This document shows, one piece after another, positions 1 to 64,000 of a DNA stretch of 64,000 bases. Made by a program: the position numbers and the translations under genes. Position 1 is the stretch's first letter, and every line of letters begins with the position of its first letter. Under the pieces are notes generated by a model. The model saw only the letters and a list, made by a program, of their open reading frames with translations. It was not told the DNA's origin and did no database searches. Location: contig NZ_FWFR01000001.1 of the NCBI RefSeq assembly GCF_900172325.1, forward strand, positions 1,814,335 to 1,878,334, read 5' to 3'. The DNA is from Oceanibacterium hippocampi (lineage in GTDB: Bacteria > Pseudomonadota > Alphaproteobacteria > Sneathiellales > Sneathiellaceae).

Positions 1-107
1 ACGGCATCGTCGACCCGGCCGACAGCCGCGATGTGCTCGGGCTCGGCCTTTCGGCCGCCCTCAACGCGCCGATACCGGAGACCCGGTTCGGCGTCTTCCG
101 GATGTAA
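1..107 (+). CDS. liuB: Methylcrotonyl-CoA carboxylase beta subunit, 3' end only
   Basis: Only the last 34 codons lie in the window, in the frame that starts at base 3 and stops at 105-107. The visible peptide runs [16 protein letters not shown] and ends in TRFGVFRM. This is the usual end of the carboxyltransferase (beta) subunit of 3-methylcrotonyl-CoA carboxylase, which carboxylates 3-methylcrotonyl-CoA in leucine degradation. The downstream genes for methylglutaconyl-CoA hydratase, the biotin-carrying alpha subunit and HMG-CoA lyase are the expected partners. The gap to the next start is 25 bases. Propionyl- or geranyl-CoA carboxylase beta subunits are related, but the context favours methylcrotonyl-CoA. 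Confidence 0.85.
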
Positions 108-132
108 AGAAGAGACCAGGGAGTAAGCGATC

Positions 133-936
133 ATGTCAGGTGAACCGGTCATCCTGCACTGCACACCGGAAGGCGTCGCCACGGTGACGCTCAATCGTCC
201 GGAGGTGCACAACGCCTTCAACGACGAGGTGATCGAGAAGCTGACGGAGATCTTCGAGGATCTCGCCAACCAGAGCGGCATCCGTGTCGTCATCCTGGCG
301 TCCGGCGGCAAGAGCTTCTCGGCCGGTGCCGACCTGAAATGGATGCAGCGCGCGGCGGAGTACCTGGACGAGGACAACCTGGAGGACGCGCGCGGCCTTG
401 GCCGCCTGCTGAAGTCGCTCTACACGATGGACAAGCCGACCATCGCGCTGGTCCAGGGCAGTGCCTATGGCGGCGGGCTCGGTCTCGTCGCCGCCTGCGA
501 CATCGCCGTGGCGGTGCGAAGCGCCAGTTTCGCCCTGACCGAGGTCCGCCTCGGCCTGATCCCGGCGGTGATCTCGCCCTATGTGGTGCAGGCGATCGGC
601 GCCCGTGCGGCGCGGCGCTATTTCCTGACCGCCGAGCCGATCGCCGCGGATCGCGCCTACGAGCTCGGGCTGGTCAGCGAACTGGTCGACGACGTGCACC
701 AGCTCGCCGAGGTCCGCGACCGCCTGGTGGCGCGGATCTTCCAGGCCTCGCCGGCGGCCATCGCCTCCTCGAAGGAGCTGATCTTCGCGGTCGCCGAGAA
801 GCCGATCGACGACCATGTCATCGACGATACCGCCCATCGCATCGCCGAGGCCCGTTCGCTCCCCGATGGCAAGGAGGGCGTCTCGGCCTTCCTCGGCAAG
901 CGGCGGCCGAACTGGTGGGTCGAGATGGAAAGCTGA
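133..936 (+). CDS. liuC: Methylglutaconyl-CoA hydratase (crotonase family)
   Basis: A 267-residue crotonase-fold protein, normal length. It probably hydrates 3-methylglutaconyl-CoA to HMG-CoA in leucine breakdown. Oxyanion-hole segments are SAGADLKWM (residues 63-71) and YGGGLGL (112-118). An acidic residue is kept in TEVRLGL (136-142), while the other usual crotonase glutamate is replaced by glycine. The ATG at 133 has a good ribosome site, CAGGGAG, at 118-123. It sits between the two methylcrotonyl-CoA carboxylase genes, the usual arrangement in liu clusters, with 11 bases to the next start. The step is assigned mainly from context, since crotonase sequences alone seldom fix the substrate. 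Confidence 0.88.
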   Translation: MSGEPVILHCTPEGVATVTLNRPEVHNAFNDEVIEKLTEIFEDLANQSGIRVVILASGGKSFSAGADLKWMQRAAEYLDEDNLEDARGLGRLLKSLYTMDKPTIALVQGSAYGGGLGLVAACDIAVAVRSASFALTEVRLGLIPAVISPYVVQAIGARAARRYFLTAEPIAADRAYELGLVSELVDDVHQLAEVRDRLVARIFQASPAAIASSKELIFAVAEKPIDDHVIDDTAHRIAEARSLPDGKEGVSAFLGKRRPNWWVEMES

Positions 937-947
937 CGGAGCAAAAC

Positions 948-2969
<2,022 letters not shown>

Positions 2970-2972
2970 GCG

Positions 2973-3884
2973 ATGGCCTGGCCGACGCGCGTCCGGATGT
3001 TCGAGGTTGGCCCGCGCGACGGGTTGCAGAACGAGAAGCAGGAGGTCTCGCCGGCGGTCAAGGCCGAGCTGGTCGACCGGCTGGTCGCGGCCGGGATCGG
3101 GACCGTCGAGGCGGCGAGCTTCGTGTCGCCGAAATGGGTCCCGCAGATGGCCGGCAGTGCCGAGGTGATGGCGGCGATCCACCGGGTGCCGGGCGCCCGC
3201 TATACCGCGCTCACCCCGAACATGCGGGGCTTCGAGGCGGCCCGCGAGGCAGGCGTTGACGAGGTCGCGGTCTTTGCCGCCGCCTCCGAGGGCTTCTCGC
3301 GCAAGAACATCAACTGCTCGGTCGCCGAAAGCCTCGAGATGTTCCGCCCCGTGGTCGAGGCGGCGAAGGCTGCCGGGCTGCCGGTCCGGGGTTATGTCTC
3401 CTGCGTGCTCGGCTGCCCCTTCGATGGCGACGTCCCGCCCGGCGACGTGGCCCGCGTGGCCGCCGCGCTGTACGGGATGGGCTGCTACGAGGTCAGCCTC
3501 GGCGACACCATCGGCGTCGGCACCCCGGCGAGGGCCCGCGCGATGCTGGAGGCGGTCGCCGGCGACATCCCGGTCGAGAAGATCGGCGTCCATTATCACG
3601 ACACCTACGGACAGGCGCTCGCCAACATCCTTGCCAGCCTCGAGTTCGGCATCGCGACGATCGACAGTTCGGTGGCCGGGCTCGGCGGCTGTCCCTATGC
3701 GCCGGGCGCGACCGGCAACGTCGCGACCGAGGATGTCGTCTACATGCTCGACGGTCTCGGCATCGAGACCGGCATCGATCTCGAGGCGCTGGTCCGCACC
3801 GCCTGGTGGATTTCCGATCGCCTGGGTCGCCCGCCGGTATCGCGGGTCGCACGGGCCATGAAAGCGAGACTGGACCAGGCGTGA
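2973..3884 (+). CDS. liuE: Hydroxymethylglutaryl-CoA lyase
   Basis: A 303-residue TIM-barrel lyase that cleaves HMG-CoA to acetyl-CoA and acetoacetate, the last step of leucine degradation. The family start VGPRDGLQNE (residues 12-21) holds the metal-binding aspartate D16. The second metal motif HYHDTYG (207-213) supplies H207 and H209. The glycine-rich loop GLGGCPYAPGATGN supplies the catalytic Cys240. The spacing from H209 to C240 is 31 residues, the same as between H235 and C266 of the human enzyme. The ATG is three bases after the preceding stop, with GGGGAGG just inside the upstream gene, so the two are probably translated together. Its own end overlaps the next gene. Confidence 0.95.
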   Translation: MAWPTRVRMFEVGPRDGLQNEKQEVSPAVKAELVDRLVAAGIGTVEAASFVSPKWVPQMAGSAEVMAAIHRVPGARYTALTPNMRGFEAAREAGVDEVAVFAAASEGFSRKNINCSVAESLEMFRPVVEAAKAAGLPVRGYVSCVLGCPFDGDVPPGDVARVAAALYGMGCYEVSLGDTIGVGTPARARAMLEAVAGDIPVEKIGVHYHDTYGQALANILASLEFGIATIDSSVAGLGGCPYAPGATGNVATEDVVYMLDGLGIETGIDLEALVRTAWWISDRLGRPPVSRVARAMKARLDQA

Positions 3885-5257
3885 GAGTAGGCTTACCGGG
3901 CGCGCTTTCCGCGCTCAGCATTCTGGTCGCGGTCTGGTTCTTCGTCGCGCCGCCGGACGGGCTGCCGCCTGAGACCGCGCGCGCCTTCGGCCTGTCGCTG
4001 GCCGCCATCGGCTTCTGGGCGACCGGCTCGCTGCCCGAGCATATCACCGTCATCGGTTTCTTCCTGGCGGCGATGCTGCTCGCCGTCGCGCCGCCGGACG
4101 TGGTCTTTTCCGGCTTCACCTCGTCGGCCTTCTGGCTGGTTTTCGGCGGCATGTTGCTCGGCGCCAGCATGGGCCATACGGGGCTCGGCGCACGGATCGC
4201 CGGCCGCCTCGCCGGCCTGCTCGGCGGCACCTACGGCGGCGCGGTCGCAGGCATGATCGCGGCCGGGATCGGCCTTGCCTTCCTGATGCCGTCGACCATG
4301 GCGCGGCTGATGCTGCTGCTCCCGATCGTCAACGCGCTTGCCGAGGCGATGGGCTTCGAACGCGGCAGCCGCGGCGCGACCGGCCTGACCATGGCGACCG
4401 CGGTCGCCTCCTTCCTGCCGGCCTTCGCGATCCTGCCGGCGACCGTGCCGGCCCTCGTCCTGATGGGGACCAGCGAGACGCTGTTCGGCATCCAGCAGAT
4501 CTACGGCACCTATCTGTTCACCCATTTCCCGGTGCTGGGCGTGCTCAAGTGCCTGCTCATCTGGCTCATCGTCATGACGCTGTTCCGGACCCCGGCGGTG
4601 AGCCGCGCGGAACCGGCCGCCGCCGGCCCGATGAGCCGGGCGGAAAAGCGCCTCGGGATCGTCCTTGCGCTCGCCCTCGGCTTCTGGCTGACCGATTTCC
4701 TGCACGGCATCTCGCCGGCCTGGGTGGCGCTCGGCGCGGGTTTCGTCTGCCTGCTGCCGGGCACCGACCTGCTGCCGAAGGATGTCTTCACCAGCCGCAT
4801 CAATTTCGCCCCGCTGCTCTATGTCGCCGGCATTCTCGGGCTCGGCGGGGTGGTTGCCTATTCCGGCGTCGGCGGCCTGCTGGCCGAGAGCATCCTCGGC
4901 GCCGGACTGCTCGCGCCGGGTGCCGATGCCCAAAATTTCGCCGTCATCGCGGCGGCCGCGGCCGGGCTCAACATGGTCGCGACGATTCCCGGGTCGGCGG
5001 CCGTCATGACGCCGCTCGCCGGCGAGTTCGCGGCCGCCTCGGGGCTCTCGATTTCCGCCGTCTTCGTCATGCAGATGTCCGGCTTCTCGACCCTGCTGCT
5101 GCCCTACCAGGGTGCGCCGGTGGTCGTCGCCATGCAGCTCAACCAGGTGAGCCTCGGCGACGCGGCGCGGGTCACGGTGACGCTGGCGCTCTGCAGTGTG
5201 CTGATCCTCTGGCCGCTGCAATATCTCTGGATGGTCCTGCTCGGCCTGCTGGCCTGA
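3881..5257 (+). CDS. DASS/SLC13-type anion symporter
   Basis: A strongly hydrophobic 458-residue membrane protein with many predicted helices, resembling the divalent anion:sodium symporter family (CitT/SdcS-like carriers of di- and tricarboxylates). I chose the GTG at 3881, which overlaps the stop of the HMG-CoA lyase gene in a GTGA arrangement. The open frame continues upstream inside the lyase gene, but that part is unlike a carrier. Features include a long central hydrophilic loop (around residues 230-260), a LGLGGVVAYSGVG segment and a late NMVATIPGSAAVMTP segment with the small-residue composition of DASS substrate loops. Its coupling to the lyase suggests it moves a leucine- or acetoacetate-related anion, but the substrate is inference. 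Confidence 0.75.
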   Translation: MRVGLPGALSALSILVAVWFFVAPPDGLPPETARAFGLSLAAIGFWATGSLPEHITVIGFFLAAMLLAVAPPDVVFSGFTSSAFWLVFGGMLLGASMGHTGLGARIAGRLAGLLGGTYGGAVAGMIAAGIGLAFLMPSTMARLMLLLPIVNALAEAMGFERGSRGATGLTMATAVASFLPAFAILPATVPALVLMGTSETLFGIQQIYGTYLFTHFPVLGVLKCLLIWLIVMTLFRTPAVSRAEPAAAGPMSRAEKRLGIVLALALGFWLTDFLHGISPAWVALGAGFVCLLPGTDLLPKDVFTSRINFAPLLYVAGILGLGGVVAYSGVGGLLAESILGAGLLAPGADAQNFAVIAAAAAGLNMVATIPGSAAVMTPLAGEFAAASGLSISAVFVMQMSGFSTLLLPYQGAPVVVAMQLNQVSLGDAARVTVTLALCSVLILWPLQYLWMVLLGLLA

Positions 5258-5285
5258 CTGGACCGGGACGTCGAAAGGGGCGGAG

Positions 5286-5762
5286 ATGCTGCGGCAGGCG
5301 ACGACGACGATCGAGGTGGCGAGCGACGGCGAGGGGCTCTACGAGGTTACCGACCGGGTCGCTGGCTGGGTCGCCACCCAGGCCATCGATTCGGGCCTGC
5401 TGACGCTGTTCTGCCGGCACAGCTCGGCCTCGCTGCTGATCCAGGAGAATGCTGATCCGGACGTGCAGGGCGACCTGCTGCGCTTCTTCCGGACGCTGGT
5501 CCGCGAGGACCATGACCTCTACTGGCATCGCGCGGAGGGAACCGACGACATGCCGGCGCATATCCGCGCGGCTCTGACCCAGAGCCAGCTTTCGATTCCG
5601 GTCGGCGGCGGCCGGCCGCTGCTCGGCACCTGGCAGGGAATCTACCTGTTCGAGCATCGCCGCCGTCCGCACCGGCCGCGAAATCGCCGTTCATCTGCTC
5701 GGCGAATAGCTGTTTCCGGGTGCTGGACAAATCGCGGCGGAGCGGTCATTCCATCGCCATGA
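5286..5762 (+). CDS. YjbQ/UPF0047 family protein with a shifted C-terminal end
   Basis: A 158-residue frame whose first 128 residues match the small YjbQ (UPF0047) family. CRHSSASLLIQENADP and the late GTWQGIYLFEHR segment are diagnostic. In YjbQ proteins the chain ends a few residues later with a conserved R-E/Q-hydrophobic-H-L-hydrophobic-G-E tail. Here that tail (REIAVHLLGE then TAG, bases 5677-5709) is present but one frame over. A single extra base near 5673-5677 would explain this. The frame as given instead runs on through a basic tail and stops at 5760-5762, overlapping the next gene in ATGA. Biochemical role is not firmly established; some members have weak thiamin-phosphate synthase activity. 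Confidence 0.75.
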   Translation: MLRQATTTIEVASDGEGLYEVTDRVAGWVATQAIDSGLLTLFCRHSSASLLIQENADPDVQGDLLRFFRTLVREDHDLYWHRAEGTDDMPAHIRAALTQSQLSIPVGGGRPLLGTWQGIYLFEHRRRPHRPRNRRSSARRIAVSGCWTNRGGAVIPSP

Positions 5763-6172
5763 CCGTTCACCTGCTCAAGCTCTGCGTCGGCGTCGACAGC
5801 CTTGACCAGCTCCGGCACTGGCAGGCGCGGCGCGTGAAGATCGCGCCGCTTCGCCACATCACGCGGATGACGCCGAAGCGCAAGGACGAGCTGCTCGACG
5901 GCGGCTCGCTCTACTGGGTGATCAAGGGCCATGTCCAGGCCCGCCAGCGCCTTGTCGGGCTCGAACCGGTGCAGGACGGCGAGATCCGGCGCTGTGCGCT
6001 GATGCTGGACGAGGAACTGGTGCCGACCCGCTGGCAGCCGCGCCGGCCGCACCAGGGCTGGCGCTACCTGGATCCGAAGGACGCGCCGCCCGACCTCCGC
6101 GACGACCAGGATATGACCTACGACATGCCGACCGAACTGGTCGCCGAACTGCGCGAGCTCGGCCTGATCTGA
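5759..6172 (+). CDS. DUF1489 family protein
   Basis: A 137-residue soluble protein of a family found mainly in alphaproteobacteria, with no established function. The typical start MTVHLLKLCVG is seen when translation begins at the ATG at 5759. An earlier in-frame ATG at 5720 would add 13 residues that do not resemble the family. Other visible segments are HITRMTPKR, LYWVIKG and a late RPHQGWRYL. The first, second and last support the assignment, since they are typical of this small family. It ends 14 bases before the convergent ABC transporter ATPase gene. No domain of known activity can be seen. Confidence 0.8.
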   Translation: MTVHLLKLCVGVDSLDQLRHWQARRVKIAPLRHITRMTPKRKDELLDGGSLYWVIKGHVQARQRLVGLEPVQDGEIRRCALMLDEELVPTRWQPRRPHQGWRYLDPKDAPPDLRDDQDMTYDMPTELVAELRELGLI

Positions 6173-6186
6173 GTTTGCCCGGACGC

Positions 6187-6984
6187 TCAGCCGAGCAGCA
6201 GGCTGTCGCTGTCCAGTTCCTCGCCGTGAACCTGCTGGAAGAGCCGGATCAGGTCCGGCACGTCGAGGCCGTCGCGCCGTTCGCCGGCGATGTCGAGAAC
6301 GGCCTGGCCGGCATGGAGCATTACCGTCCGCGTGCCGGCGTCGAGCGCCTGGCGCATCGAGTGCGTGACCATCAGCGTGGTCAGTTTCTGCTCGCCGACG
6401 ATATCGAGGGTCAGACCGATGACGGCGGCGGCGATGCGCGGGTCGAGGGCCGAGGTATGCTCGTCGAGCAGCAGCAGCTTCGACGGCGCGAGGGTCGCCA
6501 TCAGCAGGCTCACCGCCTGCCGCTGGCCGCCCGACAGCAGCCCCATGCGGTCGCCGAGACGGTTCTCCAGGTTCATCCCGAGCCGCTCGATCCGCCCGCG
6601 GAAGTCGTCGCGGAGCTTGCGGCTGACGGCGAGGCCGAGGCCCCGGCGGCCGCGCACGCGGGCCCCGGCGAGGGCAAGATTCTCCTCGATCGTCAGGTTG
6701 CCGCAACTGCCGGCCAGCGGGTCCTGGAAGACCCGCGAGACCAGCCGCGCCCGCTTCGGCGCGGGCCAGTCGGTGACATCCTCGCCGTCGATCACGATAC
6801 TGCCGGCCTCCGGCGTGAGGTCGCCGGCGAGGATGTTCAGGAAGGTCGACTTGCCGGAGCCGTTCGAGCCGATCAGCGTGACGAATTCGCCGGCCGGGAC
6901 GTCGAGGCTGAGCCCGCGCAGCGCCCGGGTCTCCATCGCCGTCCCCTTGTTGAAGGTGACCTGGAGATTCTCGCAGCGGATCAT
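6187..6984 (-). CDS. ABC transporter ATP-binding protein
   Basis: A 265-residue ABC ATPase. Walker A is GSNGSGKS (residues 39-46), the signature is LLSGGQRQ and Walker B is LLLLDEHTSALD. The start ATG overlaps the permease stop by four bases (ATGA), and the binding-protein gene lies just beyond the permease. With these it makes a complete importer of the type whose binding protein carries the PF04392 ABC_sub_bind fold. The aromatic amino acid importer TrpXYZ of Gram-positive bacteria has this make-up, but substrates vary widely across the group. The gene is the last of a minus-strand operon headed by a molybdoenzyme, and it ends against the convergent DUF1489 gene. Confidence 0.9.
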   Translation of the reverse strand: MIRCENLQVTFNKGTAMETRALRGLSLDVPAGEFVTLIGSNGSGKSTFLNILAGDLTPEAGSIVIDGEDVTDWPAPKRARLVSRVFQDPLAGSCGNLTIEENLALAGARVRGRRGLGLAVSRKLRDDFRGRIERLGMNLENRLGDRMGLLSGGQRQAVSLLMATLAPSKLLLLDEHTSALDPRIAAAVIGLTLDIVGEQKLTTLMVTHSMRQALDAGTRTVMLHAGQAVLDIAGERRDGLDVPDLIRLFQQVHGEELDSDSLLLG

Positions 6985-7886
6985 TTCGCGCCTCCGCGGC
7001 CGAACATCCGGCGCACCGCGACGCCGCGCCCGGGCAGGACGAGGGCGGCGGCGACGAGCAGCGCGGTGATCAGTTTCAGGTCCTGCGCCCGGAGGCCGAG
7101 GAAGTCCGCCTGCAGTGCCAGCGCCACGGCGAACTGGTAAAGCATCGAGCCGGCCAGGCAGGCCAGTGTCGCGCGGAACAGCGTCTTCGGCGACAGGATC
7201 GCCTCGCCGCCGATCACCGAGGCCAGTCCGATGACGATCACGCCGACCCCCATGGTCACGTCGGCGGCGCCGTTCGCCTGGGCGAAGAGCGCGCCCGCCA
7301 GGGCCACGAAGGCATTGGCGATCGCCATGCCGAGCAGGATCATCGCCGCGGTGTTGATGCCGTTCGCCCGCGCCATGCGCGGATTGGCGCCGGTCGCCCG
7401 CATGGCGAGGCCGATCTCGCCGGCCATGAAACGGTCGAGCAGCAGCTTGGCGGCAATGGCGAGCAGGCCGAAGACGATCGGCAGGATGATGAAGCGCGGC
7501 AGGCCTAGGGCCTCGAGCGGGGTCAGCACCGTCGCCTCGTTGATCAGCGCGATGTTGGGCCGCCCCATGATCCTGAGGTTGATCGAATGCAGCGAGATCA
7601 TCGTCAGGATCGAGGCAAGCAGATGCAGGATGCCGAAGCGGGTATTGAGAAAGCCGGTGACGAAACCGGCGCAGGCGCCGGCGCCGACCGCGACGAGGGT
7701 CGCGAGATAGGGATCGGTGCCGGTCGTGATCAGGGTTGCGGCGACCGCCGCGCCGAGCGGGAAGGAGCCGTCGACCGTCAGGTCCGGGAAGTCGAGGACC
7801 CGGAACGAGAGGAACAGGCCGAGGGCGACGAAGCCGTAGAGAAACCCGACTTCGATCGCCCCGGCGAAGGCAATCTGGTTGAACAA
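6981..7886 (-). CDS. ABC transporter permease (LivH-like fold)
   Basis: A 301-residue membrane protein of the branched-chain-amino-acid-type permease superfamily (BPD_transp_2). It starts MFNQIAFAGAIEVGFLYG and has about eight to nine hydrophobic stretches. DFPDLTVDGSFPLGA in the first third is typical of the permeases that partner ABC_sub_bind-type binding proteins. Its stop overlaps the ATPase start by four bases. The binding-protein gene upstream is separated by 90 bases containing a C(UUCG)G-capped hairpin. A homodimer is expected because only one permease gene is present. The imported solute is unknown; the neighbouring molybdoenzyme may act on it. Confidence 0.88.
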   Translation of the reverse strand: MFNQIAFAGAIEVGFLYGFVALGLFLSFRVLDFPDLTVDGSFPLGAAVAATLITTGTDPYLATLVAVGAGACAGFVTGFLNTRFGILHLLASILTMISLHSINLRIMGRPNIALINEATVLTPLEALGLPRFIILPIVFGLLAIAAKLLLDRFMAGEIGLAMRATGANPRMARANGINTAAMILLGMAIANAFVALAGALFAQANGAADVTMGVGVIVIGLASVIGGEAILSPKTLFRATLACLAGSMLYQFAVALALQADFLGLRAQDLKLITALLVAAALVLPGRGVAVRRMFGRGGAK

Positions 7887-7932
7887 TGAGGATCCGTCCG
7901 CTGCTTTGCCGGCGTCGCTGCCGCCAGGGAAC

Positions 7933-7954
7933 CGGCCCGGCCGAAGCCGAGCCG
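7933..7954 (-). other. Hairpin with C(UUCG)G loop between binding-protein and permease genes
   Basis: On the transcribed minus strand, nine bases (CGGCTCGGC) pair with GCCGGGCCG around a TTCG loop, with a single G-U pair. Further wobble pairs can extend the stem. C(UUCG)G is an exceptionally stable tetraloop. There is no T-run behind it, so it is more likely an RNA-stabilising or partial-attenuation element than a full terminator. It lies directly after the solute-binding-protein gene, where such structures commonly raise its level relative to the membrane genes. Confidence 0.6.
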
Positions 7955-7976
7955 ACCCGTCGTTAGGCTCCGCTTC

Positions 7977-8957
7977 CTACTCGATCGTCTTGAAGGCTTC
8001 CGCCTTGATCGCGTCCGGGATCGTGACGCCCATCTTGGCCGCCGAGGCCGGGTTGATGTGCAGTTCGAGCTTCTGGACCTGCTCGACCGCGATGTCGCCC
8101 GGGTTGGCGCCGTTCAGCACCTTGGCGACGATCACGCCGGTCTGCCGGCCGACATCGTAGTAGTTGAAGCCGAGTGCCGCGACGGCTCCGCGCGCAACCG
8201 AATCGGTGTCGCCGGAATAGACCGGGATCTGCCCGTCGTAGCCGACCTGCAGGATGCTCTCGAAGGCCGAGACCGCCGTGTTGTCGGTCGGCACGTAGAT
8301 CGCGTCGACCTTGCCGGCGAGGCTCCGCGCCGCCGGGCGCACCTCGTTGGAATTGGTGGCGACCCCTTCGACGATGGTCATGCCGTAAGTCGGCGCGGCG
8401 CTTTTCAGCAGTTCGACCAGCGAGCGCGAATTGGCCTCGCCGGAATTGTAGATGATGCCGATGCGCTTGGCCGCGGGCGTGATCCGGGTGATCAGCTCCA
8501 GGTGCTTGGAGATCGGCGACATGTCGGACATGCCGGTGATGTTGGCGCCGGGCTTCTCGTTGTTGCTGACCAGCTTGGCGCCGACCGGGTCGGTGACCGC
8601 CGTGAAGACGATCTTCTGCTCGGGCCCGGCGTTGGCGGCGATCGCCTGCGCCGACGGCGTCGAGATGCCGATGATCACGTCCGGTTTCTCGCCGAGATAC
8701 TTCTTGGCGATCTGCACCGCGGTCGGGAATTCGCCCTGGGCGGTCTGGAACGAGACGGTGAGATTCTCGCCCTCCTTGAAGCCCTGCGCGGCGAGCTCGT
8801 CGAGGATGCCCTGGCGGGCCGCGTCGAGGGCCGGGTGCTCGACGATCGCGGTGATCGCGACCGACTTGTCGGCAGCGCCGGCGGCGGCCGGCAAGCCTGC
8901 GACGGCCAGGCTGGCGATGCCGCCGGCCAGCAGTCCGAGAAGCTTCGATTTCGTCAT
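7977..8957 (-). CDS. ABC transporter solute-binding protein (ABC_sub_bind, PF04392-type)
   Basis: A 326-residue secreted binding protein. I chose the ATG at 8957, which gives a clean signal peptide (MTKSKLLGLLAGG through AAAGAA, about 28 residues) and has GCGAGG upstream. The open frame extends much further but runs into the molybdoenzyme gene. The mature part has family features: AITAIVEHPALDAARQGI near the start, PDVIIGISTPSAQA, and TAVTDPVGAKLV. These belong to the TrpX-like ABC_sub_bind family. It should deliver a small solute from the periplasm to the permease and ATPase genes downstream. The gene lies 26 bases behind the molybdopterin oxidoreductase and is very probably cotranscribed with it. 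Confidence 0.88.
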   Translation of the reverse strand: MTKSKLLGLLAGGIASLAVAGLPAAAGAADKSVAITAIVEHPALDAARQGILDELAAQGFKEGENLTVSFQTAQGEFPTAVQIAKKYLGEKPDVIIGISTPSAQAIAANAGPEQKIVFTAVTDPVGAKLVSNNEKPGANITGMSDMSPISKHLELITRITPAAKRIGIIYNSGEANSRSLVELLKSAAPTYGMTIVEGVATNSNEVRPAARSLAGKVDAIYVPTDNTAVSAFESILQVGYDGQIPVYSGDTDSVARGAVAALGFNYYDVGRQTGVIVAKVLNGANPGDIAVEQVQKLELHINPASAAKMGVTIPDAIKAEAFKTIE

Positions 8958-8983
8958 GACATTCGCCTCGCTAGTTGCTGTCA

Positions 8984-11074
8984 TCATGCTGATCGGTCGT
9001 CCGCTTCGACCCAGATCGCGGTGTCGTGGAAGGCGGCCCCGCCGACCGGGGCAGGGGAATCCGCGCCGGTCAGCAGGTTGATCCCCATTCCATCGATGAA
9101 GGCGCCGTTCGGCCAGACGCTTTCCACCACCACCACGCCCGGCTGCACGCCGTCGAAGATCTCGACATGGATGCGGAGCGAGCCGCGCCCGTTGCCGATG
9201 CGGGCGATCGCGCCGTCGGCGAGCCCGAGACGGGCGGCGTCGTCGGGATGCAGCATCAGGCTTGGCCGGCCCTCCCGTTTGATCGAGGTCGGGGTCTCGG
9301 TGAAGCTGGTGTTCAGGTAGTTGCGCGACGGCGCCGTGACCATGCGGAACGGGCAGCGCTCGGTCGCCTCGTCGATGGCGGTCCAGTGATCGGGCAGCCG
9401 CGGAATGTCGCGCTTCTGGCGGTCGAGCCGCTGCCAGTCGGGGGCGAAGCGGAACTTGCCGTCCGGGTGGCCGAAGCCGTCGAGGAAGTGGGCGGCCCGG
9501 AAATCCGGCGCGCAATCGATCCAGCGATCGGCCTCCAGGGTCTCGATATCGCCCCAGCCGGAGGATTTCAGCGTCGCGTCGACGATCTCCCGGGCGCTCA
9601 TCGAGAAACCCGGATGGCGGGCGCCCAGCCGTTCGGCGAGCCCGCAGATCACCTCGTGGTTGCTGCGCGTCCCCTCGAGCGGTTCGACGACCTTCGCGCC
9701 CATCAGGATATGGCTCTGGCCGCCTGCCTGGTAGACGTCGTCATGTTCCAGGAAGGTGGTTGCCGGCAGCACGATGTCGGCGACCGCCGCGGTTTCGGTC
9801 ATGAACTGCTCGTGCACGCAGACGAACAGGTCGTCCCGGGCGAAGCCGGCGTGAACCTTGGCAAGGTCCGGCGCGACGGTCATCGGATTGGTGCTCTGGA
9901 TCAGCATGCCGGTGACCGGCGGGCCGTCGCCCAGGTCCTGCGGATCGCCGGTCAGCACCGGGCCGATGCGCGACTGGTCGAGGACGCGGATCGACGGATC
10001 GCGGACGTCCAGTCCGTCGATCAGGCTGCGGTCCCAGTGGAAGATCGCGCCGTTGTTGTGGAAGGCGCCGCCGCCCTTGTAGCGCCACGAACCGGTGACC
10101 GCGGCGATCGAGGCGGCGGCATGCATGTTGATGGAGCCGTTGCGGCTGCGCGAGAAGCCGTAGCCGAGGCGGAGGTAGCTGCGCTTGTTCTGGCCGAGCA
10201 GATGGGCGAAGGCGGTGATTTCCGCCTCGTCGAGGCCGGTGATCGCCGCCGCCCAGGCCGGGTCCCGGGTCCGCAGATGCGCCTCGAGCTCGTCCGGCAC
10301 GTCGGTATATTGCTTCAGGTAATCCCGGTCGGCGTAGCCGTCGCGGAACAGCACGTGCATGACGGCGCAGGCCAGCGCGCCGTCGGTCCCGGGGCGCAGG
10401 CAGAGATGCATGTCGGCCTGCAGCGCCGTGCCGTTGCGGTAGGGGTCGACCACGACGATCTTCGCCGCCCGGTTCTTCCGCGCCTTGACCGCGTGGGTCA
10501 TGACATTGATCTGGGTGTTGACCGGGTTGGTCCCCCAGATGACGACGACGTCGGAATTGGCCATCTCGCGCGGGTCGGCGCCCATCAGCGCGCCGGTCCC
10601 CGCAATCCAGCCGGTCCAGGCGAGCGTCGTGCAGATCGTCGAATATTGCCCCGAATAGCGCATCGCGTGGCGCAGGCGATTGATCCCGTCGCGCTGCACC
10701 AGGCCCATCGTCCCGGCATAGAAATAGGGCCAGATCGTTTCCGAGCCGTATTTCGCGGCGAGTGCCCGGAAATTCTCGGCGACCTCGTCGAGGGCCGCGT
10801 CCCAGGAGATCGTCTGCCATTCGCCGGCGCCCTTGGCGCCCTTGCGGCGGAGCGGCCGGGTCAGCCGGTCGGGATGGTGATGGCGTTCGGCGTAGCGGGC
10901 GACCTTGGCGCAGATCACTCCGGCGGTATAGCTGTTGTCGGCCGCGCCGCGGATTCTGCCGATGCGCCGCCCGTCGAGCCGTTCGACCTCCAGCGCGCAG
11001 GTCGAGGGGCAATCGTGCGGGCAGGCGGACGGGCGGAAATCTAGCGTCGTTCCGGTTGATTCCAATGCTGCCAT
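8984..11074 (-). CDS. Molybdopterin-dependent oxidoreductase with one 4Fe-4S cluster
   Basis: A 696-residue protein of the DMSO-reductase/formate dehydrogenase superfamily. C18, C22, C26 and C55 (CPHDCPSTC, then ICAK) form the N-terminal 4Fe-4S site. The molybdopterin-binding region follows, with VVIWGTNPVNTQ and VVDPYRNGT, and the C-terminal dinucleotide-binding domain contains LMLHPDDAARLGL. No twin-arginine leader is visible, so it is probably cytoplasmic, and no electron-transfer subunit is encoded beside it. The ATG at 11074 has GGGAG upstream. The substrate cannot be told from sequence. It heads an operon with a complete ABC importer, which suggests it works on an imported compound. Confidence 0.85.
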   Translation of the reverse strand: MAALESTGTTLDFRPSACPHDCPSTCALEVERLDGRRIGRIRGAADNSYTAGVICAKVARYAERHHHPDRLTRPLRRKGAKGAGEWQTISWDAALDEVAENFRALAAKYGSETIWPYFYAGTMGLVQRDGINRLRHAMRYSGQYSTICTTLAWTGWIAGTGALMGADPREMANSDVVVIWGTNPVNTQINVMTHAVKARKNRAAKIVVVDPYRNGTALQADMHLCLRPGTDGALACAVMHVLFRDGYADRDYLKQYTDVPDELEAHLRTRDPAWAAAITGLDEAEITAFAHLLGQNKRSYLRLGYGFSRSRNGSINMHAAASIAAVTGSWRYKGGGAFHNNGAIFHWDRSLIDGLDVRDPSIRVLDQSRIGPVLTGDPQDLGDGPPVTGMLIQSTNPMTVAPDLAKVHAGFARDDLFVCVHEQFMTETAAVADIVLPATTFLEHDDVYQAGGQSHILMGAKVVEPLEGTRSNHEVICGLAERLGARHPGFSMSAREIVDATLKSSGWGDIETLEADRWIDCAPDFRAAHFLDGFGHPDGKFRFAPDWQRLDRQKRDIPRLPDHWTAIDEATERCPFRMVTAPSRNYLNTSFTETPTSIKREGRPSLMLHPDDAARLGLADGAIARIGNGRGSLRIHVEIFDGVQPGVVVVESVWPNGAFIDGMGINLLTGADSPAPVGGAAFHDTAIWVEADDRSA

Positions 11075-11223
11075 GCCCGTTCTCCCTGAGCCTCGCCACG
11101 CGCGCGGCCCCCGAAGGTAGAACGAGCGCGCAGGCGGGGCAACCGGCGAAAGGGCGCGGGATTGGCGCGGCTTTTCCGGCCATGCTATCGTGCCGGCCGT
11201 CGATCCGGAACGTCGGTTGCAAG

Positions 11224-13053
11224 GTGGCAGAACAGGACCAAACGACTAGCCAGGCGGACCCGAACAGGGGCCGTTCCCTCTACATGCGGCTGCTGCGCGA
11301 ATATGCCTGGCCGCACTGGAAGGCGCTTGCCGGATCGGTCCTGCTGATGGCGGTCGTGGCGGTGGTGACCGCGGCCACGGCGTGGATCCTGAAGCCGATC
11401 GTCGACGAGGTCTTCTTCGAGCAGAATCGCGACCGCATCATCCTGACAACGCTGGCGGTTTGCCTGCTGTTCCTGGTCAAGGGCGCGGCGACCTACGGCA
11501 ACGAGGTGCTGCTCAGCAATGTCGGGCAACGCATCGTCGCCCGCATCCAGGCCCGGCTCTACCGGGCGATCATCGGCTTCGATCTCGCCTGGTTCCACGA
11601 CATGACGTCCGGCAACATGGTGTCGCGATTCGTCTATGACACCCACCTGCTGCGCGAGGCGCTGTCGAAGACGATCATCGCCGCGGTCAAGGACAGCCTG
11701 ACCGCGCTGGCGCTGATCGGCCTGCTGTTCTGGCACGACTGGCAGCTGGCGGCGATCGTCTTCATCGTCATCCCGCCGGGCGCGGTCGCCATCCAGCGCC
11801 TTGGCAAGCGGATGCGCAAGGTCTCGACCCGCATCCAGCAGGAGACCGGCAGCTTCGCCAACGTCCTCGACGAGAGTTTCCGCGGCATCCGGGTGATCAA
11901 GAGCTACGGCACCGAGGAGGCGGAGATCGCCCGTGCCGAGGCGGCGATCGCCAAGCGCATGCGGGCGCTGATCCGCGCCGTCAGGATCGGCGCGGCGAGC
12001 AGCCCGGTGGTCGAGGTCATCGGCGGCGGGGCCTTCGCCCTGGTGATCTATTACGGTGGCAGCCGGGTGATCGACGGCACGACGACCCCGGGCACCTTCT
12101 TCTCCTTCATGGGCGCGCTGCTGATGGCCTATCCGCCGATGAAGGCGCTCGCACGGTTGAACGCCAAGATCCAGGAAGGCAAGGCAGCGGCGGTGCGGAT
12201 CTACGATCTGCTGGATGCCGCGCCGAAGGTCGTCGATCGCCCGGGCGCGGCGCCGTTCACCATCGGCGGCGGCGAGATCGTCTTCGAGCAGGTCGGCTTT
12301 TCCTACGACGGCCGGACGAAGGTACTGGAGGATCTGAGTTTCACCGTGCCGGCCGGCCGGCGCATCGCCCTGGTCGGCCCGTCGGGCGGCGGCAAGTCGA
12401 CGATCCTGAACCTCATCCCGCGCCTCTACGACGTCGACGGGGGGCGGATCACCATCGACGGCCATGACATCCGCGATCTCACGGTCGCCTCGCTGCGCCG
12501 GCAGATCGCCCTTGTCAGCCAGGACATCTTCCTCTTCAACGACACGATCCGCGCCAACATCGCCTATGGCAGCGGTGCCGACATCGATGACACGGCCATC
12601 TGGGCGGCGGCCGAGGCGGCGGCCGCGGCCGATTTCATCCGCGAGCAGCCCGATGGCCTCGACACCGTCGTCGGCAGCACCGGGGTGAAGCTTTCCGGCG
12701 GCCAGCGCCAGCGCCTCGCCATCGCCCGGGCGATCCTGCGCGACGCCCCGATCATCCTGCTCGACGAGGCGACCTCGGCGCTCGACAGCGAATCGGAGGA
12801 GCGCGTGCAGGCCGCCCTCGACCGGCTGATGCAGGGACGGACGACGCTGATCATCGCGCACCGGCTGTCGACCGTGCTCGACGCCGACCGGATATTCGTG
12901 ATCGTCGACGGCACGGTCGCCGAATCCGGCACCCATGGCGAGCTCAGCGCCCGCGACGGCGTCTACCGGGCGCTTACCAGCCGGCAGTTCGGCGAGCATC
13001 TGCCGCGTCTCGTGCCGCCGCCTTCCGGGGCCCGGGCCGGTGGGCACGGGTAA
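11224..13053 (+). CDS. msbA: MsbA-type lipid/lipopolysaccharide ABC exporter
   Basis: A 609-residue half-size exporter that flips a lipid across the inner membrane as a dimer. An N-terminal six-helix domain is followed by an ATPase domain with Walker A GPSGGGKST (385-393), signature KLSGGQRQRLAIARA, Walker B ILLDEATSALD and the H-loop IIAHRLST. The start is uncertain. I use the GTG at 11224 because it gives a normal length. The frame stays open upstream through the molybdoenzyme region, and an ATG at 11284 is the other choice. The following acyltransferase, waaA and lpxK genes indicate lipid A/core as cargo. Confidence 0.88.
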   Translation: MAEQDQTTSQADPNRGRSLYMRLLREYAWPHWKALAGSVLLMAVVAVVTAATAWILKPIVDEVFFEQNRDRIILTTLAVCLLFLVKGAATYGNEVLLSNVGQRIVARIQARLYRAIIGFDLAWFHDMTSGNMVSRFVYDTHLLREALSKTIIAAVKDSLTALALIGLLFWHDWQLAAIVFIVIPPGAVAIQRLGKRMRKVSTRIQQETGSFANVLDESFRGIRVIKSYGTEEAEIARAEAAIAKRMRALIRAVRIGAASSPVVEVIGGGAFALVIYYGGSRVIDGTTTPGTFFSFMGALLMAYPPMKALARLNAKIQEGKAAAVRIYDLLDAAPKVVDRPGAAPFTIGGGEIVFEQVGFSYDGRTKVLEDLSFTVPAGRRIALVGPSGGGKSTILNLIPRLYDVDGGRITIDGHDIRDLTVASLRRQIALVSQDIFLFNDTIRANIAYGSGADIDDTAIWAAAEAAAAADFIREQPDGLDTVVGSTGVKLSGGQRQRLAIARAILRDAPIILLDEATSALDSESEERVQAALDRLMQGRTTLIIAHRLSTVLDADRIFVIVDGTVAESGTHGELSARDGVYRALTSRQFGEHLPRLVPPPSGARAGGHG

Positions 13054-13059
13054 ACGCCA

Positions 13060-13800
13060 ATGCCGTTCTGGAAGCGATGGGCCCATAGCGCGATGGTCCG
13101 GCATCTCACCTGCCTGGTGATCGCCGGCTATATCTGGCTGGTTTTCCGAAGCGGCCGCTGGCGGGAACAGGGCGGCGAGGTGCCGCGCGGCTTCTGGGAT
13201 GCCGGGCGGCCGTTCATCATCGCCTTCTGGCACGGCCGGCTGCTGATGGTCCCGGTCTTCTGGCGACGCGGCCGGCGCCTCCGGGTGCTGATCTCGCAGC
13301 ACCGGGACGGCGCGCTGATTGCGGACAGCGTCGCCCATTTCGGGCTCGAGAACATCCGCGGCTCGTCCTCCAGGGGCGCGACCTCGGCGCTCCGCGCGAT
13401 GCTCCGCACGTTGCAGGAGGGCGATTGCGTCGGGATCACCCCGGACGGGCCGCGCGGGCCGCGCATGCGGGCGAGCGACGGCGTGGTCAAGCTCGCCTCG
13501 CGGGCCGGCGTGCCGATCGTGCCGGCGGCCTTCTCGGCACGCCGCCGTCGCCTGATGCCGAGCTGGGACCGCTTCGTCCTGCCAGCGCCGTTCTCATCCG
13601 GCCTGTTTCTCTGGGGCGAACCAATCGAGGTTCCGGCCCGGGCCGATGCGGCCGCCCTCGAGGTGGCGCGGGCCGATGTCGAACGGCGGCTGACCGCGCT
13701 TGCCGACGAGGCCGACCGGCTTTGCGGCCAGCCGCCGGTGCCGCCCGCCACGGCCGGCGATGCGCCGCGCGGCGCGGTCGGCGAGGCACGGACCGGGTGA
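13060..13800 (+). CDS. Lysophospholipid acyltransferase-like protein (DUF374)
   Basis: A 246-residue member of the DUF374 branch of the LPLAT superfamily. It has one N-terminal hydrophobic segment (HLTCLVIAGYIWLVF), the HGRLLMVP motif that includes the conserved histidine, RGSSSRGATSALRAML, and TPDGPRGPRM with the conserved proline/glycine run. These suggest acyl transfer at the inner membrane. In Gram-negative bacteria this family is often next to Kdo or lipid A genes, as here: msbA ends six bases before its ATG, and its stop overlaps the Kdo transferase start. The C-terminal 30 residues are low-complexity and Ala/Pro-rich. The acceptor lipid is not known. Confidence 0.85.
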   Translation: MPFWKRWAHSAMVRHLTCLVIAGYIWLVFRSGRWREQGGEVPRGFWDAGRPFIIAFWHGRLLMVPVFWRRGRRLRVLISQHRDGALIADSVAHFGLENIRGSSSRGATSALRAMLRTLQEGDCVGITPDGPRGPRMRASDGVVKLASRAGVPIVPAAFSARRRRLMPSWDRFVLPAPFSSGLFLWGEPIEVPARADAAALEVARADVERRLTALADEADRLCGQPPVPPATAGDAPRGAVGEARTG

Positions 13801-15074
13801 TCGGGCTCGGCACCTATCGCGCGCTGACCGACCTGTCGGCGCCGTTCATCGCGCTTTACCTGGCGCGGCGGCGGCAGCGCGGGGCGGAAGACGCCGAACG
13901 CTTCGGCGAACGGCTTGGCCGGCCGGGCCTCGACCGTCCGGAGGGGCCGCTGATCTGGGTCCATGCGGCGTCGGTCGGCGAGGCGCTGTCCGTCCTGCCG
14001 CTGATCGAGGAGGTGCTGGTCCGGCGGCCCGCCGCCCACGTGCTGCTGACGACCGGCACGGTCAGTTCGGCGGCGCTGGCCCGGGAGCGGCTGCCGGCAC
14101 GCGCCTTTCACCAGTATGTCCCGGTCGACCGGCGCGCCTACGTGCGGCGCTTTCTCGACCATTGGCGGCCCGATCTCGGGATCTGGGTGGAATCGGAAAT
14201 CTGGCCCAACCTGCTCTCGGAAACGGCGGCGCGCGGCACCCCGCTGATCCTCGTCAACGCCCGTATGTCCGAGCGTTCGTTCCGGACCTGGGGACGGCTG
14301 CCCGGGCTGATCCGCCCGCTGATCGGCGGCTTCGCGCTCTGCCTGGCGCAGAACGAGGGCGTGGCCGAGCGGCTCGAAGGGCTCGGCGCCCGTGCCGTCG
14401 CCTGCCGGGGCGATCTCAAATGGGCGGCGGCGCCTCTGCCGGTGGCGGTCGATCTCCGTGACCGCTTCGCCGCCGCGATCGGCGCCCGCCCGGTCTGGGT
14501 GGCCGCCTCGACCCACCCGGGCGAGGAGGCGATGCTGCTCGACGTGCATCGCCGGCTCGCGGCGCGCCTGCCCGGCCTCCTGACCATCCTGGTGCCGCGC
14601 CATCCGAAGCGCGGCGGCGAGATCGCGGCGCTGATCGCCGGCGCCGGCCTGGCTTCCGCCCGGCGTTCCGAAGGCGGGCTCCCGGACGAAGGTACGGCGA
14701 TCTATCTCGGCGACAGCCTCGGCGAACTCGGGCTCTTCTTCCGGCTTGCCCCGGTCGCCTTCGTTGGCGGCTCGCTGGTCCCTCTCGGCGGGCACAACCC
14801 GCTCGAACCGCTCCGTCTCGGCGCGATGGTGCTGTACGGTCCGCATATGGAGAATTTCGCCGATGCGGTCGCCCGGCTCGAAGCCTGCGGGGCCGGGGAG
14901 CGGGTCGCCGATCCGGCGGCGCTGGCCGATCGGCTCGCCGTGCTGCTGGCCAATCCGGAGACCAGCGCGACGCATGCCGCGGCCGGACGGCGGATCGCCG
15001 ACGGCGGGGCCGGCGTGCTGGCCCGCGTCGCCGACGAGATCGAGCCCTTCCTGCCACGGAACGGCGGGCCGTGA
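13797..15074 (+). CDS. waaA: 3-deoxy-D-manno-octulosonic acid (Kdo) transferase
   Basis: A 425-residue GT-B glycosyltransferase that adds Kdo to the lipid A precursor. The GTG at 13797 overlaps the previous stop (GTGA). An N-terminal hydrophobic stretch anchors it to the inner membrane. VHAASVGEAL contains the conserved glutamate E62 that acts as the base. Later segments GIWVESEIWPNLL, ILVNARMSERS and PLGGHNPLEP are diagnostic of WaaA/KdtA. Four genes in the same direction, msbA, DUF374, waaA and lpxK, have overlaps or gaps of only a few bases. They form one lipid A assembly and export operon. Whether one or two Kdo residues are added cannot be told. Confidence 0.94.
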   Translation: MIGLGTYRALTDLSAPFIALYLARRRQRGAEDAERFGERLGRPGLDRPEGPLIWVHAASVGEALSVLPLIEEVLVRRPAAHVLLTTGTVSSAALARERLPARAFHQYVPVDRRAYVRRFLDHWRPDLGIWVESEIWPNLLSETAARGTPLILVNARMSERSFRTWGRLPGLIRPLIGGFALCLAQNEGVAERLEGLGARAVACRGDLKWAAAPLPVAVDLRDRFAAAIGARPVWVAASTHPGEEAMLLDVHRRLAARLPGLLTILVPRHPKRGGEIAALIAGAGLASARRSEGGLPDEGTAIYLGDSLGELGLFFRLAPVAFVGGSLVPLGGHNPLEPLRLGAMVLYGPHMENFADAVARLEACGAGERVADPAALADRLAVLLANPETSATHAAAGRRIADGGAGVLARVADEIEPFLPRNGGP

Positions 15075-16063
15075 AGACGCCGGGCTGGTGGGGACGCGAC
15101 GGCGGCGCGATGGCCGTCCTGTTCGGCCCTGTCGCCGCCCTCTATCGCGGGCTCGGCCGTTTCAGGGCGGTGGGCGTGCGGCCGGTAAAGGTCGGTGTGC
15201 CGGTCATCTGCGTCGGCAACCTGACCGCCGGCGGCGCCGGCAAGACGCCGACCGCGCTGGCGCTGGCCGCCCTGCTGGACCGCGCGGACCTGCGGTTCCT
15301 GACCCGTGGCTACGGCGGCCGCCTGAAGGGTCCGCTCCGGGTCGACCCGGCGATCCATACGGCGGCGGATGTCGGCGACGAGGCCCTGCTGCTCGCCCGC
15401 GCGGCGCCGACCTGGCTTGCCCGCGACCGGGTGCGGGGGGCGCGGGCCGCTGTCGCCGACGGCGCCGGGCTGATCGTGATGGATGACGGGTTCCAGAACC
15501 CGGCCCTGCACAAGGACCTGTCGATCGTCGTCGTCGATGCGGGGTTCGGCTTCGGCAACGGCCGGCTGATGCCGGCAGGCCCGCTGCGGGAGCCGGTTGC
15601 CGCCGGCCTGGCGCGGGCCGACATCCTCTTGCTGATCGAGGACGGGGGCGAGGCGGCGGACAACGGGTTGCCGCGTGCCCTGCCGCCGGGGCTTCCCTTC
15701 TTCCGCGCCTGCTTCCGCCCGGCGACCGACCCGGCCGCCTTCGACGGCCAGCCGCTTTTCGCCTTCGCCGGGATCGGACGGCCGGAGAAATTCTTCCTGA
15801 GCCTGCAACAGGCGGGACACCGCCTCGCCGGGACGCGCGGCTTCGCCGACCATCACCGCTACCGGGCGGAGGAACTGATGGAGATCGTGGAAATCTCGGT
15901 CGCGCTGGGCGCCCAGCCGGTCACGACCGCGAAGGACGCCGTGCGGCTCGGCCCGACGGAACGGGAAATGGTGAGGATATTCGAGGTTTCCCTCGAATTC
16001 GCCGATCCGGAGGATTTGCGCCGGCTGATCGAGACAGCGCTCGCGGCCGGAAAGCGAGCCTGA
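15071..16063 (+). CDS. lpxK: Tetraacyldisaccharide 4'-kinase
   Basis: A 330-residue membrane-associated kinase that phosphorylates the 4' position of the lipid A disaccharide precursor. A GTG at 15071 overlaps the waaA stop by four bases. The P-loop is GGAGKTP (residues 54-60) after CVGNLTA, followed by LTRGYGGR, and MDDGFQNP is the conserved acidic motif. Length is normal for the family. Near the C-terminus, DHHRYRAEEL and VTTAKDAVRL also agree with LpxK. It ends eight bases before the convergent leucine dehydrogenase gene, and I see no clear terminator between them. Confidence 0.95.
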   Translation: MKTPGWWGRDGGAMAVLFGPVAALYRGLGRFRAVGVRPVKVGVPVICVGNLTAGGAGKTPTALALAALLDRADLRFLTRGYGGRLKGPLRVDPAIHTAADVGDEALLLARAAPTWLARDRVRGARAAVADGAGLIVMDDGFQNPALHKDLSIVVVDAGFGFGNGRLMPAGPLREPVAAGLARADILLLIEDGGEAADNGLPRALPPGLPFFRACFRPATDPAAFDGQPLFAFAGIGRPEKFFLSLQQAGHRLAGTRGFADHHRYRAEELMEIVEISVALGAQPVTTAKDAVRLGPTEREMVRIFEVSLEFADPEDLRRLIETALAAGKRA

Positions 16064-16071
16064 GAGAGGCC

Positions 16072-17139
16072 TCAGCCGGCGAGCGCCACCGGGGCCCGTG
16101 CGGCGCGGGCGGCGACGATCCGTTCGCGTGCCATCGCGTCGGCGAGCCGGTTGGTGGGAACGTCTTCCCGGGCCGAGCGCACGAAGATCTGGGTCAGGGT
16201 TTCGCCGATCGATTCGACATGCGCCATCGCCCGGTCGCGGTCGAAGCGCGGACCCTCGTGACTGATGAAGATGATGCCGCCGGCGTTGATGACATAGTCG
16301 GGCGCGTAGAGCACGCCGCGGGCGCGCAGCGCCTCGCCGTGGCAATCCTCGGCAAGCTGGTTGTTCGCGGCGCCGGCGACAACGGTCGCCTTCAGGCGCG
16401 GGATCGTCTGGTCGTTCAGGATGGCGCCGAGCGCGCAGGGCGCGACGACGTCGACGTCCTGGAACAGGATTGTCGCCGGATCGACGGCGGTCGCGCCGAA
16501 GCGTTCGACGGCCTCGGCGACATTGTCGGCGAAGATGTCGGCGACGACGAGGCTGCCGCCGGCCGCGTGCAGATGCCCGGCAAGGCCCATGCCGACATGG
16601 CCGAGACCCTGGATCGCGACGCGGATGCCGCGCAGGTCGTCGGCGCCGAGCCGGTGGCGCACGGCGGCGCGCAGGCCGGCAAAGACGCCGCGCGCGGTCG
16701 CCGGGGAGGGATCGCCGGCGCCGCCCTCGCCGATGCCGGCGATGTGGCGGGTCGACTTGCGCGCCTCTTCCAGGTCCTCGACGGAAGTGCCGACATCCTC
16801 GGCCGCGATATAGGTGCCGCCGAGACGCTCGACCGCATCTCCGAAGGCGCGGAACAGGGCCGGGCTCTTCTCGCGGCGCGGATCGCCGATGATGACCGAC
16901 TTGCCGCCGCCGAGATCGAGACCGGCGAGCGCCGACTTGTAGGTCATGCCGCGCGACAGGCGGAGCGCATCGGTGAGCGCCTCCCCGTCGTTCGCGTAGG
17001 GCCACATGCGGGTGCCGCCGAGCGCCGGGCCGAGCGTGGTGTCGTGAACGGCGATGATCGCCTTCAGGCCGGTCGCCCGGTCATGGCAGAAAAGGACGTC
17101 TTCGTGATTGTCGAACGCGGGATGGGAAAACACCGACAT
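16072..17139 (-). CDS. Leucine dehydrogenase (Glu/Leu/Phe/Val dehydrogenase family)
   Basis: A 355-residue NAD-dependent amino acid dehydrogenase, likely oxidising leucine and related branched amino acids to keto acids. The ATG at 17139 has GGAGG ten bases upstream. A longer frame to 17202 has no such site. The substrate and catalytic region has PALGGTRMWP, then YKSALAGLDLGGGKS, in which K68 and K80 take the positions of the catalytic lysines of Bacillus leucine dehydrogenase. A Rossmann GLGHVGMGL motif binds NAD, and CALGAILND follows. It supplies keto acid to the leucine pathway whose genes start this window, but lies 13 kb away and is transcribed separately. Confidence 0.88.
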   Translation of the reverse strand: MSVFSHPAFDNHEDVLFCHDRATGLKAIIAVHDTTLGPALGGTRMWPYANDGEALTDALRLSRGMTYKSALAGLDLGGGKSVIIGDPRREKSPALFRAFGDAVERLGGTYIAAEDVGTSVEDLEEARKSTRHIAGIGEGGAGDPSPATARGVFAGLRAAVRHRLGADDLRGIRVAIQGLGHVGMGLAGHLHAAGGSLVVADIFADNVAEAVERFGATAVDPATILFQDVDVVAPCALGAILNDQTIPRLKATVVAGAANNQLAEDCHGEALRARGVLYAPDYVINAGGIIFISHEGPRFDRDRAMAHVESIGETLTQIFVRSAREDVPTNRLADAMARERIVAARAARAPVALAG

Positions 17140-17196
17140 GACGGAAAACCTCCAACCGGTTCTGTCCGGATGCATGACAAATGATTGTCCTAGAGG

Positions 17197-17226
17197 TTCC
17201 ATCGAACAGTATAATATTCAATGAAA
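17197..17226 (-). promoter_or_regulatory. Possible promoter/operator region of the leucine dehydrogenase gene
   Basis: The strand read toward the leucine dehydrogenase has a good -10-like TATACT (17208-17213) in an unusually AT-rich stretch. I cannot find a convincing -35. The box is flanked by an imperfect inverted repeat, TTCCATCGAA (17197-17206) and TTCAATGAAA (17217-17226), spaced by ten bases, which could be a regulator site. Such weak promoters with a flanking operator are often activator dependent. No regulator gene lies next to it. Confidence 0.35.
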
Positions 17227-17267
17227 ATCAGGGGCTTGGCGAAATTCGCAGGAATTGTGCGAGGCCC

Positions 17268-17295
17268 CCGGGCAACTCGATGAATTGTTGCCCGG
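17268..17295. other. Nine-base perfect inverted repeat in an intergenic spacer
   Basis: CCGGGCAAC (17268-17276) and GTTGCCCGG (17287-17295) pair perfectly around a ten-base loop. The spacer from 17140 to 17418 separates the alcohol dehydrogenase stop from the leucine dehydrogenase start, both on the minus strand. The hairpin could end the upstream transcript, but no T-run follows on either strand. Nothing else recognisable lies in the rest of this roughly 280-base spacer apart from the AT-rich promoter-like part near the leucine dehydrogenase. Confidence 0.45.
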
Positions 17296-17418
17296 CCCGC
17301 CGCGCGCGCGAAATTAAACGCTGAATGGTAAGACGTCCTGACGCGGGGACGGACCGTCGGTCAGGCAGTGACTCGACGGCCCGCCATCCATGACGGATCG
17401 CGTAATGTCAGGCGCGTT

Positions 17419-18591
17419 CTAGAGACCGAGACTGCCGCCGATCGCGTTCCGGTACAGTCCGGCGAATGCCGCGGCGTCGACCGGGCGCGGATTGGTCGGC
17501 GCGGTCGGATCCTTCTCGGCCATCCTGGAGAACGGCTCGGCATGTTCCTCGCTGACGCCGATATCGGCCAGCGTTGCCGGAATGCCGATCGTCTCCCTGA
17601 GCTCGATGACCCAGTCCAGCACGCCGGTGAAATCGGCCCGTACGAGGCCGAGATAGCGGGCCAGCCGGGCCATCTTCCCATCGATCGCGTCGCGGTTGAA
17701 GGCGAGCACGTAGGGCATGACGACGCCGTTGGTCAGGCCGTGATGGGTGCCGAGCACGGACGAGCAGGGATGGCTCAGCGAATGCATCGCGCCGAGCCCC
17801 TTCTGGAACGCCGTGGCGCCCATCGAGGAGGCGATCAGCATGTGGCTGCGGGCCTCGATATTGCCGCCGTCGCGGACCGCGGTGACCAGCCATTCCTTGC
17901 AGAGCCGCATGCCTTCCAGCGCGATCCCGTCGGCCATCGGGTGATAGAGCGGGCTGCAATAGGCCTCGAGATTGTGGCTGAGCGCATCCATGCCGACGGC
18001 GGCGGTGATCGGCGCCGGCAGGCCGGTGGTGAGCTCCGGGTCGGCGATCACGATCGCCGGCAGCATCTTCGGATGGAAGATGATCTTCTTGGTATGGTCG
18101 CCGAGGTCGGTGATGACCGAGGATCGGCCGACCTCCGAGCCGGTCCCGGCGGTGGTCGGCAGCGCGATCACCGGCGCCATCCCGGCGACGTTGACGCGCG
18201 TGTACCAGTCCTCGCGATCCTCGAAATCCCAGATCGGCCGGTCCTGGCCGACCATCAGCGCGACCGCCTTGGCGGCATCGAGCGCGGAACCGCCGCCGAA
18301 GGCGATGACGCCGTCATGGCCGCCGTCCCGGTAGACGGCGACACCGGCGCTGACATTGGCCTCGACCGGGTTCGGCTGGACCTCGGAGAAGACCGCGACG
18401 GCGAGCCCGGCATCGCGGCAGAGCGCGACCGCCTCGGCGATCATCGGCAGCTTCGCCAGGGCCGGGTCGGTGATGAGCAGCGGCCGCGCCATGCCGAGCT
18501 CGCGGCAGGCGGCGGGCAGTTCCTTGAGCCGGCCGGCGCCGAAGCGCATCGCGGTCGGGTAGTTCCAGTTGCCTTTGAGGGCGTTCGCCAT
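17419..18591 (-). CDS. Iron-containing alcohol dehydrogenase
   Basis: A 390-residue group III (Fe-type) alcohol dehydrogenase. The start MANALKGNWNYPTAMRFGAGRL leads into the dinucleotide domain with AFGGGSALDAAKA. The C-terminal all-helical domain carries the metal site. ALSHNLEAYCSPLYHPMADG holds the first ligands and HSLSHPCSSVLGTHHGLTNG supplies the two histidines. The ATG at 18591 has AGGAA upstream and lies 11 bases behind an aldehyde dehydrogenase gene. Together they would oxidise a primary alcohol to its acid. A hydroxy-acid such as 4-hydroxybutyrate is one possibility, since relatives act on it, but the substrate is not resolved here. Confidence 0.88.
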   Translation of the reverse strand: MANALKGNWNYPTAMRFGAGRLKELPAACRELGMARPLLITDPALAKLPMIAEAVALCRDAGLAVAVFSEVQPNPVEANVSAGVAVYRDGGHDGVIAFGGGSALDAAKAVALMVGQDRPIWDFEDREDWYTRVNVAGMAPVIALPTTAGTGSEVGRSSVITDLGDHTKKIIFHPKMLPAIVIADPELTTGLPAPITAAVGMDALSHNLEAYCSPLYHPMADGIALEGMRLCKEWLVTAVRDGGNIEARSHMLIASSMGATAFQKGLGAMHSLSHPCSSVLGTHHGLTNGVVMPYVLAFNRDAIDGKMARLARYLGLVRADFTGVLDWVIELRETIGIPATLADIGVSEEHAEPFSRMAEKDPTAPTNPRPVDAAAFAGLYRNAIGGSLGL

Positions 18592-18602
18592 GACCGCGGT
18601 TC

Positions 18603-19997
18603 CTACTTGTTGCCTTCGCGCATGTGGAAGCTCTTGGGCCGCGTCAGATGCTCGTATCCGACGCGGGACAGCGTGCAGCCGCGCCCCGAATCCTTGACGC
18701 CCACCCAGGCGAGCGCCGGATCCAGGTAGTCGCAGCGGTTCATGAACAGGGTGCCGGTCTGGACCTCGTCGCCAAGCGCGAGGCCGGCATCGAGATCGCC
18801 GGTCCAGATCGAGGCGGTCAGGCCGTAGGGCGAATCGTTTATCAGTTCGAGCGCTGCCGCGTCGTCCGGAACCTTCATGATGCCGACCACCGGGCCGAAG
18901 CTCTCGTCCCGCATGACCGACATCTGGTGGTCGACGTCGATCAGCACCTGCGGCGCCAGGTAGGGCGTGCCGTCGGCGTTGGCCGGGAAGTGGCCGGGAT
19001 CGATCAGCGCCCGGGCGCCGGCCGCGGTCGCCGCGCGGACCTGCTCGCGCACCGCGTCGGCGGCGCTGGTCCGGACCATGGGGCCGAGATTGACCGACGG
19101 CTCCAGCGGATTGCCGAGACGGTAGCCGCGCACGGTTTCCGCGAAGGCCTCGGTGAAGCGGTCATAGAGCGCCTCGTGCACGTAGATCCGCTCGATGCCG
19201 CAGCAGCTCTGGCCGCTGTTGAAGAAGGCACCGTCGACCAGGTTCTCGACCGCGAAATCGAGGTCGGCGTCGGCCCGCACATAGGCCGGATCCTTGCCGC
19301 CGAGCTCCAGCCCAGTGGCGATGAAGCGCTGCGAGGCCGCCGCCTGGATGCGGTGGCCGCCGCCGACCGAGCCGGTGAACGAGACGTAATCGACGCCGTC
19401 GGCGGCGATCAGGGCCTCGGTCGTGGCATGGTCCAGGTTGATGTTGCGGAACAGCCCGGCCGGCAATCCGGCCTCGGCGAAGGCGGCCGCGAAGCGTTCG
19501 CCGCAAAGCGCGGTCTGGGCCGAATGCTTGAGGATGACCGCGTTGCCGGCGAGCAGCGCCGGGACGATCGAGTTCACCGCGGTCAGGTAGGGAAAGTTCC
19601 AGGCCGGGATCGAGAGCACGACGCCGAGCGGCTCGCGGCGGATGAAGCGGGTGAAGCCCGGGATCTCGCCGACCCGGACATCGGCCAGCGATTCCGCGGC
19701 GATGGCGATCATGTGGCGGGCGCGTTCCTCGAAGCCGCGAAGTTCGCCCGGCGACTGCGAGATCGGCCGGCCGATCTGCCAGGTCAGTTCCTCCGCGATG
19801 GCCTCGCCGCGGGCAAGGAAGGCGTCGACGAAGCGGCCGAGCAGGGCGGCCCGCTCGCCGACCGGGCATTTCCGCCAGGCGACCTGGGCGACCCGCGCCC
19901 TCGCGACCGCCTGTTCGGCCTCGGCCAGTGTTGCAAGCGGACGCTCGGCATAGACCGAGCCGTCCACGGGCGTGATCAGGCGCAACGATTCCGCCAT
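18603..19997 (-). CDS. NAD(P)-dependent aldehyde dehydrogenase
   Basis: A 464-residue aldehyde dehydrogenase. The ATG at 19997 has AGGGGAA upstream. The longer frame to 20042 lacks such a site. The general base glutamate lies in LELGGKDPAY and the nucleophilic cysteine in FNSGQSCCGIERIYV. NAD-binding features include IPAWNFPY and FTGSVGGGH. Cofactor choice and substrate cannot be set with confidence. It is transcribed directly ahead of the iron-type alcohol dehydrogenase, which would make the aldehyde it uses. The pair may work in semialdehyde metabolism, for example succinate semialdehyde, though this is inference. Confidence 0.9.
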   Translation of the reverse strand: MAESLRLITPVDGSVYAERPLATLAEAEQAVARARVAQVAWRKCPVGERAALLGRFVDAFLARGEAIAEELTWQIGRPISQSPGELRGFEERARHMIAIAAESLADVRVGEIPGFTRFIRREPLGVVLSIPAWNFPYLTAVNSIVPALLAGNAVILKHSAQTALCGERFAAAFAEAGLPAGLFRNINLDHATTEALIAADGVDYVSFTGSVGGGHRIQAAASQRFIATGLELGGKDPAYVRADADLDFAVENLVDGAFFNSGQSCCGIERIYVHEALYDRFTEAFAETVRGYRLGNPLEPSVNLGPMVRTSAADAVREQVRAATAAGARALIDPGHFPANADGTPYLAPQVLIDVDHQMSVMRDESFGPVVGIMKVPDDAAALELINDSPYGLTASIWTGDLDAGLALGDEVQTGTLFMNRCDYLDPALAWVGVKDSGRGCTLSRVGYEHLTRPKSFHMREGNK

Positions 19998-20150
19998 GGA
20001 ATTCCCCTGTCGAGACGGCGCCGGCCCGTGCCCGGCCGGCAACGGCTCCTATAGCGCGATTGCCCGGCCGTGACCATAGCCGGCGACGGCCGGCCGGTCG
20101 CGAAAGCGTGACTTGCCGGGCCCGGCCATCCGCCGGAACATCGGGGGATC

Positions 20151-21131
20151 ATGACGCGCGCAACGGCCATTCTCATGGGGTTCCTGTTCCTCGCCATCGG
20201 CGGCGGCGCGGCGGCCCAGCCGGCGCACTGGCAAGGCCAGTGGCCGAACACCGACTTCACCATGCATTCGGTGCCGTTCGAGGAGATCCTTTCCGGCGGC
20301 CCGCCGAAGGACGGGATCCCGGCGATCGACGAGCCGCGCTTCCGGCCCCATGCCGAGGTTACCGACATCGCACCGACCGAGCCCGTCATCGGTCTCGTGA
20401 TCGGCGGCGAGGCCCGGGCCTATCCGCTCCGCATCCTGATGTGGCACGAGATCGTCAACGACGAGATCGGCGGCGTGCCGGTCGCCGTCACCTTCTGTCC
20501 GCTCTGCAATACCGCGCTCGTCTTCGACCGGCGGCTGGACGGCGACGTGCTCGACTTCGGCACGACCGGCAAGCTCCGCAATTCCGATCTCGTGATGTAC
20601 GACCGCCAGAGCGAGAGCTGGTGGCAGCAATTCACCGGCGAGGCGATCGTCGGCCGGATGACCGGCAAGCAGCTGCGGATCCTGCCGTCGCGGCTGGAAA
20701 GCTTCGCGCGCTTCGTCGAGCGGGCGCCGGACGGGCAGGTGCTCGTGCCGAACGGCCGCCATGACCGGGCCTATGGCTTCAACCCCTACGAAGGCTACGA
20801 CAGTCGCCCGGCGCCCTACGAGTTCTTCAAGGGCGACCTGCCGGTCGAGGTCGCGCCGCTCGCCCGCATCGTCGCGGTCGGCGAGGAGGCCTGGTCGCTC
20901 GATCATCTGCGCTCGGTCGGCCAGCTCACGACCGCCGATGGGGTCGAGGTGAGCTGGACCCCCGGGCAGAATTCGGCGCTCGATTCCCGAGCCATCGGCG
21001 AAGGCGTCGACGTCGGCAACGTGGTTGCCCGGCGGCGCGTGGGCGACGGCTGGGAGGACGTGCCCTACAGGCTCGATTTCGCCTTCGCCTGGCGCGCCTT
21101 CCACCCCGACCGGCCTATCGTGAACCGCTGA
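20151..21131 (+). CDS. Secreted DUF3179 domain protein
   Basis: A 326-residue protein with an N-terminal signal peptide of about 22 residues ending near GGGAAAQ. The mature part is a DUF3179 domain, shown by PVIGLVIGGEARAYPL, LMWHEIVNDEIGGVPV, TFCPLCNTALVFDR and SWWQQFTGEAIVG. The CPLC pair might form a disulphide or bind metal, but its role is not known. The family has no assigned biochemical function. The ATG at 20151 is divergent from the aldehyde dehydrogenase gene (start 19997), with about 150 bases between them. A perfect hairpin overlaps its stop codon. Confidence 0.85.
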   Translation: MTRATAILMGFLFLAIGGGAAAQPAHWQGQWPNTDFTMHSVPFEEILSGGPPKDGIPAIDEPRFRPHAEVTDIAPTEPVIGLVIGGEARAYPLRILMWHEIVNDEIGGVPVAVTFCPLCNTALVFDRRLDGDVLDFGTTGKLRNSDLVMYDRQSESWWQQFTGEAIVGRMTGKQLRILPSRLESFARFVERAPDGQVLVPNGRHDRAYGFNPYEGYDSRPAPYEFFKGDLPVEVAPLARIVAVGEEAWSLDHLRSVGQLTTADGVEVSWTPGQNSALDSRAIGEGVDVGNVVARRRVGDGWEDVPYRLDFAFAWRAFHPDRPIVNR

Positions 21132-21150
21132 CCGCGGGATGCCCGCGGTC
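21130..21150 (+). terminator. Stem-loop overlapping the DUF3179 gene stop
   Basis: GACCGCGGG (21130-21138) and CCCGCGGTC (21142-21150) pair perfectly around a three-base ATG loop and begin within the TGA stop of the upstream gene. No U-rich tail follows. It may still halt or protect the end of the DUF3179 transcript before the promoter of mipZ about 50 bases further on. Confidence 0.45.
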
Positions 21151-21196
21151 GCACGGCGGACTCCCCTTCCTCGCCGCCATGACGCCAGATGTTGAC

Positions 21197-21224
21197 TTGA
21201 CGCAGCGGTGGACCCCGGTATTTA
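21197..21224 (+). promoter_or_regulatory. Probable sigma-70 promoter of mipZ
   Basis: TTGACG (21197-21202) is followed after 16 bases by TATTTA (21219-21224), close to the housekeeping consensus and rare in this GC-rich DNA. Transcription should start near 21231, giving a leader of about 26 bases with GAGGGG at 21243-21248 ahead of the mipZ ATG at 21257. A second overlapping TTGACT lies five bases upstream of the first but is spaced too far from the -10 box. Confidence 0.55.
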
Positions 21225-21256
21225 GTGTGCCGGATGTATTGTGAGGGGCGATATTG

Positions 21257-22111
21257 ATGTTCGGCGCGACCAAGACGGCGGCTCCGGGCCGGGCGCATAT
21301 CATCGTGCTCGGGAATGCCAAGGGCGGCTCGGGGAAGTCCACGACTGGCATGCATATCATCGTGGCCCTGCTCTCGCTCGGCTACCGCGTCGCCGCGATC
21401 GATCTCGATGGCCGGCAGAAGACGCTCGGCCGCTATATCGAGAATCGCCGGGATTTCCTCGCCGGCAACGACCTCAAGCTGCCGCAGCCCGAGCTCCGGG
21501 TGATCACGCCGAGCCAGGAATCGGCCGAGGCCGACCGCCAGCGCGACGAGTACGAGCGCTTCGTCGGCGCGCTTGGCGAATTCGTCCCGGCGCATGACTA
21601 CGTGGTCGTCGACTGCCCGGGCGCCGATACCTATATCGCCCGGCTCGGCCATTCCTTCGCCGAGACGCTGGTGACGCCGATCAACGATTCCTTCGTCGAT
21701 CTTGACCTGCTGGCCCGCGTCGACCCGAACAATTACCGGGTCATCGGTCCGTCCTGGTATTCCGAGATGGTGTGGGAGCAGCGCAAGCGCCGGGTCGCCG
21801 TCGACGGCTACAACATCGACTGGGTCGTGGTCCGGAACCGGCTTTCCCATCTCGACGCCCGCAACAAGCGGCGGGTCTCAGGCGTGCTGGAGCAGCTCGC
21901 CCGCCGCATCGGCTTCCGCCTCGCGCCCGGCGTCGGCGAGCGTGTCGTCTACCGCGAGATGTTCCTGAAGGGGCTGACGCTTTCGGACCTCAAGGCCGAG
22001 GGCACCGGCTTCGACATGACGATCTCGAACGTCGCCGCCCGCCAGGAAATGCGGGCGCTGATCCACGCCCTCGACCTGCCCGGCATCGAGGATTACCGCG
22101 AAGCGGTGTAA
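21257..22111 (+). CDS. mipZ: MipZ, ParA-family division-plane positioning ATPase
   Basis: A 284-residue deviant Walker A ATPase. The P-loop is GNAKGGSGKST (residues 18-28), with AAIDLDGRQKTLGRYIENR following, a stretch typical of MipZ rather than ParA. VVDCPGADTYI is the Walker B region. The start is set at the ATG at 21257; a TTG one codon earlier is in frame but less likely. In Caulobacter, MipZ binds ParB at the poles and inhibits FtsZ to place the septum at mid-cell. This gene is monocistronic here with its own promoter, and no parB, parA or ftsZ gene is nearby, as is normal for mipZ. Confidence 0.95.
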   Translation: MFGATKTAAPGRAHIIVLGNAKGGSGKSTTGMHIIVALLSLGYRVAAIDLDGRQKTLGRYIENRRDFLAGNDLKLPQPELRVITPSQESAEADRQRDEYERFVGALGEFVPAHDYVVVDCPGADTYIARLGHSFAETLVTPINDSFVDLDLLARVDPNNYRVIGPSWYSEMVWEQRKRRVAVDGYNIDWVVVRNRLSHLDARNKRRVSGVLEQLARRIGFRLAPGVGERVVYREMFLKGLTLSDLKAEGTGFDMTISNVAARQEMRALIHALDLPGIEDYREAV

Positions 22112-22121
22112 CGCGCGGCCC

Positions 22122-22634
22122 TCACGCCTTCGTCCCGGCCGCGTGCCCGGCCCGCTCATTTCCGTCCTCATTGTCGCCGTCGTCCTCGCCGAGTTCCAGC
22201 AGCGCCGCGTCGAGATGGCGGTTCAGCGCCGCCGTCGTCGTCCGCGCCGCGCCGAGCGCCTCGGGCGGGAACTCGCCCGCCAGCCGTTCGAGCAGCGCCG
22301 CCTCGGCCGCCCGCATCGCCCCGAACAGGCGCACTCCGGCCGGGGTGAGGGCGTAGAGCGGCGAACGCCGGTGCGCCGGGTTGTCCTGGGCCTCGACCAG
22401 CCCGGCGGCGGCCAGCGCATCCATGTTGACCTGGATATGCTGGCGCGACACGCCGCGGGCGCGGGCGATGTCGGGGACCGGACGGGGGCCGTCGCCCAGC
22501 GCCTCCATCACCGCCCGCATCGACGCGTTGACGCCGCTTTCCCGGTGCAGCCGCTCGGCCACCGCCTTCAGCCGGTTGAAGGCGCCGCGGATCTCGCGGA
22601 TCAGGGCGTCGAGGCGGGCGGCGTCCGGGCTCAT
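22122..22634 (-). CDS. MarR-family transcriptional regulator
   Basis: A 170-residue winged-helix regulator. The helix-turn-helix lies around residues 47-75, including DIARARGVSRQHIQVNMDAL, and HRRSPLYALTPAG forms the wing. The long amphipathic C-terminal helix ends in an acidic tail rich in E and D. The ATG at 22634 overlaps the stop of the sterol desaturase gene by four bases, so the two form an operon. The promoter of that operon is covered by two matching palindromes, so this protein probably represses its own operon. The signal molecule is unknown, perhaps a lipid or aromatic compound as for many MarR proteins. Confidence 0.85.
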   Translation of the reverse strand: MSPDAARLDALIREIRGAFNRLKAVAERLHRESGVNASMRAVMEALGDGPRPVPDIARARGVSRQHIQVNMDALAAAGLVEAQDNPAHRRSPLYALTPAGVRLFGAMRAAEAALLERLAGEFPPEALGAARTTTAALNRHLDAALLELGEDDGDNEDGNERAGHAAGTKA

Positions 22635-23509
22635 GGAATATCCGTGCGGGTCGGTTGCGGGGCGAGGGACTGCCCGATTGTAGGGTCTTTGGACGGCCGG
22701 GCGAAGGGCCGGAATGGCAACAACAGCATCCAGAAGAGCGAGGCGGTCGGCTGCCCGCGATACTCGTCGAGGCCGATCGTCATCGTCGCCAGCTCCGGGC
22801 CGGGCTTCTCCCGGTAGGTGCCGAACAGGCGGTCCCAGATCGTGAGCGTCGCGCCGTAGTTGCTGTCGGTCTCCGGCTGCAGGCTGGAATGATGGATCCG
22901 GTGCACGTCCGGCGTCACGATCACCCGGTTGAGCAGGCGTTCGAGGCGGGCCGGCAGGCGGATGTTCGCATGGCTGAAGACCGCGAGCGCGGTGTCGGCG
23001 AGTTCGTAGAGCATCAGCGCCGCCGGCGGCAGGCCGAGCAGGACGGCAGCGCCGATCAGCAGCGGCGCGTTGACGACGAACTCGAGCGGGTGCATGCGCA
23101 CCGTGGTCGAGACGTCGAGCACCGGATCGCTGTGATGAACCCGGTGCAGGCGCCAGAGCCAGGGCACTTTGTGCATGGCCAGGTGGATCGCCCAGGACAC
23201 CAGGCTGCGGGCGAGCAGCGCGGCGACAACGGCGGTCCAGGGATCGATGGGCAGCAGGTTCAGGAGCCCGATGCCGTTGTCCCGGGCGTAGTCGGCCGCC
23301 ATCACGGCGCTGACCGGGATGGCGCCGAGAACAACGATATTGAGCGCCGTCATCGCGTAGTTGCCGGTCCAGCGGCGCCGGCGCCGGGGCGCCTCGGCGC
23401 TGCGCGAGACGACGCCTTCGAGCAGGATCAGCGGGGCGAGCAGACCGAAGAAGACGAGATAGGTGAGGGGCTCCGACTGCACCCTCAGGAAGGCGTCGAG
23501 ACCGTCCAT
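22631..23509 (-). CDS. Sterol desaturase / fatty acid hydroxylase family membrane protein
   Basis: A 292-residue integral membrane di-iron oxygenase-like protein. The eight-histidine pattern is visible: HLAMH (HX3H), HRVHH (HX2HH) and HRIHH (HX2HH). Several hydrophobic helices separate them. The start is set at the ATG at 23509, which has GGAGAA upstream and lies 25 bases after the predicted transcription start. A longer frame would begin at 23557, inside the promoter, and is rejected. The family hydroxylates or desaturates lipids. The bound MarR regulator downstream suggests a lipid or hopanoid response, but the substrate is inference. Confidence 0.85.
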   Translation of the reverse strand: MDGLDAFLRVQSEPLTYLVFFGLLAPLILLEGVVSRSAEAPRRRRRWTGNYAMTALNIVVLGAIPVSAVMAADYARDNGIGLLNLLPIDPWTAVVAALLARSLVSWAIHLAMHKVPWLWRLHRVHHSDPVLDVSTTVRMHPLEFVVNAPLLIGAAVLLGLPPAALMLYELADTALAVFSHANIRLPARLERLLNRVIVTPDVHRIHHSSLQPETDSNYGATLTIWDRLFGTYREKPGPELATMTIGLDEYRGQPTASLFWMLLLPFRPFARPSKDPTIGQSLAPQPTRTDIP

Positions 23510-23523
23510 TGCCGTTCTCCATA

Positions 23524-23569
23524 TTGACAACAATATTGTCAAAATAGGGAATGACAATTACGTTGTCAA
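23524..23569 (-). promoter_or_regulatory. Promoter with two palindromic operators of the desaturase-MarR operon
   Basis: Read on the minus strand, TTGACA (23564-23569) and TATTTT (23541-23546) are separated by exactly 17 bases, an almost ideal housekeeping promoter with a start near 23534. Two palindromes of one design overlap it. One is TTGACAA-N5-TTGTCAA at 23524-23542. The other is ATGACAA-N5-TTGTCAA at 23551-23569, which covers the -35 box. Their centres are 27 bases apart. A dimeric regulator bound at both would block RNA polymerase. The MarR protein of this operon is the natural candidate. Confidence 0.75.
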
Positions 23570-23585
23570 TATCACGGGACGCGAG

Positions 23586-24185
23586 TCAGAGAATGCCGGT
23601 GATGAAACGATCGAGCCGGCTGTCCCGCCGATAGGCCTGGCGGACAAGAAGCGCGGCGAGCAGGGCGGTCAGGGTGCCGCCCGCGACATCGCCGGCATAA
23701 TGCGAACCGACATAGATGCGTGACAGGCCCATCAGGATGGCGGCGGCCAGGTAGGCAAGGCCGCTCCGCCGCAAGCCATTCAGCAGAAAGGCGAAGGCGA
23801 TGGCGAAGGCGGCGGTGGTGTGGTCGGAGGGGAAGGAAAAGTCGTTGCTGCGCGCGGCGATCAGCGTCGTCACGCCGGCGTCGTAGGGCCGGACTCGGTC
23901 AAGGAAGGCCAGGATCAGCAGGTTGATGGCGATGCCGAGCGCGAAGCTCAGGCCGGCGGCGACCAGCACGTGGCGGATGCGCGGCCGCTCGGCCCGGCGC
24001 CACCATTGCGCGGCGACGGAGAGAACGAGCAGGTGGATCCCGATGGCCGAGGTCCAGATCATCAGGAAATCGCCTGCCGCGCTGTGCCCGGCCAGGGCGT
24101 TGATGGCCGCCGTGATCGCCGTGTCGAACTCGTTCAATCGCGCCTGTCGCCTCCCGCCACTACTGCCCGTACCGTTCGGTGACAA
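23586..24185 (-). CDS. PAP2-family phosphatase (undecaprenyl-diphosphatase-like)
   Basis: A 199-residue membrane protein of the PAP2 superfamily with about five helices. The three conserved motifs are present: DRVRPYD as the first, FPSDHTTA as the second and SRIYVGSHYAGDV as the third, holding the catalytic histidines. Such enzymes dephosphorylate undecaprenyl diphosphate or lipid phosphates at the periplasmic face. The first 16 residues are polar and basic, and a shorter start near the LNEFDTAI segment (24137) is possible. It is transcribed toward the sterol desaturase operon, whose promoter lies immediately behind its stop. Confidence 0.85.
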   Translation of the reverse strand: MSPNGTGSSGGRRQARLNEFDTAITAAINALAGHSAAGDFLMIWTSAIGIHLLVLSVAAQWWRRAERPRIRHVLVAAGLSFALGIAINLLILAFLDRVRPYDAGVTTLIAARSNDFSFPSDHTTAAFAIAFAFLLNGLRRSGLAYLAAAILMGLSRIYVGSHYAGDVAGGTLTALLAALLVRQAYRRDSRLDRFITGIL

Positions 24186-24251
24186 GCCTAGCGCGGAAAG
24201 CGGGTTCAGGCGACCGGAACCTCGCCCATGGCGGGAGCCGGGCGGCCGGGA

Positions 24252-25631
24252 CTAGAGGTCGGCCTCGACCCCGCTGGCCTTCAGTTCGGCCGCGAGTTCC
24301 GCCTTCAGCCGTTCGAGCCCGGCCTCGTCGCCGGCCTCGCAGCGGGCGACCAGCACCGCCTGGGTGTTGGAGGCGCGCAGGAGCCACCAGCCGTCCGTGG
24401 TGGTCACCCGGACCCCGTCGATGTCGTTGAAGTCGGCGCCGCGCGCTTTCAACCGCGCCTTGATCTCGTCGGGAACCTTGAACTTCCGGTCCTCGGCGCA
24501 GTCGAAGCGGATCTCGGGCGTGTTCACCACCGGCGCCAGGCCGTCGCGGAGCGCCGCCACCGAGCGGTCCGACCTGGCCGCCAGGTTGAGGAAGCGGACG
24601 CCGACGTAGAGCGCGTCGTCATAGCCGTAATAGCGGTCGGCGAAGAAGATATGTCCGCTCATCTCGCCGGCGAAGGGGCTCTTTTCCTCGACCATCTTCT
24701 TCTTGATCATCGAATGCCCGGTGCGCCACATCAGCGGCTTGCCGCCATGGGCGGCGATGTCGTCGAACAGCACCTTCGAGGCCTTGACGTCGGCGATGAT
24801 CGTCGCTCCCGGGTTCTCGGCCAGCACGTCGCGGGCGAGCAGGGTGATGAGCTGGTCGCCCCAGAGCACGCGGCCCTCGCCGTCGACGACGCCGATGCGG
24901 TCGCCGTCACCGTCGAAGGCGACGCCGAAATCGGCCCCGGTGCCACGCACGGTGCGGATCAGGTCGGCCAGGTTCTCCGGCACCGTCGGATCGGGATGGT
25001 GGTTCGGGAAGGTGCCGTCGATATCCTCGTAGAGCAGCACGTGGCGGCCCGGCAGCTTCGCGCAGATCTTGACCAGCGCCTCGCCGGCGGCGCCGTTGCC
25101 GGCGTCCCAGACGACCGCCATCTCGCGCGGCACGTCGGCGTCCTTCAGGATCCGGGCGACGTAATCGTCCATCACCGGGATCTCGGTCGCCGTGCCGGCG
25201 CCGCTGACCCAGTCGCCGGCGGCGGCCATGCGGCCGAGCTCCTGGATGTCGGCGCCGAAGAACGAGGCCTTTCCGAGCATGATCTTGAAGCCGTTGTGGC
25301 TCGGCGGATTGTGCGACCCGGTGACCATGATGCCGCCGTCGGCATCGCAGTGATAGACGGCGAAGTAAAGCATCGGGGTCGGCCCGCGGCCGATCCGGAC
25401 GACGTCGATCCCGGCCGCGGTCAGGCCCTCGACCAGGGCCGCCTCGAGGTCGGGGGAGGACAGCCGGCCGTCATAGCCGACCGCGACCTTGGCTCCGCCC
25501 TTGCGCGCGACGATGGTGCCGAAGGTCCGCCCGATCGCCCGCGCGTCCGCCGGGCTCAGAGTCTCGCCCATGATCCCGCGGATGTCGTATTCGCGGAGGA
25601 TCGTCGGGTGAAAGTCGTGACGCTCGCTCAT
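24252..25631 (-). CDS. Phosphomannomutase/phosphoglucomutase
   Basis: A 459-residue alpha-D-phosphohexomutase that interconverts hexose 6- and 1-phosphates. The active-site loop TGSHNPPSHNG carries the phosphoserine Ser106. The metal loop is DGDGDRIGV, and the sugar- and phosphate-binding loops near GEMSGH and RASNTQ are present. The start IREYDIRG-like region (LREYDIRGI) is typical of AlgC/ManB enzymes. It is the last of three minus-strand genes, with galU and ugd upstream. Together they turn glucose 6-phosphate into UDP-glucuronate. Whether mannose, glucose or both are used in the cell cannot be told. Confidence 0.92.
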   Translation of the reverse strand: MSERHDFHPTILREYDIRGIMGETLSPADARAIGRTFGTIVARKGGAKVAVGYDGRLSSPDLEAALVEGLTAAGIDVVRIGRGPTPMLYFAVYHCDADGGIMVTGSHNPPSHNGFKIMLGKASFFGADIQELGRMAAAGDWVSGAGTATEIPVMDDYVARILKDADVPREMAVVWDAGNGAAGEALVKICAKLPGRHVLLYEDIDGTFPNHHPDPTVPENLADLIRTVRGTGADFGVAFDGDGDRIGVVDGEGRVLWGDQLITLLARDVLAENPGATIIADVKASKVLFDDIAAHGGKPLMWRTGHSMIKKKMVEEKSPFAGEMSGHIFFADRYYGYDDALYVGVRFLNLAARSDRSVAALRDGLAPVVNTPEIRFDCAEDRKFKVPDEIKARLKARGADFNDIDGVRVTTTDGWWLLRASNTQAVLVARCEAGDEAGLERLKAELAAELKASGVEADL

Positions 25632-25644
25632 CGGATCTGTTCCA

Positions 25645-26970
25645 TCACTTCACCGGGACCGTGGTCCGCCCGACGCTGACATAGCGGAAGCCGGCCTCGG
25701 CCATCCATTCCGGCTTGTAGATGTTGCGCAGGTCGATCATGACCGGCTGCTTCATCAGCTTCTTGACCCGGTCGAGGTCGAGGGCGCGGAACTGGTTCCA
25801 CTCGGTGATGATGACCAGCGCGTCGGCGCCCTTCATGGTGTCGTAGGCGCTGTGGCAATAGAGAAGGCCGTCGAGCGCCTCGTTCTTGGCCGCCTCGTCC
25901 ATGCCTTCCGGATCGTAGGCATGGATGTTGGCGCCCATCTCGAGCAGGGCCGGCAGGATGCCGACGCTCGGGCTTTCCCGCATGTCGTCGGTGTTTGGCT
26001 TGAAGGTCAGGCCGAGCACGGCGAGGGTCTTGCCGTTGACGTCGCCGTCGCAGGCCGCGACGATCTTCTCGACCATGCGGGCGCGGCGATCCTCGTTGAT
26101 CTGCACCACCGCCTCGATGATGTGCTGCGGCACGCCGGACTTGCGCGCGGTCGAGACCAGCGCGCGGGTGTCCTTCGGGAAGCAGGAGCCGCCGAAACCC
26201 GGCCCCGGATGGAGGAACTTCGAGCCGATCCGGCCGTCGAGGCCGATGCCCTTGGCGAGCTGCTGGATGTCGGCGCCGACCGCCTCGCAGAGATCCGCCA
26301 TCTGGTTGATGAAGGAGATCTTGGTGGCAAGGAAGCCGTTGGCCGCGTACTTGATCAGTTCGGAGGTCTCGAGCGTGGCGAACACCACCGGCGTCTCGTT
26401 CAGGAACAGCGGCCGGTAGATCTCCCGCATGACCTCGCGGGCGCGCTCGTTCTCGACGCCGCAGACCACCCGGTCGGGCCGCATGAAATCCTCGATTGCC
26501 GCGCCCTCGCGCAGGAATTCCGGGTTCGACGCGATGTCGAAGCTGGCCCCGCCGGAGGCCTTCTCGATCTCTTCCTTGACCTTGCGGCCGGTGCCGACCG
26601 GGACCGTCGACTTGGTGACGACGACGGTATAGCCGTCGAGGGCGCCGGCGATCTCGCGGGCCGCGTCGAAGACGTAGGTAAGGTCGGCCTCGCCGTCGCC
26701 GCGGCGACTCGGCGTGCCGACGGCGATGAAGACCGCGTCGGCCTTCGGCACCGCGTCCTTCAGGTCGGTGGTGAAATGCAGCCGGTCGGCGCGGACGTTG
26801 CGCTCGACAAGCGCTTCCAGTCCCGGCTCGTAAATCGGGATCTTGCCGTCCTTGAGCTTGGCGATCCGGTCGGCATCCTTGTCGACACAGACGACATCAT
26901 GGCCGAATTCGGAAAAGCAGGCGCCCGAAACCAGGCCGACGTAGCCGGTGCCGATCATTGCGACATGCAT
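25645..26970 (-). CDS. ugd: UDP-glucose 6-dehydrogenase
   Basis: A 441-residue enzyme that oxidises UDP-glucose to UDP-glucuronate using two NAD. The N-terminal Rossmann motif is GTGYVG (7-12). The catalytic cysteine is Cys263 in GFGGSCFPKDT. Central substrate residues appear in ASNPEFLREG and a C-terminal domain binds the UDP part. CGARGCAC-like spacing upstream of the ATG at 26970 gives a modest ribosome site. Its stop is 13 bases before the phosphohexomutase start and galU lies 33 bases upstream, so the three form one operon for UDP-glucuronate, used in capsule, exopolysaccharide or lipid A decoration. Confidence 0.95.
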   Translation of the reverse strand: MHVAMIGTGYVGLVSGACFSEFGHDVVCVDKDADRIAKLKDGKIPIYEPGLEALVERNVRADRLHFTTDLKDAVPKADAVFIAVGTPSRRGDGEADLTYVFDAAREIAGALDGYTVVVTKSTVPVGTGRKVKEEIEKASGGASFDIASNPEFLREGAAIEDFMRPDRVVCGVENERAREVMREIYRPLFLNETPVVFATLETSELIKYAANGFLATKISFINQMADLCEAVGADIQQLAKGIGLDGRIGSKFLHPGPGFGGSCFPKDTRALVSTARKSGVPQHIIEAVVQINEDRRARMVEKIVAACDGDVNGKTLAVLGLTFKPNTDDMRESPSVGILPALLEMGANIHAYDPEGMDEAAKNEALDGLLYCHSAYDTMKGADALVIITEWNQFRALDLDRVKKLMKQPVMIDLRNIYKPEWMAEAGFRYVSVGRTTVPVK

Positions 26971-27003
26971 GGGAAGTGCCTCGTGAGTTTGATTTTTGGA
27001 CGG

Positions 27004-27882
<879 letters not shown>

Positions 27883-27888
27883 GACGCC

Positions 27889-27912
27889 CTTGTGTAACGG
27901 TTTGTGTTACGG
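27889..27912. repeat. Tandem 12-base repeat immediately upstream of galU
   Basis: CTTGTGTAACGG (27889-27900) is followed directly by TTTGTGTTACGG (27901-27912), matching at 10 of 12 positions. The core GTGTWACGG is shared. It lies 6 to 30 bases ahead of the galU start, within the probable leader or promoter. The rest of the gap to the J-protein stop at 27989 shows an AT-rich patch (TTATGTAAGCAATACGTTAAG) and no definite promoter. It might be a binding site for a regulator, but could be chance. Confidence 0.4.
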
Positions 27913-27988
27913 CTGGGTAAACGTGGCGCCGGTTTTGCCACGCACCCTGTTATGTAAGCAATACGTTAAGGAGCTGTTGCGTCACCAC

Positions 27989-28720
27989 TCAAGGTCCCAG
28001 CAACAAGTCCTTGGCAGCGTTGATTTTCGCGGCGAGATAGCTCGAACCGCCGTGATCCGGGTGCAGTTTCTTCATCAGCCGCCGATGGGCTTCGCGAATC
28101 GCCTCTCCGTCGGCTCCCGGTTCGAGGTCGAGGATCTCGTAGGCCTCCTCGACCGTCATCGCCCCGGACCCGCTCGCCGCGCCGGACCCGCCGGCGCCCG
28201 GCCCGGCGCTCGCCCGTTCATGCCAGTCCGGGCCATGCACGCGGTCGAGGTAGGAAGTGACGAGCGCCGCCGACTGTTCGTCGTCGCGGCATTCGCCGAG
28301 CAGCGCGACCAGCTCCGCCTCGCTGAGAGTGGCGAGACCGCGGCCGGCGAAGCGTCCCTGCAGGATCTCGCCCCCGATCTCGCCGGTATCGTGGTCGAGA
28401 CGCATCCTGAGCCAGGCCGTCTCGACATCCGAGGTCTGCCCGGGGGAGGGCTTCCGGCCGAACCCGCCCATCCGGCCGAGGCCGCCCGGAAAGCCGATCC
28501 GCGGCCCCTTGCCGAGGACGACCGGAATCAGCGCGATGACCGGGAGCGCGAGACCGAAGCGGCCGGTGACGAGCAGGAAGACCGCGAGCACGCCGAGCAC
28601 GCCCACGCTGCCGAAGCGGACGATGCGGGTGAGTTTCTTGGTATCCGCCTCGACGAAGGCCTTGAGCCCGATCAGCAGGGCGAGCAGCAGCGAGATCCCG
28701 AGGATGAAATAGGCGATCAT
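27989..28720 (-). CDS. Membrane-anchored J-domain protein
   Basis: A 243-residue protein with two or three N-terminal membrane helices (about residues 1-20 and 38-70), a charged linker and a C-terminal J domain (188-243). The HPD triad that activates Hsp70 ATPase is at 220-222 (KLHPDHGG). Helix II is REAHRRLMK. This layout, with the J domain at the C-terminus behind a membrane anchor, recalls mitochondrial Tim14-like proteins and alphaproteobacterial relatives. The gene follows the VWA gene by ten bases. It probably recruits DnaK to the membrane for a partner not known here. Confidence 0.82.
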
Positions 28721-28730
28721 CGAACCCTGG

Positions 28731-29435
28731 TCACTTTATCTGACGAGCGATCATCAGTGGCGCGCCGCCCTGCTTTCGCGACAGGTCCTCGAGTGCCTTG
28801 CGTCCGCCCGCCGCGTAAACGGCAACCGCGCGCAAGAGTTCCCGGAGCGCGCCGGCACTCGCCCCGTCGAACGGACAATAGGCGCCGCCGGACAATCGCG
28901 CCATCTGTTCGAAGGCCGCCCGGGCGATCGGATCGGGGCCTTCGTGAAACAGGAAGATCGGCACGCCCAGCATGCCGAGCTTGCCGGCCAGGTGACAGAG
29001 CTCGTCGACATCCTCCTCCATGCAGTCGCCGACGAAGATCAGCGCGTTGACGCGTTTCGCCTCGGTTTCCTTGATTGTCTTGTTGAGCACGCGGCCGATC
29101 TGGGTCTGGCCGCCGAGGCAGCGCACCCGCTGCATGTAGCCGATCATCGATTCGGCGCTTGCCACCCAGGGGGTCGCCTTGCATTCGCCGAAACCGCGGT
29201 AGAACAGCAGCTTGACGTCGAGGCCGCCGAGCTCGGCGGCGGCGGTGAACATCTCAGCCTGCTGGTGGCAGGCGCGGTCCCATGTCGCCTGCCGGCTCGC
29301 CGTCGCGTCGAGCGCGAACATCAGCCGGCCGCGCCCGGCGGCGCCGGTCGGCGGCAGGGTCGCGAGCTTGTCGAGAAACGCATCGACCTCGTTTCGTGAA
29401 CTCTTTGCGCCCTTGGGCGCGACTTCCCTCGCCAT
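28731..29435 (-). CDS. VWA domain-containing protein
   Basis: A 234-residue soluble protein with a von Willebrand A fold. The MIDAS metal site is visible as DATAS (D43, T45, S47), with a threonine in [10 protein letters not shown] and an aspartate in [21 protein letters not shown] lies between them. The ATG at 29435 gives a natural start; an upstream in-frame start at 29501 adds poorly conserved residues. It precedes a membrane J-protein gene on the same strand, separated by ten bases, so the two probably act together. A role in metal-dependent protein binding is likely, but its partner is unknown. Confidence 0.8.
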
Positions 29436-29564
29436 AGACCTGATCGGTTCCCTTGTTTCACCTCCCGTAAAGATGGTCCTTTCCGTGGCCGCTGCCAACA
29501 ATGCCGCGCGATCAGGATGTCGCGGCTTGCGGCGAGGGTGCGGGGCAGGCGATGCGTCGCGGGC

Positions 29565-31109
29565 TCAGACGAAGGCGTCGGGGACGGCCGCTTTCTTCCC
29601 GGCGACGAAGGCGTCGAGCGCTTCCGCCTTGCCCGGGTCGAGGTCCGGCGCCTGGTATTCGGCAAGCAGCTTCTTCCAGCGCTTGTTAGCGCGCTGCGGC
29701 AGATCCATGCCGCCTTCCGCGTCCCATTGCTCGTAGGAATTGTTGTCGGCGATCGGCGAGCGGTAGAAGGCGCTTTCGAAATTCGCCTGGGTATGCGCGC
29801 AGCCGAGATAATGCCCGCCGGGCCCGACCTCGCGGATTGCCGAGAGCGCCTGGCCGTTCTCGCTGGTGTCGACGCCGCCGGCGAGGATTTCCATCATCGC
29901 CAGCTGGTCGGCGTCCATGATCAGCTTCTCGTAGGAGGAAACCAGCCCGCCTTCCAGCCAGCCGGCGGCGTGGAGGGTGAAGTTGACCCCGCCGAAGACC
30001 GTCGGCAGCAGGGTCTGCATGCTTTCGAAGGCGGCCTGTGCGTCGGGCAGCTTGGAGGCGCAGAGCGAGCCGCCGGAACGGAACGGCAGGTTGAGCCGGC
30101 GGGCAAGCTGGGCGGCGCCGAACAGCACCATCGTCGGTTCCGGCGTGCCGAAGGTCGGCGCCCCCGACTGCATCGAGATCGAACTGGCGAAGGTTCCGAA
30201 GACAACCGGCGCGCCGGGCCGGCAGAGCTGGGTGAAGGCCATGCCGGCAAGCGCCTCGGCAAGGATCTGGGTGAGCGTGCCGACGACCGTCACCGGGCTC
30301 ATTGCGCCGGCCAGGATGAACGGGCTGATCACCGTCGCCTGGTTGGCCCTGGCGTAGACCTTGAGCGCGCCGAGCATGGTCGAATCGAAGACCAGGGGCG
30401 AATTCGCATTGATCAGGTTGATCAACACGGTGTTCTGGTCGACGAAATCCCGGCCGAACAGGATCTCGCACATCGCCACCGAATCGGCGGCCCGGTCGGG
30501 CGCCGTCACCGATCCCATGAAGGGTTTGTCGGAATAGCGGATATGGGCATGCACCATGTCGAGGTGGCGCTTGTTGACCGGCAGGTCGACCGGCTCGCAG
30601 ACCGTGCCGCCGGAATGATGCAGCGAGGGCAGGGCGTAGGCGAGCTTCACGAAGTTGCGGAAGTCGGCGATCGTGCCATAGCGCCGGCCACCTTCCAGGT
30701 CGCGCACGAACGGCGGGCCGTAGACCGGCGCGAAGACCGTGTTGCTACCACCGATGGTGACGTTGCGGGCCGGGTTGCGGGCATGCTGGACGAATTGCGA
30801 CGGTGCCGTCTGCAGCAGGGTGCGGCAGAGCCCCTTCGGGAAATGCACCCGTTCGCCCTGGACGTCGGCACCGGCATCGTGCCAGAGCTTCAGCGCCTCC
30901 TCGTCCTCGCGGAACTCGATGCCGATTTCCTCCAGCACCGTGTCGGCATTGGCCTCGATCATCTCCAGCGCCGCGTCGTCGAGGATCTCGGTGAGCGGGA
31001 TCCGGCGCTGGATATAGGGGGCATGGACGGTCGTCGGGTCCTTGCGCGCGGCGTGCCGGGCGTCTCGCCCGCCACGCCGGCCGGCGGATTTCTCTCTCGC
31101 CTCGCTCAT
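29565..31109 (-). CDS. MttB-family (trimethylamine/betaine-type) methyltransferase, non-pyrrolysine
   Basis: A 514-residue protein of the MttB superfamily, which moves a methyl group from a quaternary or tertiary amine to a corrinoid protein. Segments such as YTPPFVRDL-like YGPPFVRDLEGG, VFDSTMLGAL and GAPTFGTPEP agree with the family. There is no in-frame TAG, so it lacks the pyrrolysine of true trimethylamine methyltransferases. Non-pyrrolysine members include glycine betaine methyltransferases. No corrinoid protein or second methyltransferase gene is nearby. A BCCT carrier and a dimethylglycine-type dehydrogenase lie 27 kb away, compatible with a betaine role, but the substrate is unproven. 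Confidence 0.85.
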   Translation of the reverse strand: MSEAREKSAGRRGGRDARHAARKDPTTVHAPYIQRRIPLTEILDDAALEMIEANADTVLEEIGIEFREDEEALKLWHDAGADVQGERVHFPKGLCRTLLQTAPSQFVQHARNPARNVTIGGSNTVFAPVYGPPFVRDLEGGRRYGTIADFRNFVKLAYALPSLHHSGGTVCEPVDLPVNKRHLDMVHAHIRYSDKPFMGSVTAPDRAADSVAMCEILFGRDFVDQNTVLINLINANSPLVFDSTMLGALKVYARANQATVISPFILAGAMSPVTVVGTLTQILAEALAGMAFTQLCRPGAPVVFGTFASSISMQSGAPTFGTPEPTMVLFGAAQLARRLNLPFRSGGSLCASKLPDAQAAFESMQTLLPTVFGGVNFTLHAAGWLEGGLVSSYEKLIMDADQLAMMEILAGGVDTSENGQALSAIREVGPGGHYLGCAHTQANFESAFYRSPIADNNSYEQWDAEGGMDLPQRANKRWKKLLAEYQAPDLDPGKAEALDAFVAGKKAAVPDAFV

Positions 31110-31263
31110 CCCGTCTCTCCCTGTCAGCGGATGCCGAGACCCATATTGCGAGGCGGTCGCACGGCCGTGATAGCTGAAATGCGACCCGGCGCGTCGCAGG
31201 CAGCGGAGGGGCGGCCGCCGGCTGTCGATTGTCGGCGCGCGGCCCGGCGTCTAGACTGGGTTC

Positions 31264-32943
31264 ATGAGCGATGCGACATGCAATTTGCCGGGCAGGCTGA
31301 CGGGTCGATGGTGCGGCCTGGTGCTGGCGCTGGCACTGGTGGTCCTGGGATCGTTGCCGGTCGCGTCGCCGGGCCGGGCTGCCGGCGCCGACGGGGCGCT
31401 CGCCGAATTCGGCCGCTACCGGGCGCTGGTGATCGGCATCAACGCCTACCGGACGCTGCCCCCGCTCGAGACCGCGGTCAACGATGCCAGCGCCGTGCAC
31501 GACCTGCTCTCGCGGCGCTACGGCTTCCAGTCGGACCTGCTGCTCAACCCGAGCCGCTACGACCTGGTGCGCGCGCTCGACCGGCTCCGCGCCGAACTCG
31601 GCGAGGACGACAACCTGCTGATCTATTATGCCGGGCACGGCGTCCTCGACGAGGCGACGGACGAGGGCTTCTGGCTGCCCATCGATGCCGAGGAGGACAG
31701 CCAGGCCAACTGGGTCGCGGTCTCCACGATCACCCGGACGCTGAAGGCGATCGTCGCCAAGCATGTGCTGGTGGTCTCCGATTCCTGCTATTCCGGGGCG
31801 CTGACCCGCGATGTTCCGGCGCTGCTCGCGACCGGCGGCGACCGCATGGCCGAACTGCGGCGGATCGCGAGGAAGCGGGCCCGGAAGACGCTCACCTCAG
31901 GCGGGATCGAACCGGTGGCAGACGGCGGCGGCGACGGTCATTCGGTCTTCGCCCGCGCTTTCCTCGACATCCTTGCCGCGAACGAGGAGGTGCTGGACGG
32001 GCACGGTCTCTACACCCGGCTCCGCCGGCCGGTGATCCTGAATTCGGATCAGACGCCGCGCTATGCCGATATCCGGAACTCCGGCGACCAGGGCGGCGAT
32101 TTCCTGTTCATCCCGCTGTCCGCCGCGCCGACGCTCGCCTCGGCTGACGCGGCGCCGGCCGCCGCCCCGCCGGCCGCGGTCGACGAGCGGATTCTGGAAC
32201 TGGCCTTCTGGGACTCGGTCCAGGCAAGCGACGATCCGGCCCTGCTGCAGACCTATCTCAACCGCTATCCGGAAGGCGTCTTCGCTGAACTCGCGACAGT
32301 AAGGATCGCCACACTGAAGGAAAGCGGCAAGACCGCCACGACCCGCGCCGCGCCGGCCAATCCGGCGCTTGTCCACGAGAAGGCGGATGCGCCCGATCCG
32401 CTGGAAGAGGCGCTCTGGCAGGCGGTCGAGGGCAGCACGCTTCCCTCCGTGGTGCAGGCCTACCTGGACGCCTATCCGCAAGGCCGCTACGCGGCGCTCG
32501 CCCAGGTGAAGCTGCTGGAATTGCAGGCGAAAGCGGCGCCCGAACCCGCGACGTCCGCCCCGGCCGCCTCGACGGCGACGCTGGCGCCCATCGCGCCCAT
32601 CGCGCCCATCGCGCCGTCGGCGCCGGTCGAGACGCCCGGCGCTGAAGTCTGGCGGCTCCGCCTGGCGCTCTCCGGCGACGGCAGCGCCGTACGGGTCTTC
32701 GAGGGCGATATCGCGCTTCCGGAGGGGCGCTCGGAAACCGACATCGCGCTCGGCGCCGAGACGCTCCGGCTGTCCGCCCAGCGGACCGGCCGGCGACTCG
32801 TTCTCAAGGGCCGGGTCGAGGGCGGCGAGGGCGCGCCGTCGCGCTTCTACCAGCAGCTTGCCGTCGAGGGCGGGCGGGTCGAGAAGCGCTTCACCGCGGA
32901 TGCCTCGACCGCGATCCGCTTCGAACTGCTGCTGACGCGGTAG
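31264..32943 (+). CDS. Secreted caspase-like (peptidase C14) protein with repeats
   Basis: A 559-residue protein with a signal peptide of about 40 residues. A caspase-like domain (about 50-285) has the catalytic His125 in YYAGHG and Cys175 in SDSCYSG. Two similar helical segments follow, around 309-353 and 380-421, each with an FW/LW start and a YLxxYPxGxxAxLA core. An Ala/Pro-rich hinge with perfect nine-base DNA repeats (about 441-454) leads into a C-terminal beta-rich domain. The same arrangement is common in alphaproteobacterial caspase-family proteins. Its cleavage targets are unknown. It ends five bases before a convergent methyltransferase gene. Confidence 0.85.
   Translation: MSDATCNLPGRLTGRWCGLVLALALVVLGSLPVASPGRAAGADGALAEFGRYRALVIGINAYRTLPPLETAVNDASAVHDLLSRRYGFQSDLLLNPSRYDLVRALDRLRAELGEDDNLLIYYAGHGVLDEATDEGFWLPIDAEEDSQANWVAVSTITRTLKAIVAKHVLVVSDSCYSGALTRDVPALLATGGDRMAELRRIARKRARKTLTSGGIEPVADGGGDGHSVFARAFLDILAANEEVLDGHGLYTRLRRPVILNSDQTPRYADIRNSGDQGGDFLFIPLSAAPTLASADAAPAAAPPAAVDERILELAFWDSVQASDDPALLQTYLNRYPEGVFAELATVRIATLKESGKTATTRAAPANPALVHEKADAPDPLEEALWQAVEGSTLPSVVQAYLDAYPQGRYAALAQVKLLELQAKAAPEPATSAPAASTATLAPIAPIAPIAPSAPVETPGAEVWRLRLALSGDGSAVRVFEGDIALPEGRSETDIALGAETLRLSAQRTGRRLVLKGRVEGGEGAPSRFYQQLAVEGGRVEKRFTADASTAIRFELLLTR
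32584..32610 (+). repeat. Three perfect nine-base tandem repeats in the caspase gene
   Basis: GCGCCCATC occurs three times without change, followed by a degenerate copy GCGCCGTCG. They encode an Ala-Pro-Ile hinge in the linker before the C-terminal domain of the caspase-like protein. Such in-frame repeats can gain or lose copies and so alter linker length. No other function is apparent. Confidence 0.7.
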
Positions 32944-32948
32944 GGCCG

Positions 32949-33764
32949 CTACCGGCCCGATATCTCCGGGACGCGCGCCTTCGCGGCCCAGGCTCTTGCG
33001 GCCAGGAGGATTTCCCCGTCGGGACCGGTCGGCAGCCGGGCCCGGACGGCGTCCCGCAGCCGATTGCGCGCATCGTCGCCGAGCGACAGGCAATATTTCG
33101 GCGCGGAGCCGGTACCGCCCAGGAATGGCGCCCAGTAATCATCGAAGCTTGCGAACGCCGTCGGAATGTCGATCGGTCGCACCTCGATCTCGGTCAGACC
33201 GGCACTCGCGAAGAGTTCGGACAGCGGGCCAGGGCGACAAACGGGCGCCTTCACACCGTCATCATATTCACTCGCGCGGGGATCCAGCGCGGTGGCGGCA
33301 TCGAAGAAATGACGCATTACCTGCATGTGGCCGGCATAGTCCCACACGTACAGCGCCACCATGCCCTCCGGTCGGACCACGCGGACCATTTCCCGCACGG
33401 CAGCGATCTTGTCGGGCAGGAAATTGAGAACAAGGCCGGAGACCGCGATGTCGAAGGCGCCGTCGTCCTCCGGGAGCGCCTGCGCATCTCCCGGCCTGAA
33501 CGAGACACGGGGATCGTCGCATCGGGCGCGGGCGGTCTGAAGAAACATGTCGGAGCTGTCGATCGCGACCACGCGCGCCGGTTCACAGGTGTCGAGCACG
33601 GTCGACGTCAGCACACCGGTCCCACAGCCGATGTCGAGCCAGCTTGCTCCCGGCGGCGCGGCAACCCAGGCGGTGAAGTGCGGGGCGATCCTCCGGCTCC
33701 ACCGGCCCATGTATCGCTCATACGCGTCGGCGCCGCCCCAAAGGTCGGGTTGCACTGTCGGCAT
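32949..33764 (-). CDS. Class I SAM-dependent methyltransferase
   Basis: A 271-residue methyltransferase with motif I WLDIGCGTGVL, an acidic residue at the end of strand two in VVAIDSSDM, and FRPGDAQALP as the motif that contacts adenine. FDIAVSGLVLNFLPD follows. It resembles ubiquinone/menaquinone-type and small-molecule methyltransferases, but the acceptor is unknown. A good ribosome site (GGGAGGG) lies ahead of the ATG at 33764. A TATACT-like -10 is present near 33800 on the minus strand without a clear -35. It is convergent with the caspase gene. Confidence 0.85.
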   Translation of the reverse strand: MPTVQPDLWGGADAYERYMGRWSRRIAPHFTAWVAAPPGASWLDIGCGTGVLTSTVLDTCEPARVVAIDSSDMFLQTARARCDDPRVSFRPGDAQALPEDDGAFDIAVSGLVLNFLPDKIAAVREMVRVVRPEGMVALYVWDYAGHMQVMRHFFDAATALDPRASEYDDGVKAPVCRPGPLSELFASAGLTEIEVRPIDIPTAFASFDDYWAPFLGGTGSAPKYCLSLGDDARNRLRDAVRARLPTGPDGEILLAARAWAAKARVPEISGR

Positions 33765-33902
33765 CGGAACGCCCTCCCGCTCCGGTTCATACCGCCAGCG
33801 AGTATAGCCGATTCCGGGCCGGCAGACGGGGTCTCGATCGCATCGCCCGCGGCCATCGCGAGCCTAGCGGAAGGGTCGGGTGCCGCCGCCCGGGTCCCGA
33901 TC

Positions 33903-34823
33903 CTAGGATTGCTCGGGGCAGCCGTTGTCCTGGGTGAACAGTGACACGAGGAAATCGACGAAGGCGCGGGTGTTGGGCGAGATGCGGTGGCCGTGCGGAT
34001 AGACCGCGTAGAGCGCGGTATCCTGCGTGGTCGGGCTGACCTCGTACTGGTCGAGGACGCGGACGAGGTCGCCGTTGGCGATTGCCTGACGGGCCATCCA
34101 TTCCTGCGTGACCATGATCCCGAGGCCGTTGACGGCAGCCTTCATCAGCACGGTGCTGCTGCTCGTCTGCATGTTGCCCGAGACGCTGATTTCCATGCTC
34201 TTGCCGTCCCAGGCGAAGGCCCAGGTGCTGCGGTAATGGGCGCCCTTGTAGATCAGGCAGTTGTGTTCGGCGAGTTCGGCCGGATGTTTCGGCGTGCCAT
34301 GCTCGGCGAAATAGGCCGGGCTGCCGCAGACGACGCGATGGCTCTTGCTCAGGCGTCGGGCGACATTGCTCGAATCGTCCAGCTTGCCGAGCCAGACGGC
34401 GACGTCGATCTGGTTCTTGATCAGGTCGATGGTCTCGTCGCTGAGCTGGATATCGAGCGAGAGTTCCGGGTTTTCGCGCAGGAAGCGCGGGATCTCCGGC
34501 AGGATCACCTCGGTCGCGACCGAGGTGCGCAGCTGGACGCGCAGCATGCCCTTGACGCTCTTCTGATAGGACGAGACGTCGGTATTGATATTGTCTATCC
34601 GGCCGATGACGCCGGCCATCTGCTGGTAATAGAGATGGCCAGGGTCGGTCAGGTTCTGTGTCCGCGTGGTCCGGTTGATCAGGCGAACGCCGAGCAGTTT
34701 CTCGAGCGCGCCGACCTGGCGCGCGATCGAGCTGGCGGTCGTGTTCTTCTGCCGGGCGACGGCGGAGAAGCTGCCCGCCTCGACGACCTGCAAAAAGGTC
34801 CGGATACAGGTCAGCTCATCCAT
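33903..34823 (-). CDS. LysR-family transcriptional regulator
   Basis: A 306-residue LysR-type regulator. The N-terminal winged helix is clear, with IRTFLQVVEAGSFSAVARQ and SSIARQVGALEKLLGVRL followed by RTTRTQNLTDPG. The effector-binding domain covers residues 90-300. It is the last gene of a minus-strand series that includes an SDR gene (57 bases upstream), a flavin reductase, a crotonase, a dehydrogenase and a TRAP/TAXI importer. It may regulate that block, but LysR proteins usually control genes next to their own start, and here there is no divergent gene. The effector is unknown. Confidence 0.88.
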   Translation of the reverse strand: MDELTCIRTFLQVVEAGSFSAVARQKNTTASSIARQVGALEKLLGVRLINRTTRTQNLTDPGHLYYQQMAGVIGRIDNINTDVSSYQKSVKGMLRVQLRTSVATEVILPEIPRFLRENPELSLDIQLSDETIDLIKNQIDVAVWLGKLDDSSNVARRLSKSHRVVCGSPAYFAEHGTPKHPAELAEHNCLIYKGAHYRSTWAFAWDGKSMEISVSGNMQTSSSTVLMKAAVNGLGIMVTQEWMARQAIANGDLVRVLDQYEVSPTTQDTALYAVYPHGHRISPNTRAFVDFLVSLFTQDNGCPEQS

Positions 34824-34879
34824 GACGGGACCCCGGCAGCGGCTCGGGAACGGTCTCGTGGTCGGACCGGGTCATGCCC

Positions 34880-35656
34880 CTAATCCTGCCGCACGCCGCC
34901 ATACATCTGCCAGCCGCAGGACGCCTCCCAGCCGCAATCGATGACCAGGTTGGTGCCGGTGATCGCCGAGGCCCGGTCGGACGCCAGGAACTCGATGCCT
35001 TCCGCGACCTCGGAGGGCTCGGCGCCGCGGCCGAGCGCGGTGAAGTCGCCCGGATTGCCGGCGTAGCGGCCGCCGGTCCTCTGCCGTTCGAGGATGCGCG
35101 GGACCAGGGTCAGGCCGGGCGAGACGCAGTTCACGCGCACGCCGGAACGACCCCATTCGCCGGCCAGCGACTTGGTCATGTTGATGATCGCCGCCTTGCT
35201 CGGCCCGTAGGCATGCAGGGGATTGCCGGACAGCCCCGCGATCGAGCCGATGTTCACGATGCTGCCGCGGCCTTGCGCGGCCATCGCGGTGCCGAAGGTG
35301 CGGTTGGCAAAATAGGTGCCGTCGAGGTTGACCGCGAAGATCCGCCGCCAGGTCTCGAGTTCGAGCTTCTCGGCCGGTCCCTTGACCTGGAAGGTCCCGG
35401 ACGAGACGACGAGCGCGTCGACCGGGCCGAGCGCGCTCTCGATCTCCCGGGACAGTCCGGTCACCTGGTCGTAGTCGGAAACATCGAGCGCGAACGCCGT
35501 CCCGCCGAGCGAACCGGCGACGGCCTGCGCATTGGCAAGGTCCAGGTCGACCACGGCAAGCGCCCAGCCGCGCTCCGCCATCAGCCGGCAGCAGGCGGCG
35601 CCGATGCCGTTGCCGCCGCCGATGACCACGGCGAGTTTTCTTTTCTCAGTTCCCAT
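34880..35656 (-). CDS. SDR-family oxidoreductase
   Basis: A 258-residue short-chain dehydrogenase. The nucleotide loop is VIGGGNGIG, with VVDLDLANAQ behind. The catalytic Tyr-x3-Lys is YGPSKAA and a serine precedes it in NIGSIAGLSG. A second ATG, at 35671, would add five residues; I prefer 35656 because GGGAA lies at a better distance. NAD is likely because the second strand ends in Asp. It belongs to the minus-strand block of the catabolic locus. It may oxidise a hydroxyacyl or alcohol intermediate, but the substrate is unknown. Confidence 0.85.
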   Translation of the reverse strand: MGTEKRKLAVVIGGGNGIGAACCRLMAERGWALAVVDLDLANAQAVAGSLGGTAFALDVSDYDQVTGLSREIESALGPVDALVVSSGTFQVKGPAEKLELETWRRIFAVNLDGTYFANRTFGTAMAAQGRGSIVNIGSIAGLSGNPLHAYGPSKAAIINMTKSLAGEWGRSGVRVNCVSPGLTLVPRILERQRTGGRYAGNPGDFTALGRGAEPSEVAEGIEFLASDRASAITGTNLVIDCGWEASCGWQMYGGVRQD

Positions 35657-35713
35657 GACGATCGTTCCCATGCCCCGGTATCGCTCGATTGCCCCCGTAC
35701 GCCGTCGCCCGGA

Positions 35714-36232
35714 TCATTCGGCGAGGGAGTTGTAGTTGCCGCCATGGAAGATCAGCGGCGGCTTGCGGTGATTGGTGAAGTTCAGGACCCGGCCGAGAAA
35801 GATGAAATGGTCACCGCCGTCGAGCCGCCCCTCGGTCGCGCATTCGAAATGCGCCGCCGCCCCGTCGATCAGCAGCACGCCGCACTCGGCGGTGAGCACG
35901 GCCACGTCATCGAAGCGCTTGTCGCGCCCGGCAAAGAGGTTGGAGATCGCCTTCTGGCCCTGCGACAGCACGCTGACGCCGAAGTGGCTGGCTTCGCTGA
36001 AGGCCTGCACGTTGCTCGAGGTCTTCAGCAGGCTCCACAGGATGAGCGGCGGGCTGAGCGACACCGAACTGAACGAGTTGCAGGTCAGGCCGACCGGATG
36101 GCCGTCCCCGGTGCGCGTCGTGACAATCGTGACGCCGGTCGGGAACGAGCCCAGCGCGTCGCGGAACTCGCGATCGCTCCAGGCGGGCCCGGGCCCGGTT
36201 TCTCGCTGGTGATTGCTCATCTGCATTGCCAT
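35714..36232 (-). CDS. Flavin reductase (flavin-dependent monooxygenase small component-like)
   Basis: A 172-residue protein of the flavin_reductase-like FMN-binding split-barrel family. Segments SFPTGVTIVTTRTGDG, GLTCNSFSSVSLSPPLILWSL and HFGVSVLSQGQ are characteristic. The ATG at 36232 has GGAGA upstream. The longer upstream reading is a shadow of the crotonase gene. Such enzymes give reduced FMN or FAD to a partner monooxygenase. A luciferase-type monooxygenase gene lies 6 kb away in the divergent arm and is the likely partner. The next gene upstream is a crotonase, 29 bases off. Confidence 0.85.
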   Translation of the reverse strand: MAMQMSNHQRETGPGPAWSDREFRDALGSFPTGVTIVTTRTGDGHPVGLTCNSFSSVSLSPPLILWSLLKTSSNVQAFSEASHFGVSVLSQGQKAISNLFAGRDKRFDDVAVLTAECGVLLIDGAAAHFECATEGRLDGGDHFIFLGRVLNFTNHRKPPLIFHGGNYNSLAE

Positions 36233-36261
36233 CGGGTCTCTCCGGCTTGGCCGGCCTTGCC

Positions 36262-37056
36262 TCAGCCGGCCTTCCTGCTCTCGCCGAGCGCGGCGACGGC
36301 GCGATCGACCGCTTCCTTGTGCTCGGGCGTCGAATGGGCGATGGCCTGCAGCGACGCGACCTGGCGGAGCATGTCCTCCAGCTCGATCGACAGGCTGCGC
36401 CGCAGCAGCGACTTGGTCATGCGAAGCGCAGGGCCGGAATGGCGGGCGATCCGCTCGGCCTGCGCCAGCGCCGTCGCCATCAGCTCGTCCTGGGGCACGA
36501 GCTTGGTGACCAGGCCGCATTCCAGCGCCTCCTCGGCCGACAGCCAGTCGCCGGTCAGGGTCATCTCGATCGCCTTGGGCAGGCCGACGACGCGCGGCAG
36601 GAACCAGGCCCCGCCGTCGCCCGGCAGGATGCCGAGGCGGATGAAGCTTTCGGCGAAACGGGCCTTCTCGCCGGCGATACGGATATCGCACATGCAGGCA
36701 AGATCGAGGCCGGCGCCGGTCGCCGGTCCGTTGACGGCGGCGATGATCGGCACGTCGCAGTTGGCGAAGGCGCGCGGGATGCGCTGGATGCCCTGCATGT
36801 AGCTCGTGTGCTTGCCGAGGACGTCGGGCGAGGCCGCGGTGGCGACCATCTTCTTGATGTCGCCGCCGGCGCTGAAGGCGGGACCGGCGCCGGTCAGCAC
36901 GGCGACGCGGATCTCATGATCGTCACCGATGGCGGCAAGGGCATCGACGATCCCGTCGATCATGCCGGCGCCCGACAGGATGTTGCGCTCGTCGGGCAGG
37001 TTGAGGGTCAGGATCGCGATGGGGCCGCGGCGCTCGACCAGCAGGGACTCGGACAT
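36262..37056 (-). CDS. Enoyl-CoA hydratase/isomerase family protein (minus arm)
   Basis: A 264-residue crotonase-fold protein. Oxyanion-hole segments are FSAGGDIKKM and NGPATGAGLDL. Neither usual catalytic glutamate is conserved: the first position holds Asp (GAGLD) and the second is replaced in ESFIRLGILPG. It therefore may not be an ordinary hydratase. Other crotonases use different residues for isomerisation, hydrolysis or C-C cleavage. AAAGG precedes the ATG at 37056. It is in the middle of the minus-strand block between the dehydrogenase and flavin reductase genes and likely acts on a CoA intermediate of that pathway. Confidence 0.82.
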   Translation of the reverse strand: MSESLLVERRGPIAILTLNLPDERNILSGAGMIDGIVDALAAIGDDHEIRVAVLTGAGPAFSAGGDIKKMVATAASPDVLGKHTSYMQGIQRIPRAFANCDVPIIAAVNGPATGAGLDLACMCDIRIAGEKARFAESFIRLGILPGDGGAWFLPRVVGLPKAIEMTLTGDWLSAEEALECGLVTKLVPQDELMATALAQAERIARHSGPALRMTKSLLRRSLSIELEDMLRQVASLQAIAHSTPEHKEAVDRAVAALGESRKAG

Positions 37057-37165
37057 GGGATGGTACCTTTAGCGTAAGGGGTGACATTCAGTTTAGGCGC
37101 GGGAGGCGCCGGATAAACGGGGCTCCGCCTGAACGATCTTTGCGTGTCGCGTGAAAGCGGCGCGG

Positions 37166-38152
37166 TCAGACTCGCTCCAGGTGGCTCATCAGGGTGGCGT
37201 AGATCGTGTCGTCAACATGGATCGTGCCGCGTGCCTGCGCTTCCTTCCGCCGCTGGCGGCTGGCATCGCCGGGAAAACGGACATTCGGCTGGCCGTCGGC
37301 GGGCCGCGAGGTGCGGATCCGATCGGCAAGCGCCGCGACCTCGGTCTTGAAGTCGGCGACGGGCTTCAGCAGCGCCGGGTCGATGGCGACGAAGAAGAAG
37401 CCGCAATTGGAGATATCCTCCACGACCGTGCTTCCGCCGGCGAGGATGCCGAGGATCTGCACGACCAGCGACAGGCCGGAGCCGCGATGTCCGCCCCAGG
37501 GCAGTATCGCGCCGGCGAGCGCCGAGGCCGGGTCGTCGGTCGGCGCGCCATCCGGGTCGACCGCGGTGTCCGGATCGAGCTTCCGCCCGGTCCGCTTGCG
37601 CAGCAGGACCTCGCCCCAGGTCGTGCTGCCGGTCCCGAAATCGACCACGACAGGGCCGTCGTCGGACGGGAAAGCGAAGGCGACCGGGTTGGTCCCGAAG
37701 ATCCGGTCGATGCCGCCGTGGGGCGCAACCCTGGCCGTCGACGTGGCGGTGTGGAAGGCGATCAGGTCCTCGCGTGCGGCGCGCTCCACGTAGTAGGCGA
37801 GGCGGCCGCTGAACCAGGTATTGCGCACGCCGACGATGCCGACGCCGTTCGCCCTGGCCAGTTCGATGGCCTTGTCCATGCCGATGACCGAGGTCACGTA
37901 GCCGTTGTGGTTGCCGCCGTCGATGAGCGCCGAGTTGGCGGTTTCCCTGACCACCTCGACGGGTGTCGTCCTGTTCTGCTGCTGCAGGTTCTCGATCAGC
38001 GCGAGGACCCGCGGCAGACCGGCGAAGGCGTGCCCGGCCATCGCCGCGTCGACCAGGTGATCGGCGACGATCGCCGCGTAGTCGGCCGAGACGCCGTATT
38101 GTCGGAGCAGCCGAACGGCAAGCTGCCGCGCCTCTTCCAGTTTCAGTTCCAC
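37166..38152 (-). CDS. Ldh-family (malate/L-lactate-type) oxidoreductase
   Basis: A 328-residue NAD(P)-dependent dehydrogenase of the Ldh2/YlbC/ureidoglycolate dehydrogenase family, which is unrelated to classical lactate dehydrogenase. Family segments are AGHAFAGLPRVL, NHNGYVTSVIGMD, FGTNPVAFAFP, VVDFGTGSTTWG and PWGGHRGSGLSL. Members oxidise 2-hydroxy acids such as malate, lactate, sulfolactate or ureidoglycolate. The gene follows a TRAP-type carrier gene on the minus strand with 58 bases between, so the carrier probably brings in a 2-hydroxy acid or a related anion. The exact substrate is not resolved. Confidence 0.85.
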   Translation of the reverse strand: MELKLEEARQLAVRLLRQYGVSADYAAIVADHLVDAAMAGHAFAGLPRVLALIENLQQQNRTTPVEVVRETANSALIDGGNHNGYVTSVIGMDKAIELARANGVGIVGVRNTWFSGRLAYYVERAAREDLIAFHTATSTARVAPHGGIDRIFGTNPVAFAFPSDDGPVVVDFGTGSTTWGEVLLRKRTGRKLDPDTAVDPDGAPTDDPASALAGAILPWGGHRGSGLSLVVQILGILAGGSTVVEDISNCGFFFVAIDPALLKPVADFKTEVAALADRIRTSRPADGQPNVRFPGDASRQRRKEAQARGTIHVDDTIYATLMSHLERV

Positions 38153-38210
38153 CCGATGGTCTCCCGTAACTCGATACTGTTCCCGCGGTGTCTGCGCTGC
38201 GACCGGTCGG

Positions 38211-40169
38211 CTATCCCGCCGATGCCGCCTTGCGGCTCTGCATGCGTTGCCAGAACTGGTAGCCGCCGACCGCCGCGATCATCGAGCCGCCAAGCAGGTC
38301 GATCGCGGTATAGGGGAACATCAGCAGGAACGCGCCGACGATCAGCAGGATGCGCCCGGGCCAGTTGAGCGGGGCCAGGAAATAGCCGCTGACACCGGCC
38401 GCGAAAGGGATCGCGGAGAAGAACAGGATGACCCAGGTGTAGAGCACATCCATGTTGAAGCCCTCGGGCATCAGGATCGGCGTATACACGAACATGAACG
38501 GCATGATGTAGAGGTAGGAGGAGAATCGCATCGACTGGAAGCCGGTCCTGTATGGATGCGAATCCGCGATACTCGACGCCGCGAAGGCGGCCATGCAGAC
38601 CGGCGGCGTGACGTTCGAGGACTGGCTGAACCAGAAGACGCAGAGATGCGCGGCGATCAGCGGCACGCCCATCTCGCCCAGCGCCGGCGCGGCGAGCACG
38701 GCGAGCAGCAGGTAGTCGGCTGTCACCGTCATCCCGAGGCCGAGCACGAAGGTCGCGAGCATGATGATGATGAGCGCGACCCAGACCATGCCGAAGGTGA
38801 AGGAGAGCATCAGGGCGGAGAACTTGAACGCCAGCCCGGTCAGCAGCGCCATGCCGACGATGATGCCGACCGGACCGGCCGTCGAGCCGACGATCAGCGA
38901 CTTGTCGCCGCCGTCCGCCAGGGCGTCGAACAGGGTCTTGAAATAGCCCTTGATGTCGCCGGCGAGAATGAAGCGGACGGCCATCGCGGCAAGGAATGTC
39001 GCGATCGCGTAAACCGCCGCGAGCGATGCGGTCCGGCCGCTGAGCAGGACGCCGAACAGGACGAAGATCGGCAGCAGGTAGATCCAGCCGCTCTTGAGGA
39101 TCGGCCAGACCTCCTTGCGTTCGGAAGCCGGCGTGGCCTCGACGCCCGAGCGCAGCGCCTCGAAATGCACCATCGAGATGTTGGCGAAGAAATAGAGCAG
39201 GGCCGGGACCAGCGCGATCAGCATGATCTCGGCGTAGGGCATGCGCAGCATCTCGGCCATCAGGAAGACGCCGGCGCCCATCACCGGCGGCATGAACATG
39301 CCACCGGTCGAGGCCGAGGCCTCGATGCCGCCGGCGACATGGGGCCGGTAGCCGGATTTCTTCATGAGCGGAATGGTGAAGGTGCCGGTCGCGACGGTAT
39401 TGGCGGTCGCGCTGCCGGAAATCATGCCGAAGAAGCCGCTGGCCAGCACCGCCGCCTTCGCCGGGCCGCCCCGGAAGCGGCCGGTCAGGGCCATCGGCAG
39501 GTCGATGTAGAAGGCGCCGGCGCCGAAACGCTGGAAGATCGCGCCCATCACCACGAACAGCATCACGAAGGCGATGAAGACATAGGCGACGAAGCCGAAG
39601 ATCCCGTTCATCGAGGCATAGGTGTCGGCGACGATGCGCGAGGCGGAGAAGCCCTGGTGGCTGAACAGGTCGCCGGGCAGATAGGGGCCGAGATCGGCGT
39701 AAAGCAGCAGGATGAGGGCCAGCGTCGGCATGATGAGGCTCATCGCGCGCCGGCACGCCTCGAGGACGAGGCCGATGGCGATCACGCCGAAGAAGATGTC
39801 ACGCGGCGTCGTGCTGCCGCCGCGCCAGGCCATGTTGGTATAGTCGATGATGAAGTTGCCGAAGGTCAGGACGGCGAGAACGATCAGGCCGAGATCGATG
39901 ACGCTCGGCCGGGAGAGCGGCGAGCGGCTGGTGGCGCGGTAGCGCATGAAGATCATCGACGTCACGAGCATGATGAAGGTCGCGCGAAGCGTCGAGGTGC
40001 TCCACATGTTGGCGACGATCGAGACGATCAGGAAGACGCTGTAGCCGGCCGCGATGAGGCGGAAGGCGAGGTTCCAGCCGGGTGTGAAATCCCGGACCTT
40101 TCGCGCACCTTCGCTCGCCTCGATGACGTCCATCAGGGAGCGGCTGCGACCGGTCGAATTGAATGCCAT
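38211..40169 (-). CDS. TRAP transporter fused permease (4TM/12TM)
   Basis: A 652-residue membrane protein that joins the small (DctQ-like) and large (DctM-like) TRAP membrane components. About four helices lie in the first 150 residues and more than 12 follow. Segments such as GFFGMISGSATANTVATGTFTIPLM, shortened here, and GGMFMPPVMGAG are typical of the large component. This fused form almost always partners a TAXI-type binding protein, encoded just upstream. A strong hairpin with a T-rich tail separates the two genes. It should import an organic acid with sodium. The ribosome site ahead of the ATG at 40169 is weak. Confidence 0.92.
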   Translation of the reverse strand: MAFNSTGRSRSLMDVIEASEGARKVRDFTPGWNLAFRLIAAGYSVFLIVSIVANMWSTSTLRATFIMLVTSMIFMRYRATSRSPLSRPSVIDLGLIVLAVLTFGNFIIDYTNMAWRGGSTTPRDIFFGVIAIGLVLEACRRAMSLIMPTLALILLLYADLGPYLPGDLFSHQGFSASRIVADTYASMNGIFGFVAYVFIAFVMLFVVMGAIFQRFGAGAFYIDLPMALTGRFRGGPAKAAVLASGFFGMISGSATANTVATGTFTIPLMKKSGYRPHVAGGIEASASTGGMFMPPVMGAGVFLMAEMLRMPYAEIMLIALVPALLYFFANISMVHFEALRSGVEATPASERKEVWPILKSGWIYLLPIFVLFGVLLSGRTASLAAVYAIATFLAAMAVRFILAGDIKGYFKTLFDALADGGDKSLIVGSTAGPVGIIVGMALLTGLAFKFSALMLSFTFGMVWVALIIIMLATFVLGLGMTVTADYLLLAVLAAPALGEMGVPLIAAHLCVFWFSQSSNVTPPVCMAAFAASSIADSHPYRTGFQSMRFSSYLYIMPFMFVYTPILMPEGFNMDVLYTWVILFFSAIPFAAGVSGYFLAPLNWPGRILLIVGAFLLMFPYTAIDLLGGSMIAAVGGYQFWQRMQSRKAASAG

Positions 40170-40224
40170 GAGTGTGCTCGCCCCGAAAAAAGCTCAACCG
40201 CCCCGGCCCGGCCGGAGGTCGCAA

Positions 40225-40267
40225 TTGAAGAAAAGAAGGAGACCGGCACGAATCGGTACCGGTCTCC
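40225..40267 (-). terminator. Intrinsic terminator/attenuator between TAXI and TRAP permease genes
   Basis: On the minus strand GGAGACCGG and CCGGTCTCC (plus positions 40238-40246 and 40259-40267) form a perfect nine-pair stem with a 12-base loop. It is followed by a T-rich tract (TTCTTTTCTTC). This has all the marks of an intrinsic terminator and lies 13 bases behind the binding-protein stop. Partial read-through would leave the permease at a lower level than the binding protein. Confidence 0.78.
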
Positions 40268-40280
40268 GGTCATGGTTGAA

Positions 40281-41270
40281 TTACTTGAGTGTCGGTTCCG
40301 GGATCTCGATGCCCTGTTCCTTCCAGTAGCGCGCGGCGCCCGGATGGACCGGGGCGCCGTTGCCGGCGAGCGGATCCTTCGGGTTGAGGCCGTGGCTCTT
40401 GAAGGCCATTCCGACCGTATTGATGGCACCGTCGGAATAGGTGAGCTTCGTGAACTCGTAGACGACGTCGTCCGGGACATCCTTGTGGGCGATGAGGAAG
40501 CCGCTCGTGCCGAACACCGTGACGTCGTAGTCCTGCTGCGGGTAGGTGCCCGCGGCGATCTTGATCCGCTGGTAGAACGGATACTCCTTGAGGAAGTCGC
40601 TGTTGTCCAGCGCGCCCGACAGATCGATCAGGCGGATCTTGTTGCTGGCCGCCAGTTCCTCGACCACCGAAAGCGGCATCGTGCCCTGGCGGCTGATCAC
40701 GTCGATGCGCCGGTCGACGAGCATGTCCGGGTAATCCTGGTGCGGCAGCATCTGCCAGTCGAGTTCGCTGATCAGGCCGGTGGTCTGCAGGAAGCGGTTC
40801 ATGCCGGTCGCGGCCGACGAACCCGGCGCGCCGATGGCAAAGCGCTTGCCCTTCAGGTCATCGGCGGTCTTGATCCCCGATTCCGCAAGCGCCACCACGT
40901 GATTGGCCATCGGCGGCACGACGACACCGATGGTCCGCCATTCGCGCATCTGTTCGGTGAACGGCTTCTGGCCGTACCACGCCTCGTACATCGCGTCGAC
41001 GGTGGCCATGCCGATCTGGGCCTCGGCCGAGTTCACGCGGCGAATGTTCTCGTAGCCACCACCCGAGGTGCTCGGCGTGACGTTCAGCCGGTCCGAATGG
41101 GTGTTGATGTAGTTGGCGAGCGGCGCGGCGATCAGATAATAGGTGCCGGTGACGCCACCGGTCGGCAGCTGAATCAGTGCCCGGTCGGCGGCCTGTGCCG
41201 TCGTCGCGACACCGCCGAGCGCGGCGCTGGCGGCGACCAGCCCCGCGACGATCAATCCCTTGTTCAACAT
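40281..41270 (-). CDS. TAXI-family TRAP solute-binding protein
   Basis: A 329-residue secreted binding protein. The ATG at 41270 has GAAGGAAGAG upstream and gives a signal peptide of about 27 residues ending at AQA. The longer frame begins in the divergent control region. Characteristic TAXI segments are GVTGTYYLIAAPLANYI, TPSTSGGGYENIRRV and ATGMNRFLQ. It should capture a small organic acid for the fused TRAP permease downstream. The gene heads the minus-strand block, divergent from a LysR regulator, so the 170-base spacer probably controls both arms. Confidence 0.93.
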   Translation of the reverse strand: MLNKGLIVAGLVAASAALGGVATTAQAADRALIQLPTGGVTGTYYLIAAPLANYINTHSDRLNVTPSTSGGGYENIRRVNSAEAQIGMATVDAMYEAWYGQKPFTEQMREWRTIGVVVPPMANHVVALAESGIKTADDLKGKRFAIGAPGSSAATGMNRFLQTTGLISELDWQMLPHQDYPDMLVDRRIDVISRQGTMPLSVVEELAASNKIRLIDLSGALDNSDFLKEYPFYQRIKIAAGTYPQQDYDVTVFGTSGFLIAHKDVPDDVVYEFTKLTYSDGAINTVGMAFKSHGLNPKDPLAGNGAPVHPGAARYWKEQGIEIPEPTLK

Positions 41271-41439
41271 AAAAACTCTTCCTTCCCTCGTTTTGGCAAC
41301 CTTTGGCCCGGTTGTTTGCCCCGCCGCGGGAGCCGCGGCGATCATGGCTTGTGCATTATCGGTTGGCCAAGGCTCACAGGATTCGTATCTTCAAATCAAA
41401 CGATATATTCGGATGATTTCTCATCAGGAATCTTGAAGT
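41271..41439. promoter_or_regulatory. Divergent control region between TAXI gene and LysR gene
   Basis: This spacer serves the minus-strand import block and the plus-strand LysR gene. The half nearest LysR is AT-rich and holds TATC-N12-GATA (41386-41405), close to the interrupted palindromes bound by LysR proteins. A TATATT -10-like box (41404-41409) faces the LysR gene without a good -35. Nearer the TAXI gene, CGCCGCGG (41322-41329) pairs with CCGCGGCG (41333-41340) around a three-base loop in the leader. The LysR protein encoded here probably binds the AT-rich part. Confidence 0.45.
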
Positions 41440-42336
41440 ATGACATTGAAGCAACTCGAGACCTTCTTCTGGGTGGTCCGCCTGAAAAGCTTCGTGGCAG
41501 CCGCGCAACGGCTGAACACGGCGCAGTCAACCGTGTCGATGCGGATCAACGAGCTGGAAGAGCATCTCGGCGTCCGCCTGTTCGAGCGGCAGGGGCGGTC
41601 GATGGTGCCGACACGTTCGGGGCGCGACCTGTTCTGGTATGTCGACCGGGCGCTGGCGATGCTCGCCGAGGCGCGCGAGCAGGTCGCCAACCCCTCGGTG
41701 CAGCGCGGCACGGTGCGTGTCGGCGTGACCGAGCTGGTTGCCGTCACCTGGCTGTCCGACCTGGTGACCCGGATCAACGCCCATTATCCGGACGTCAGCG
41801 TCGAGTTGAATGTCGACCTGACGGTCGATCAGCTGCGCAAGCTCGAGGAATTCCAGATCGACGTCGCGCTTGTCCCCGGCCCGATCAAGGCACCGGAGTA
41901 TCTCCAGGTCAGCCTGGGTTCGGTCGAGTTCCGCTGGATGGCCAGTCCGCGGATACCGATCGGCGACGTCCTGCTGACGCCGGGCGACCTGGAATCATGG
42001 CCGCTCCTGATGCTGACCCCGCAGTCGCATCTGCATCCGGTTCTCGGCAGCTGGTTTCGTTCGCCCCTGAACGAGCTGCCGCATGCGAACTTCGCCAACA
42101 GCATCGGCGCCGTCCTGGAACTGGCGGTCGCCGGCCTCGGCATCGCCTATCTGCCGGTCGAACACAGCCGGCCGCAGATCGAGGCCGGATTGTTGCGCGT
42201 CCTGACCACCAGCCCGGTGCTTCCGAGCATCGAGTACTATGCCATCTACAATCGGCGGGACAGCCAGGGCTTCAGCGAAACGGTCGCCAACATCGCCCGG
42301 CTCTGCAGTGGATTCAAGTCTGCCGCCCCGGCCTGA
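41440..42336 (+). CDS. LysR-family transcriptional regulator (divergent)
   Basis: A 298-residue LysR-type regulator. The winged helix MTLKQLETFFWVVRL continues with SFVAAAQRLNTAQSTVSMRINELEEHLG, a textbook LysR helix-turn-helix, and the effector domain spans residues 90-295. VELNVDLTVDQLRKLEEFQIDVALVPG, shortened in form, gives the usual ligand-binding groove. It is divergent from the TAXI/TRAP block and is followed after 134 bases by the monooxygenase gene, so it may control both arms. The inducer is unknown, perhaps a pathway acid or CoA ester. Confidence 0.88.
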   Translation: MTLKQLETFFWVVRLKSFVAAAQRLNTAQSTVSMRINELEEHLGVRLFERQGRSMVPTRSGRDLFWYVDRALAMLAEAREQVANPSVQRGTVRVGVTELVAVTWLSDLVTRINAHYPDVSVELNVDLTVDQLRKLEEFQIDVALVPGPIKAPEYLQVSLGSVEFRWMASPRIPIGDVLLTPGDLESWPLLMLTPQSHLHPVLGSWFRSPLNELPHANFANSIGAVLELAVAGLGIAYLPVEHSRPQIEAGLLRVLTTSPVLPSIEYYAIYNRRDSQGFSETVANIARLCSGFKSAAPA

Positions 42337-42429
42337 TTGTGGCGCGACCGGCCAAAATCCTCAACGCACGGCATACGTTCTCGCCGCATCGGACGACCGA
42401 TATCGTCTGGGCTGTTCCGGCGTCGGGTT

Positions 42430-42439
42430 CGGATATCCG
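42430..42439 (+). promoter_or_regulatory. Palindrome in the leader of the monooxygenase operon
   Basis: CGGATATCCG is a perfect ten-base palindrome, 32 bases ahead of the monooxygenase ATG at 42471. A similar CGATATCG lies just upstream, near 42400, in the same spacer. They may be operator half-sites of a regulator of this operon. A good ribosome site, GAGAGGA, precedes the ATG. No clear promoter can be named. Confidence 0.35.
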
Positions 42440-42470
42440 TGCTGACCGCGAAAATCGAGAGGATTGAATA

Positions 42471-43532
42471 ATGGATTTTGGCATCTTCAACATCATGCAG
42501 CAGCGCGACACGTCGAAGAGCGCCAGCCAGGTGTTCAACGAGTCGATCGAACAGACAATGGTGGCCGAACAGCTCGGCTACGCGCGCTCCTGGTACGCGG
42601 AGCATCATTTCTCCAACTACAGCCTCTGCCCGTCGCCGCTGATGATGTGCGCCCACATGGCCGGCCGCACGACGAAGATCCGTGTCGGCACCGCCGTGGT
42701 CGTCGCCCCGCTTTATAATCCGGCCCGCCTGCTCGCCGAGATCGGCATGGTCGATCTGCTGAGCGGCGGCCGCCTCGATCTCGGGATCGGGACCGGCTAC
42801 CAGGGTTACGAGTTCGACCGCTTCGGCGTCGATCTGGCGAATGCCCGCGAGATCACCAGCGAAGTGCTCGACCTCATCGAGATCGGCCTCCGGGCGCAGG
42901 CCTTCGAATACAATGGCCAGCATTTGAAGCAGCCGCGTTCGTCGATCAGCTGCAAGCCGGTCCAGCAGCCGGTCCCGCCGATCTGGTATGCCGGCGGCGA
43001 TCCCGATCACCTTCGCCGCATCGCCCGCAACGACCAGACCCTGTTCGTCTCCGGCGTGCTCGGCGGCGTGACGCGCATGAAGCGGACCCGCGAGATGTTC
43101 GAGAAGGCGGCTCTTGCCGAGGGCAAGGATCCGAAAAAGGTCCGTCTCGGCGTTTCGCGCCTCGCCTTCGTCAGCAACAACAAGGACGACGTGCGGAAGT
43201 ATGTCGAATGCGCGCTCTACCAGCAGCGCCTGGCGGTCAGCCTGAAGCAGCGCCGCGAGAAGGTCGAGAACGACTATATCATCGACGAGGAGCCGTACGA
43301 CGAGGAGCCGTCGATCGAGGCGATCATGCGCAACCTGCCGGTCGGCGACGTCGACAGCTGCATCGAGAAGATGGTCCGCCTGGTTCGTGAGCTGCGGCCG
43401 GTCCATATCTGCATCCAGCCGCAGGTCGGCGACATGGATCACAAGAAGTCGCTGGCCTCGATGCAGCTCTGGGCCGAGGAGGTCATTCCGGCCGTGCTGC
43501 GCGAAGTCGGCGACGTGCAAGCGGCGGCCTGA
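42471..43532 (+). CDS. LLM-class (luciferase-like) flavin-dependent monooxygenase
   Basis: A 353-residue TIM-barrel flavoenzyme of the bacterial-luciferase family. It begins MDFGIFN and carries AEHHF at about residues 43-47, RVGTAVVVAPLYNPARLLAE and GRLDLGIGTGYQGYEFDRFG, all typical of FMN-dependent members that oxidise aldehydes, ketones or related compounds. It would need reduced FMN from a separate reductase. A flavin reductase gene in the divergent arm could provide it. The CoA-transferase gene follows closely. Substrate cannot be inferred. Confidence 0.85.
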   Translation: MDFGIFNIMQQRDTSKSASQVFNESIEQTMVAEQLGYARSWYAEHHFSNYSLCPSPLMMCAHMAGRTTKIRVGTAVVVAPLYNPARLLAEIGMVDLLSGGRLDLGIGTGYQGYEFDRFGVDLANAREITSEVLDLIEIGLRAQAFEYNGQHLKQPRSSISCKPVQQPVPPIWYAGGDPDHLRRIARNDQTLFVSGVLGGVTRMKRTREMFEKAALAEGKDPKKVRLGVSRLAFVSNNKDDVRKYVECALYQQRLAVSLKQRREKVENDYIIDEEPYDEEPSIEAIMRNLPVGDVDSCIEKMVRLVRELRPVHICIQPQVGDMDHKKSLASMQLWAEEVIPAVLREVGDVQAAA

Positions 43533-43546
43533 GCGTGAGCGGAAAG

Positions 43547-44755
43547 ATGTCCGGACAGGGAGAAGGGGCGGCAGCGCCCCTCTCCGACTTGCGGGTGATC
43601 GATCTCAGCCGCGTTCTCGCCGGGCCTTACAGCGCCCAGTTGCTGGCCGACATGGGCGCCGACGTTCTCAAGATCGAGAGCCCGGGCGGCGACGAGAACC
43701 GCATGTGGGGTGCCCGCTGGAAGGATGGGATCACCAGCAACTTCCACAGCGTCAACCGCGGCAAGCGCGGCATCACGCTGAACCTGAAGTCGGAGCAGGG
43801 ACGTGCCCTGCTGGCCCGTTTCGTGGCCGACGCCGACGTGGTGATCCACAGCTTCCTGCCGGCGACCGGCGCCCGTCTCGGCATCGACTACGAGACGATG
43901 AAGGCGATCAACCCGAAGCTGATCTTCGTCTCGGTTTCCGGCTACGGCGAACAGGGCGAGCTTGCGAACCGGCCCGGTTACGACCTGATGATGCAGGCCT
44001 TTTCCGGGATCATGTCGACGACCGGCCATGAAGGCGGCCCGCCGATCCGTTCGGGCGTCTCGTTCATCGACATGTCGACCGGGATCATCGCCTATAGCGG
44101 CATCCTGACCGCGCTGCGCCAGCGCGAGCGGACGGGGCAGGGCAGCTGGGTCCGGGTTTCGCTGCTCGAGACGGCGATCTCGCTGCTCGGTTATCACGGC
44201 GTCGCCTGGATGCATGCCGGCGTGATCCCGCGCAAGGAAGGCTCCGGCGTCTGGCATCTGGTGCCCTACCAGGCCTTCATGTGCAGCGACGGCTACGTGC
44301 TGGCCGGGGCGACGAACGACATTGCCTGGCGGCGCTTCTGCAAGGCCCTGGGGTGCGAGGATTATGCCGCGGATCCGCGCTTCGCGACCAACGAGGGCCG
44401 GCTGGAGCATCGCGACCTGCTGGTCTCTCTGCTGGAAGCGAAATTTGCCGAGGCGACGGTCGAGCACTGGGTCGGACGGTTCGAGGAGAACGGCGTCGCG
44501 GTTGCGCCGCTGCATACGCTCGACCAGATCATGACCCATCCGCAGGTCCTCGCCAACGACATGGTGGTCGAGGCGGAAGCGGCCAACGGCGAGATGACGC
44601 AACTGATCGGCACCCCGTTCAAGATGACCTCCTGGCCGTATCACGCCGGCGTCGCCGCGCCGGCACTGAGCGCCGACACGGAGCGGGTGCTGTCGGGCGA
44701 ACTCGGCCTGAGCGAGGACGAGATCGCCGCGTTGCGGCGCGACGGGGTGATCTGA
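43547..44755 (+). CDS. CaiB/BaiF-type CoA-transferase
   Basis: A 402-residue class III CoA-transferase that moves CoA between carboxylic acids. VIDLSRVLAGPYSAQLLADMGAD at the start, NRGKRGIT and RPGYDLMMQAFSG are family marks, and the aspartate in GYDLMM is the expected acyl-CoA-forming residue. The start is uncertain: an ATG at 43547 or a GTG at 43535, four codons earlier. Its stop overlaps the crotonase ATG by one base (TGATG), so the two are translated together. It probably activates the acid made by the monooxygenase. The CoA donor is unknown. Confidence 0.88.
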   Translation: MSGQGEGAAAPLSDLRVIDLSRVLAGPYSAQLLADMGADVLKIESPGGDENRMWGARWKDGITSNFHSVNRGKRGITLNLKSEQGRALLARFVADADVVIHSFLPATGARLGIDYETMKAINPKLIFVSVSGYGEQGELANRPGYDLMMQAFSGIMSTTGHEGGPPIRSGVSFIDMSTGIIAYSGILTALRQRERTGQGSWVRVSLLETAISLLGYHGVAWMHAGVIPRKEGSGVWHLVPYQAFMCSDGYVLAGATNDIAWRRFCKALGCEDYAADPRFATNEGRLEHRDLLVSLLEAKFAEATVEHWVGRFEENGVAVAPLHTLDQIMTHPQVLANDMVVEAEAANGEMTQLIGTPFKMTSWPYHAGVAAPALSADTERVLSGELGLSEDEIAALRRDGVI

Positions 44756-45513
44756 TGGGCGATCTCCGGGTCGAACGCCGGGCGAACGGGGCGATGGTTC
44801 TGACCCTGGACAGCCCGGCGGTCCGCAATGCTCTCGACCTGCCGATGATCCGGGCCCTGGCGGCGGCGCTCGACACGGCGGCCGGCGATCCGGACTGCCG
44901 GATGGTCATGTTGCGGGGCGCCGGGGAGGATTTCTGTACCGGCCGGAACGTCAACGAGATCAAGGCGTTCGGCACGCGCAGCCGCGACCAGGTCGCCGAG
45001 GAGATGGCCTTCCTGCGCGACGTGATGCTGGCGGTCGAGCGGTTTCCGAAGCCGCTCGTCGTGGCCGTCGACGGCTATGCGCTCGGCCTCGGCATGGCGC
45101 TGGTCGGTCTCGCCGATATCGCGCTCGCCACCGAGCGCGCCTCGTTCGGCCTGCCGGAAATCAGGCTCGGCTTCGCGCCGTCGCTGGCCGCGGTGGCGGC
45201 GCTCCGCGCGGTCGACGGCCGCCTGGCGATGCCGATGCTGCTGACCGGGGAGCGGATCGACGCGGCCGCCGCTAAGGATCTCGGCCTTGTCCACCGGGTG
45301 GTGCCGGCGGGCGAACTCGCCGCCGAAAGCGATGCGCTTTCCGAACGCCTGACCGCCCTTTCGACAGACGCCCAGATCGTCTGCAAGCGCCTGGTCCGCG
45401 AGGCGGCCGGGCAGGACTTCGCGACCAGCACGGCGCTTGCCGTCGAGGTCGCGCTCGCTGGGTTCGGCAAGGCGCCCGGGAGCGATGGAAAGACGGCGGG
45501 AGGTTCGGCATGA
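44755..45513 (+). CDS. Enoyl-CoA hydratase/isomerase family protein (plus arm)
   Basis: A 252-residue crotonase-fold protein. CTGRNVNEI and DGYALGLGMAL form the oxyanion hole. One of the two usual glutamates is kept (PEIRLGF) and the other is replaced by alanine (GLGMAL). The start overlaps the stop of the CoA-transferase and its stop overlaps the next ATG (ATGA). It should act on the CoA ester made by the transferase, perhaps as hydratase or isomerase. A second, different crotonase lies in the divergent arm, so the pathway probably contains two such steps. Confidence 0.85.
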   Translation: MGDLRVERRANGAMVLTLDSPAVRNALDLPMIRALAAALDTAAGDPDCRMVMLRGAGEDFCTGRNVNEIKAFGTRSRDQVAEEMAFLRDVMLAVERFPKPLVVAVDGYALGLGMALVGLADIALATERASFGLPEIRLGFAPSLAAVAALRAVDGRLAMPMLLTGERIDAAAAKDLGLVHRVVPAGELAAESDALSERLTALSTDAQIVCKRLVREAAGQDFATSTALAVEVALAGFGKAPGSDGKTAGGSA

Positions 45514-45824
45514 TCGTGCGGATCAACACGGCGCTGAAGCCCAGTCTCGAGGATGGCGACAATTTCCGGGCCTTCAAGGTGGTGACCGATACGGCGGAGA
45601 TCGATGTCGAACGGCTGAACGTCCTGCTCGGGCCGGCGATCGTCTTCGAAACCGCCGAACAGGCCTGGATCGAGGTCGAGGCGCTGAAGCGCTGGGCGTC
45701 CCGGTCCGGCGACAGCGACTGGATCGCCTCGCTCGACGGGATGGTCGCCTATGCCCGCACGCGCGGCTGGGTGCGCGAGATGCCGCTCCGCCTCGCCGCC
45801 CATGTCGAGCATGCCGATCGATGA
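45510..45824 (+). CDS. Small unrecognised protein coupled to the crotonase gene
   Basis: I do not recognise this 104-residue protein. It is soluble, with no signal or membrane segment, mildly acidic overall, and has one tryptophan-rich middle part (AWIEVEALKRW and DWIASLDGM). It begins MIVRINTALKPSLEDGDNF. The ATG overlaps the crotonase stop (ATGA) and its end overlaps the MFS gene by 14 bases, so it is firmly in the operon. Codon use matches its neighbours. It could be an accessory subunit or a binding protein for the pathway. No function should be assigned. Confidence 0.7.
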   Translation: MIVRINTALKPSLEDGDNFRAFKVVTDTAEIDVERLNVLLGPAIVFETAEQAWIEVEALKRWASRSGDSDWIASLDGMVAYARTRGWVREMPLRLAAHVEHADR

Positions 45825-47079
45825 CAGCGTGCCGTCCCACGATCGGGGAATCCGTCGCCTCCGGTTGCCGGCGTTGAACGCCAACGCGCGCGTCATCTTC
45901 GCGCTGTTCATGATCCACGTGGTCTGCTCGTCGGCGCCGTTGGGCATCCCGGCGCTGATTCCGTTCATCCAGTCCGACCTCGGCCTCTCGCTCACCGAGC
46001 TTGGCGGCCTGTCCGCGTCGCTGTCGCTCGGCGTCGCCGCGGCCGGCTTGTTCACCGGCTGGAGCGGCGATATCTTCGGGATCCGCGTGATGGCCGGAAT
46101 TGGCCTGTCGCTTGCCGGGATCGCCTTCTTCATCGCCTCCCAGAGCACGACGATCCCGGCGCTGGTGGTCCTGTTCGCGCTCGCCGGCGCCGGCTACAGC
46201 ACGATCACGCCGGCGACCAACAAGATCGTCCTGCAGCGCGTCGAGAAGCGGTTGTGGGGAACGGCGATGGGGATCAAGCAGACCGGCGCCAGCGTCTCGG
46301 GCTTCCTGACCGCGCTGCTGTTCCCGATCATCGGCGTGCATTTCGGGTGGTCGACGGCGCTCGCCGGGGCCGGCGCGGCGATCATGATTTGCGGGATCAC
46401 GGTCTTCATCGTCCATCGCGATCCGCCGGCCGGCGATCGCCAGGCGTCGCGGGGGAACCAGCGCTCGCTGCGTCGTCTCCTGACCAACCGCGACCTCGTC
46501 CTGCTGTGCGTCGAGACGGCGCTGCGGGTCGGCATCCAGTTCGCCGTTCTCACCTATCTCCTGCTGTTCTCGCTCGACGAACTGAAGCTGTCGGTGCCGG
46601 CCGGCGCCGCGATCCTCGCCGTCTGCCAGATTGCCGGCGCGGTCGGGCGAATCTTCTGGGGCGTGGTCAGCGACTATTGTTTCGGCGGTCGGCGGAAGGT
46701 TGTCTATGTCCCGCTGGCATTCGCCGCCTCGGCGATCCTGCTGCTGCTGTCATTCTGCGATGCCGCGACGCCGCTACCGCTGCTGTTCCTGGTGGCGGCG
46801 GGGATCGGCGTGTCGGCGCTGGGCTTCCAGGGGCTCGGCTTCTCGCTGACCGTTGCCGTGGTGCCGCAGGAGAATGTCGGCGCCGCCTCCGGCCTGTCGA
46901 TGGCCTTCGCCTTTTCGGGTGCCGTCGTGATGACTCCGATGTTCGGTTACATCGTCGAGCACACCCACCTGTTCGAGCGGGCCTGGCAGGCCCTGGCGCT
47001 GGTCGCCATGGCCAGCGCCTGCATCGTGCTCTTCGTCCGCGAACCGGTGGCCGAGAAAGCGCCGGCGGCGGCGGAATGA
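45811..47079 (+). CDS. MFS transporter
   Basis: A 422-residue carrier with about 12 helices in two halves and a central cytoplasmic loop (about 190-215). VIFALFMIHVVCSSAPLGIPALIPF forms the first helix, and GWSGDIFGIR gives the loop 2-3 motif of the major facilitator superfamily. The start could be the ATG at 45802 or at 45811; both overlap the previous gene. The sequence is most like the oxalate/formate-antiporter or organic-anion branches, but this is uncertain. It closes the plus-strand block and may move the pathway's substrate or product. Confidence 0.85.
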   Translation: MPIDDSVPSHDRGIRRLRLPALNANARVIFALFMIHVVCSSAPLGIPALIPFIQSDLGLSLTELGGLSASLSLGVAAAGLFTGWSGDIFGIRVMAGIGLSLAGIAFFIASQSTTIPALVVLFALAGAGYSTITPATNKIVLQRVEKRLWGTAMGIKQTGASVSGFLTALLFPIIGVHFGWSTALAGAGAAIMICGITVFIVHRDPPAGDRQASRGNQRSLRRLLTNRDLVLLCVETALRVGIQFAVLTYLLLFSLDELKLSVPAGAAILAVCQIAGAVGRIFWGVVSDYCFGGRRKVVYVPLAFAASAILLLLSFCDAATPLPLLFLVAAGIGVSALGFQGLGFSLTVAVVPQENVGAASGLSMAFAFSGAVVMTPMFGYIVEHTHLFERAWQALALVAMASACIVLFVREPVAEKAPAAAE

Positions 47080-47101
47080 TCCGGCGCGAAAGCCCGGTGG
47101 C

Positions 47102-47881
47102 CTATTTCGAGAAGCGCCAGCCGCCGTCGATGTCGAGCGTGTGGCCGGTGACGAAGTCGGACGCCGGGCTGGCCAGGAAGACCGCGCCGCCGGCGATGTC
47201 CTCGGGCAGTGCGAGACGGCCGAGCGGGATCCGGTCGCGCAGATAGGCTTCCCGCTCGGGATGCTCCTTCAGTCGCTGCTCGATGGTCGGCGTCAACGTC
47301 GCGGTCGGCGCCAGCGCGTTCACCCGGATGCCGTGCGGCGCCCACTCGGTGGCGAGCGCCGCCGTCAGGTGCGATACGCCGGCCTTCGCCGCGCAATAGA
47401 CCGAGCGGCCGACGCCGACGGTCGTCGCCCAGGTGGAACTCAGGTTGATGATCTTGCCGTAGCCGTCGTCCGCCATCCGGCGACCGAAGGCCTGGCAGGC
47501 GAAGAAGGTGCCGCGCAGGTGGACGTCATGGATGCCATCCCACTGCTCGGGCGTCACCTCGAAGGCACTGCCCATGCCGCCGAGCCCGGCGCAATTGACG
47601 AGGATCGAGGGGCTCAGTCCCTGCTCGCCGAGGCCGGCCGCCAGCGCGCCGATGCTGTCGACGTCGGCGACATCGACAACGGCCCGGGTGACCTTGCCGC
47701 CGGACGCCTCAATCGCCGATGCAGTCGCTGCCAGCCGGTCGTGATGGCGGCCGGCGATGACAAGGCTGCCGCCGGCGCGGGCGAGGGCGATGGCGATCGC
47801 GGCGCCGATTCCCTGCGCGCCGCCGATGACAAGGCAGGTTCTGCCTGTAAGGTCATGTTCCGGCAATTGTTGTGAAGTCAT
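47102..47881 (-). CDS. SDR-family oxidoreductase (isolated, minus strand)
   Basis: A 259-residue short-chain dehydrogenase with nucleotide loop VIGGAQGIGAA and catalytic YCAAKAG. A serine is in SSTWAT. It begins LTGRTCLVIGG after a short polar lead. It is convergent with the MFS gene and divergent from the Liv-type importer, from which a 200-base spacer separates it. The sequence around the active site differs from the two other SDRs in the locus, so it is not a recent copy. The substrate is unknown. Confidence 0.87.
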   Translation of the reverse strand: MTSQQLPEHDLTGRTCLVIGGAQGIGAAIAIALARAGGSLVIAGRHHDRLAATASAIEASGGKVTRAVVDVADVDSIGALAAGLGEQGLSPSILVNCAGLGGMGSAFEVTPEQWDGIHDVHLRGTFFACQAFGRRMADDGYGKIINLSSTWATTVGVGRSVYCAAKAGVSHLTAALATEWAPHGIRVNALAPTATLTPTIEQRLKEHPEREAYLRDRIPLGRLALPEDIAGGAVFLASPASDFVTGHTLDIDGGWRFSK

Positions 47882-48008
47882 TTCAGATCGCCTCGCCTCG
47901 TCATGCTGACCGGTTCATGCCCGGGTCGCGGTCCGCCCCCAAGTCTTTGTTCAAGCATACGCGCTTCGCCGGCAGAAATTTTCACGCGATACGCGAAAGT
48001 CTTGGGCG

Positions 48009-48034
48009 CGGCCCGGGATTTGTGGCCCGGGCCG
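48009..48034 (+). other. Stable hairpin in the leader of the Liv-type operon
   Basis: CGGCCCGGG (48009-48017) and CCCGGGCCG (48026-48034) pair perfectly around an eight-base loop (ATTTGTGG). It lies 48 bases ahead of the binding-protein ATG at 48082, in the divergent spacer shared with the SDR gene. It may affect initiation or stability of the transcript. I cannot find a promoter with confidence in this spacer. Confidence 0.5.
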
Positions 48035-48081
48035 TCTGTGGTCTGTTTGCCCTCGAAAAATCTTGGGGGAGGAACCTGAAC

Positions 48082-49245
48082 ATGAAGAAGAATCTCGCGG
48101 CCCTGGTGCTGGGCGCGTCGCTGCTGACCGCGGCGCACGCGCAAGCCGAAGACGTCCTGAAACTTGGCGCGCCGTTCCCGCTGTCCGGACCCGGCGCCGC
48201 CTGGGGCACGGCGGTTCTGAACGGCGTCAAGCTGGCCGCCAAGGACGTGAACGAGGCGGGCGGCCTCAAGGTCGGCGACACGACCTACAAGATCGAGGTC
48301 GTGGCCTACGACGACAAGTATTCGGCGAGCGAGGAGGTTACCGTCGTCAACCGCCTGCTCTCCGTCGAGGGCGTCAAGTTCTTCACCGGCCCGATCCCGT
48401 CCGCCGGTCTGCTGGCCGTTCAGCCGATGCTGAAGAAGGCCGACGCGGTCGCCATCACGCTGGCCTTCACCTCGAAGGCGATCGGTCCGGATTATCCGGG
48501 TATCTTCCGGGTTTCGATCACCTCGCACGAGATGGCGCAGCCGCAAGTCAACTGGCTGATCAAGAATGTCGGCGTGAAGAAGGTCGTTGGCCTGTTCGAG
48601 AATGACGAGACCGGGCACGCCATGGAAGCCGATACGGCGACCGCCTACAAGAAGGCCGGCGCGACGTACAGTTCCGAGTTCTTCGAGCGCGGCACCGTCG
48701 ACTTCGTGTCGCTGCTGACCCGGGTCCTGTTCAAGGATATCGACGCCATCGAGCTCAGCGGCATGTCGCCGACGACGTCCGGGCTGATCATCAAGCAGGC
48801 CCGCGAGCTCGGCTTCACCGGCAAGATCGTCCGCACCGGCGGGCCGGCCACCCAGGAGATCGTCCACGTCGCCGGCAAGGAAGCCGCGGAGGGGATTGTC
48901 GTGCACGCGCCGATCAATCCGTACGACGAGCAGATGGCCGCCTTCATCGCGCGCTACGAGGGGGAATACGGCGCCGGCATGAACGGCTTCGCCCCGTTCT
49001 TCTATGACGGCACCCGGATGATGCTGAAAGCGATGCAGGATGCCGGCACGGTCGAGGACCCCATTGCCGTCCGCGATGCCATGGCCGCGCTTTCCGAGTA
49101 CGAGGGCGTTCTCGGCAAGGTCTCGTGGGTGGGTGAGGAGACCTACGGGATCAACCGCCAGATCAGCGTGCCCTTCTACATTGCCGAGATCCGCGACGGC
49201 AAAGAGAAGGTGGTCGCCACCTGCAACGTCATCGTCTGCGAATAA
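48082..49245 (+). CDS. Branched-chain-amino-acid-type ABC solute-binding protein (LivK-like)
   Basis: A 387-residue secreted binding protein. The ATG at 48082 has GGGGGAGGAAC upstream and gives a signal peptide of about 22 residues ending AQA. The frame upstream is spacer. The mature part begins EDVLKLGAPFPLSGPGAAWG and is a periplasmic type I binding fold of the Peripla_BP_6 family. Such proteins bind amino acids, aromatic acids, short amides or urea. The four membrane and ATPase genes follow, and the SMP-30 and SDR genes after them hint that the ligand is a pathway acid rather than an amino acid. Confidence 0.9.
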   Translation: MKKNLAALVLGASLLTAAHAQAEDVLKLGAPFPLSGPGAAWGTAVLNGVKLAAKDVNEAGGLKVGDTTYKIEVVAYDDKYSASEEVTVVNRLLSVEGVKFFTGPIPSAGLLAVQPMLKKADAVAITLAFTSKAIGPDYPGIFRVSITSHEMAQPQVNWLIKNVGVKKVVGLFENDETGHAMEADTATAYKKAGATYSSEFFERGTVDFVSLLTRVLFKDIDAIELSGMSPTTSGLIIKQARELGFTGKIVRTGGPATQEIVHVAGKEAAEGIVVHAPINPYDEQMAAFIARYEGEYGAGMNGFAPFFYDGTRMMLKAMQDAGTVEDPIAVRDAMAALSEYEGVLGKVSWVGEETYGINRQISVPFYIAEIRDGKEKVVATCNVIVCE

Positions 49246-49261
49246 CGATCCAAGCGGGGGG

Positions 49262-49283
49262 CGGGGCGCCGGACGGCGCCTCG
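49262..49283 (+). other. Hairpin between the Liv-type binding-protein and permease genes
   Basis: CGGGGCGCC (49262-49270) and GGCGCCTCG (49275-49283) make a nine-pair stem with one G-U pair and a four-base loop (GGAC). No T-run follows. It lies 17 bases after the binding-protein stop and about 60 before the permease start. It is placed to protect the upstream message and limit the level of the membrane genes. Confidence 0.5.
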
Positions 49284-49341
49284 TCCGTCCGCCTGATCTC
49301 GCAGAGCATTCCGGAATGACGACCTGCCAGGGCGGACCATT

Positions 49342-50217
49342 GTGAGTTTCGAAGCATTCCTCATACAAACCGGCGTGAACGGCCTGATCCTCGGCGCCCT
49401 CTATCTGCTGATGGCGGTCGGTTTCACCCTCGTGTTCGGGTCCCTTCGGGTCGTGAATTTCGCCCATGGCGAGTTCTACATGCTCGGCGGGTTCGCGGCA
49501 TACTTCACGACCGTCACCATGGGCCTGCCGGCGATTGCCAGCATTCCGCTGGCCTTCCTGTTCGTCGCGGTCCTGGGGCTGTTCTGCGAACGCGCGGTGT
49601 TCCGTCCATTCCGCGGCGATGAACTGAACGGCATGATCGCCTCGATCGGCCTGGCGCTGATCCTGCAGAACGGCGCGCTGATGCTGTTCGGGCCGATGCC
49701 GCTCGCGATGCCGCCCTTTGCCGAGGGCCTGACCCGCTTCGGCTCGATCGTCATCCCGACCTCGCGCCTGCTGGCGATCGTCATTTCGGCGGCGGTGCTC
49801 GCCATCTTCTATGTCGTCATGATGCATACGAGGGTCGGGCGCGCCGTCCGCGCCATGGTCCAGGACGCGGAAGTCGCCTCGACGTTCGGCATTCATCCGG
49901 GGCTCGTCTATCCGCTCGGCTTCGCGCTTGGCGTCGGGCTGGCCGCGGTCGCCGGCGCGGTCATGGCGCCGCTCTTCTCGGTCTCGCCCTTCACCGGTCA
50001 TACGCCGCTGCTGAAGGCGTTCCTGGTGGTCGTGCTGGGCGGCCTCGGGTCGATCCCGGGGGCGGCCATCGCCAGCCTCGCCGTCGGCCTCATCGAAAGC
50101 TACACGGCGACCTTCTACGGCTCGCTCGCCGCCGACGGCCTGATCCTCCTGCTTGCCGTCATCATGCTGGTGATGCGTCCCAACGGCCTGCTCGGCCGTG
50201 CGATGCGGGTGGGATGA
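49342..50217 (+). CDS. Liv-type ABC permease (LivH-like)
   Basis: A 291-residue permease, read from a GTG at 49342. Eight or so helices are expected. GLILGALYLLMAVGFTLVFG and NFAHGEFYMLGGF near the start are diagnostic of LivH-type membrane components. It pairs with the LivM-like permease that follows, whose ATG overlaps its stop (ATGA). The ribosome site ahead of the GTG is modest. The next four genes complete the importer. The ligand is unresolved. Confidence 0.92.
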   Translation: MSFEAFLIQTGVNGLILGALYLLMAVGFTLVFGSLRVVNFAHGEFYMLGGFAAYFTTVTMGLPAIASIPLAFLFVAVLGLFCERAVFRPFRGDELNGMIASIGLALILQNGALMLFGPMPLAMPPFAEGLTRFGSIVIPTSRLLAIVISAAVLAIFYVVMMHTRVGRAVRAMVQDAEVASTFGIHPGLVYPLGFALGVGLAAVAGAVMAPLFSVSPFTGHTPLLKAFLVVVLGGLGSIPGAAIASLAVGLIESYTATFYGSLAADGLILLLAVIMLVMRPNGLLGRAMRVG

Positions 50218-51227
50218 CGAGGATGAGTGAACTCCAACAGACAAATCCCGTGCCGGCAACCGCGAAGTGGAAGATCCCGCAGGAGTTCCTGACGGCGAAG
50301 TCCGCGACCTATTGCGCGCTGTTCCTGCCGCTGGCCGCCCTGCCATTGCTGATCGACAGCTCGTTCGTCTATCACATCGCGATCCTCGTCTGCCTGAACG
50401 CGATCATCACCTCCGGCCTCGGCGTGATCGTCCGGGTTGACCAGCTGTCGCTGGCGCATGGCGCCTTCGCCGGTATCGGCGCCTATGCCTCGGCGCTGGC
50501 GGTGATCAAGCTCGGCGTGCCCTTCCTGCTGTCGCTGGTCCTTGCCGCATTGGCCGCCGGTGTCGCGGCAGTGCTGCTCGGACGGCTGGTGCTCGGCCTG
50601 AAGGGCGTCTATTTCGTGCTCGCGACCTTCGCCTTCAACGAGCTGTTCCGCATGATCATGCTGCTGCTGCCGGAAATCTCCGGCGGCACCAACGGCCTGA
50701 GCAACATCCCGGCGGCCGAGATCGCCGGCCTCGAAATCTCCTCCAAGCCCGGCTTCTACATCTTCATCGCGCTGGCGCTCGCCGCGACGCTGCTCGTCGT
50801 CTGGATGATCCTGCGGTCGCCGATCGGCCGGGCCTTCGACGCGATCAGCGGGAACCTGCCGCTGGCGCAGGCCTCGGGCATTCCGCCGCGGCGCTACCAG
50901 ATCCTCGCCTTCACCAGCGGCAGCGTCATCGCCGGCGTCGGCGGCGGCATCATGGCCGCCTATGTCGGCTTCATCTCGCCGGAGAGCTTCACCTTCTGGT
51001 TCTCGGTCAACACGATCATCATGCTGATCGTTGGCGGGCGCTACTCGATCATGGGGCCGGTCCTCGGCGCGCTGCTGCTGACGCCGCTCCCGGAAGTGCT
51101 GCGCTCGACCGGGCAGCTTCAGCAGATCATCTACGGCGTCTGCCTGATCGCCATCCTGCGCTTCATGCCGGGTGGGGTCAGCGGTCTCATCGACCGGTTC
51201 GCCGAGCTCATGTCGGGGAGGAAATAG
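50214..51227 (+). CDS. Liv-type ABC permease (LivM-like)
   Basis: A 337-residue permease with nine to ten helices. VRVDQLSLAHGAFAGIGAYA and STNGLSNI-like GGTNGLSNIP are LivM marks, and KPGFYIFIALALAA follows. Translation may begin at the overlapping ATG (50214) or at one three codons later (50223), which has a slightly better ribosome site. With LivH it forms the membrane channel of the importer. The stop lies three bases before the LivG start, with a very strong GGGGAGGAAA ribosome site between. Confidence 0.92.
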   Translation: MTRMSELQQTNPVPATAKWKIPQEFLTAKSATYCALFLPLAALPLLIDSSFVYHIAILVCLNAIITSGLGVIVRVDQLSLAHGAFAGIGAYASALAVIKLGVPFLLSLVLAALAAGVAAVLLGRLVLGLKGVYFVLATFAFNELFRMIMLLLPEISGGTNGLSNIPAAEIAGLEISSKPGFYIFIALALAATLLVVWMILRSPIGRAFDAISGNLPLAQASGIPPRRYQILAFTSGSVIAGVGGGIMAAYVGFISPESFTFWFSVNTIIMLIVGGRYSIMGPVLGALLLTPLPEVLRSTGQLQQIIYGVCLIAILRFMPGGVSGLIDRFAELMSGRK

Positions 51228-51230
51228 GCC

Positions 51231-52010
51231 ATGACGGCGATCCTCGAGGTTTCCGACCTGACCATGCGCTTTGGCGGCCTGACGGCCCTCGACAGCCTGT
51301 CGTTCAAGGTCAACGATCACGAGACGGTCGGCCTGATCGGCCCGAACGGGGCCGGCAAGACGACCGCCTTCAACGTCATCAGCGGCGTGCTCGCGCCGAC
51401 CAGCGGCACGGTTCACTACCGGGGCTCCGCGATCACCGGCTTGCCGACCCATCGCATCGTCCGTCACGGCGTCGTCCGCACCTTCCAGTCGACCTCGGTC
51501 TTCGCCAAGGCGAGCGTGCTCGACAACATCGTCTGCGGCGGTTTCGTCAACTGGGAAACCGGCTTCGTCAGCAATCTCTTCAACGGGGCGAAGACCCGCG
51601 CGACCCAGGCGGCGGCCCGCGACCGGGCGATGGAACTGATCCGCCTCGCCGGTATCGAGGAACTCGCCCACAGCGCCGCCGGCGAGCTTTCCTACGGGCA
51701 CCAGAAGCGTCTCGGCCTGCTCGTGGCGCTGGCGGCATCGCCGTCGCTGCTGCTGCTCGATGAACCGGCGGCTGGGCTCAATGCGGAGGAATCGGAGGAA
51801 CTCGCCGAATTCATCCGCAGCGTGAAGCAGCAACTGCAGATCGCGGTGCTCCTGGTCGAGCATCACATCGAGATGATCACGTCGCTTTGCGACCGGCTGA
51901 TCGTGCTCGAATACGGCCGCAAGATCGCCGACGGACCGGTCGCCGAGGTTCGCCAGGATCCTCGTGTCGTGGACGCTTATCTCGGGGTTGACGATGACGA
52001 CGACGCTTAG
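51231..52010 (+). CDS. Liv-type ABC ATPase (LivG-like)
   Basis: A 259-residue ATPase, with Walker A GPNGAGKTT, signature ELSYGHQKRLGL and Walker B LLLLDEPAAGLN. The AGLNAEES segment is a LivG hallmark. It works as a heterodimer with the LivF-like ATPase encoded next, whose start lies inside its last 17 bases. It drives import of an unresolved ligand. Confidence 0.93.
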   Translation: MTAILEVSDLTMRFGGLTALDSLSFKVNDHETVGLIGPNGAGKTTAFNVISGVLAPTSGTVHYRGSAITGLPTHRIVRHGVVRTFQSTSVFAKASVLDNIVCGGFVNWETGFVSNLFNGAKTRATQAAARDRAMELIRLAGIEELAHSAAGELSYGHQKRLGLLVALAASPSLLLLDEPAAGLNAEESEELAEFIRSVKQQLQIAVLLVEHHIEMITSLCDRLIVLEYGRKIADGPVAEVRQDPRVVDAYLGVDDDDDA

Positions 52011-52704
52011 GGTCCGCGACCTGCGGGTCTCATACGGTCCGGTTCAGGCCGTCCGCTCGATCAGCTTCGAGATCGAGCCGAAGGCGATCGTCGCCCTGCT
52101 CGGCGCCAACGGCGCCGGCAAGTCGACGACCCTGCGCGCGATCACCGGTCTTCAGCGGCCGGTCGAGGGCGAGATTGAGTTCGAGGGCCGGTCGATCAGC
52201 CGCATCACGCCGATGCAGCTCGCCCGCGCGGGGATCGCCTTCTCGCCCGAGGGCCGTCGCCCGTTCGGCGAGATGAGCGTGCTGGAGAACCTGCTGGTCG
52301 GTGCGCATACCAGGCCGCGCGACGTCGCGAAGAAACTCGACCGGATCTACGAATATTTCCCGCGTCTGAAGGAGCGGTCGAAACAGATATCCTCGTCGCT
52401 GTCAGGCGGCGAGCAGCAGATGCTGGCGATCGGCAGGGCGCTGATGGCCGAGCCCAAGCTGCTGCTGCTGGACGAGCCGACGCTCGGCCTTGCCCCGCTG
52501 CTGGCCCGGGAGATCATGCGGATCCTCCGCGAGATCAACGACGAGCAGGGGATCTCGATCCTGATCGTCGAACAGAATGCCCGCATGGCGCTCAAGCTCT
52601 GCGACTACGCCTATGTGCTCGCCAGCGGCCGCCTGACCGCGGAAGGCACCGGCGGCGACCTGCTGAAGGGCGACTATATCCAAAACGCCTACATAGGGAA
52701 CTGA
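51994..52704 (+). CDS. Liv-type ABC ATPase (LivF-like)
   Basis: A 236-residue ATPase with Walker A GANGAGKST, signature SLSGGEQQMLAIGRAL and Walker B LLLLDEPTLGLAP, the last typical of LivF. I chose the ATG at 51994, which gives the family start TLRVRDLRVSYG. It overlaps the previous gene by 17 bases. Its stop is only one base before the SMP-30 gene, so that protein is made in the same operon as the importer. Confidence 0.93.
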   Translation: MTTTLRVRDLRVSYGPVQAVRSISFEIEPKAIVALLGANGAGKSTTLRAITGLQRPVEGEIEFEGRSISRITPMQLARAGIAFSPEGRRPFGEMSVLENLLVGAHTRPRDVAKKLDRIYEYFPRLKERSKQISSSLSGGEQQMLAIGRALMAEPKLLLLDEPTLGLAPLLAREIMRILREINDEQGISILIVEQNARMALKLCDYAYVLASGRLTAEGTGGDLLKGDYIQNAYIGN

Positions 52705-52705
52705 C

Positions 52706-53683
52706 ATGACCGATTTCACGGTGGATCTGGGCGAGATCGAGTTCACCGGCGACGGCTTCAGCCGGGCCGAATGCATTCTCTACACCGAATGCGGCGACAT
52801 GTTCTTCGCCCATATGGGGGCCGTCGCCCGACATGTCACGGCGGACGGCCGGAGCAAGGTGATCGGCACGCCGCCGGCCGGAATGGACTTCATTCCGAAC
52901 GGCATCGCGCTGCTCGCCGACGGCTCCCTGCTGGTCGCCAACATGGGGGACGACGGCGGCATCTGGCAACTCGACACCGCCGGCGACCTGCGCCCCTGGC
53001 TGATGGAGGCCGACGGGCGGACCCTCGAATCGGCGAACTTCGTGGCGCTCGACGATTTCGGCCGGACCTGGATCGCGATCAGCACGCAGACCCATCCGCG
53101 CTATCTCGCCTACAACGATTCCGTCGCGGACGGCTATATCGTCCTCGTCGACGAGAAGGGCGCGCGCATCGTCGCCGAGGGACTGGCCTTCACCAACGAA
53201 TGCCGGGTCGATGCCAGCGGCAAGGGGTTCTATGTCAGCGAGACATCCGGGCGGCGGGTCAAGCGCTACACGATCGCGCCGGACGGGTCGCTGAGCCATC
53301 CCGATACCTTCGCCGAGTTCGGCAAGGGCACCTTCCCGGACGGGATCGACTTCGATTCCGAGGGCGCCCTCTGGGTCACCAGCATCGTCAGCAACCGCCT
53401 GTACCGGATCATGCCGGACGGGCGGCAGACCATTGTCGTCGAGGACAGCAATCCGGATCATATCGATTGGGTCGAAGCGGCGCAGCAGACCAACAGTCTC
53501 TCGCGCGATCATTTCTACAAGCGCGGCGGCAAGAAGCTCAATCCGATCACCAGCGTCTGCTTTACCGGGCCGGATCTCCGGACGGTCTACCTGGGTTCGC
53601 TGAGCGGTGAGAGCCTGGCGACCTTCCGCTCGCCGGTTGCCGGCCGGCGGCCGCCGCACTGGAAATTCACGCGGTCATTCTGA
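52706..53683 (+). CDS. SMP-30/gluconolactonase-like protein
   Basis: A 325-residue six-bladed beta-propeller of the SMP-30/gluconolactonase/LRE family. Metal-ligand segments are visible: PNGIALLADGS, FTNECRVDASG and FPDGIDFDSEG, each with the Asn or Asp expected of the calcium or zinc site. There is no signal peptide, so it is cytosolic. Members hydrolyse sugar or hydroxy-acid lactones. It begins one base behind LivF, with AGGGAAC upstream, and an SDR gene follows after 26 bases. It probably opens a lactone of the imported compound. The exact lactone is unknown. Confidence 0.85.
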   Translation: MTDFTVDLGEIEFTGDGFSRAECILYTECGDMFFAHMGAVARHVTADGRSKVIGTPPAGMDFIPNGIALLADGSLLVANMGDDGGIWQLDTAGDLRPWLMEADGRTLESANFVALDDFGRTWIAISTQTHPRYLAYNDSVADGYIVLVDEKGARIVAEGLAFTNECRVDASGKGFYVSETSGRRVKRYTIAPDGSLSHPDTFAEFGKGTFPDGIDFDSEGALWVTSIVSNRLYRIMPDGRQTIVVEDSNPDHIDWVEAAQQTNSLSRDHFYKRGGKKLNPITSVCFTGPDLRTVYLGSLSGESLATFRSPVAGRRPPHWKFTRSF

Positions 53684-53709
53684 GCGTCGGCTCGCACGAG
53701 GGGACAGTC

Positions 53710-54471
53710 ATGGCACGACTTGCCGAGAAACGGGCGTTCGTGACCGGCGCCGGCTCGGGCATCGGGGCGGCCATCGCCGCCCGCTTTGCCGAGGAGGGGG
53801 CCTCCGTCGCCGCCGTCGATCGCGATTTCGAGAAGGCCACGGCGGTTGCCGAGGCGATCAACCGGAGCGGCGGCAAGGCGATCGCGGTCCATGCCGACGT
53901 CACCAGTTCCGGCGACGTAGGCAAGGCCTTCGAGGACACCGTCGCGGCCTTCGGCGGGCTCGAGATCATCGTCAATTGCGCCGGCATCACGCAGCGGCCG
54001 ACACCCTGCACCGAGATGGACGAAGCGACGATCGACAGGATTTTCAGCGTCAACCTGAAGAGCGTCCATCACACGACGGTGCACGGCGTGCCGATCCTGA
54101 GACGCCACGCCGGGTCCGCGATCGTCAACATCGCCTCGGTCGGCGGCGTCCGGCCGCGCGCGGCGATGGGCTGGTACGGCGCCTCCAAGGCGGCGATGAT
54201 CGCGCTCAGCGCCTCGATGGCGCTCGAACTCGCGCCCGAGCGGATCCGGGTGAACGCGGTCGCCCCGGTGCGGACCGACACGCCGATGGTCTGGTTCATG
54301 GCCGGCGGCGAGACGGAAGAGCGGCGCGCCCGGATGAACTCGGAAATCCCGCTCGGCCGCATCGGCCATGCCGACGACATCGCCCGGGCAGCGCTCTATC
54401 TCGCGTCCGACGAGGCCGCCTTCGTGACCGGCCAGTGCCTCTCGGTTGACGGCGGACGAACCCTGCTGTGA
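53710..54471 (+). CDS. SDR-family oxidoreductase (end of Liv operon)
   Basis: A 253-residue short-chain dehydrogenase with loop VTGAGSGIGAA, VAAVDRDFEKA (Asp, NAD-preferring), NIASVGGV and catalytic YGASKAAM. The ATG at 53710 has GAGGGGAC upstream. It is probably cotranscribed with the importer and the lactonase-like gene. The three together suggest uptake, oxidation to a lactone and its opening, or the reverse order. It ends 33 bases before the convergent RraA-like gene. The substrate is unknown. Confidence 0.88.
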   Translation: MARLAEKRAFVTGAGSGIGAAIAARFAEEGASVAAVDRDFEKATAVAEAINRSGGKAIAVHADVTSSGDVGKAFEDTVAAFGGLEIIVNCAGITQRPTPCTEMDEATIDRIFSVNLKSVHHTTVHGVPILRRHAGSAIVNIASVGGVRPRAAMGWYGASKAAMIALSASMALELAPERIRVNAVAPVRTDTPMVWFMAGGETEERRARMNSEIPLGRIGHADDIARAALYLASDEAAFVTGQCLSVDGGRTLL

Positions 54472-54504
54472 CCGGCTGACCGCCGGATCGCGGCGGGCTT
54501 CGCC

Positions 54505-55167
54505 TCAGGCGAAGTCTTCCGGCGCCGGCAGGCCCTGCAGCTCGACCGTCGTCTTGCCGGCGGCGATCTGGCGCAGGATATCCTCTTCCTTGGCGATCCG
54601 CTTCTTGCAGCCGGCCATCAGGCCGTCCCGGTCCTCCGGGCGGATCACGACGATGCCGTCGTCGTCGCCGACGATGAGATCGCCCGGATTGACGGCCGCG
54701 CCGGCGCAGCTCACCGGGCCGTTGATGGTGCCGCCGAAGCCCTTGTGCGGGCCGTTCGGCACGACCGCCCGGGCATAGACGGGCAAGCCGGATTCGCGGA
54801 TCTCGGCGACGTCGCGAACCGCCCCGTCGATGATCACGCCGCCGAGCCTGGCGGCGACCGCCGCCGCCGTCAGGATGCCGCCCCAGACCGCCGTGTTCTC
54901 GTGACCGCGGGCGTCGACGACCAGGATCGTGCCCGGGCGGGCCATCGCGACCGCGTAATGCAGCGGCGCGTTGTCGCCGACCATGACGCAAACCGTCATG
55001 GCTTGTCCCGACATCGTCGTGCCGGCGACCATCGGCTTGATCGCCGCGTCCATGGTGCAGGCCCGGTTGAGTTCGTCGGAGATCACCGCGGTCGGGATCG
55101 CGCGCCAGGCGGAAACCTCTTCGGCCGTCAGGTGGGCGTCGGGCGGATTGTGAACGGTGAGGGCCAT
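54505..55167 (-). CDS. RraA-family protein (possible hydroxy-keto acid aldolase)
   Basis: A 220-residue protein of the RraA/dimethylmenaquinone methyltransferase-like fold. PGDLIVGDDDGIVVI and VDARGHENTAVWGGILTAAA are family marks. Some members are 4-hydroxy-4-methyl-2-oxoglutarate or oxaloacetate-type aldolases or decarboxylases, and others bind RNase E. The acidic, catabolic context suggests an aldolase or decarboxylase. It is divergent from the dimethylglycine dehydrogenase-type gene by 270 bases. That spacer holds a 14-base palindrome. Confidence 0.8.
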   Translation of the reverse strand: MALTVHNPPDAHLTAEEVSAWRAIPTAVISDELNRACTMDAAIKPMVAGTTMSGQAMTVCVMVGDNAPLHYAVAMARPGTILVVDARGHENTAVWGGILTAAAVAARLGGVIIDGAVRDVAEIRESGLPVYARAVVPNGPHKGFGGTINGPVSCAGAAVNPGDLIVGDDDGIVVIRPEDRDGLMAGCKKRIAKEEDILRQIAAGKTTVELQGLPAPEDFA

Positions 55168-55289
55168 CGGCGGATCCTTTTCTGGTGCGGCCCGGTATCG
55201 GTCGGGCCGGAATTGTGGCCGGCATGGGCGTCCAGTATCGGCGAGCCCGGCGCCATGCGCAACGCGGCCCCGCCGGCGGGCCGGTTTCC

Positions 55290-55303
55290 GGGCGATATCG
55301 CCC
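55290..55303. promoter_or_regulatory. 14-base perfect palindrome in a divergent spacer
   Basis: GGGCGATATCGCCC is a perfect palindrome flanked on each side by CCGGTT. It lies roughly midway in the 270 bases between the RraA-like gene and the dehydrogenase gene. It could be an operator that serves both. No promoter boxes can be named with confidence in this GC-rich spacer, and nothing else is visible in the remaining bases. Confidence 0.4.
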
Positions 55304-55436
55304 CCGGTTCGCGCGCGGATGTCGCTGGGCCGGAATGAGATGTCGGAATCCGGTCAGTCGAGGCGGCGGAGTTTGCCCACCTTTTGTTGCCGGCATTTTT
55401 CAGCCGGGGGACGAATCGCCGGATCAGGGGGTCGCG

Positions 55437-57881
55437 ATGAAGAGCCATGCCCGTGTCGCAATTATCGGAGGCGGCGTCGTCGGCGTCAGCATTCTCTACC
55501 ATCTGACCAAGCTCGGCTGGCGCGACGTCGTGCTGCTCGAGAAGCACGAACTGACCTCCGGCTCGACCTGGCACGCGGCCGGCCTGCTGCCGCTCTTCAA
55601 CATGAGCTACACGGTCGGCCAGCTGCACAAGTACTCGGTCGACCTCTACCAGGAACTCGAGGCGGAAACCGGGCAGGCGGTTTCCTTCCACAAGACCGGC
55701 AATCTGCGGCTCGCCACCAACGCGGCGCGGATGGACGAGTACCGCAAGTATTGCGGCACCGCGAACACCATCGGCGTGCCCTACGAGATCATCACGCCGA
55801 AGCAGATCAAGGAACTCTGGCCGCTCTGCAAGGTCGACGACCTTGTCGGCGCCCTGTTTCATCCCCAGGACGGCCATGTCGCGCCCGTCGATGTCACCAA
55901 CGCGTTCGCCAAGGGCGCGCGCAGCCGGGGCGCCGAGATCAACCGCCATACCGAGGTCATGGACATCCGCCAGAAGGCGACCGGCGAATGGCTGCTGACC
56001 ACCAGCCAGGGCGAACTGACCGCCGAGATCGTCGTCTCGGCGACCGGCAACTACGCCCGCGAGACGGCGGCGATGGTCGGTCTCGACATCCCGGTGATCC
56101 CGGTCGAACACCAGTATATCGTCACCGACGAGATCCCCGAGCTCATCGAGCGCAAGAAGCAGGGCCTGCCGGAACTCGCCGTACTACGCGAGAGCGACGC
56201 GTCCTACTACATGCGCGAGGAGCGCCAGGGCCTGATCCTCGGCCCCTACGAGAAGGGCGCGCCCTGCTGCTGGGACGCCGAGGGCGTGCCGGCCGGGTTC
56301 GGCCAGGAACTGCTGCCGCCCGACTATGACCGCCTGCAGCCGCATATCGAGGCGGCGATCGCGCGCGTGCCGATCTTCGGCGAGGCCGGCATCAAGGATT
56401 GCGTGAACGGCCCGATCGCCTATACGCCGGACGGCAACCCGATGCTCGGCCCGGCCTACGGGCTGAAGAACTTCTGGTTCGCGGAAGGCTTCTCCTTCGG
56501 CATCACGGCGGCCGGCGGGGCCGGCAAGCTGCTCTCGGAATGGATCGTCGAGGGCGAGCCGGAGACCGACCCGATGGCGGTCGACCCGCGCCGCTTCGGC
56601 GGCTATGCCAACAAGGAATATGCCCGCCGCAAGAACGAGGAAACCTACGAGCACATCTTCATCATCCATTACCCGACCGAGGAGCGGCCGGCGTCCCGGC
56701 CGTCGAAGACGAGTCCCGTGCACGACCTCCTCGACGCCGCCGGCGCGGTCTGGGGCCAGCGCTACGGCTGGGAGCGGCCGAACTGGTTCGCCGCCCCCGG
56801 CGAGACCCGCGGCGATGAGCTGAGCTTCCGCCGCTCCAACTGGTTCGAACCGGTCGGCCGCGAATGCCGGCTGGTGCGCGAGAATGCCGGCGTCATCGAC
56901 ATCACCTCCTTCTCGAAGTTCGAGGTCAGCGGGCCGGGCGCGGAAGGCTTTCTCGACCGGCTGGTGGCGCGCAAGCTGCCGCAGAAACCGGGCCGCATCC
57001 ACCTGGCGCACGCGCTCAACGAACGCGGCGGCGTGCGGAGCGAGTTCACTATCATGCGCGACGGGCCGGAACGCTTCTATCTGGTCTCCTCCGGTGCCGC
57101 CGAGCGCTTCGACCACGACCTCCTGCTGAAGCGGATGCCGGACGACGGCAGCGTCCGGGTCGACAATGTCACGACCGCGCACGGCGTGCTCGTCCTGGTC
57201 GGGCCGCGGGCCCGCGACATCCTGCAGAAACTGACCCGCACCGACCTCTCGAACGAGGCCTTCCCCTGGCTGACCGGGCAGCAGATCCTCGTCGGGCATG
57301 CGCCCTGCCGGGCGATGCGGATCAATTTCGTCGGCGATCTCGGCTGGGAGCTGCATCACCCGATCGAGTATCAGCGCGCCATCTACAACGCGCTGATGCA
57401 GGCGGGGGCCGAATACGGCATCGGCAATTGCGGCATGCGGGCGATGGATTCGCTCCGGCTCGAGAAATCCTACCGCATGTGGGGCCAGGACCTGACCCGC
57501 GAATACACCATCCTCGAGGCCGGCCTCGATCGCTTCGTCCATCTCGACAAGGGGCCGTTCCCGGGTCGCGAGGCACTGATCCGCCAGATGAAGGCGGGCC
57601 TGCCGCGCCACTTCGTGACGCTGGAATGCGAGATCGGCGATTCCGATCCGTCCGGCAGCGAGCCGCTCTATGCGAACGGCTCGATGGTCGGCCGGACGAC
57701 CGCCGGGGCCTATGGCTACATGGTCGGCAAGCCGCTCGCGCTCGCCTATGTCGAGACGTCCCACGCGGCGGTCGGGACGTCGCTCGAGATCGAGATCCTG
57801 GGCGAGCGGTACGCCGCGCGGATCATCCCCGAGAGCCCGTACGACCCGGAGAACACCAGTTTGCGGGGGCTGCGTAATTGA
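55437..57881 (+). CDS. FAD-dependent oxidoreductase with aminomethyltransferase domain (dimethylglycine/sarcosine dehydrogenase family)
   Basis: An 814-residue flavoprotein, normal for the family. The FAD-binding loop is IIGGGVVGVSIL and His46 lies in STWHAAGL, the position used for covalent FAD in dimethylglycine dehydrogenase. The C-terminal third (from about residue 430) is a GcvT-type folate-binding domain with HLAHALNERGG-like and GDLGWELHHP segments. Such enzymes demethylate N-methylated glycines and pass the one-carbon unit to tetrahydrofolate. The ATG at 55437 has AGGGGG six bases upstream; the longer open frame extends through spacer. A betaine carrier follows, in keeping with a role in betaine-type catabolism. 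Confidence 0.88.
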   Translation: MKSHARVAIIGGGVVGVSILYHLTKLGWRDVVLLEKHELTSGSTWHAAGLLPLFNMSYTVGQLHKYSVDLYQELEAETGQAVSFHKTGNLRLATNAARMDEYRKYCGTANTIGVPYEIITPKQIKELWPLCKVDDLVGALFHPQDGHVAPVDVTNAFAKGARSRGAEINRHTEVMDIRQKATGEWLLTTSQGELTAEIVVSATGNYARETAAMVGLDIPVIPVEHQYIVTDEIPELIERKKQGLPELAVLRESDASYYMREERQGLILGPYEKGAPCCWDAEGVPAGFGQELLPPDYDRLQPHIEAAIARVPIFGEAGIKDCVNGPIAYTPDGNPMLGPAYGLKNFWFAEGFSFGITAAGGAGKLLSEWIVEGEPETDPMAVDPRRFGGYANKEYARRKNEETYEHIFIIHYPTEERPASRPSKTSPVHDLLDAAGAVWGQRYGWERPNWFAAPGETRGDELSFRRSNWFEPVGRECRLVRENAGVIDITSFSKFEVSGPGAEGFLDRLVARKLPQKPGRIHLAHALNERGGVRSEFTIMRDGPERFYLVSSGAAERFDHDLLLKRMPDDGSVRVDNVTTAHGVLVLVGPRARDILQKLTRTDLSNEAFPWLTGQQILVGHAPCRAMRINFVGDLGWELHHPIEYQRAIYNALMQAGAEYGIGNCGMRAMDSLRLEKSYRMWGQDLTREYTILEAGLDRFVHLDKGPFPGREALIRQMKAGLPRHFVTLECEIGDSDPSGSEPLYANGSMVGRTTAGAYGYMVGKPLALAYVETSHAAVGTSLEIEILGERYAARIIPESPYDPENTSLRGLRN

Positions 57882-58011
57882 GGGATTGCCCCGGCGACGG
57901 CCGTTATTGAACTAAGTTCCGGCCAGAGATTGCGAAAACGATGCTCGTTCTATAGAAATATTGGAGACGCGAATCGAGACAATCACCAAACAATAAGGAA
58001 GGGGGAATGTC

Positions 58012-59586
58012 ATGCGAGATCGCTACGAGACCGAATATGAAATCGGTCAGGACAATCTCAAAGTATACGGGATGGATATCCACAACCCTGTATTCTGGAT
58101 AACCAGCATCCTGATACTTGTGTTTGTAGTCGGATCCATCGCGGCACCCGAAAGTGCCAACGGCCTGTTCAACGGCGCCAAGGGCTGGTCGATCGACAAT
58201 TTCGACTGGCTGTTCATGCTGGGCGGCAACATCTTCGTGCTGTTCTGCCTGGCGTTGATCGTGCTGCCGGTCGGGAAGATCCGCCTTGGCGGCGAGGCCG
58301 CGAAACCCGAATTCTCGCGCATGTCGTGGTTTGCCATGCTGTTCGCCGCGGGCATGGGCATCGGCCTGATGTTCTGGAGCGTGGCCGAGCCCGCCGGCTA
58401 TTACACCGAGTGGTACGGTTCGCCGTTCAACGAGCCGGGGCGCACACCGGAAGCCGCGCAGATGGCGATGGGCGCGACGATGTTCCACTGGGGCCTGCAT
58501 CCCTGGGCGATCTACGCGGTGGTCGGTCTGTCGCTCGCCTTCTTCACCTACAACAAGGGCCTGCCGCTCACCATCCGTTCCGGCTTCTACCCGCTGCTCG
58601 GCGAGAGGACCTGGGGCTGGTTCGGCCACGTGATCGATATCTTCGCCGTCCTGGCGACGATCTTCGGGCTCGCGACCTCGCTCGGCTTCGGCGCCCAGCA
58701 GGCGGCAAGCGGACTGCATTTCCTGTTCGATTTCGACAACACCATCGGCCTGCAGATCGCCATCATCGTCGCGGTGACGGCGGTTGCCCTGATCTCGGTC
58801 ATTCGCGGCCTCGACGGCGGCGTCAAGCTGCTCAGCAACATCAACATGCTGCTGGCGCTGGCCCTGCTCGCCTTCGTGATCCTGATCGGCCCGACCTTGG
58901 CGATCGTCCAGAACTTCTTCTCGACGGCGGTTTCCTACGCGCAGAACATCATTCCCCTGTCGAACTGGATCGGCCGCGAGGACGACACCTTCTACCACGG
59001 CTGGACGGTCTTCTACTGGGCCTGGTGGATCTCCTGGTCGCCGTTCGTCGGCATGTTCATCGCCCGCATCTCCAAGGGCCGCACGGTCAGGGAGTTCATC
59101 ACCGCCGTGCTGCTCGTGCCGACCCTCGTCACGATGGTCTGGATGGCGTCCTTCGGCGGCGCCGGGCTGGAGCAGATCCAGGCCGAGGTCGGCGCCCTTG
59201 CCGGCGGTATCGGCGAGGTTTCGCTGGCGCTCTTCCAGATGCTGGAGAACCTGCCGCTGGTCTCGATCACCTCGTTCCTGGCGATCGTCCTGGTGCTGGT
59301 CTTCTTCATCACCTCGTCCGATTCCGGCTCGCTGGTGATCGACAGTATCACCTCCGGCGGCAAGGTCGACGCGCCGGTGGCGCAGCGGATCTTCTGGGCG
59401 ACGCTGGAAGGCGTGATCGCGGCGGCCCTGCTGTATGGCGGCGGCGGCGATGCGCTGGGCGCGCTCCAGGCGGCGGCGATCACCGTCGGCCTGCCGTTCA
59501 CGGTGGTGCTCATCGCGATGTGCGTCAGCCTCTACATGGGGCTGAGCCACGAGAAGCGCTACGTGCTCGCCGAGAAACCCGCCTAG
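58012..59586 (+). CDS. BCCT-family betaine/choline/carnitine transporter
   Basis: A 524-residue carrier with 12 expected helices. The glycine-rich GMGIGLMFWSVAEP and the tryptophan-rich YWAWWISWSPFVGMFIAR are BCCT signatures. The exact GMGIG stretch is typical of sodium-coupled betaine carriers, but choline or carnitine cannot be excluded. The ribosome site AAGGAAGGGGG ahead of the ATG at 58012 is very strong. The first 40 codons are much richer in A/T than the rest. It is followed by an excellent terminator. The 130-base gap upstream holds GAACTAAGTTC and an AT-rich patch but no certain promoter. Confidence 0.93.
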   Translation: MRDRYETEYEIGQDNLKVYGMDIHNPVFWITSILILVFVVGSIAAPESANGLFNGAKGWSIDNFDWLFMLGGNIFVLFCLALIVLPVGKIRLGGEAAKPEFSRMSWFAMLFAAGMGIGLMFWSVAEPAGYYTEWYGSPFNEPGRTPEAAQMAMGATMFHWGLHPWAIYAVVGLSLAFFTYNKGLPLTIRSGFYPLLGERTWGWFGHVIDIFAVLATIFGLATSLGFGAQQAASGLHFLFDFDNTIGLQIAIIVAVTAVALISVIRGLDGGVKLLSNINMLLALALLAFVILIGPTLAIVQNFFSTAVSYAQNIIPLSNWIGREDDTFYHGWTVFYWAWWISWSPFVGMFIARISKGRTVREFITAVLLVPTLVTMVWMASFGGAGLEQIQAEVGALAGGIGEVSLALFQMLENLPLVSITSFLAIVLVLVFFITSSDSGSLVIDSITSGGKVDAPVAQRIFWATLEGVIAAALLYGGGGDALGALQAAAITVGLPFTVVLIAMCVSLYMGLSHEKRYVLAEKPA

Positions 59587-59611
59587 CGGCGATTCCGGCC
59601 GGTCGAGTGTC

Positions 59612-59650
59612 AGGGCGGCGGTCTTCGGATCGCCGCCCTTTCCGTTTCTG
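59612..59650 (+). terminator. Rho-independent terminator with C(UUCG)G loop behind the BCCT gene
   Basis: AGGGCGGCGGTC (59612-59623) pairs with GATCGCCGCCCT (59628-59639), twelve pairs with one G-U, around a TTCG loop closed by C-G. This is the stable UUCG tetraloop. A T-rich stretch (TTCCGTTTCT) follows. It ends transcription of the carrier gene before the convergent LysE gene. Confidence 0.85.
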
Positions 59651-59663
59651 CCTCTACGGCGTC

Positions 59664-60278
59664 CTAGCGACTGGCGATCGCCGCCGCCGCGCCGGCCATC
59701 AGCGCCGCGCTGGAGCGGTTGGCGATCCGCATGGCGCGGCTGCTTCTCAGGAAACGGCGGGCCTGCGCCGCGGCCGCGACCCAGGCGAGATCGACGACGA
59801 TCAGCACCAGCGCCATGGTCGCGGTCAGCTCGGCCCAGCCGAGCGCCGTGACCCGCGTCAGGTCGACGATCGCCGGCAGCAGCGCCAGGTAGAACATCAT
59901 GATCTTCGGATTGCCGAGCGTCACCGCCATGCCGGCGAGGAACAGGCGGAACGGCGTCGCGGCCCTCGGCAGCGCCGCCCCGTCGACCGCGACCGGCGCC
60001 CGCCACATGCGGATGGCGAGCCAGAGCAGGTAGGCGACGCCGGCCCACTTGATGACGAGGAAGGCGAGGTGGAAGCTTTCCGCGACGACGGCGAGCCCGA
60101 AGATCGCGAAGGACAGCCAGATCGCCTCGCCGATCCACATCGCCGCCAGGAACGGCAGGACGTCGCCGACGCCCCGGCTGATCACCCTGGCGACCAGCGC
60201 GGCGATCGACGGGCCGGGCGAGCCGGCGGCGACGAACAGCGCCCCGGCGAAGATCAGCAGGGAGGCGAGCGTCATCAC
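59664..60278 (-). CDS. LysE-family exporter
   Basis: A 204-residue membrane protein of the LysE/RhtB exporter family with about six helices. It begins LLIFAGALFVAAGSPGPSIAALVARV, in which the SPGP-like motif is typical. It should export an amino acid or related compound. An ArsR-type regulator gene lies 78 bases upstream in the same direction, and the two probably form an operon. The exported compound is unknown. Confidence 0.88.
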   Translation of the reverse strand: MMTLASLLIFAGALFVAAGSPGPSIAALVARVISRGVGDVLPFLAAMWIGEAIWLSFAIFGLAVVAESFHLAFLVIKWAGVAYLLWLAIRMWRAPVAVDGAALPRAATPFRLFLAGMAVTLGNPKIMMFYLALLPAIVDLTRVTALGWAELTATMALVLIVVDLAWVAAAAQARRFLRSSRAMRIANRSSAALMAGAAAAIASR

Positions 60279-60356
60279 CGGCTCCGTTGTCAGATGGCTT
60301 CGGGATGCTTCAGGATAAGCGGATCGCGGCCGCCCGCAAGGGGCAGGTGCCGCGCG

Positions 60357-61052
60357 TCAGGGCGGGAAACTCTCGGCGAAGCGCGTCTCGCCGGCTTTCG
60401 AGAAAGCGACGACACGGCTGCCTTCCTGGCGCGCCGCCCAGCCGAGCGCCTGGAAGCGGTCGAGCAGGGCGGAGCCCAGCGCCCCGGCGAGATGGGGCCG
60501 GCGTGCGCTCCAGTCGAGGCAGGTCTTGCAGAGCGGCCGGCGCCCGCCCTCGAGCGGGGCAAGGTCGATGCCGAGCGTGGCGATGAATTCGCGACCATCC
60601 GGGCTCAGGCCGATCCCGTCGTCGGCCACGACTAGGAAGTTCCGGTTCCGCAGGCTGTCGTATAGCTGGACGCCGAGTTCGCCGGCCAGGTGGTTGTAGC
60701 AGACCCGGGCGCGCCGGAGCGCCGGCTCGCGCGGCCCGGTCCGGGTGCGCGTGTGGCCGCGCCGGGCGGCGAGCCCCATCAGCGCCTCCAGCAGGCCGCC
60801 CACGTCGTCGTCGGCCAGCGCGAAGTAGCGGTGCCGTCCCTGCCGGCGCTGGCTGACCAGCGCGGCCGCCTCCAGCTTGCCGAGATGGGCGCTCGCGGTC
60901 GATGGACTGACGCCGGCCTCGGCCGCCAGTTCGCTCGCGGTGAGCGCCTTGCCGCTCATCAGCGCCGTCAGCATGTTGGCGCGCGCCGGGTCGCCGATCA
61001 GCGATCCGATGCGGGCGATGTCGGGCCCGTCCTTGAGACGCGTGTCCTTCAT
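60357..61052 (-). CDS. ArsR-family regulator with a cysteine-containing C-terminal domain
   Basis: A 231-residue regulator. The N-terminal half is an ArsR winged helix: TASELAAEAGVSPSTASAHLGKLEAAALV as helix-turn-helix and GRHRYFALADD as the wing. The C-terminal half carries RARVCYNHLAGELG and LCKTCLDWSARR, a cysteine-bearing arrangement common to a subgroup of ArsR proteins and possibly a metal, redox or ligand site. It is divergent from the NIPSNAP gene and heads the LysE exporter operon. It probably represses both. The spacer has TTCG-N8-CGAA near its start. Confidence 0.85.
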   Translation of the reverse strand: MKDTRLKDGPDIARIGSLIGDPARANMLTALMSGKALTASELAAEAGVSPSTASAHLGKLEAAALVSQRRQGRHRYFALADDDVGGLLEALMGLAARRGHTRTRTGPREPALRRARVCYNHLAGELGVQLYDSLRNRNFLVVADDGIGLSPDGREFIATLGIDLAPLEGGRRPLCKTCLDWSARRPHLAGALGSALLDRFQALGWAARQEGSRVVAFSKAGETRFAESFPP

Positions 61053-61125
61053 GCTTCGATCGTAAGCGAAACGTCTTCGTCAGGCAATATGCGAGAAGAG
61101 ACCCCTCATTTCAGGGAGAGGCACC

Positions 61126-61455
61126 ATGATCACCTGTTTCATCCGTTACCGCATCGACCCGACGAAGCGGGATCAGTTCGCCCGGTACGCCCGGAACTGG
61201 GGCGAGGCGATCCCCCGGTGCGGCGCCGACCTGATCGGCTATTTCGCCCCGCACGAGGGTTCGTCCACGCTTGCCTACGGGGTCTATTCGGTCGAGAGCC
61301 TGGCCGCCTACGAAGCCTATCGCGCCCGTCTCGCCGACGATCCGCTGGGGCGGGAGAATTACGCCTTCGCGCAGTCGGAGAAGTTCCTGCTGGACGAGGA
61401 CCGCACCTTCCTCATGCTGGTTTCCGCACCCCATGCGGCGCTCGCAAGACCCTGA
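61126..61455 (+). CDS. NIPSNAP-family protein
   Basis: A 109-residue protein with a ferredoxin-like dimeric alpha-beta barrel fold of the NIPSNAP family. [22 protein letters not shown] and the [19 protein letters not shown]-like second half fit. These proteins are often found with oxidoreductases or membrane stress genes, and no activity is settled. The ATG at 61126 has GGGAGAGG upstream. It is divergent from the ArsR gene and probably under its control. Confidence 0.83.
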
Positions 61456-61522
61456 AACAAAAATTCGACTGTCGCCGGGTTACGAACACGGTCGGTGAGG
61501 ACGTTCATGACTGCAACGGCAC

Positions 61523-62332
61523 TCAGATGGCCCTGGCGCTGCCGAGCAGGTAGGGCCAGCGTATGGTGATCCGCCCGTTCTCGCGTTTCGCCTCGGCGCC
61601 CGCGCGAAGTTCCTCGGTGATTGCCTTGCGGGCGGCGGGCGCCTGCAATTCGATCAGCATCGCCGCCCGGACTGTCGACTTGTAGATCAGATCGATGAAC
61701 TCCTGACCGTTCGCCGGTTCATGGAGCGCGACTGCGCGGTCGAAGGCGATGGCAGTGAAGCCTGCATCGTGGAGCGCCGCCCGCGCTGTCGCTTCCTCGG
61801 CAAACCGAAAAGGCGGAGGAGCGGGCGGCAGCGGCACGTCGAGCCTGCCATGACGCTTGATGGCAGCCATCAGCATGGCGAACATCTCCCAGCCTTCATC
61901 CGGCGGGAGCCAGGTCGTGTAGAGGAAGTGCCCGCCGGGTGTCAGCACGCGTGCCGCTTCGCGAAGGGCGCCGTCGGCGTCGGCCAGATGCCAGAGACCG
62001 AAAGCGGAAACGGCGATATCGAAGCTGTCATCCGGCAGGGTGAGGGCCTCCGCGTCACCCATGCGGATGTCGGCCGAGGGGGCTCTTGCCGCCGCGATCC
62101 CGACCATGGTCGGTGAAAAGTCGACACCCGTGACCGTTGCGCCGCGGTCGCTCGCCGCAGCGGCAAGATCGCCCGGGCCGCAGCAGATGTCGAGCAGCCG
62201 CTTTCCCTCCAGCGACCCGGCCGCGCCGAGGATCGGTTCGATTGCCTGGCGCGTGATACTCGCGAAGGCGGTGTCGTAGGCATCGGCCTTCTCGGTCCAG
62301 CCGGCCTTCTCCTGTTCCTTGAACGTCGTCAT
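61523..62332 (-). CDS. Class I SAM-dependent methyltransferase (UbiE-like)
   Basis: A 269-residue methyltransferase. Motif I is LLDICCGPGDLAA, with VTGVDFSPTMV as the second-strand acid and DIRMGDAEALTLP as the adenine-contacting motif. FDIAVSAFGLWHL follows. It differs from the other methyltransferase in the window around motif I (CCGPGD against GCGTGV). The acceptor is not known. Its promoter can be read: a near-consensus pair is at 62375-62403. The remnant of a LysR gene lies just behind that promoter on the same strand. Confidence 0.85.
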   Translation of the reverse strand: MTTFKEQEKAGWTEKADAYDTAFASITRQAIEPILGAAGSLEGKRLLDICCGPGDLAAAASDRGATVTGVDFSPTMVGIAAARAPSADIRMGDAEALTLPDDSFDIAVSAFGLWHLADADGALREAARVLTPGGHFLYTTWLPPDEGWEMFAMLMAAIKRHGRLDVPLPPAPPPFRFAEEATARAALHDAGFTAIAFDRAVALHEPANGQEFIDLIYKSTVRAAMLIELQAPAARKAITEELRAGAEAKRENGRITIRWPYLLGSARAI

Positions 62333-62374
62333 TACGCTGCCGCCCCCAGTTCGGCAAACGTCACGTCGGCATAA

Positions 62375-62403
62375 ATATTAGTAAAATGGAACATATATCT
62401 CAA
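62375..62403 (-). promoter_or_regulatory. Strong housekeeping promoter of the UbiE-like methyltransferase gene
   Basis: On the minus strand TTGAGA (62398-62403) and TAATAT (62375-62380) are spaced by exactly 17 bases in an AT-rich patch. The start would be near 62368, giving a leader of about 36 bases before the ATG at 62332. The ribosome site is weak and G/C-rich. The -35 box overlaps the stop codon of the LysR remnant upstream, which would be read in the same direction. Confidence 0.7.
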
Positions 62404-62636
62404 GTACTGAGGCGGTTCATGCAGGAGGTCAGGCGCTCGACGAAGATGCGGGCGGCAAGGGCAAGGCGCTTCCGGGACGGCATGATGATCCCCATGCGCA
62501 GACCGGAAAGCCATGGATCGACGAGCGGGATCGCTTCCAGGGCACCTTGGCCATGCCCGGTCAGGCTGAGCGGGGCGCTCACGTGGCCGCCCCCGGGTGG
62601 AAAATTGATGTCAGTCAAAGCGAACGGGCCCGGCAC
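62400..62636 (-). pseudogene. C-terminal remnant of a LysR-family regulator
   Basis: A 78-codon open frame whose final 45 residues read like the end of a LysR effector domain. LEAIPLVDPWLSGLRMGI is followed by MPSRKRLALAARIFVERL, the common late pattern of strand, turn and final helix. The helix-turn-helix and most of the effector domain are missing: upstream lies the start of the ferric-reductase-like gene. The first 25 residues do not resemble LysR. It is therefore a decayed fragment, not a working regulator. This fills most of the otherwise gene-free 340 bases between 62333 and 62673, the only spacer here longer than 300. Confidence 0.6.
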
Positions 62637-62673
62637 GACCTAGAAAGACCCCGAGCCAGTAACGGAGGTCGTC

Positions 62674-64000
62674 GTGCCGCGTACGAATGTCTGGATTTTC
62701 TGGGGTTTCTGGGTCGTGCTGGGTCTGCTCTGGCTGGCCCTGAACCCGGCCATATTCTCCGCCGCGGATGTCTTCGCGTTCCGCCATCAGGTCATGCAGT
62801 TCAGCGGTGTCCTGGCGATCGCGGCAATGAGCGTCGCGATGATCCTGTCGATCAGACCGCGCTGGCCCGAGGCAAGACTGGGCGGGCTCGACAAGGTTTA
62901 CCGGCTGCACAAATGGCTCGGGATCGGTGCGCTCGGCCTTGCGGTCTTTCACTGGCTTTGGTCCGAGGCGCCGAAATGGGCGGTCGGGCTGGGTTGGCTC
63001 GACCGTCCCGCCCGGGGGCCGCGGGCGGAGATCACCGACCCGGTCCAGCGCTTCCTCCTCGACTATCGCGACGCGGCCGAAGGTCCCGGCGAATGGGCCT
63101 TCTACGGCATGCTCGTCCTTCTGTTGATCGCATTGATCAAGCTGATCCCCTATCGCCTGTTCCGCTACAGCCACCGGGTCATGCCGGTCGTCTATCTGCT
63201 GCTGGCATTTCACGCCGTCATCCTGCTGGACTACGAGATGTGGCTGACGCCGCTCGGCCTCGTCATGGCGATCCTGCTGGGTGCCGGCTGCCTCGCGGCC
63301 GTCGTCTCGCTCTTCGGGCGGATCGGCGCGGGCCGGCGCGTGGCCGGCGAAATCGTGGCGATGCATCACTACCCGGGCGTCCACTCGCTCGAGACCGTGG
63401 TCAGGCTCGGCCCCGGCTGGCCGGGGCACGAGGCCGGGCAGTTCGCCTTCGCCACTTCCGACAGGCTGGAAGGGGCACACCCCTATACGATCGCCTCCGC
63501 GTGGGATCCGGCCGAGCCGTGGATCACCTTCATTTCGAAGGAACTGGGCGACCATACAACTGGCCTGGTCGACCGTCTGAAGGTCGGGCAGAAGGTGACC
63601 GTCGAAGGCCCGTATGGCTGCTTCACCTTCCATGACGGCGCGCCGCGCCAGATCTGGGTCGGCGCGGGCATCGGGATCACACCCTTCGTCGCCCGGCTGA
63701 AGGAGATGGCGAAGCGCGACGGCGGCGCGGCGCGGCCCGGGATCGACCTGTTCCACAGCACGCGCGAGGTCGACGAGGCGGCGCTCGAACGCCTGGCGGA
63801 AGACGCCCGCGCCGCCAACGTCCGCCTCCATCTGCTGATCGACGGGCGCGACGGCCGGCTGACCGGCCAGCGCATTCGCGAAGCCGTTCCGGAATGGCGG
63901 GAGGCGAGCCTCTGGTTCTGTGGGCCCGGCGGCTTGGGCAAGGCCCTTCGGGCGGATTTCGCCGCCCGCGGCATGCCAGTCGACGCGGCCTTTCACCAGG
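62674..64000 (+). CDS. Ferric-reductase-like transmembrane flavoprotein, 3' end missing
   Basis: An open frame of 442 codons running off the window with no stop. It starts at a GTG at 62674, five bases after GGAGG. The N-terminal half is a membrane domain with six or so helices and pairs of histidines (LHKWLG, FHWLW, RYSHRV and AFHAV) that would bind haem. Next is a FAD domain with HPYTIAS and a NAD-binding part with GAGIGITPF and FCGPGG near the window end. This is the build of bacterial ferric-reductase or NOX-like enzymes. The gene is complete at its 5' end only. Confidence 0.85.
   Translation, partial: MPRTNVWIFWGFWVVLGLLWLALNPAIFSAADVFAFRHQVMQFSGVLAIAAMSVAMILSIRPRWPEARLGGLDKVYRLHKWLGIGALGLAVFHWLWSEAPKWAVGLGWLDRPARGPRAEITDPVQRFLLDYRDAAEGPGEWAFYGMLVLLLIALIKLIPYRLFRYSHRVMPVVYLLLAFHAVILLDYEMWLTPLGLVMAILLGAGCLAAVVSLFGRIGAGRRVAGEIVAMHHYPGVHSLETVVRLGPGWPGHEAGQFAFATSDRLEGAHPYTIASAWDPAEPWITFISKELGDHTTGLVDRLKVGQKVTVEGPYGCFTFHDGAPRQIWVGAGIGITPFVARLKEMAKRDGGAARPGIDLFHSTREVDEAALERLAEDARAANVRLHLLIDGRDGRLTGQRIREAVPEWREASLWFCGPGGLGKALRADFAARGMPVDAAFHQ

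Follow-up and report, generated by a model that had tools for sequence, protein, structure and literature searches.

The intergenic region upstream of a two-gene operon in Oceanibacterium hippocampi contains a promoter that is overlapped by two matching palindromes, which raises the question of what protein recognizes these palindromes and how far its control extends. An initial annotation of the 64,000-nucleotide stretch of DNA that we analysed (the window) had proposed a simple self-regulated lipid-modification switch operated by the MarR-family regulator that the operon encodes. To address this question, we combined direct reading of the sequence with comparative searches of 385 genomes of the class and 299 genomes of the phylum, and with structure prediction of the regulator. 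We assign a probability of roughly 0.85 to the reading that MarR binds both palindromes and represses the promoter of its own operon, such that a ligand would set the level of an FA_hydroxylase-family enzyme together with that of the repressor, with a PEMT-like methyltransferase gene on another contig probably co-controlled.

The minus strand of the window carries a TTGACA-N17-TATTTT promoter overlapped by two TGACAA-N5-TTGTCA palindromes, located at 23525-23541 and 23552-23568, with centres at 23533 and 23560 that are 27 bp apart. Direct reading and a promoter scan confirm the initial claim of a promoter covered by two matching operators at this distance. The upstream operator, op1 (23551-23569; TTGACAACGTAATTGTCAT on the minus strand, ATGACAATTACGTTGTCAA on the plus strand), contains the -35 box as its left arm, and its assignment is supported by an exact match in the genome-wide search and by conservation of the pair in relatives. 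The downstream operator, op2 (23524-23542; TTGACAATATTGTTGTCAA on the minus strand and, on the plus strand, the perfect palindrome TTGACAACAATATTGTCAA), covers the final bases of the -10 box together with the expected transcription start, which we infer to be near 23534 inside op2. Sequence and promoter scan place the -35 hexamer TTGACA at 23564-23569 and the -10 hexamer TATTTT, separated from it by 17 bp and conserved in position among relatives, at 23541-23546, both on the minus strand, and a Shine-Dalgarno-like GGAGAA at 23515-23520 of that strand precedes the ATG of the first gene by 5 nt. The promoter matches at 10/12 (shuffle mean 0.1), and a weaker overlapping match on the same strand (23557-23530) reaches 9/12. 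With up to three mismatches allowed, the 19-mer occurs at just these two places in the window, while 100 shuffles gave a mean of 0.25 and reached two sites in 2 of 100 cases. A genome search for further TTGACAA-N5-TTGTCAA sites, as had been proposed, finds exact TTGACAA-N5-TTGTCAW nowhere beyond this pair.

From translation, the first gene of the operon (22631-23509, minus strand) encodes a 292-residue enzyme of the FA_hydroxylase family (PF04116; 111.5 bits against a Pfam cut-off of 31) and the second (22122-22634, minus strand) a 170-residue MarR-family regulator with a predicted winged-helix fold (PF12802; 35.9 bits against a cut-off of 27), with the two coding sequences overlapping by ATGA. 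The initial annotation had the MarR gene second and overlapping the stop of a desaturase; the order and the overlap stand, but “desaturase” is too specific for a match to FA_hydroxylase, which we take to be a superfamily of hydroxylases and desaturases. The di-iron histidine motifs of this superfamily are HX3H, HX2HH and HX2HH, and inspection of the translation by eye located HLAMH, HRVHH and HRIHH. The only NCBIfam match of the enzyme up to E 0.1 is OlsE, an ornithine-lipid hydroxylase of the same superfamily (NF052566), but with 74.9 bits against a cut-off of 475 the enzyme is not OlsE by that model. A reading frame of 466 codons (22122-23522) would lengthen MarR at its upstream end, but it overlaps the FA_hydroxylase gene and was taken as a high-GC artefact; in three relatives (L028, L030 and L031) the MarR frame starts at the residue matching the proposed first residue of the window MarR.

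An AlphaFold2 monomer model of MarR has a mean pLDDT of 85.6, with residues 153-170 below 50, and predicts a winged-helix fold with flanking helices whose top Foldseek matches are MarR structures. The MarR-family protein SP03579 (solved structure 3bj6) is closest both by profile (E 3e-20) and, using the model, by fold (30% identity, TM 0.75/0.82). Because the window protein has no cysteine, thiol oxidation is unlikely as its signal, and OhrR-type sensing through a reactive cysteine was ruled out; 10 of 13 relatives in the same alignment have one or two cysteines. Autorepression by MarR proteins is already known. MarR sites have been described as palindromes of 16-20 bp that overlap the -10 or -35 box (PMC7432914; also PMC5487221), and the palindromes upstream of this operon, which measure 17-19 bp and lie over such boxes of the operon's own putative promoter, look like sites of this type.

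Whether the operator belongs to this MarR subfamily was addressed with relatives gathered by protein similarity alone, and with a profile of eight of them that was run against the 385 genomes of the class and detected 55 places in 50 genomes at E up to 1e-15. The 55 loci examined consist of 47 of these places (window included), plus five and a further three (G014, G016 and G020) from protein similarity searches; the omitted places are one in each of G247, G282, G185, G398, G110 and G361, two in G315, and the weaker ones from the similarity searches. A site with at most one mismatch within 1 kb upstream of MarR is present in 14 of the 15 loci (window among them) with a profile score of at least 150, in 15 of the 23 that score 90-150 and in 0 of the 17 below 90, and two or more sites are present in 13 and 2 loci of the first and second group, respectively. 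The 15 top-scoring loci include the eight from which the profile was made, which were chosen by protein homology and not by sites. Control stretches of about 1 kb that begin 200 bp downstream of MarR have sites in 0, 1 and 0 loci of the three groups, and shuffling gave means of 0.02, 0.05 and 0.01 loci. The sole exception among the closest loci is L081, which has a close MarR and a methyltransferase neighbour yet no site at up to one mismatch. Additionally, four loci counted as lacking a site (L089, L097, L098 and L101, the last scoring below 90) have an exact site directly behind MarR, in the gap that was not counted, with a PEMT-like gene on that side. At the level of whole genomes, the exact palindrome occurs in 20 of the 50 genomes with this MarR versus 15 of the 335 without it (counted by eye; odds ratio 14, Fisher p 3e-11). 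The arrangement is real because the same layout recurs in relatives from other bacterial orders, and the initial proposal that MarR regulates itself through both sites gains strong comparative support, with the pair accompanying the MarR subfamily in different orders and also beyond the class.

The spacing of the pair is tied to the promoter. Counting sites with up to two mismatches, provided that at least one site of a pair has at most one, there are 19 pairs among the 55 loci, 13 of which are spaced at 26-27 bp. Five further pairs (L154, L155, L162, L189 and L190) all share this spacing and bring the count to 18 of 24, with exceptions at 20 bp (L034, L087 and L088), 24 bp (L029), 37 bp (L038) and 45 bp (L085). 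Starting one base ahead of the upstream palindrome, the hexamer reads TTGACA in 17 of the 18 pairs, versus 7 of 18 on the mirror side. The hexamer that ends on the first T of op2 reads TA...T in 14 of 18, whereas a TA start occurs at op1 in 2 of 18 and on the opposite strand in none of the 18. Because the left arm of op1 doubles as the -35 box and the first T of op2 is the last base of the -10 box, the operator spacing equals the promoter spacer plus 10, with spacers of 16 bp at 26-bp pairs and 17 bp at 27-bp pairs. The -10 hexamers fit TATAAT moderately, with a summed score in 13 pairs that is higher than at op1 (Wilcoxon p 0.02) but not clearly higher than on the other strand (p 0.18). Judged from this register, operators and promoter are one unit, and they illustrate cleanly the joint evolution of repressor sites and promoter.

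Plain autorepression by MarR dimers on two operators is the most likely mechanism suggested by these comparisons. MarR made from the second gene would bind the two 17-bp palindromes as dimers and shut off its own promoter, with op1 spanning the -35 box and op2 the last part of the -10 box plus the transcription start. Repressor and RNA polymerase would exclude each other because the operators lie over these elements. MarR would be released (or bound more tightly, as with FabT) in response to a ligand, probably a membrane-linked compound of lipophilic or acyl type, which in this way would set the level of the FA_hydroxylase-family enzyme as well as that of the repressor itself, and the same MarR probably also controls the PEMT-like methyltransferase gene on another contig.

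Several other explanations have to be weighed against autorepression. The intergenic stretch is AT-rich and lies beside GC-rich genes, a setting in which matches may arise by chance, but the shuffles, the exact genome-wide search and conservation across orders leave chance with a negligible probability. The promoter could be merely apparent, with TTGACA being an operator arm, the -10 box an AT-rich flank and the real promoter elsewhere; TTGACA does lie within the palindrome, so that its resemblance to the -35 consensus cannot count as independent evidence. However, the excess of TTGACA on the promoter side over the mirror side, along with the directional TA start of the -10 hexamer, makes such an explanation unlikely. 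The palindromes might instead be operators of a different transcription factor that has MarR as just a neighbour, as could be argued from the 15 genomes that hold the exact palindrome without a MarR match at E 1e-15, one of them (G336, L162) as a pair before an FA_hydroxylase gene. Against this, the sites track the MarR subfamily through differing gene arrangements and become scarcer with growing distance from that subfamily, and the reversed control pattern alone matches 12 of 385 genomes (counted by eye). Additionally, eight of the 15 were inspected with flanks (the others being G030, G084, G261, G044, G194, G236 and G091), and in seven of these eight the site is single and unaccompanied by any of five target families. 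We regard control by a different factor as very unlikely.

A related concern is that MarR does bind, but acts mainly as a road-block to read-through from an upstream gene or as an activator. A PAP2-family phosphatase gene (23586-24185) on the strand of the operon ends at 23586, at a distance of 16 bp from op1, and a search of 21800-24400 revealed no terminator-like site, so that read-through into the operon is possible. However, the 15 relative loci tested have no PAP2 homologue, a result that also led us to reject the PAP2 gene as a component of the unit, and 14 to 17 of the 18 pairs preserve the promoter register. Sites over the -35 box, the -10 box and the start moreover favour repression (PMC5487221, PMC7432914), and on this basis we infer repression rather than activation and consider the road-block or activator role quite unlikely.

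A comparison of gene orders indicates that the operator follows the target and not a fixed order of genes. It precedes MarR where MarR comes first (for example L028-L032, L078, L080 and L083), precedes the FA_hydroxylase gene where that gene comes first (the window, L033, L075, L076, L077 and L079), and is present once between the divergently oriented MarR and FA_hydroxylase genes of L082 and L084. In the stretches fetched for the 55 loci, FA_hydroxylase adjoins MarR in 8, a PEMT-like methyltransferase is near MarR in 10, and a class I methyltransferase is downstream of MarR in 9, with weaker methyltransferase matches in 5 more. A small membrane-like protein with no Pfam match (about 93 residues in L033) follows MarR in L029, L030, L031, L033, L075, L078, L080 and L189 and may belong to the same regulon. 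A nucleoside hydrolase-family gene is also near MarR in four relatives, L031 (PF01156), L034, L078 and L087.

The operator also occurs away from MarR. Pairs precede an FA_hydroxylase gene (L155) and a class I methyltransferase gene (L154) on contigs other than that of MarR, which, because the assemblies are drafts, means several kb away or more with no fixed distance. In the genome of the window, a single one-mismatch site (C13:12338) on a contig other than that of MarR lies 38 bp before the ATG of a PEMT-like gene, the product of which scores 54.7 bits for PF04191 (cut-off 25). This gene (L002:977-1462; G000:C13:11817-12299) is divergent to a GntR/UTRA regulator gene. Because the reversed control pattern at one mismatch also gives two sites in this genome, the PEMT site rests on recurrence in relatives; G180 (one mismatch) and G049 (two mismatches) likewise have a single site before a PEMT-like gene that is on a different contig from MarR, and six of the 13 scanned PEMT-like loci (L170, L173, L177, L178, L180 and L181) have no site at up to two mismatches. 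The PEMT-like gene is probably a second target of the window MarR. A further one-mismatch site in the genome (C6:832050, L001) is inside a 644-codon open frame and was taken as chance. The genome's second FA_hydroxylase gene (C16:139467, L095) has no site at up to one mismatch in 8 kb, its best upstream match having five mismatches, and the class I methyltransferase found after MarR elsewhere has no close counterpart in this genome (best E 5e-9, 33%, partial). Among 15 further sites examined with flanks, one of the five target families is adjacent in four (L154, L155, L159 and L162), and none is within the stretch tested for the other 11 (L156-L158, L160, L161 and L163-L168), which probably represent chance or other regulation.

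The simple switch of the initial annotation is consequently too narrow, given that the same operator also precedes a PEMT-like gene on another contig and targets elsewhere. Because the operator lies in the operon's own promoter and sites precede targets on other contigs, the autoregulated operon probably belongs to a small regulon of enzymes with a probable role in lipid modification. Lipid modification itself, as initially suggested, is plausible from the families concerned (FA_hydroxylase, PEMT-like and class I methyltransferases), though these do not pin down a specific substrate.

Homologues of the FA_hydroxylase at E 1e-40 or better are present in 24 of 25 genomes of the order. The window enzyme shares 49-58% identity with seven of the nine other copies that carry an operator, 39 and 41% with L079 and L084, respectively, and 35-45% with copies of its own taxonomic family. 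In a tree of 25 FA_hydroxylase proteins, one branch with 100/100 support splits the 10 operator-bearing copies from 15 without an operator, the latter being 14 of the family's copies and the genome's second copy L095; this places the window copy outside the family's set but does not imply one origin of the operator, because all 15 operator-free copies come from one family. Good support is confined to seven of the tree's 22 inner branches, and the L079 row is long and oddly composed. The simplest reading of these relationships would be horizontal acquisition, or an old paralogue that has been lost in other lineages. Among the 299 genomes of the phylum, three passed E 1e-25, namely the window's own and two outside the class. 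One of the latter (L189) has the exact pair at 27 bp before MarR, with MarR, the small membrane protein and a class I methyltransferase in a row, and the pair of the other (L190), also spaced at 27 bp, has two mismatches in its upstream site and a -10 hexamer, AATAAT, that lacks the initial TA. Searching the orders that contain G087 (2 genomes), G183 (10) and G146 (2) by profile recovered only members already known. It is an even bet that two palindromes, with a 26-27 bp spacing fixed by the promoter boxes, form with this MarR subfamily a cassette that is set before different membrane-modifying enzymes in separate proteobacterial lineages, and thus an undescribed lipid-remodelling regulon that has spread partly horizontally.

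Of the systems with which this one can be compared, FabT is, by analogy, the nearest working analogue. The FabT regulon involves control of fab genes with acyl-ACP as co-repressor, and its palindrome differs from TGACAA-N5-TTGTCA. FabT of streptococci and enterococci resembles the window regulator in being a MarR repressor that is encoded inside the operon it represses and has lipid enzymes as targets (PMC13046290, PMC5487221). The FabT-DNA structure 6jbx is among the Foldseek matches of the modelled window MarR at 14% identity. However, the regulator gene is first in the FabT operon and second here, and the targets in the window system are FA_hydroxylase, PEMT-like and class I methyltransferases. 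Corynebacterium CrtR, a MarR-type protein that responds to isoprenoid diphosphates, is autoregulated and binds over the -10 and -35 boxes of a lipid-pathway promoter and over the -10 box of its own promoter (PMC6739363, PMC7432914). CrtR differs in having divergent genes with carotenoid genes as targets, and in a TTAA-centred motif in which its authors did not find inverted repeats (PMC6739363). The kind of system is known, while this member, its operator and its regulon were not found in the open PMC literature, among the matches listed and as far as their excerpts extend. The comparison yields a sharp, searchable operator and a probable regulator for probable membrane enzymes (FA_hydroxylase, PEMT-like and class I methyltransferase) in the class and beyond, and the apparent co-control of these enzymes makes the question of their substrates testable.

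The surroundings of the operon include additional genes. An aldehyde dehydrogenase gene (18603-20042) is downstream of the FA_hydroxylase and MarR genes on the same strand, and a similar frame is downstream in L076 of G087, the genome whose FA_hydroxylase is the closest found (58%). Also nearby are genes for an iron alcohol dehydrogenase (17419-18591), a DUF3179 protein (20151-21131) and MipZ (21254-22111), and a gene of the trimethylamine methyltransferase family, MttB, is located at 29565-31109 of the window.
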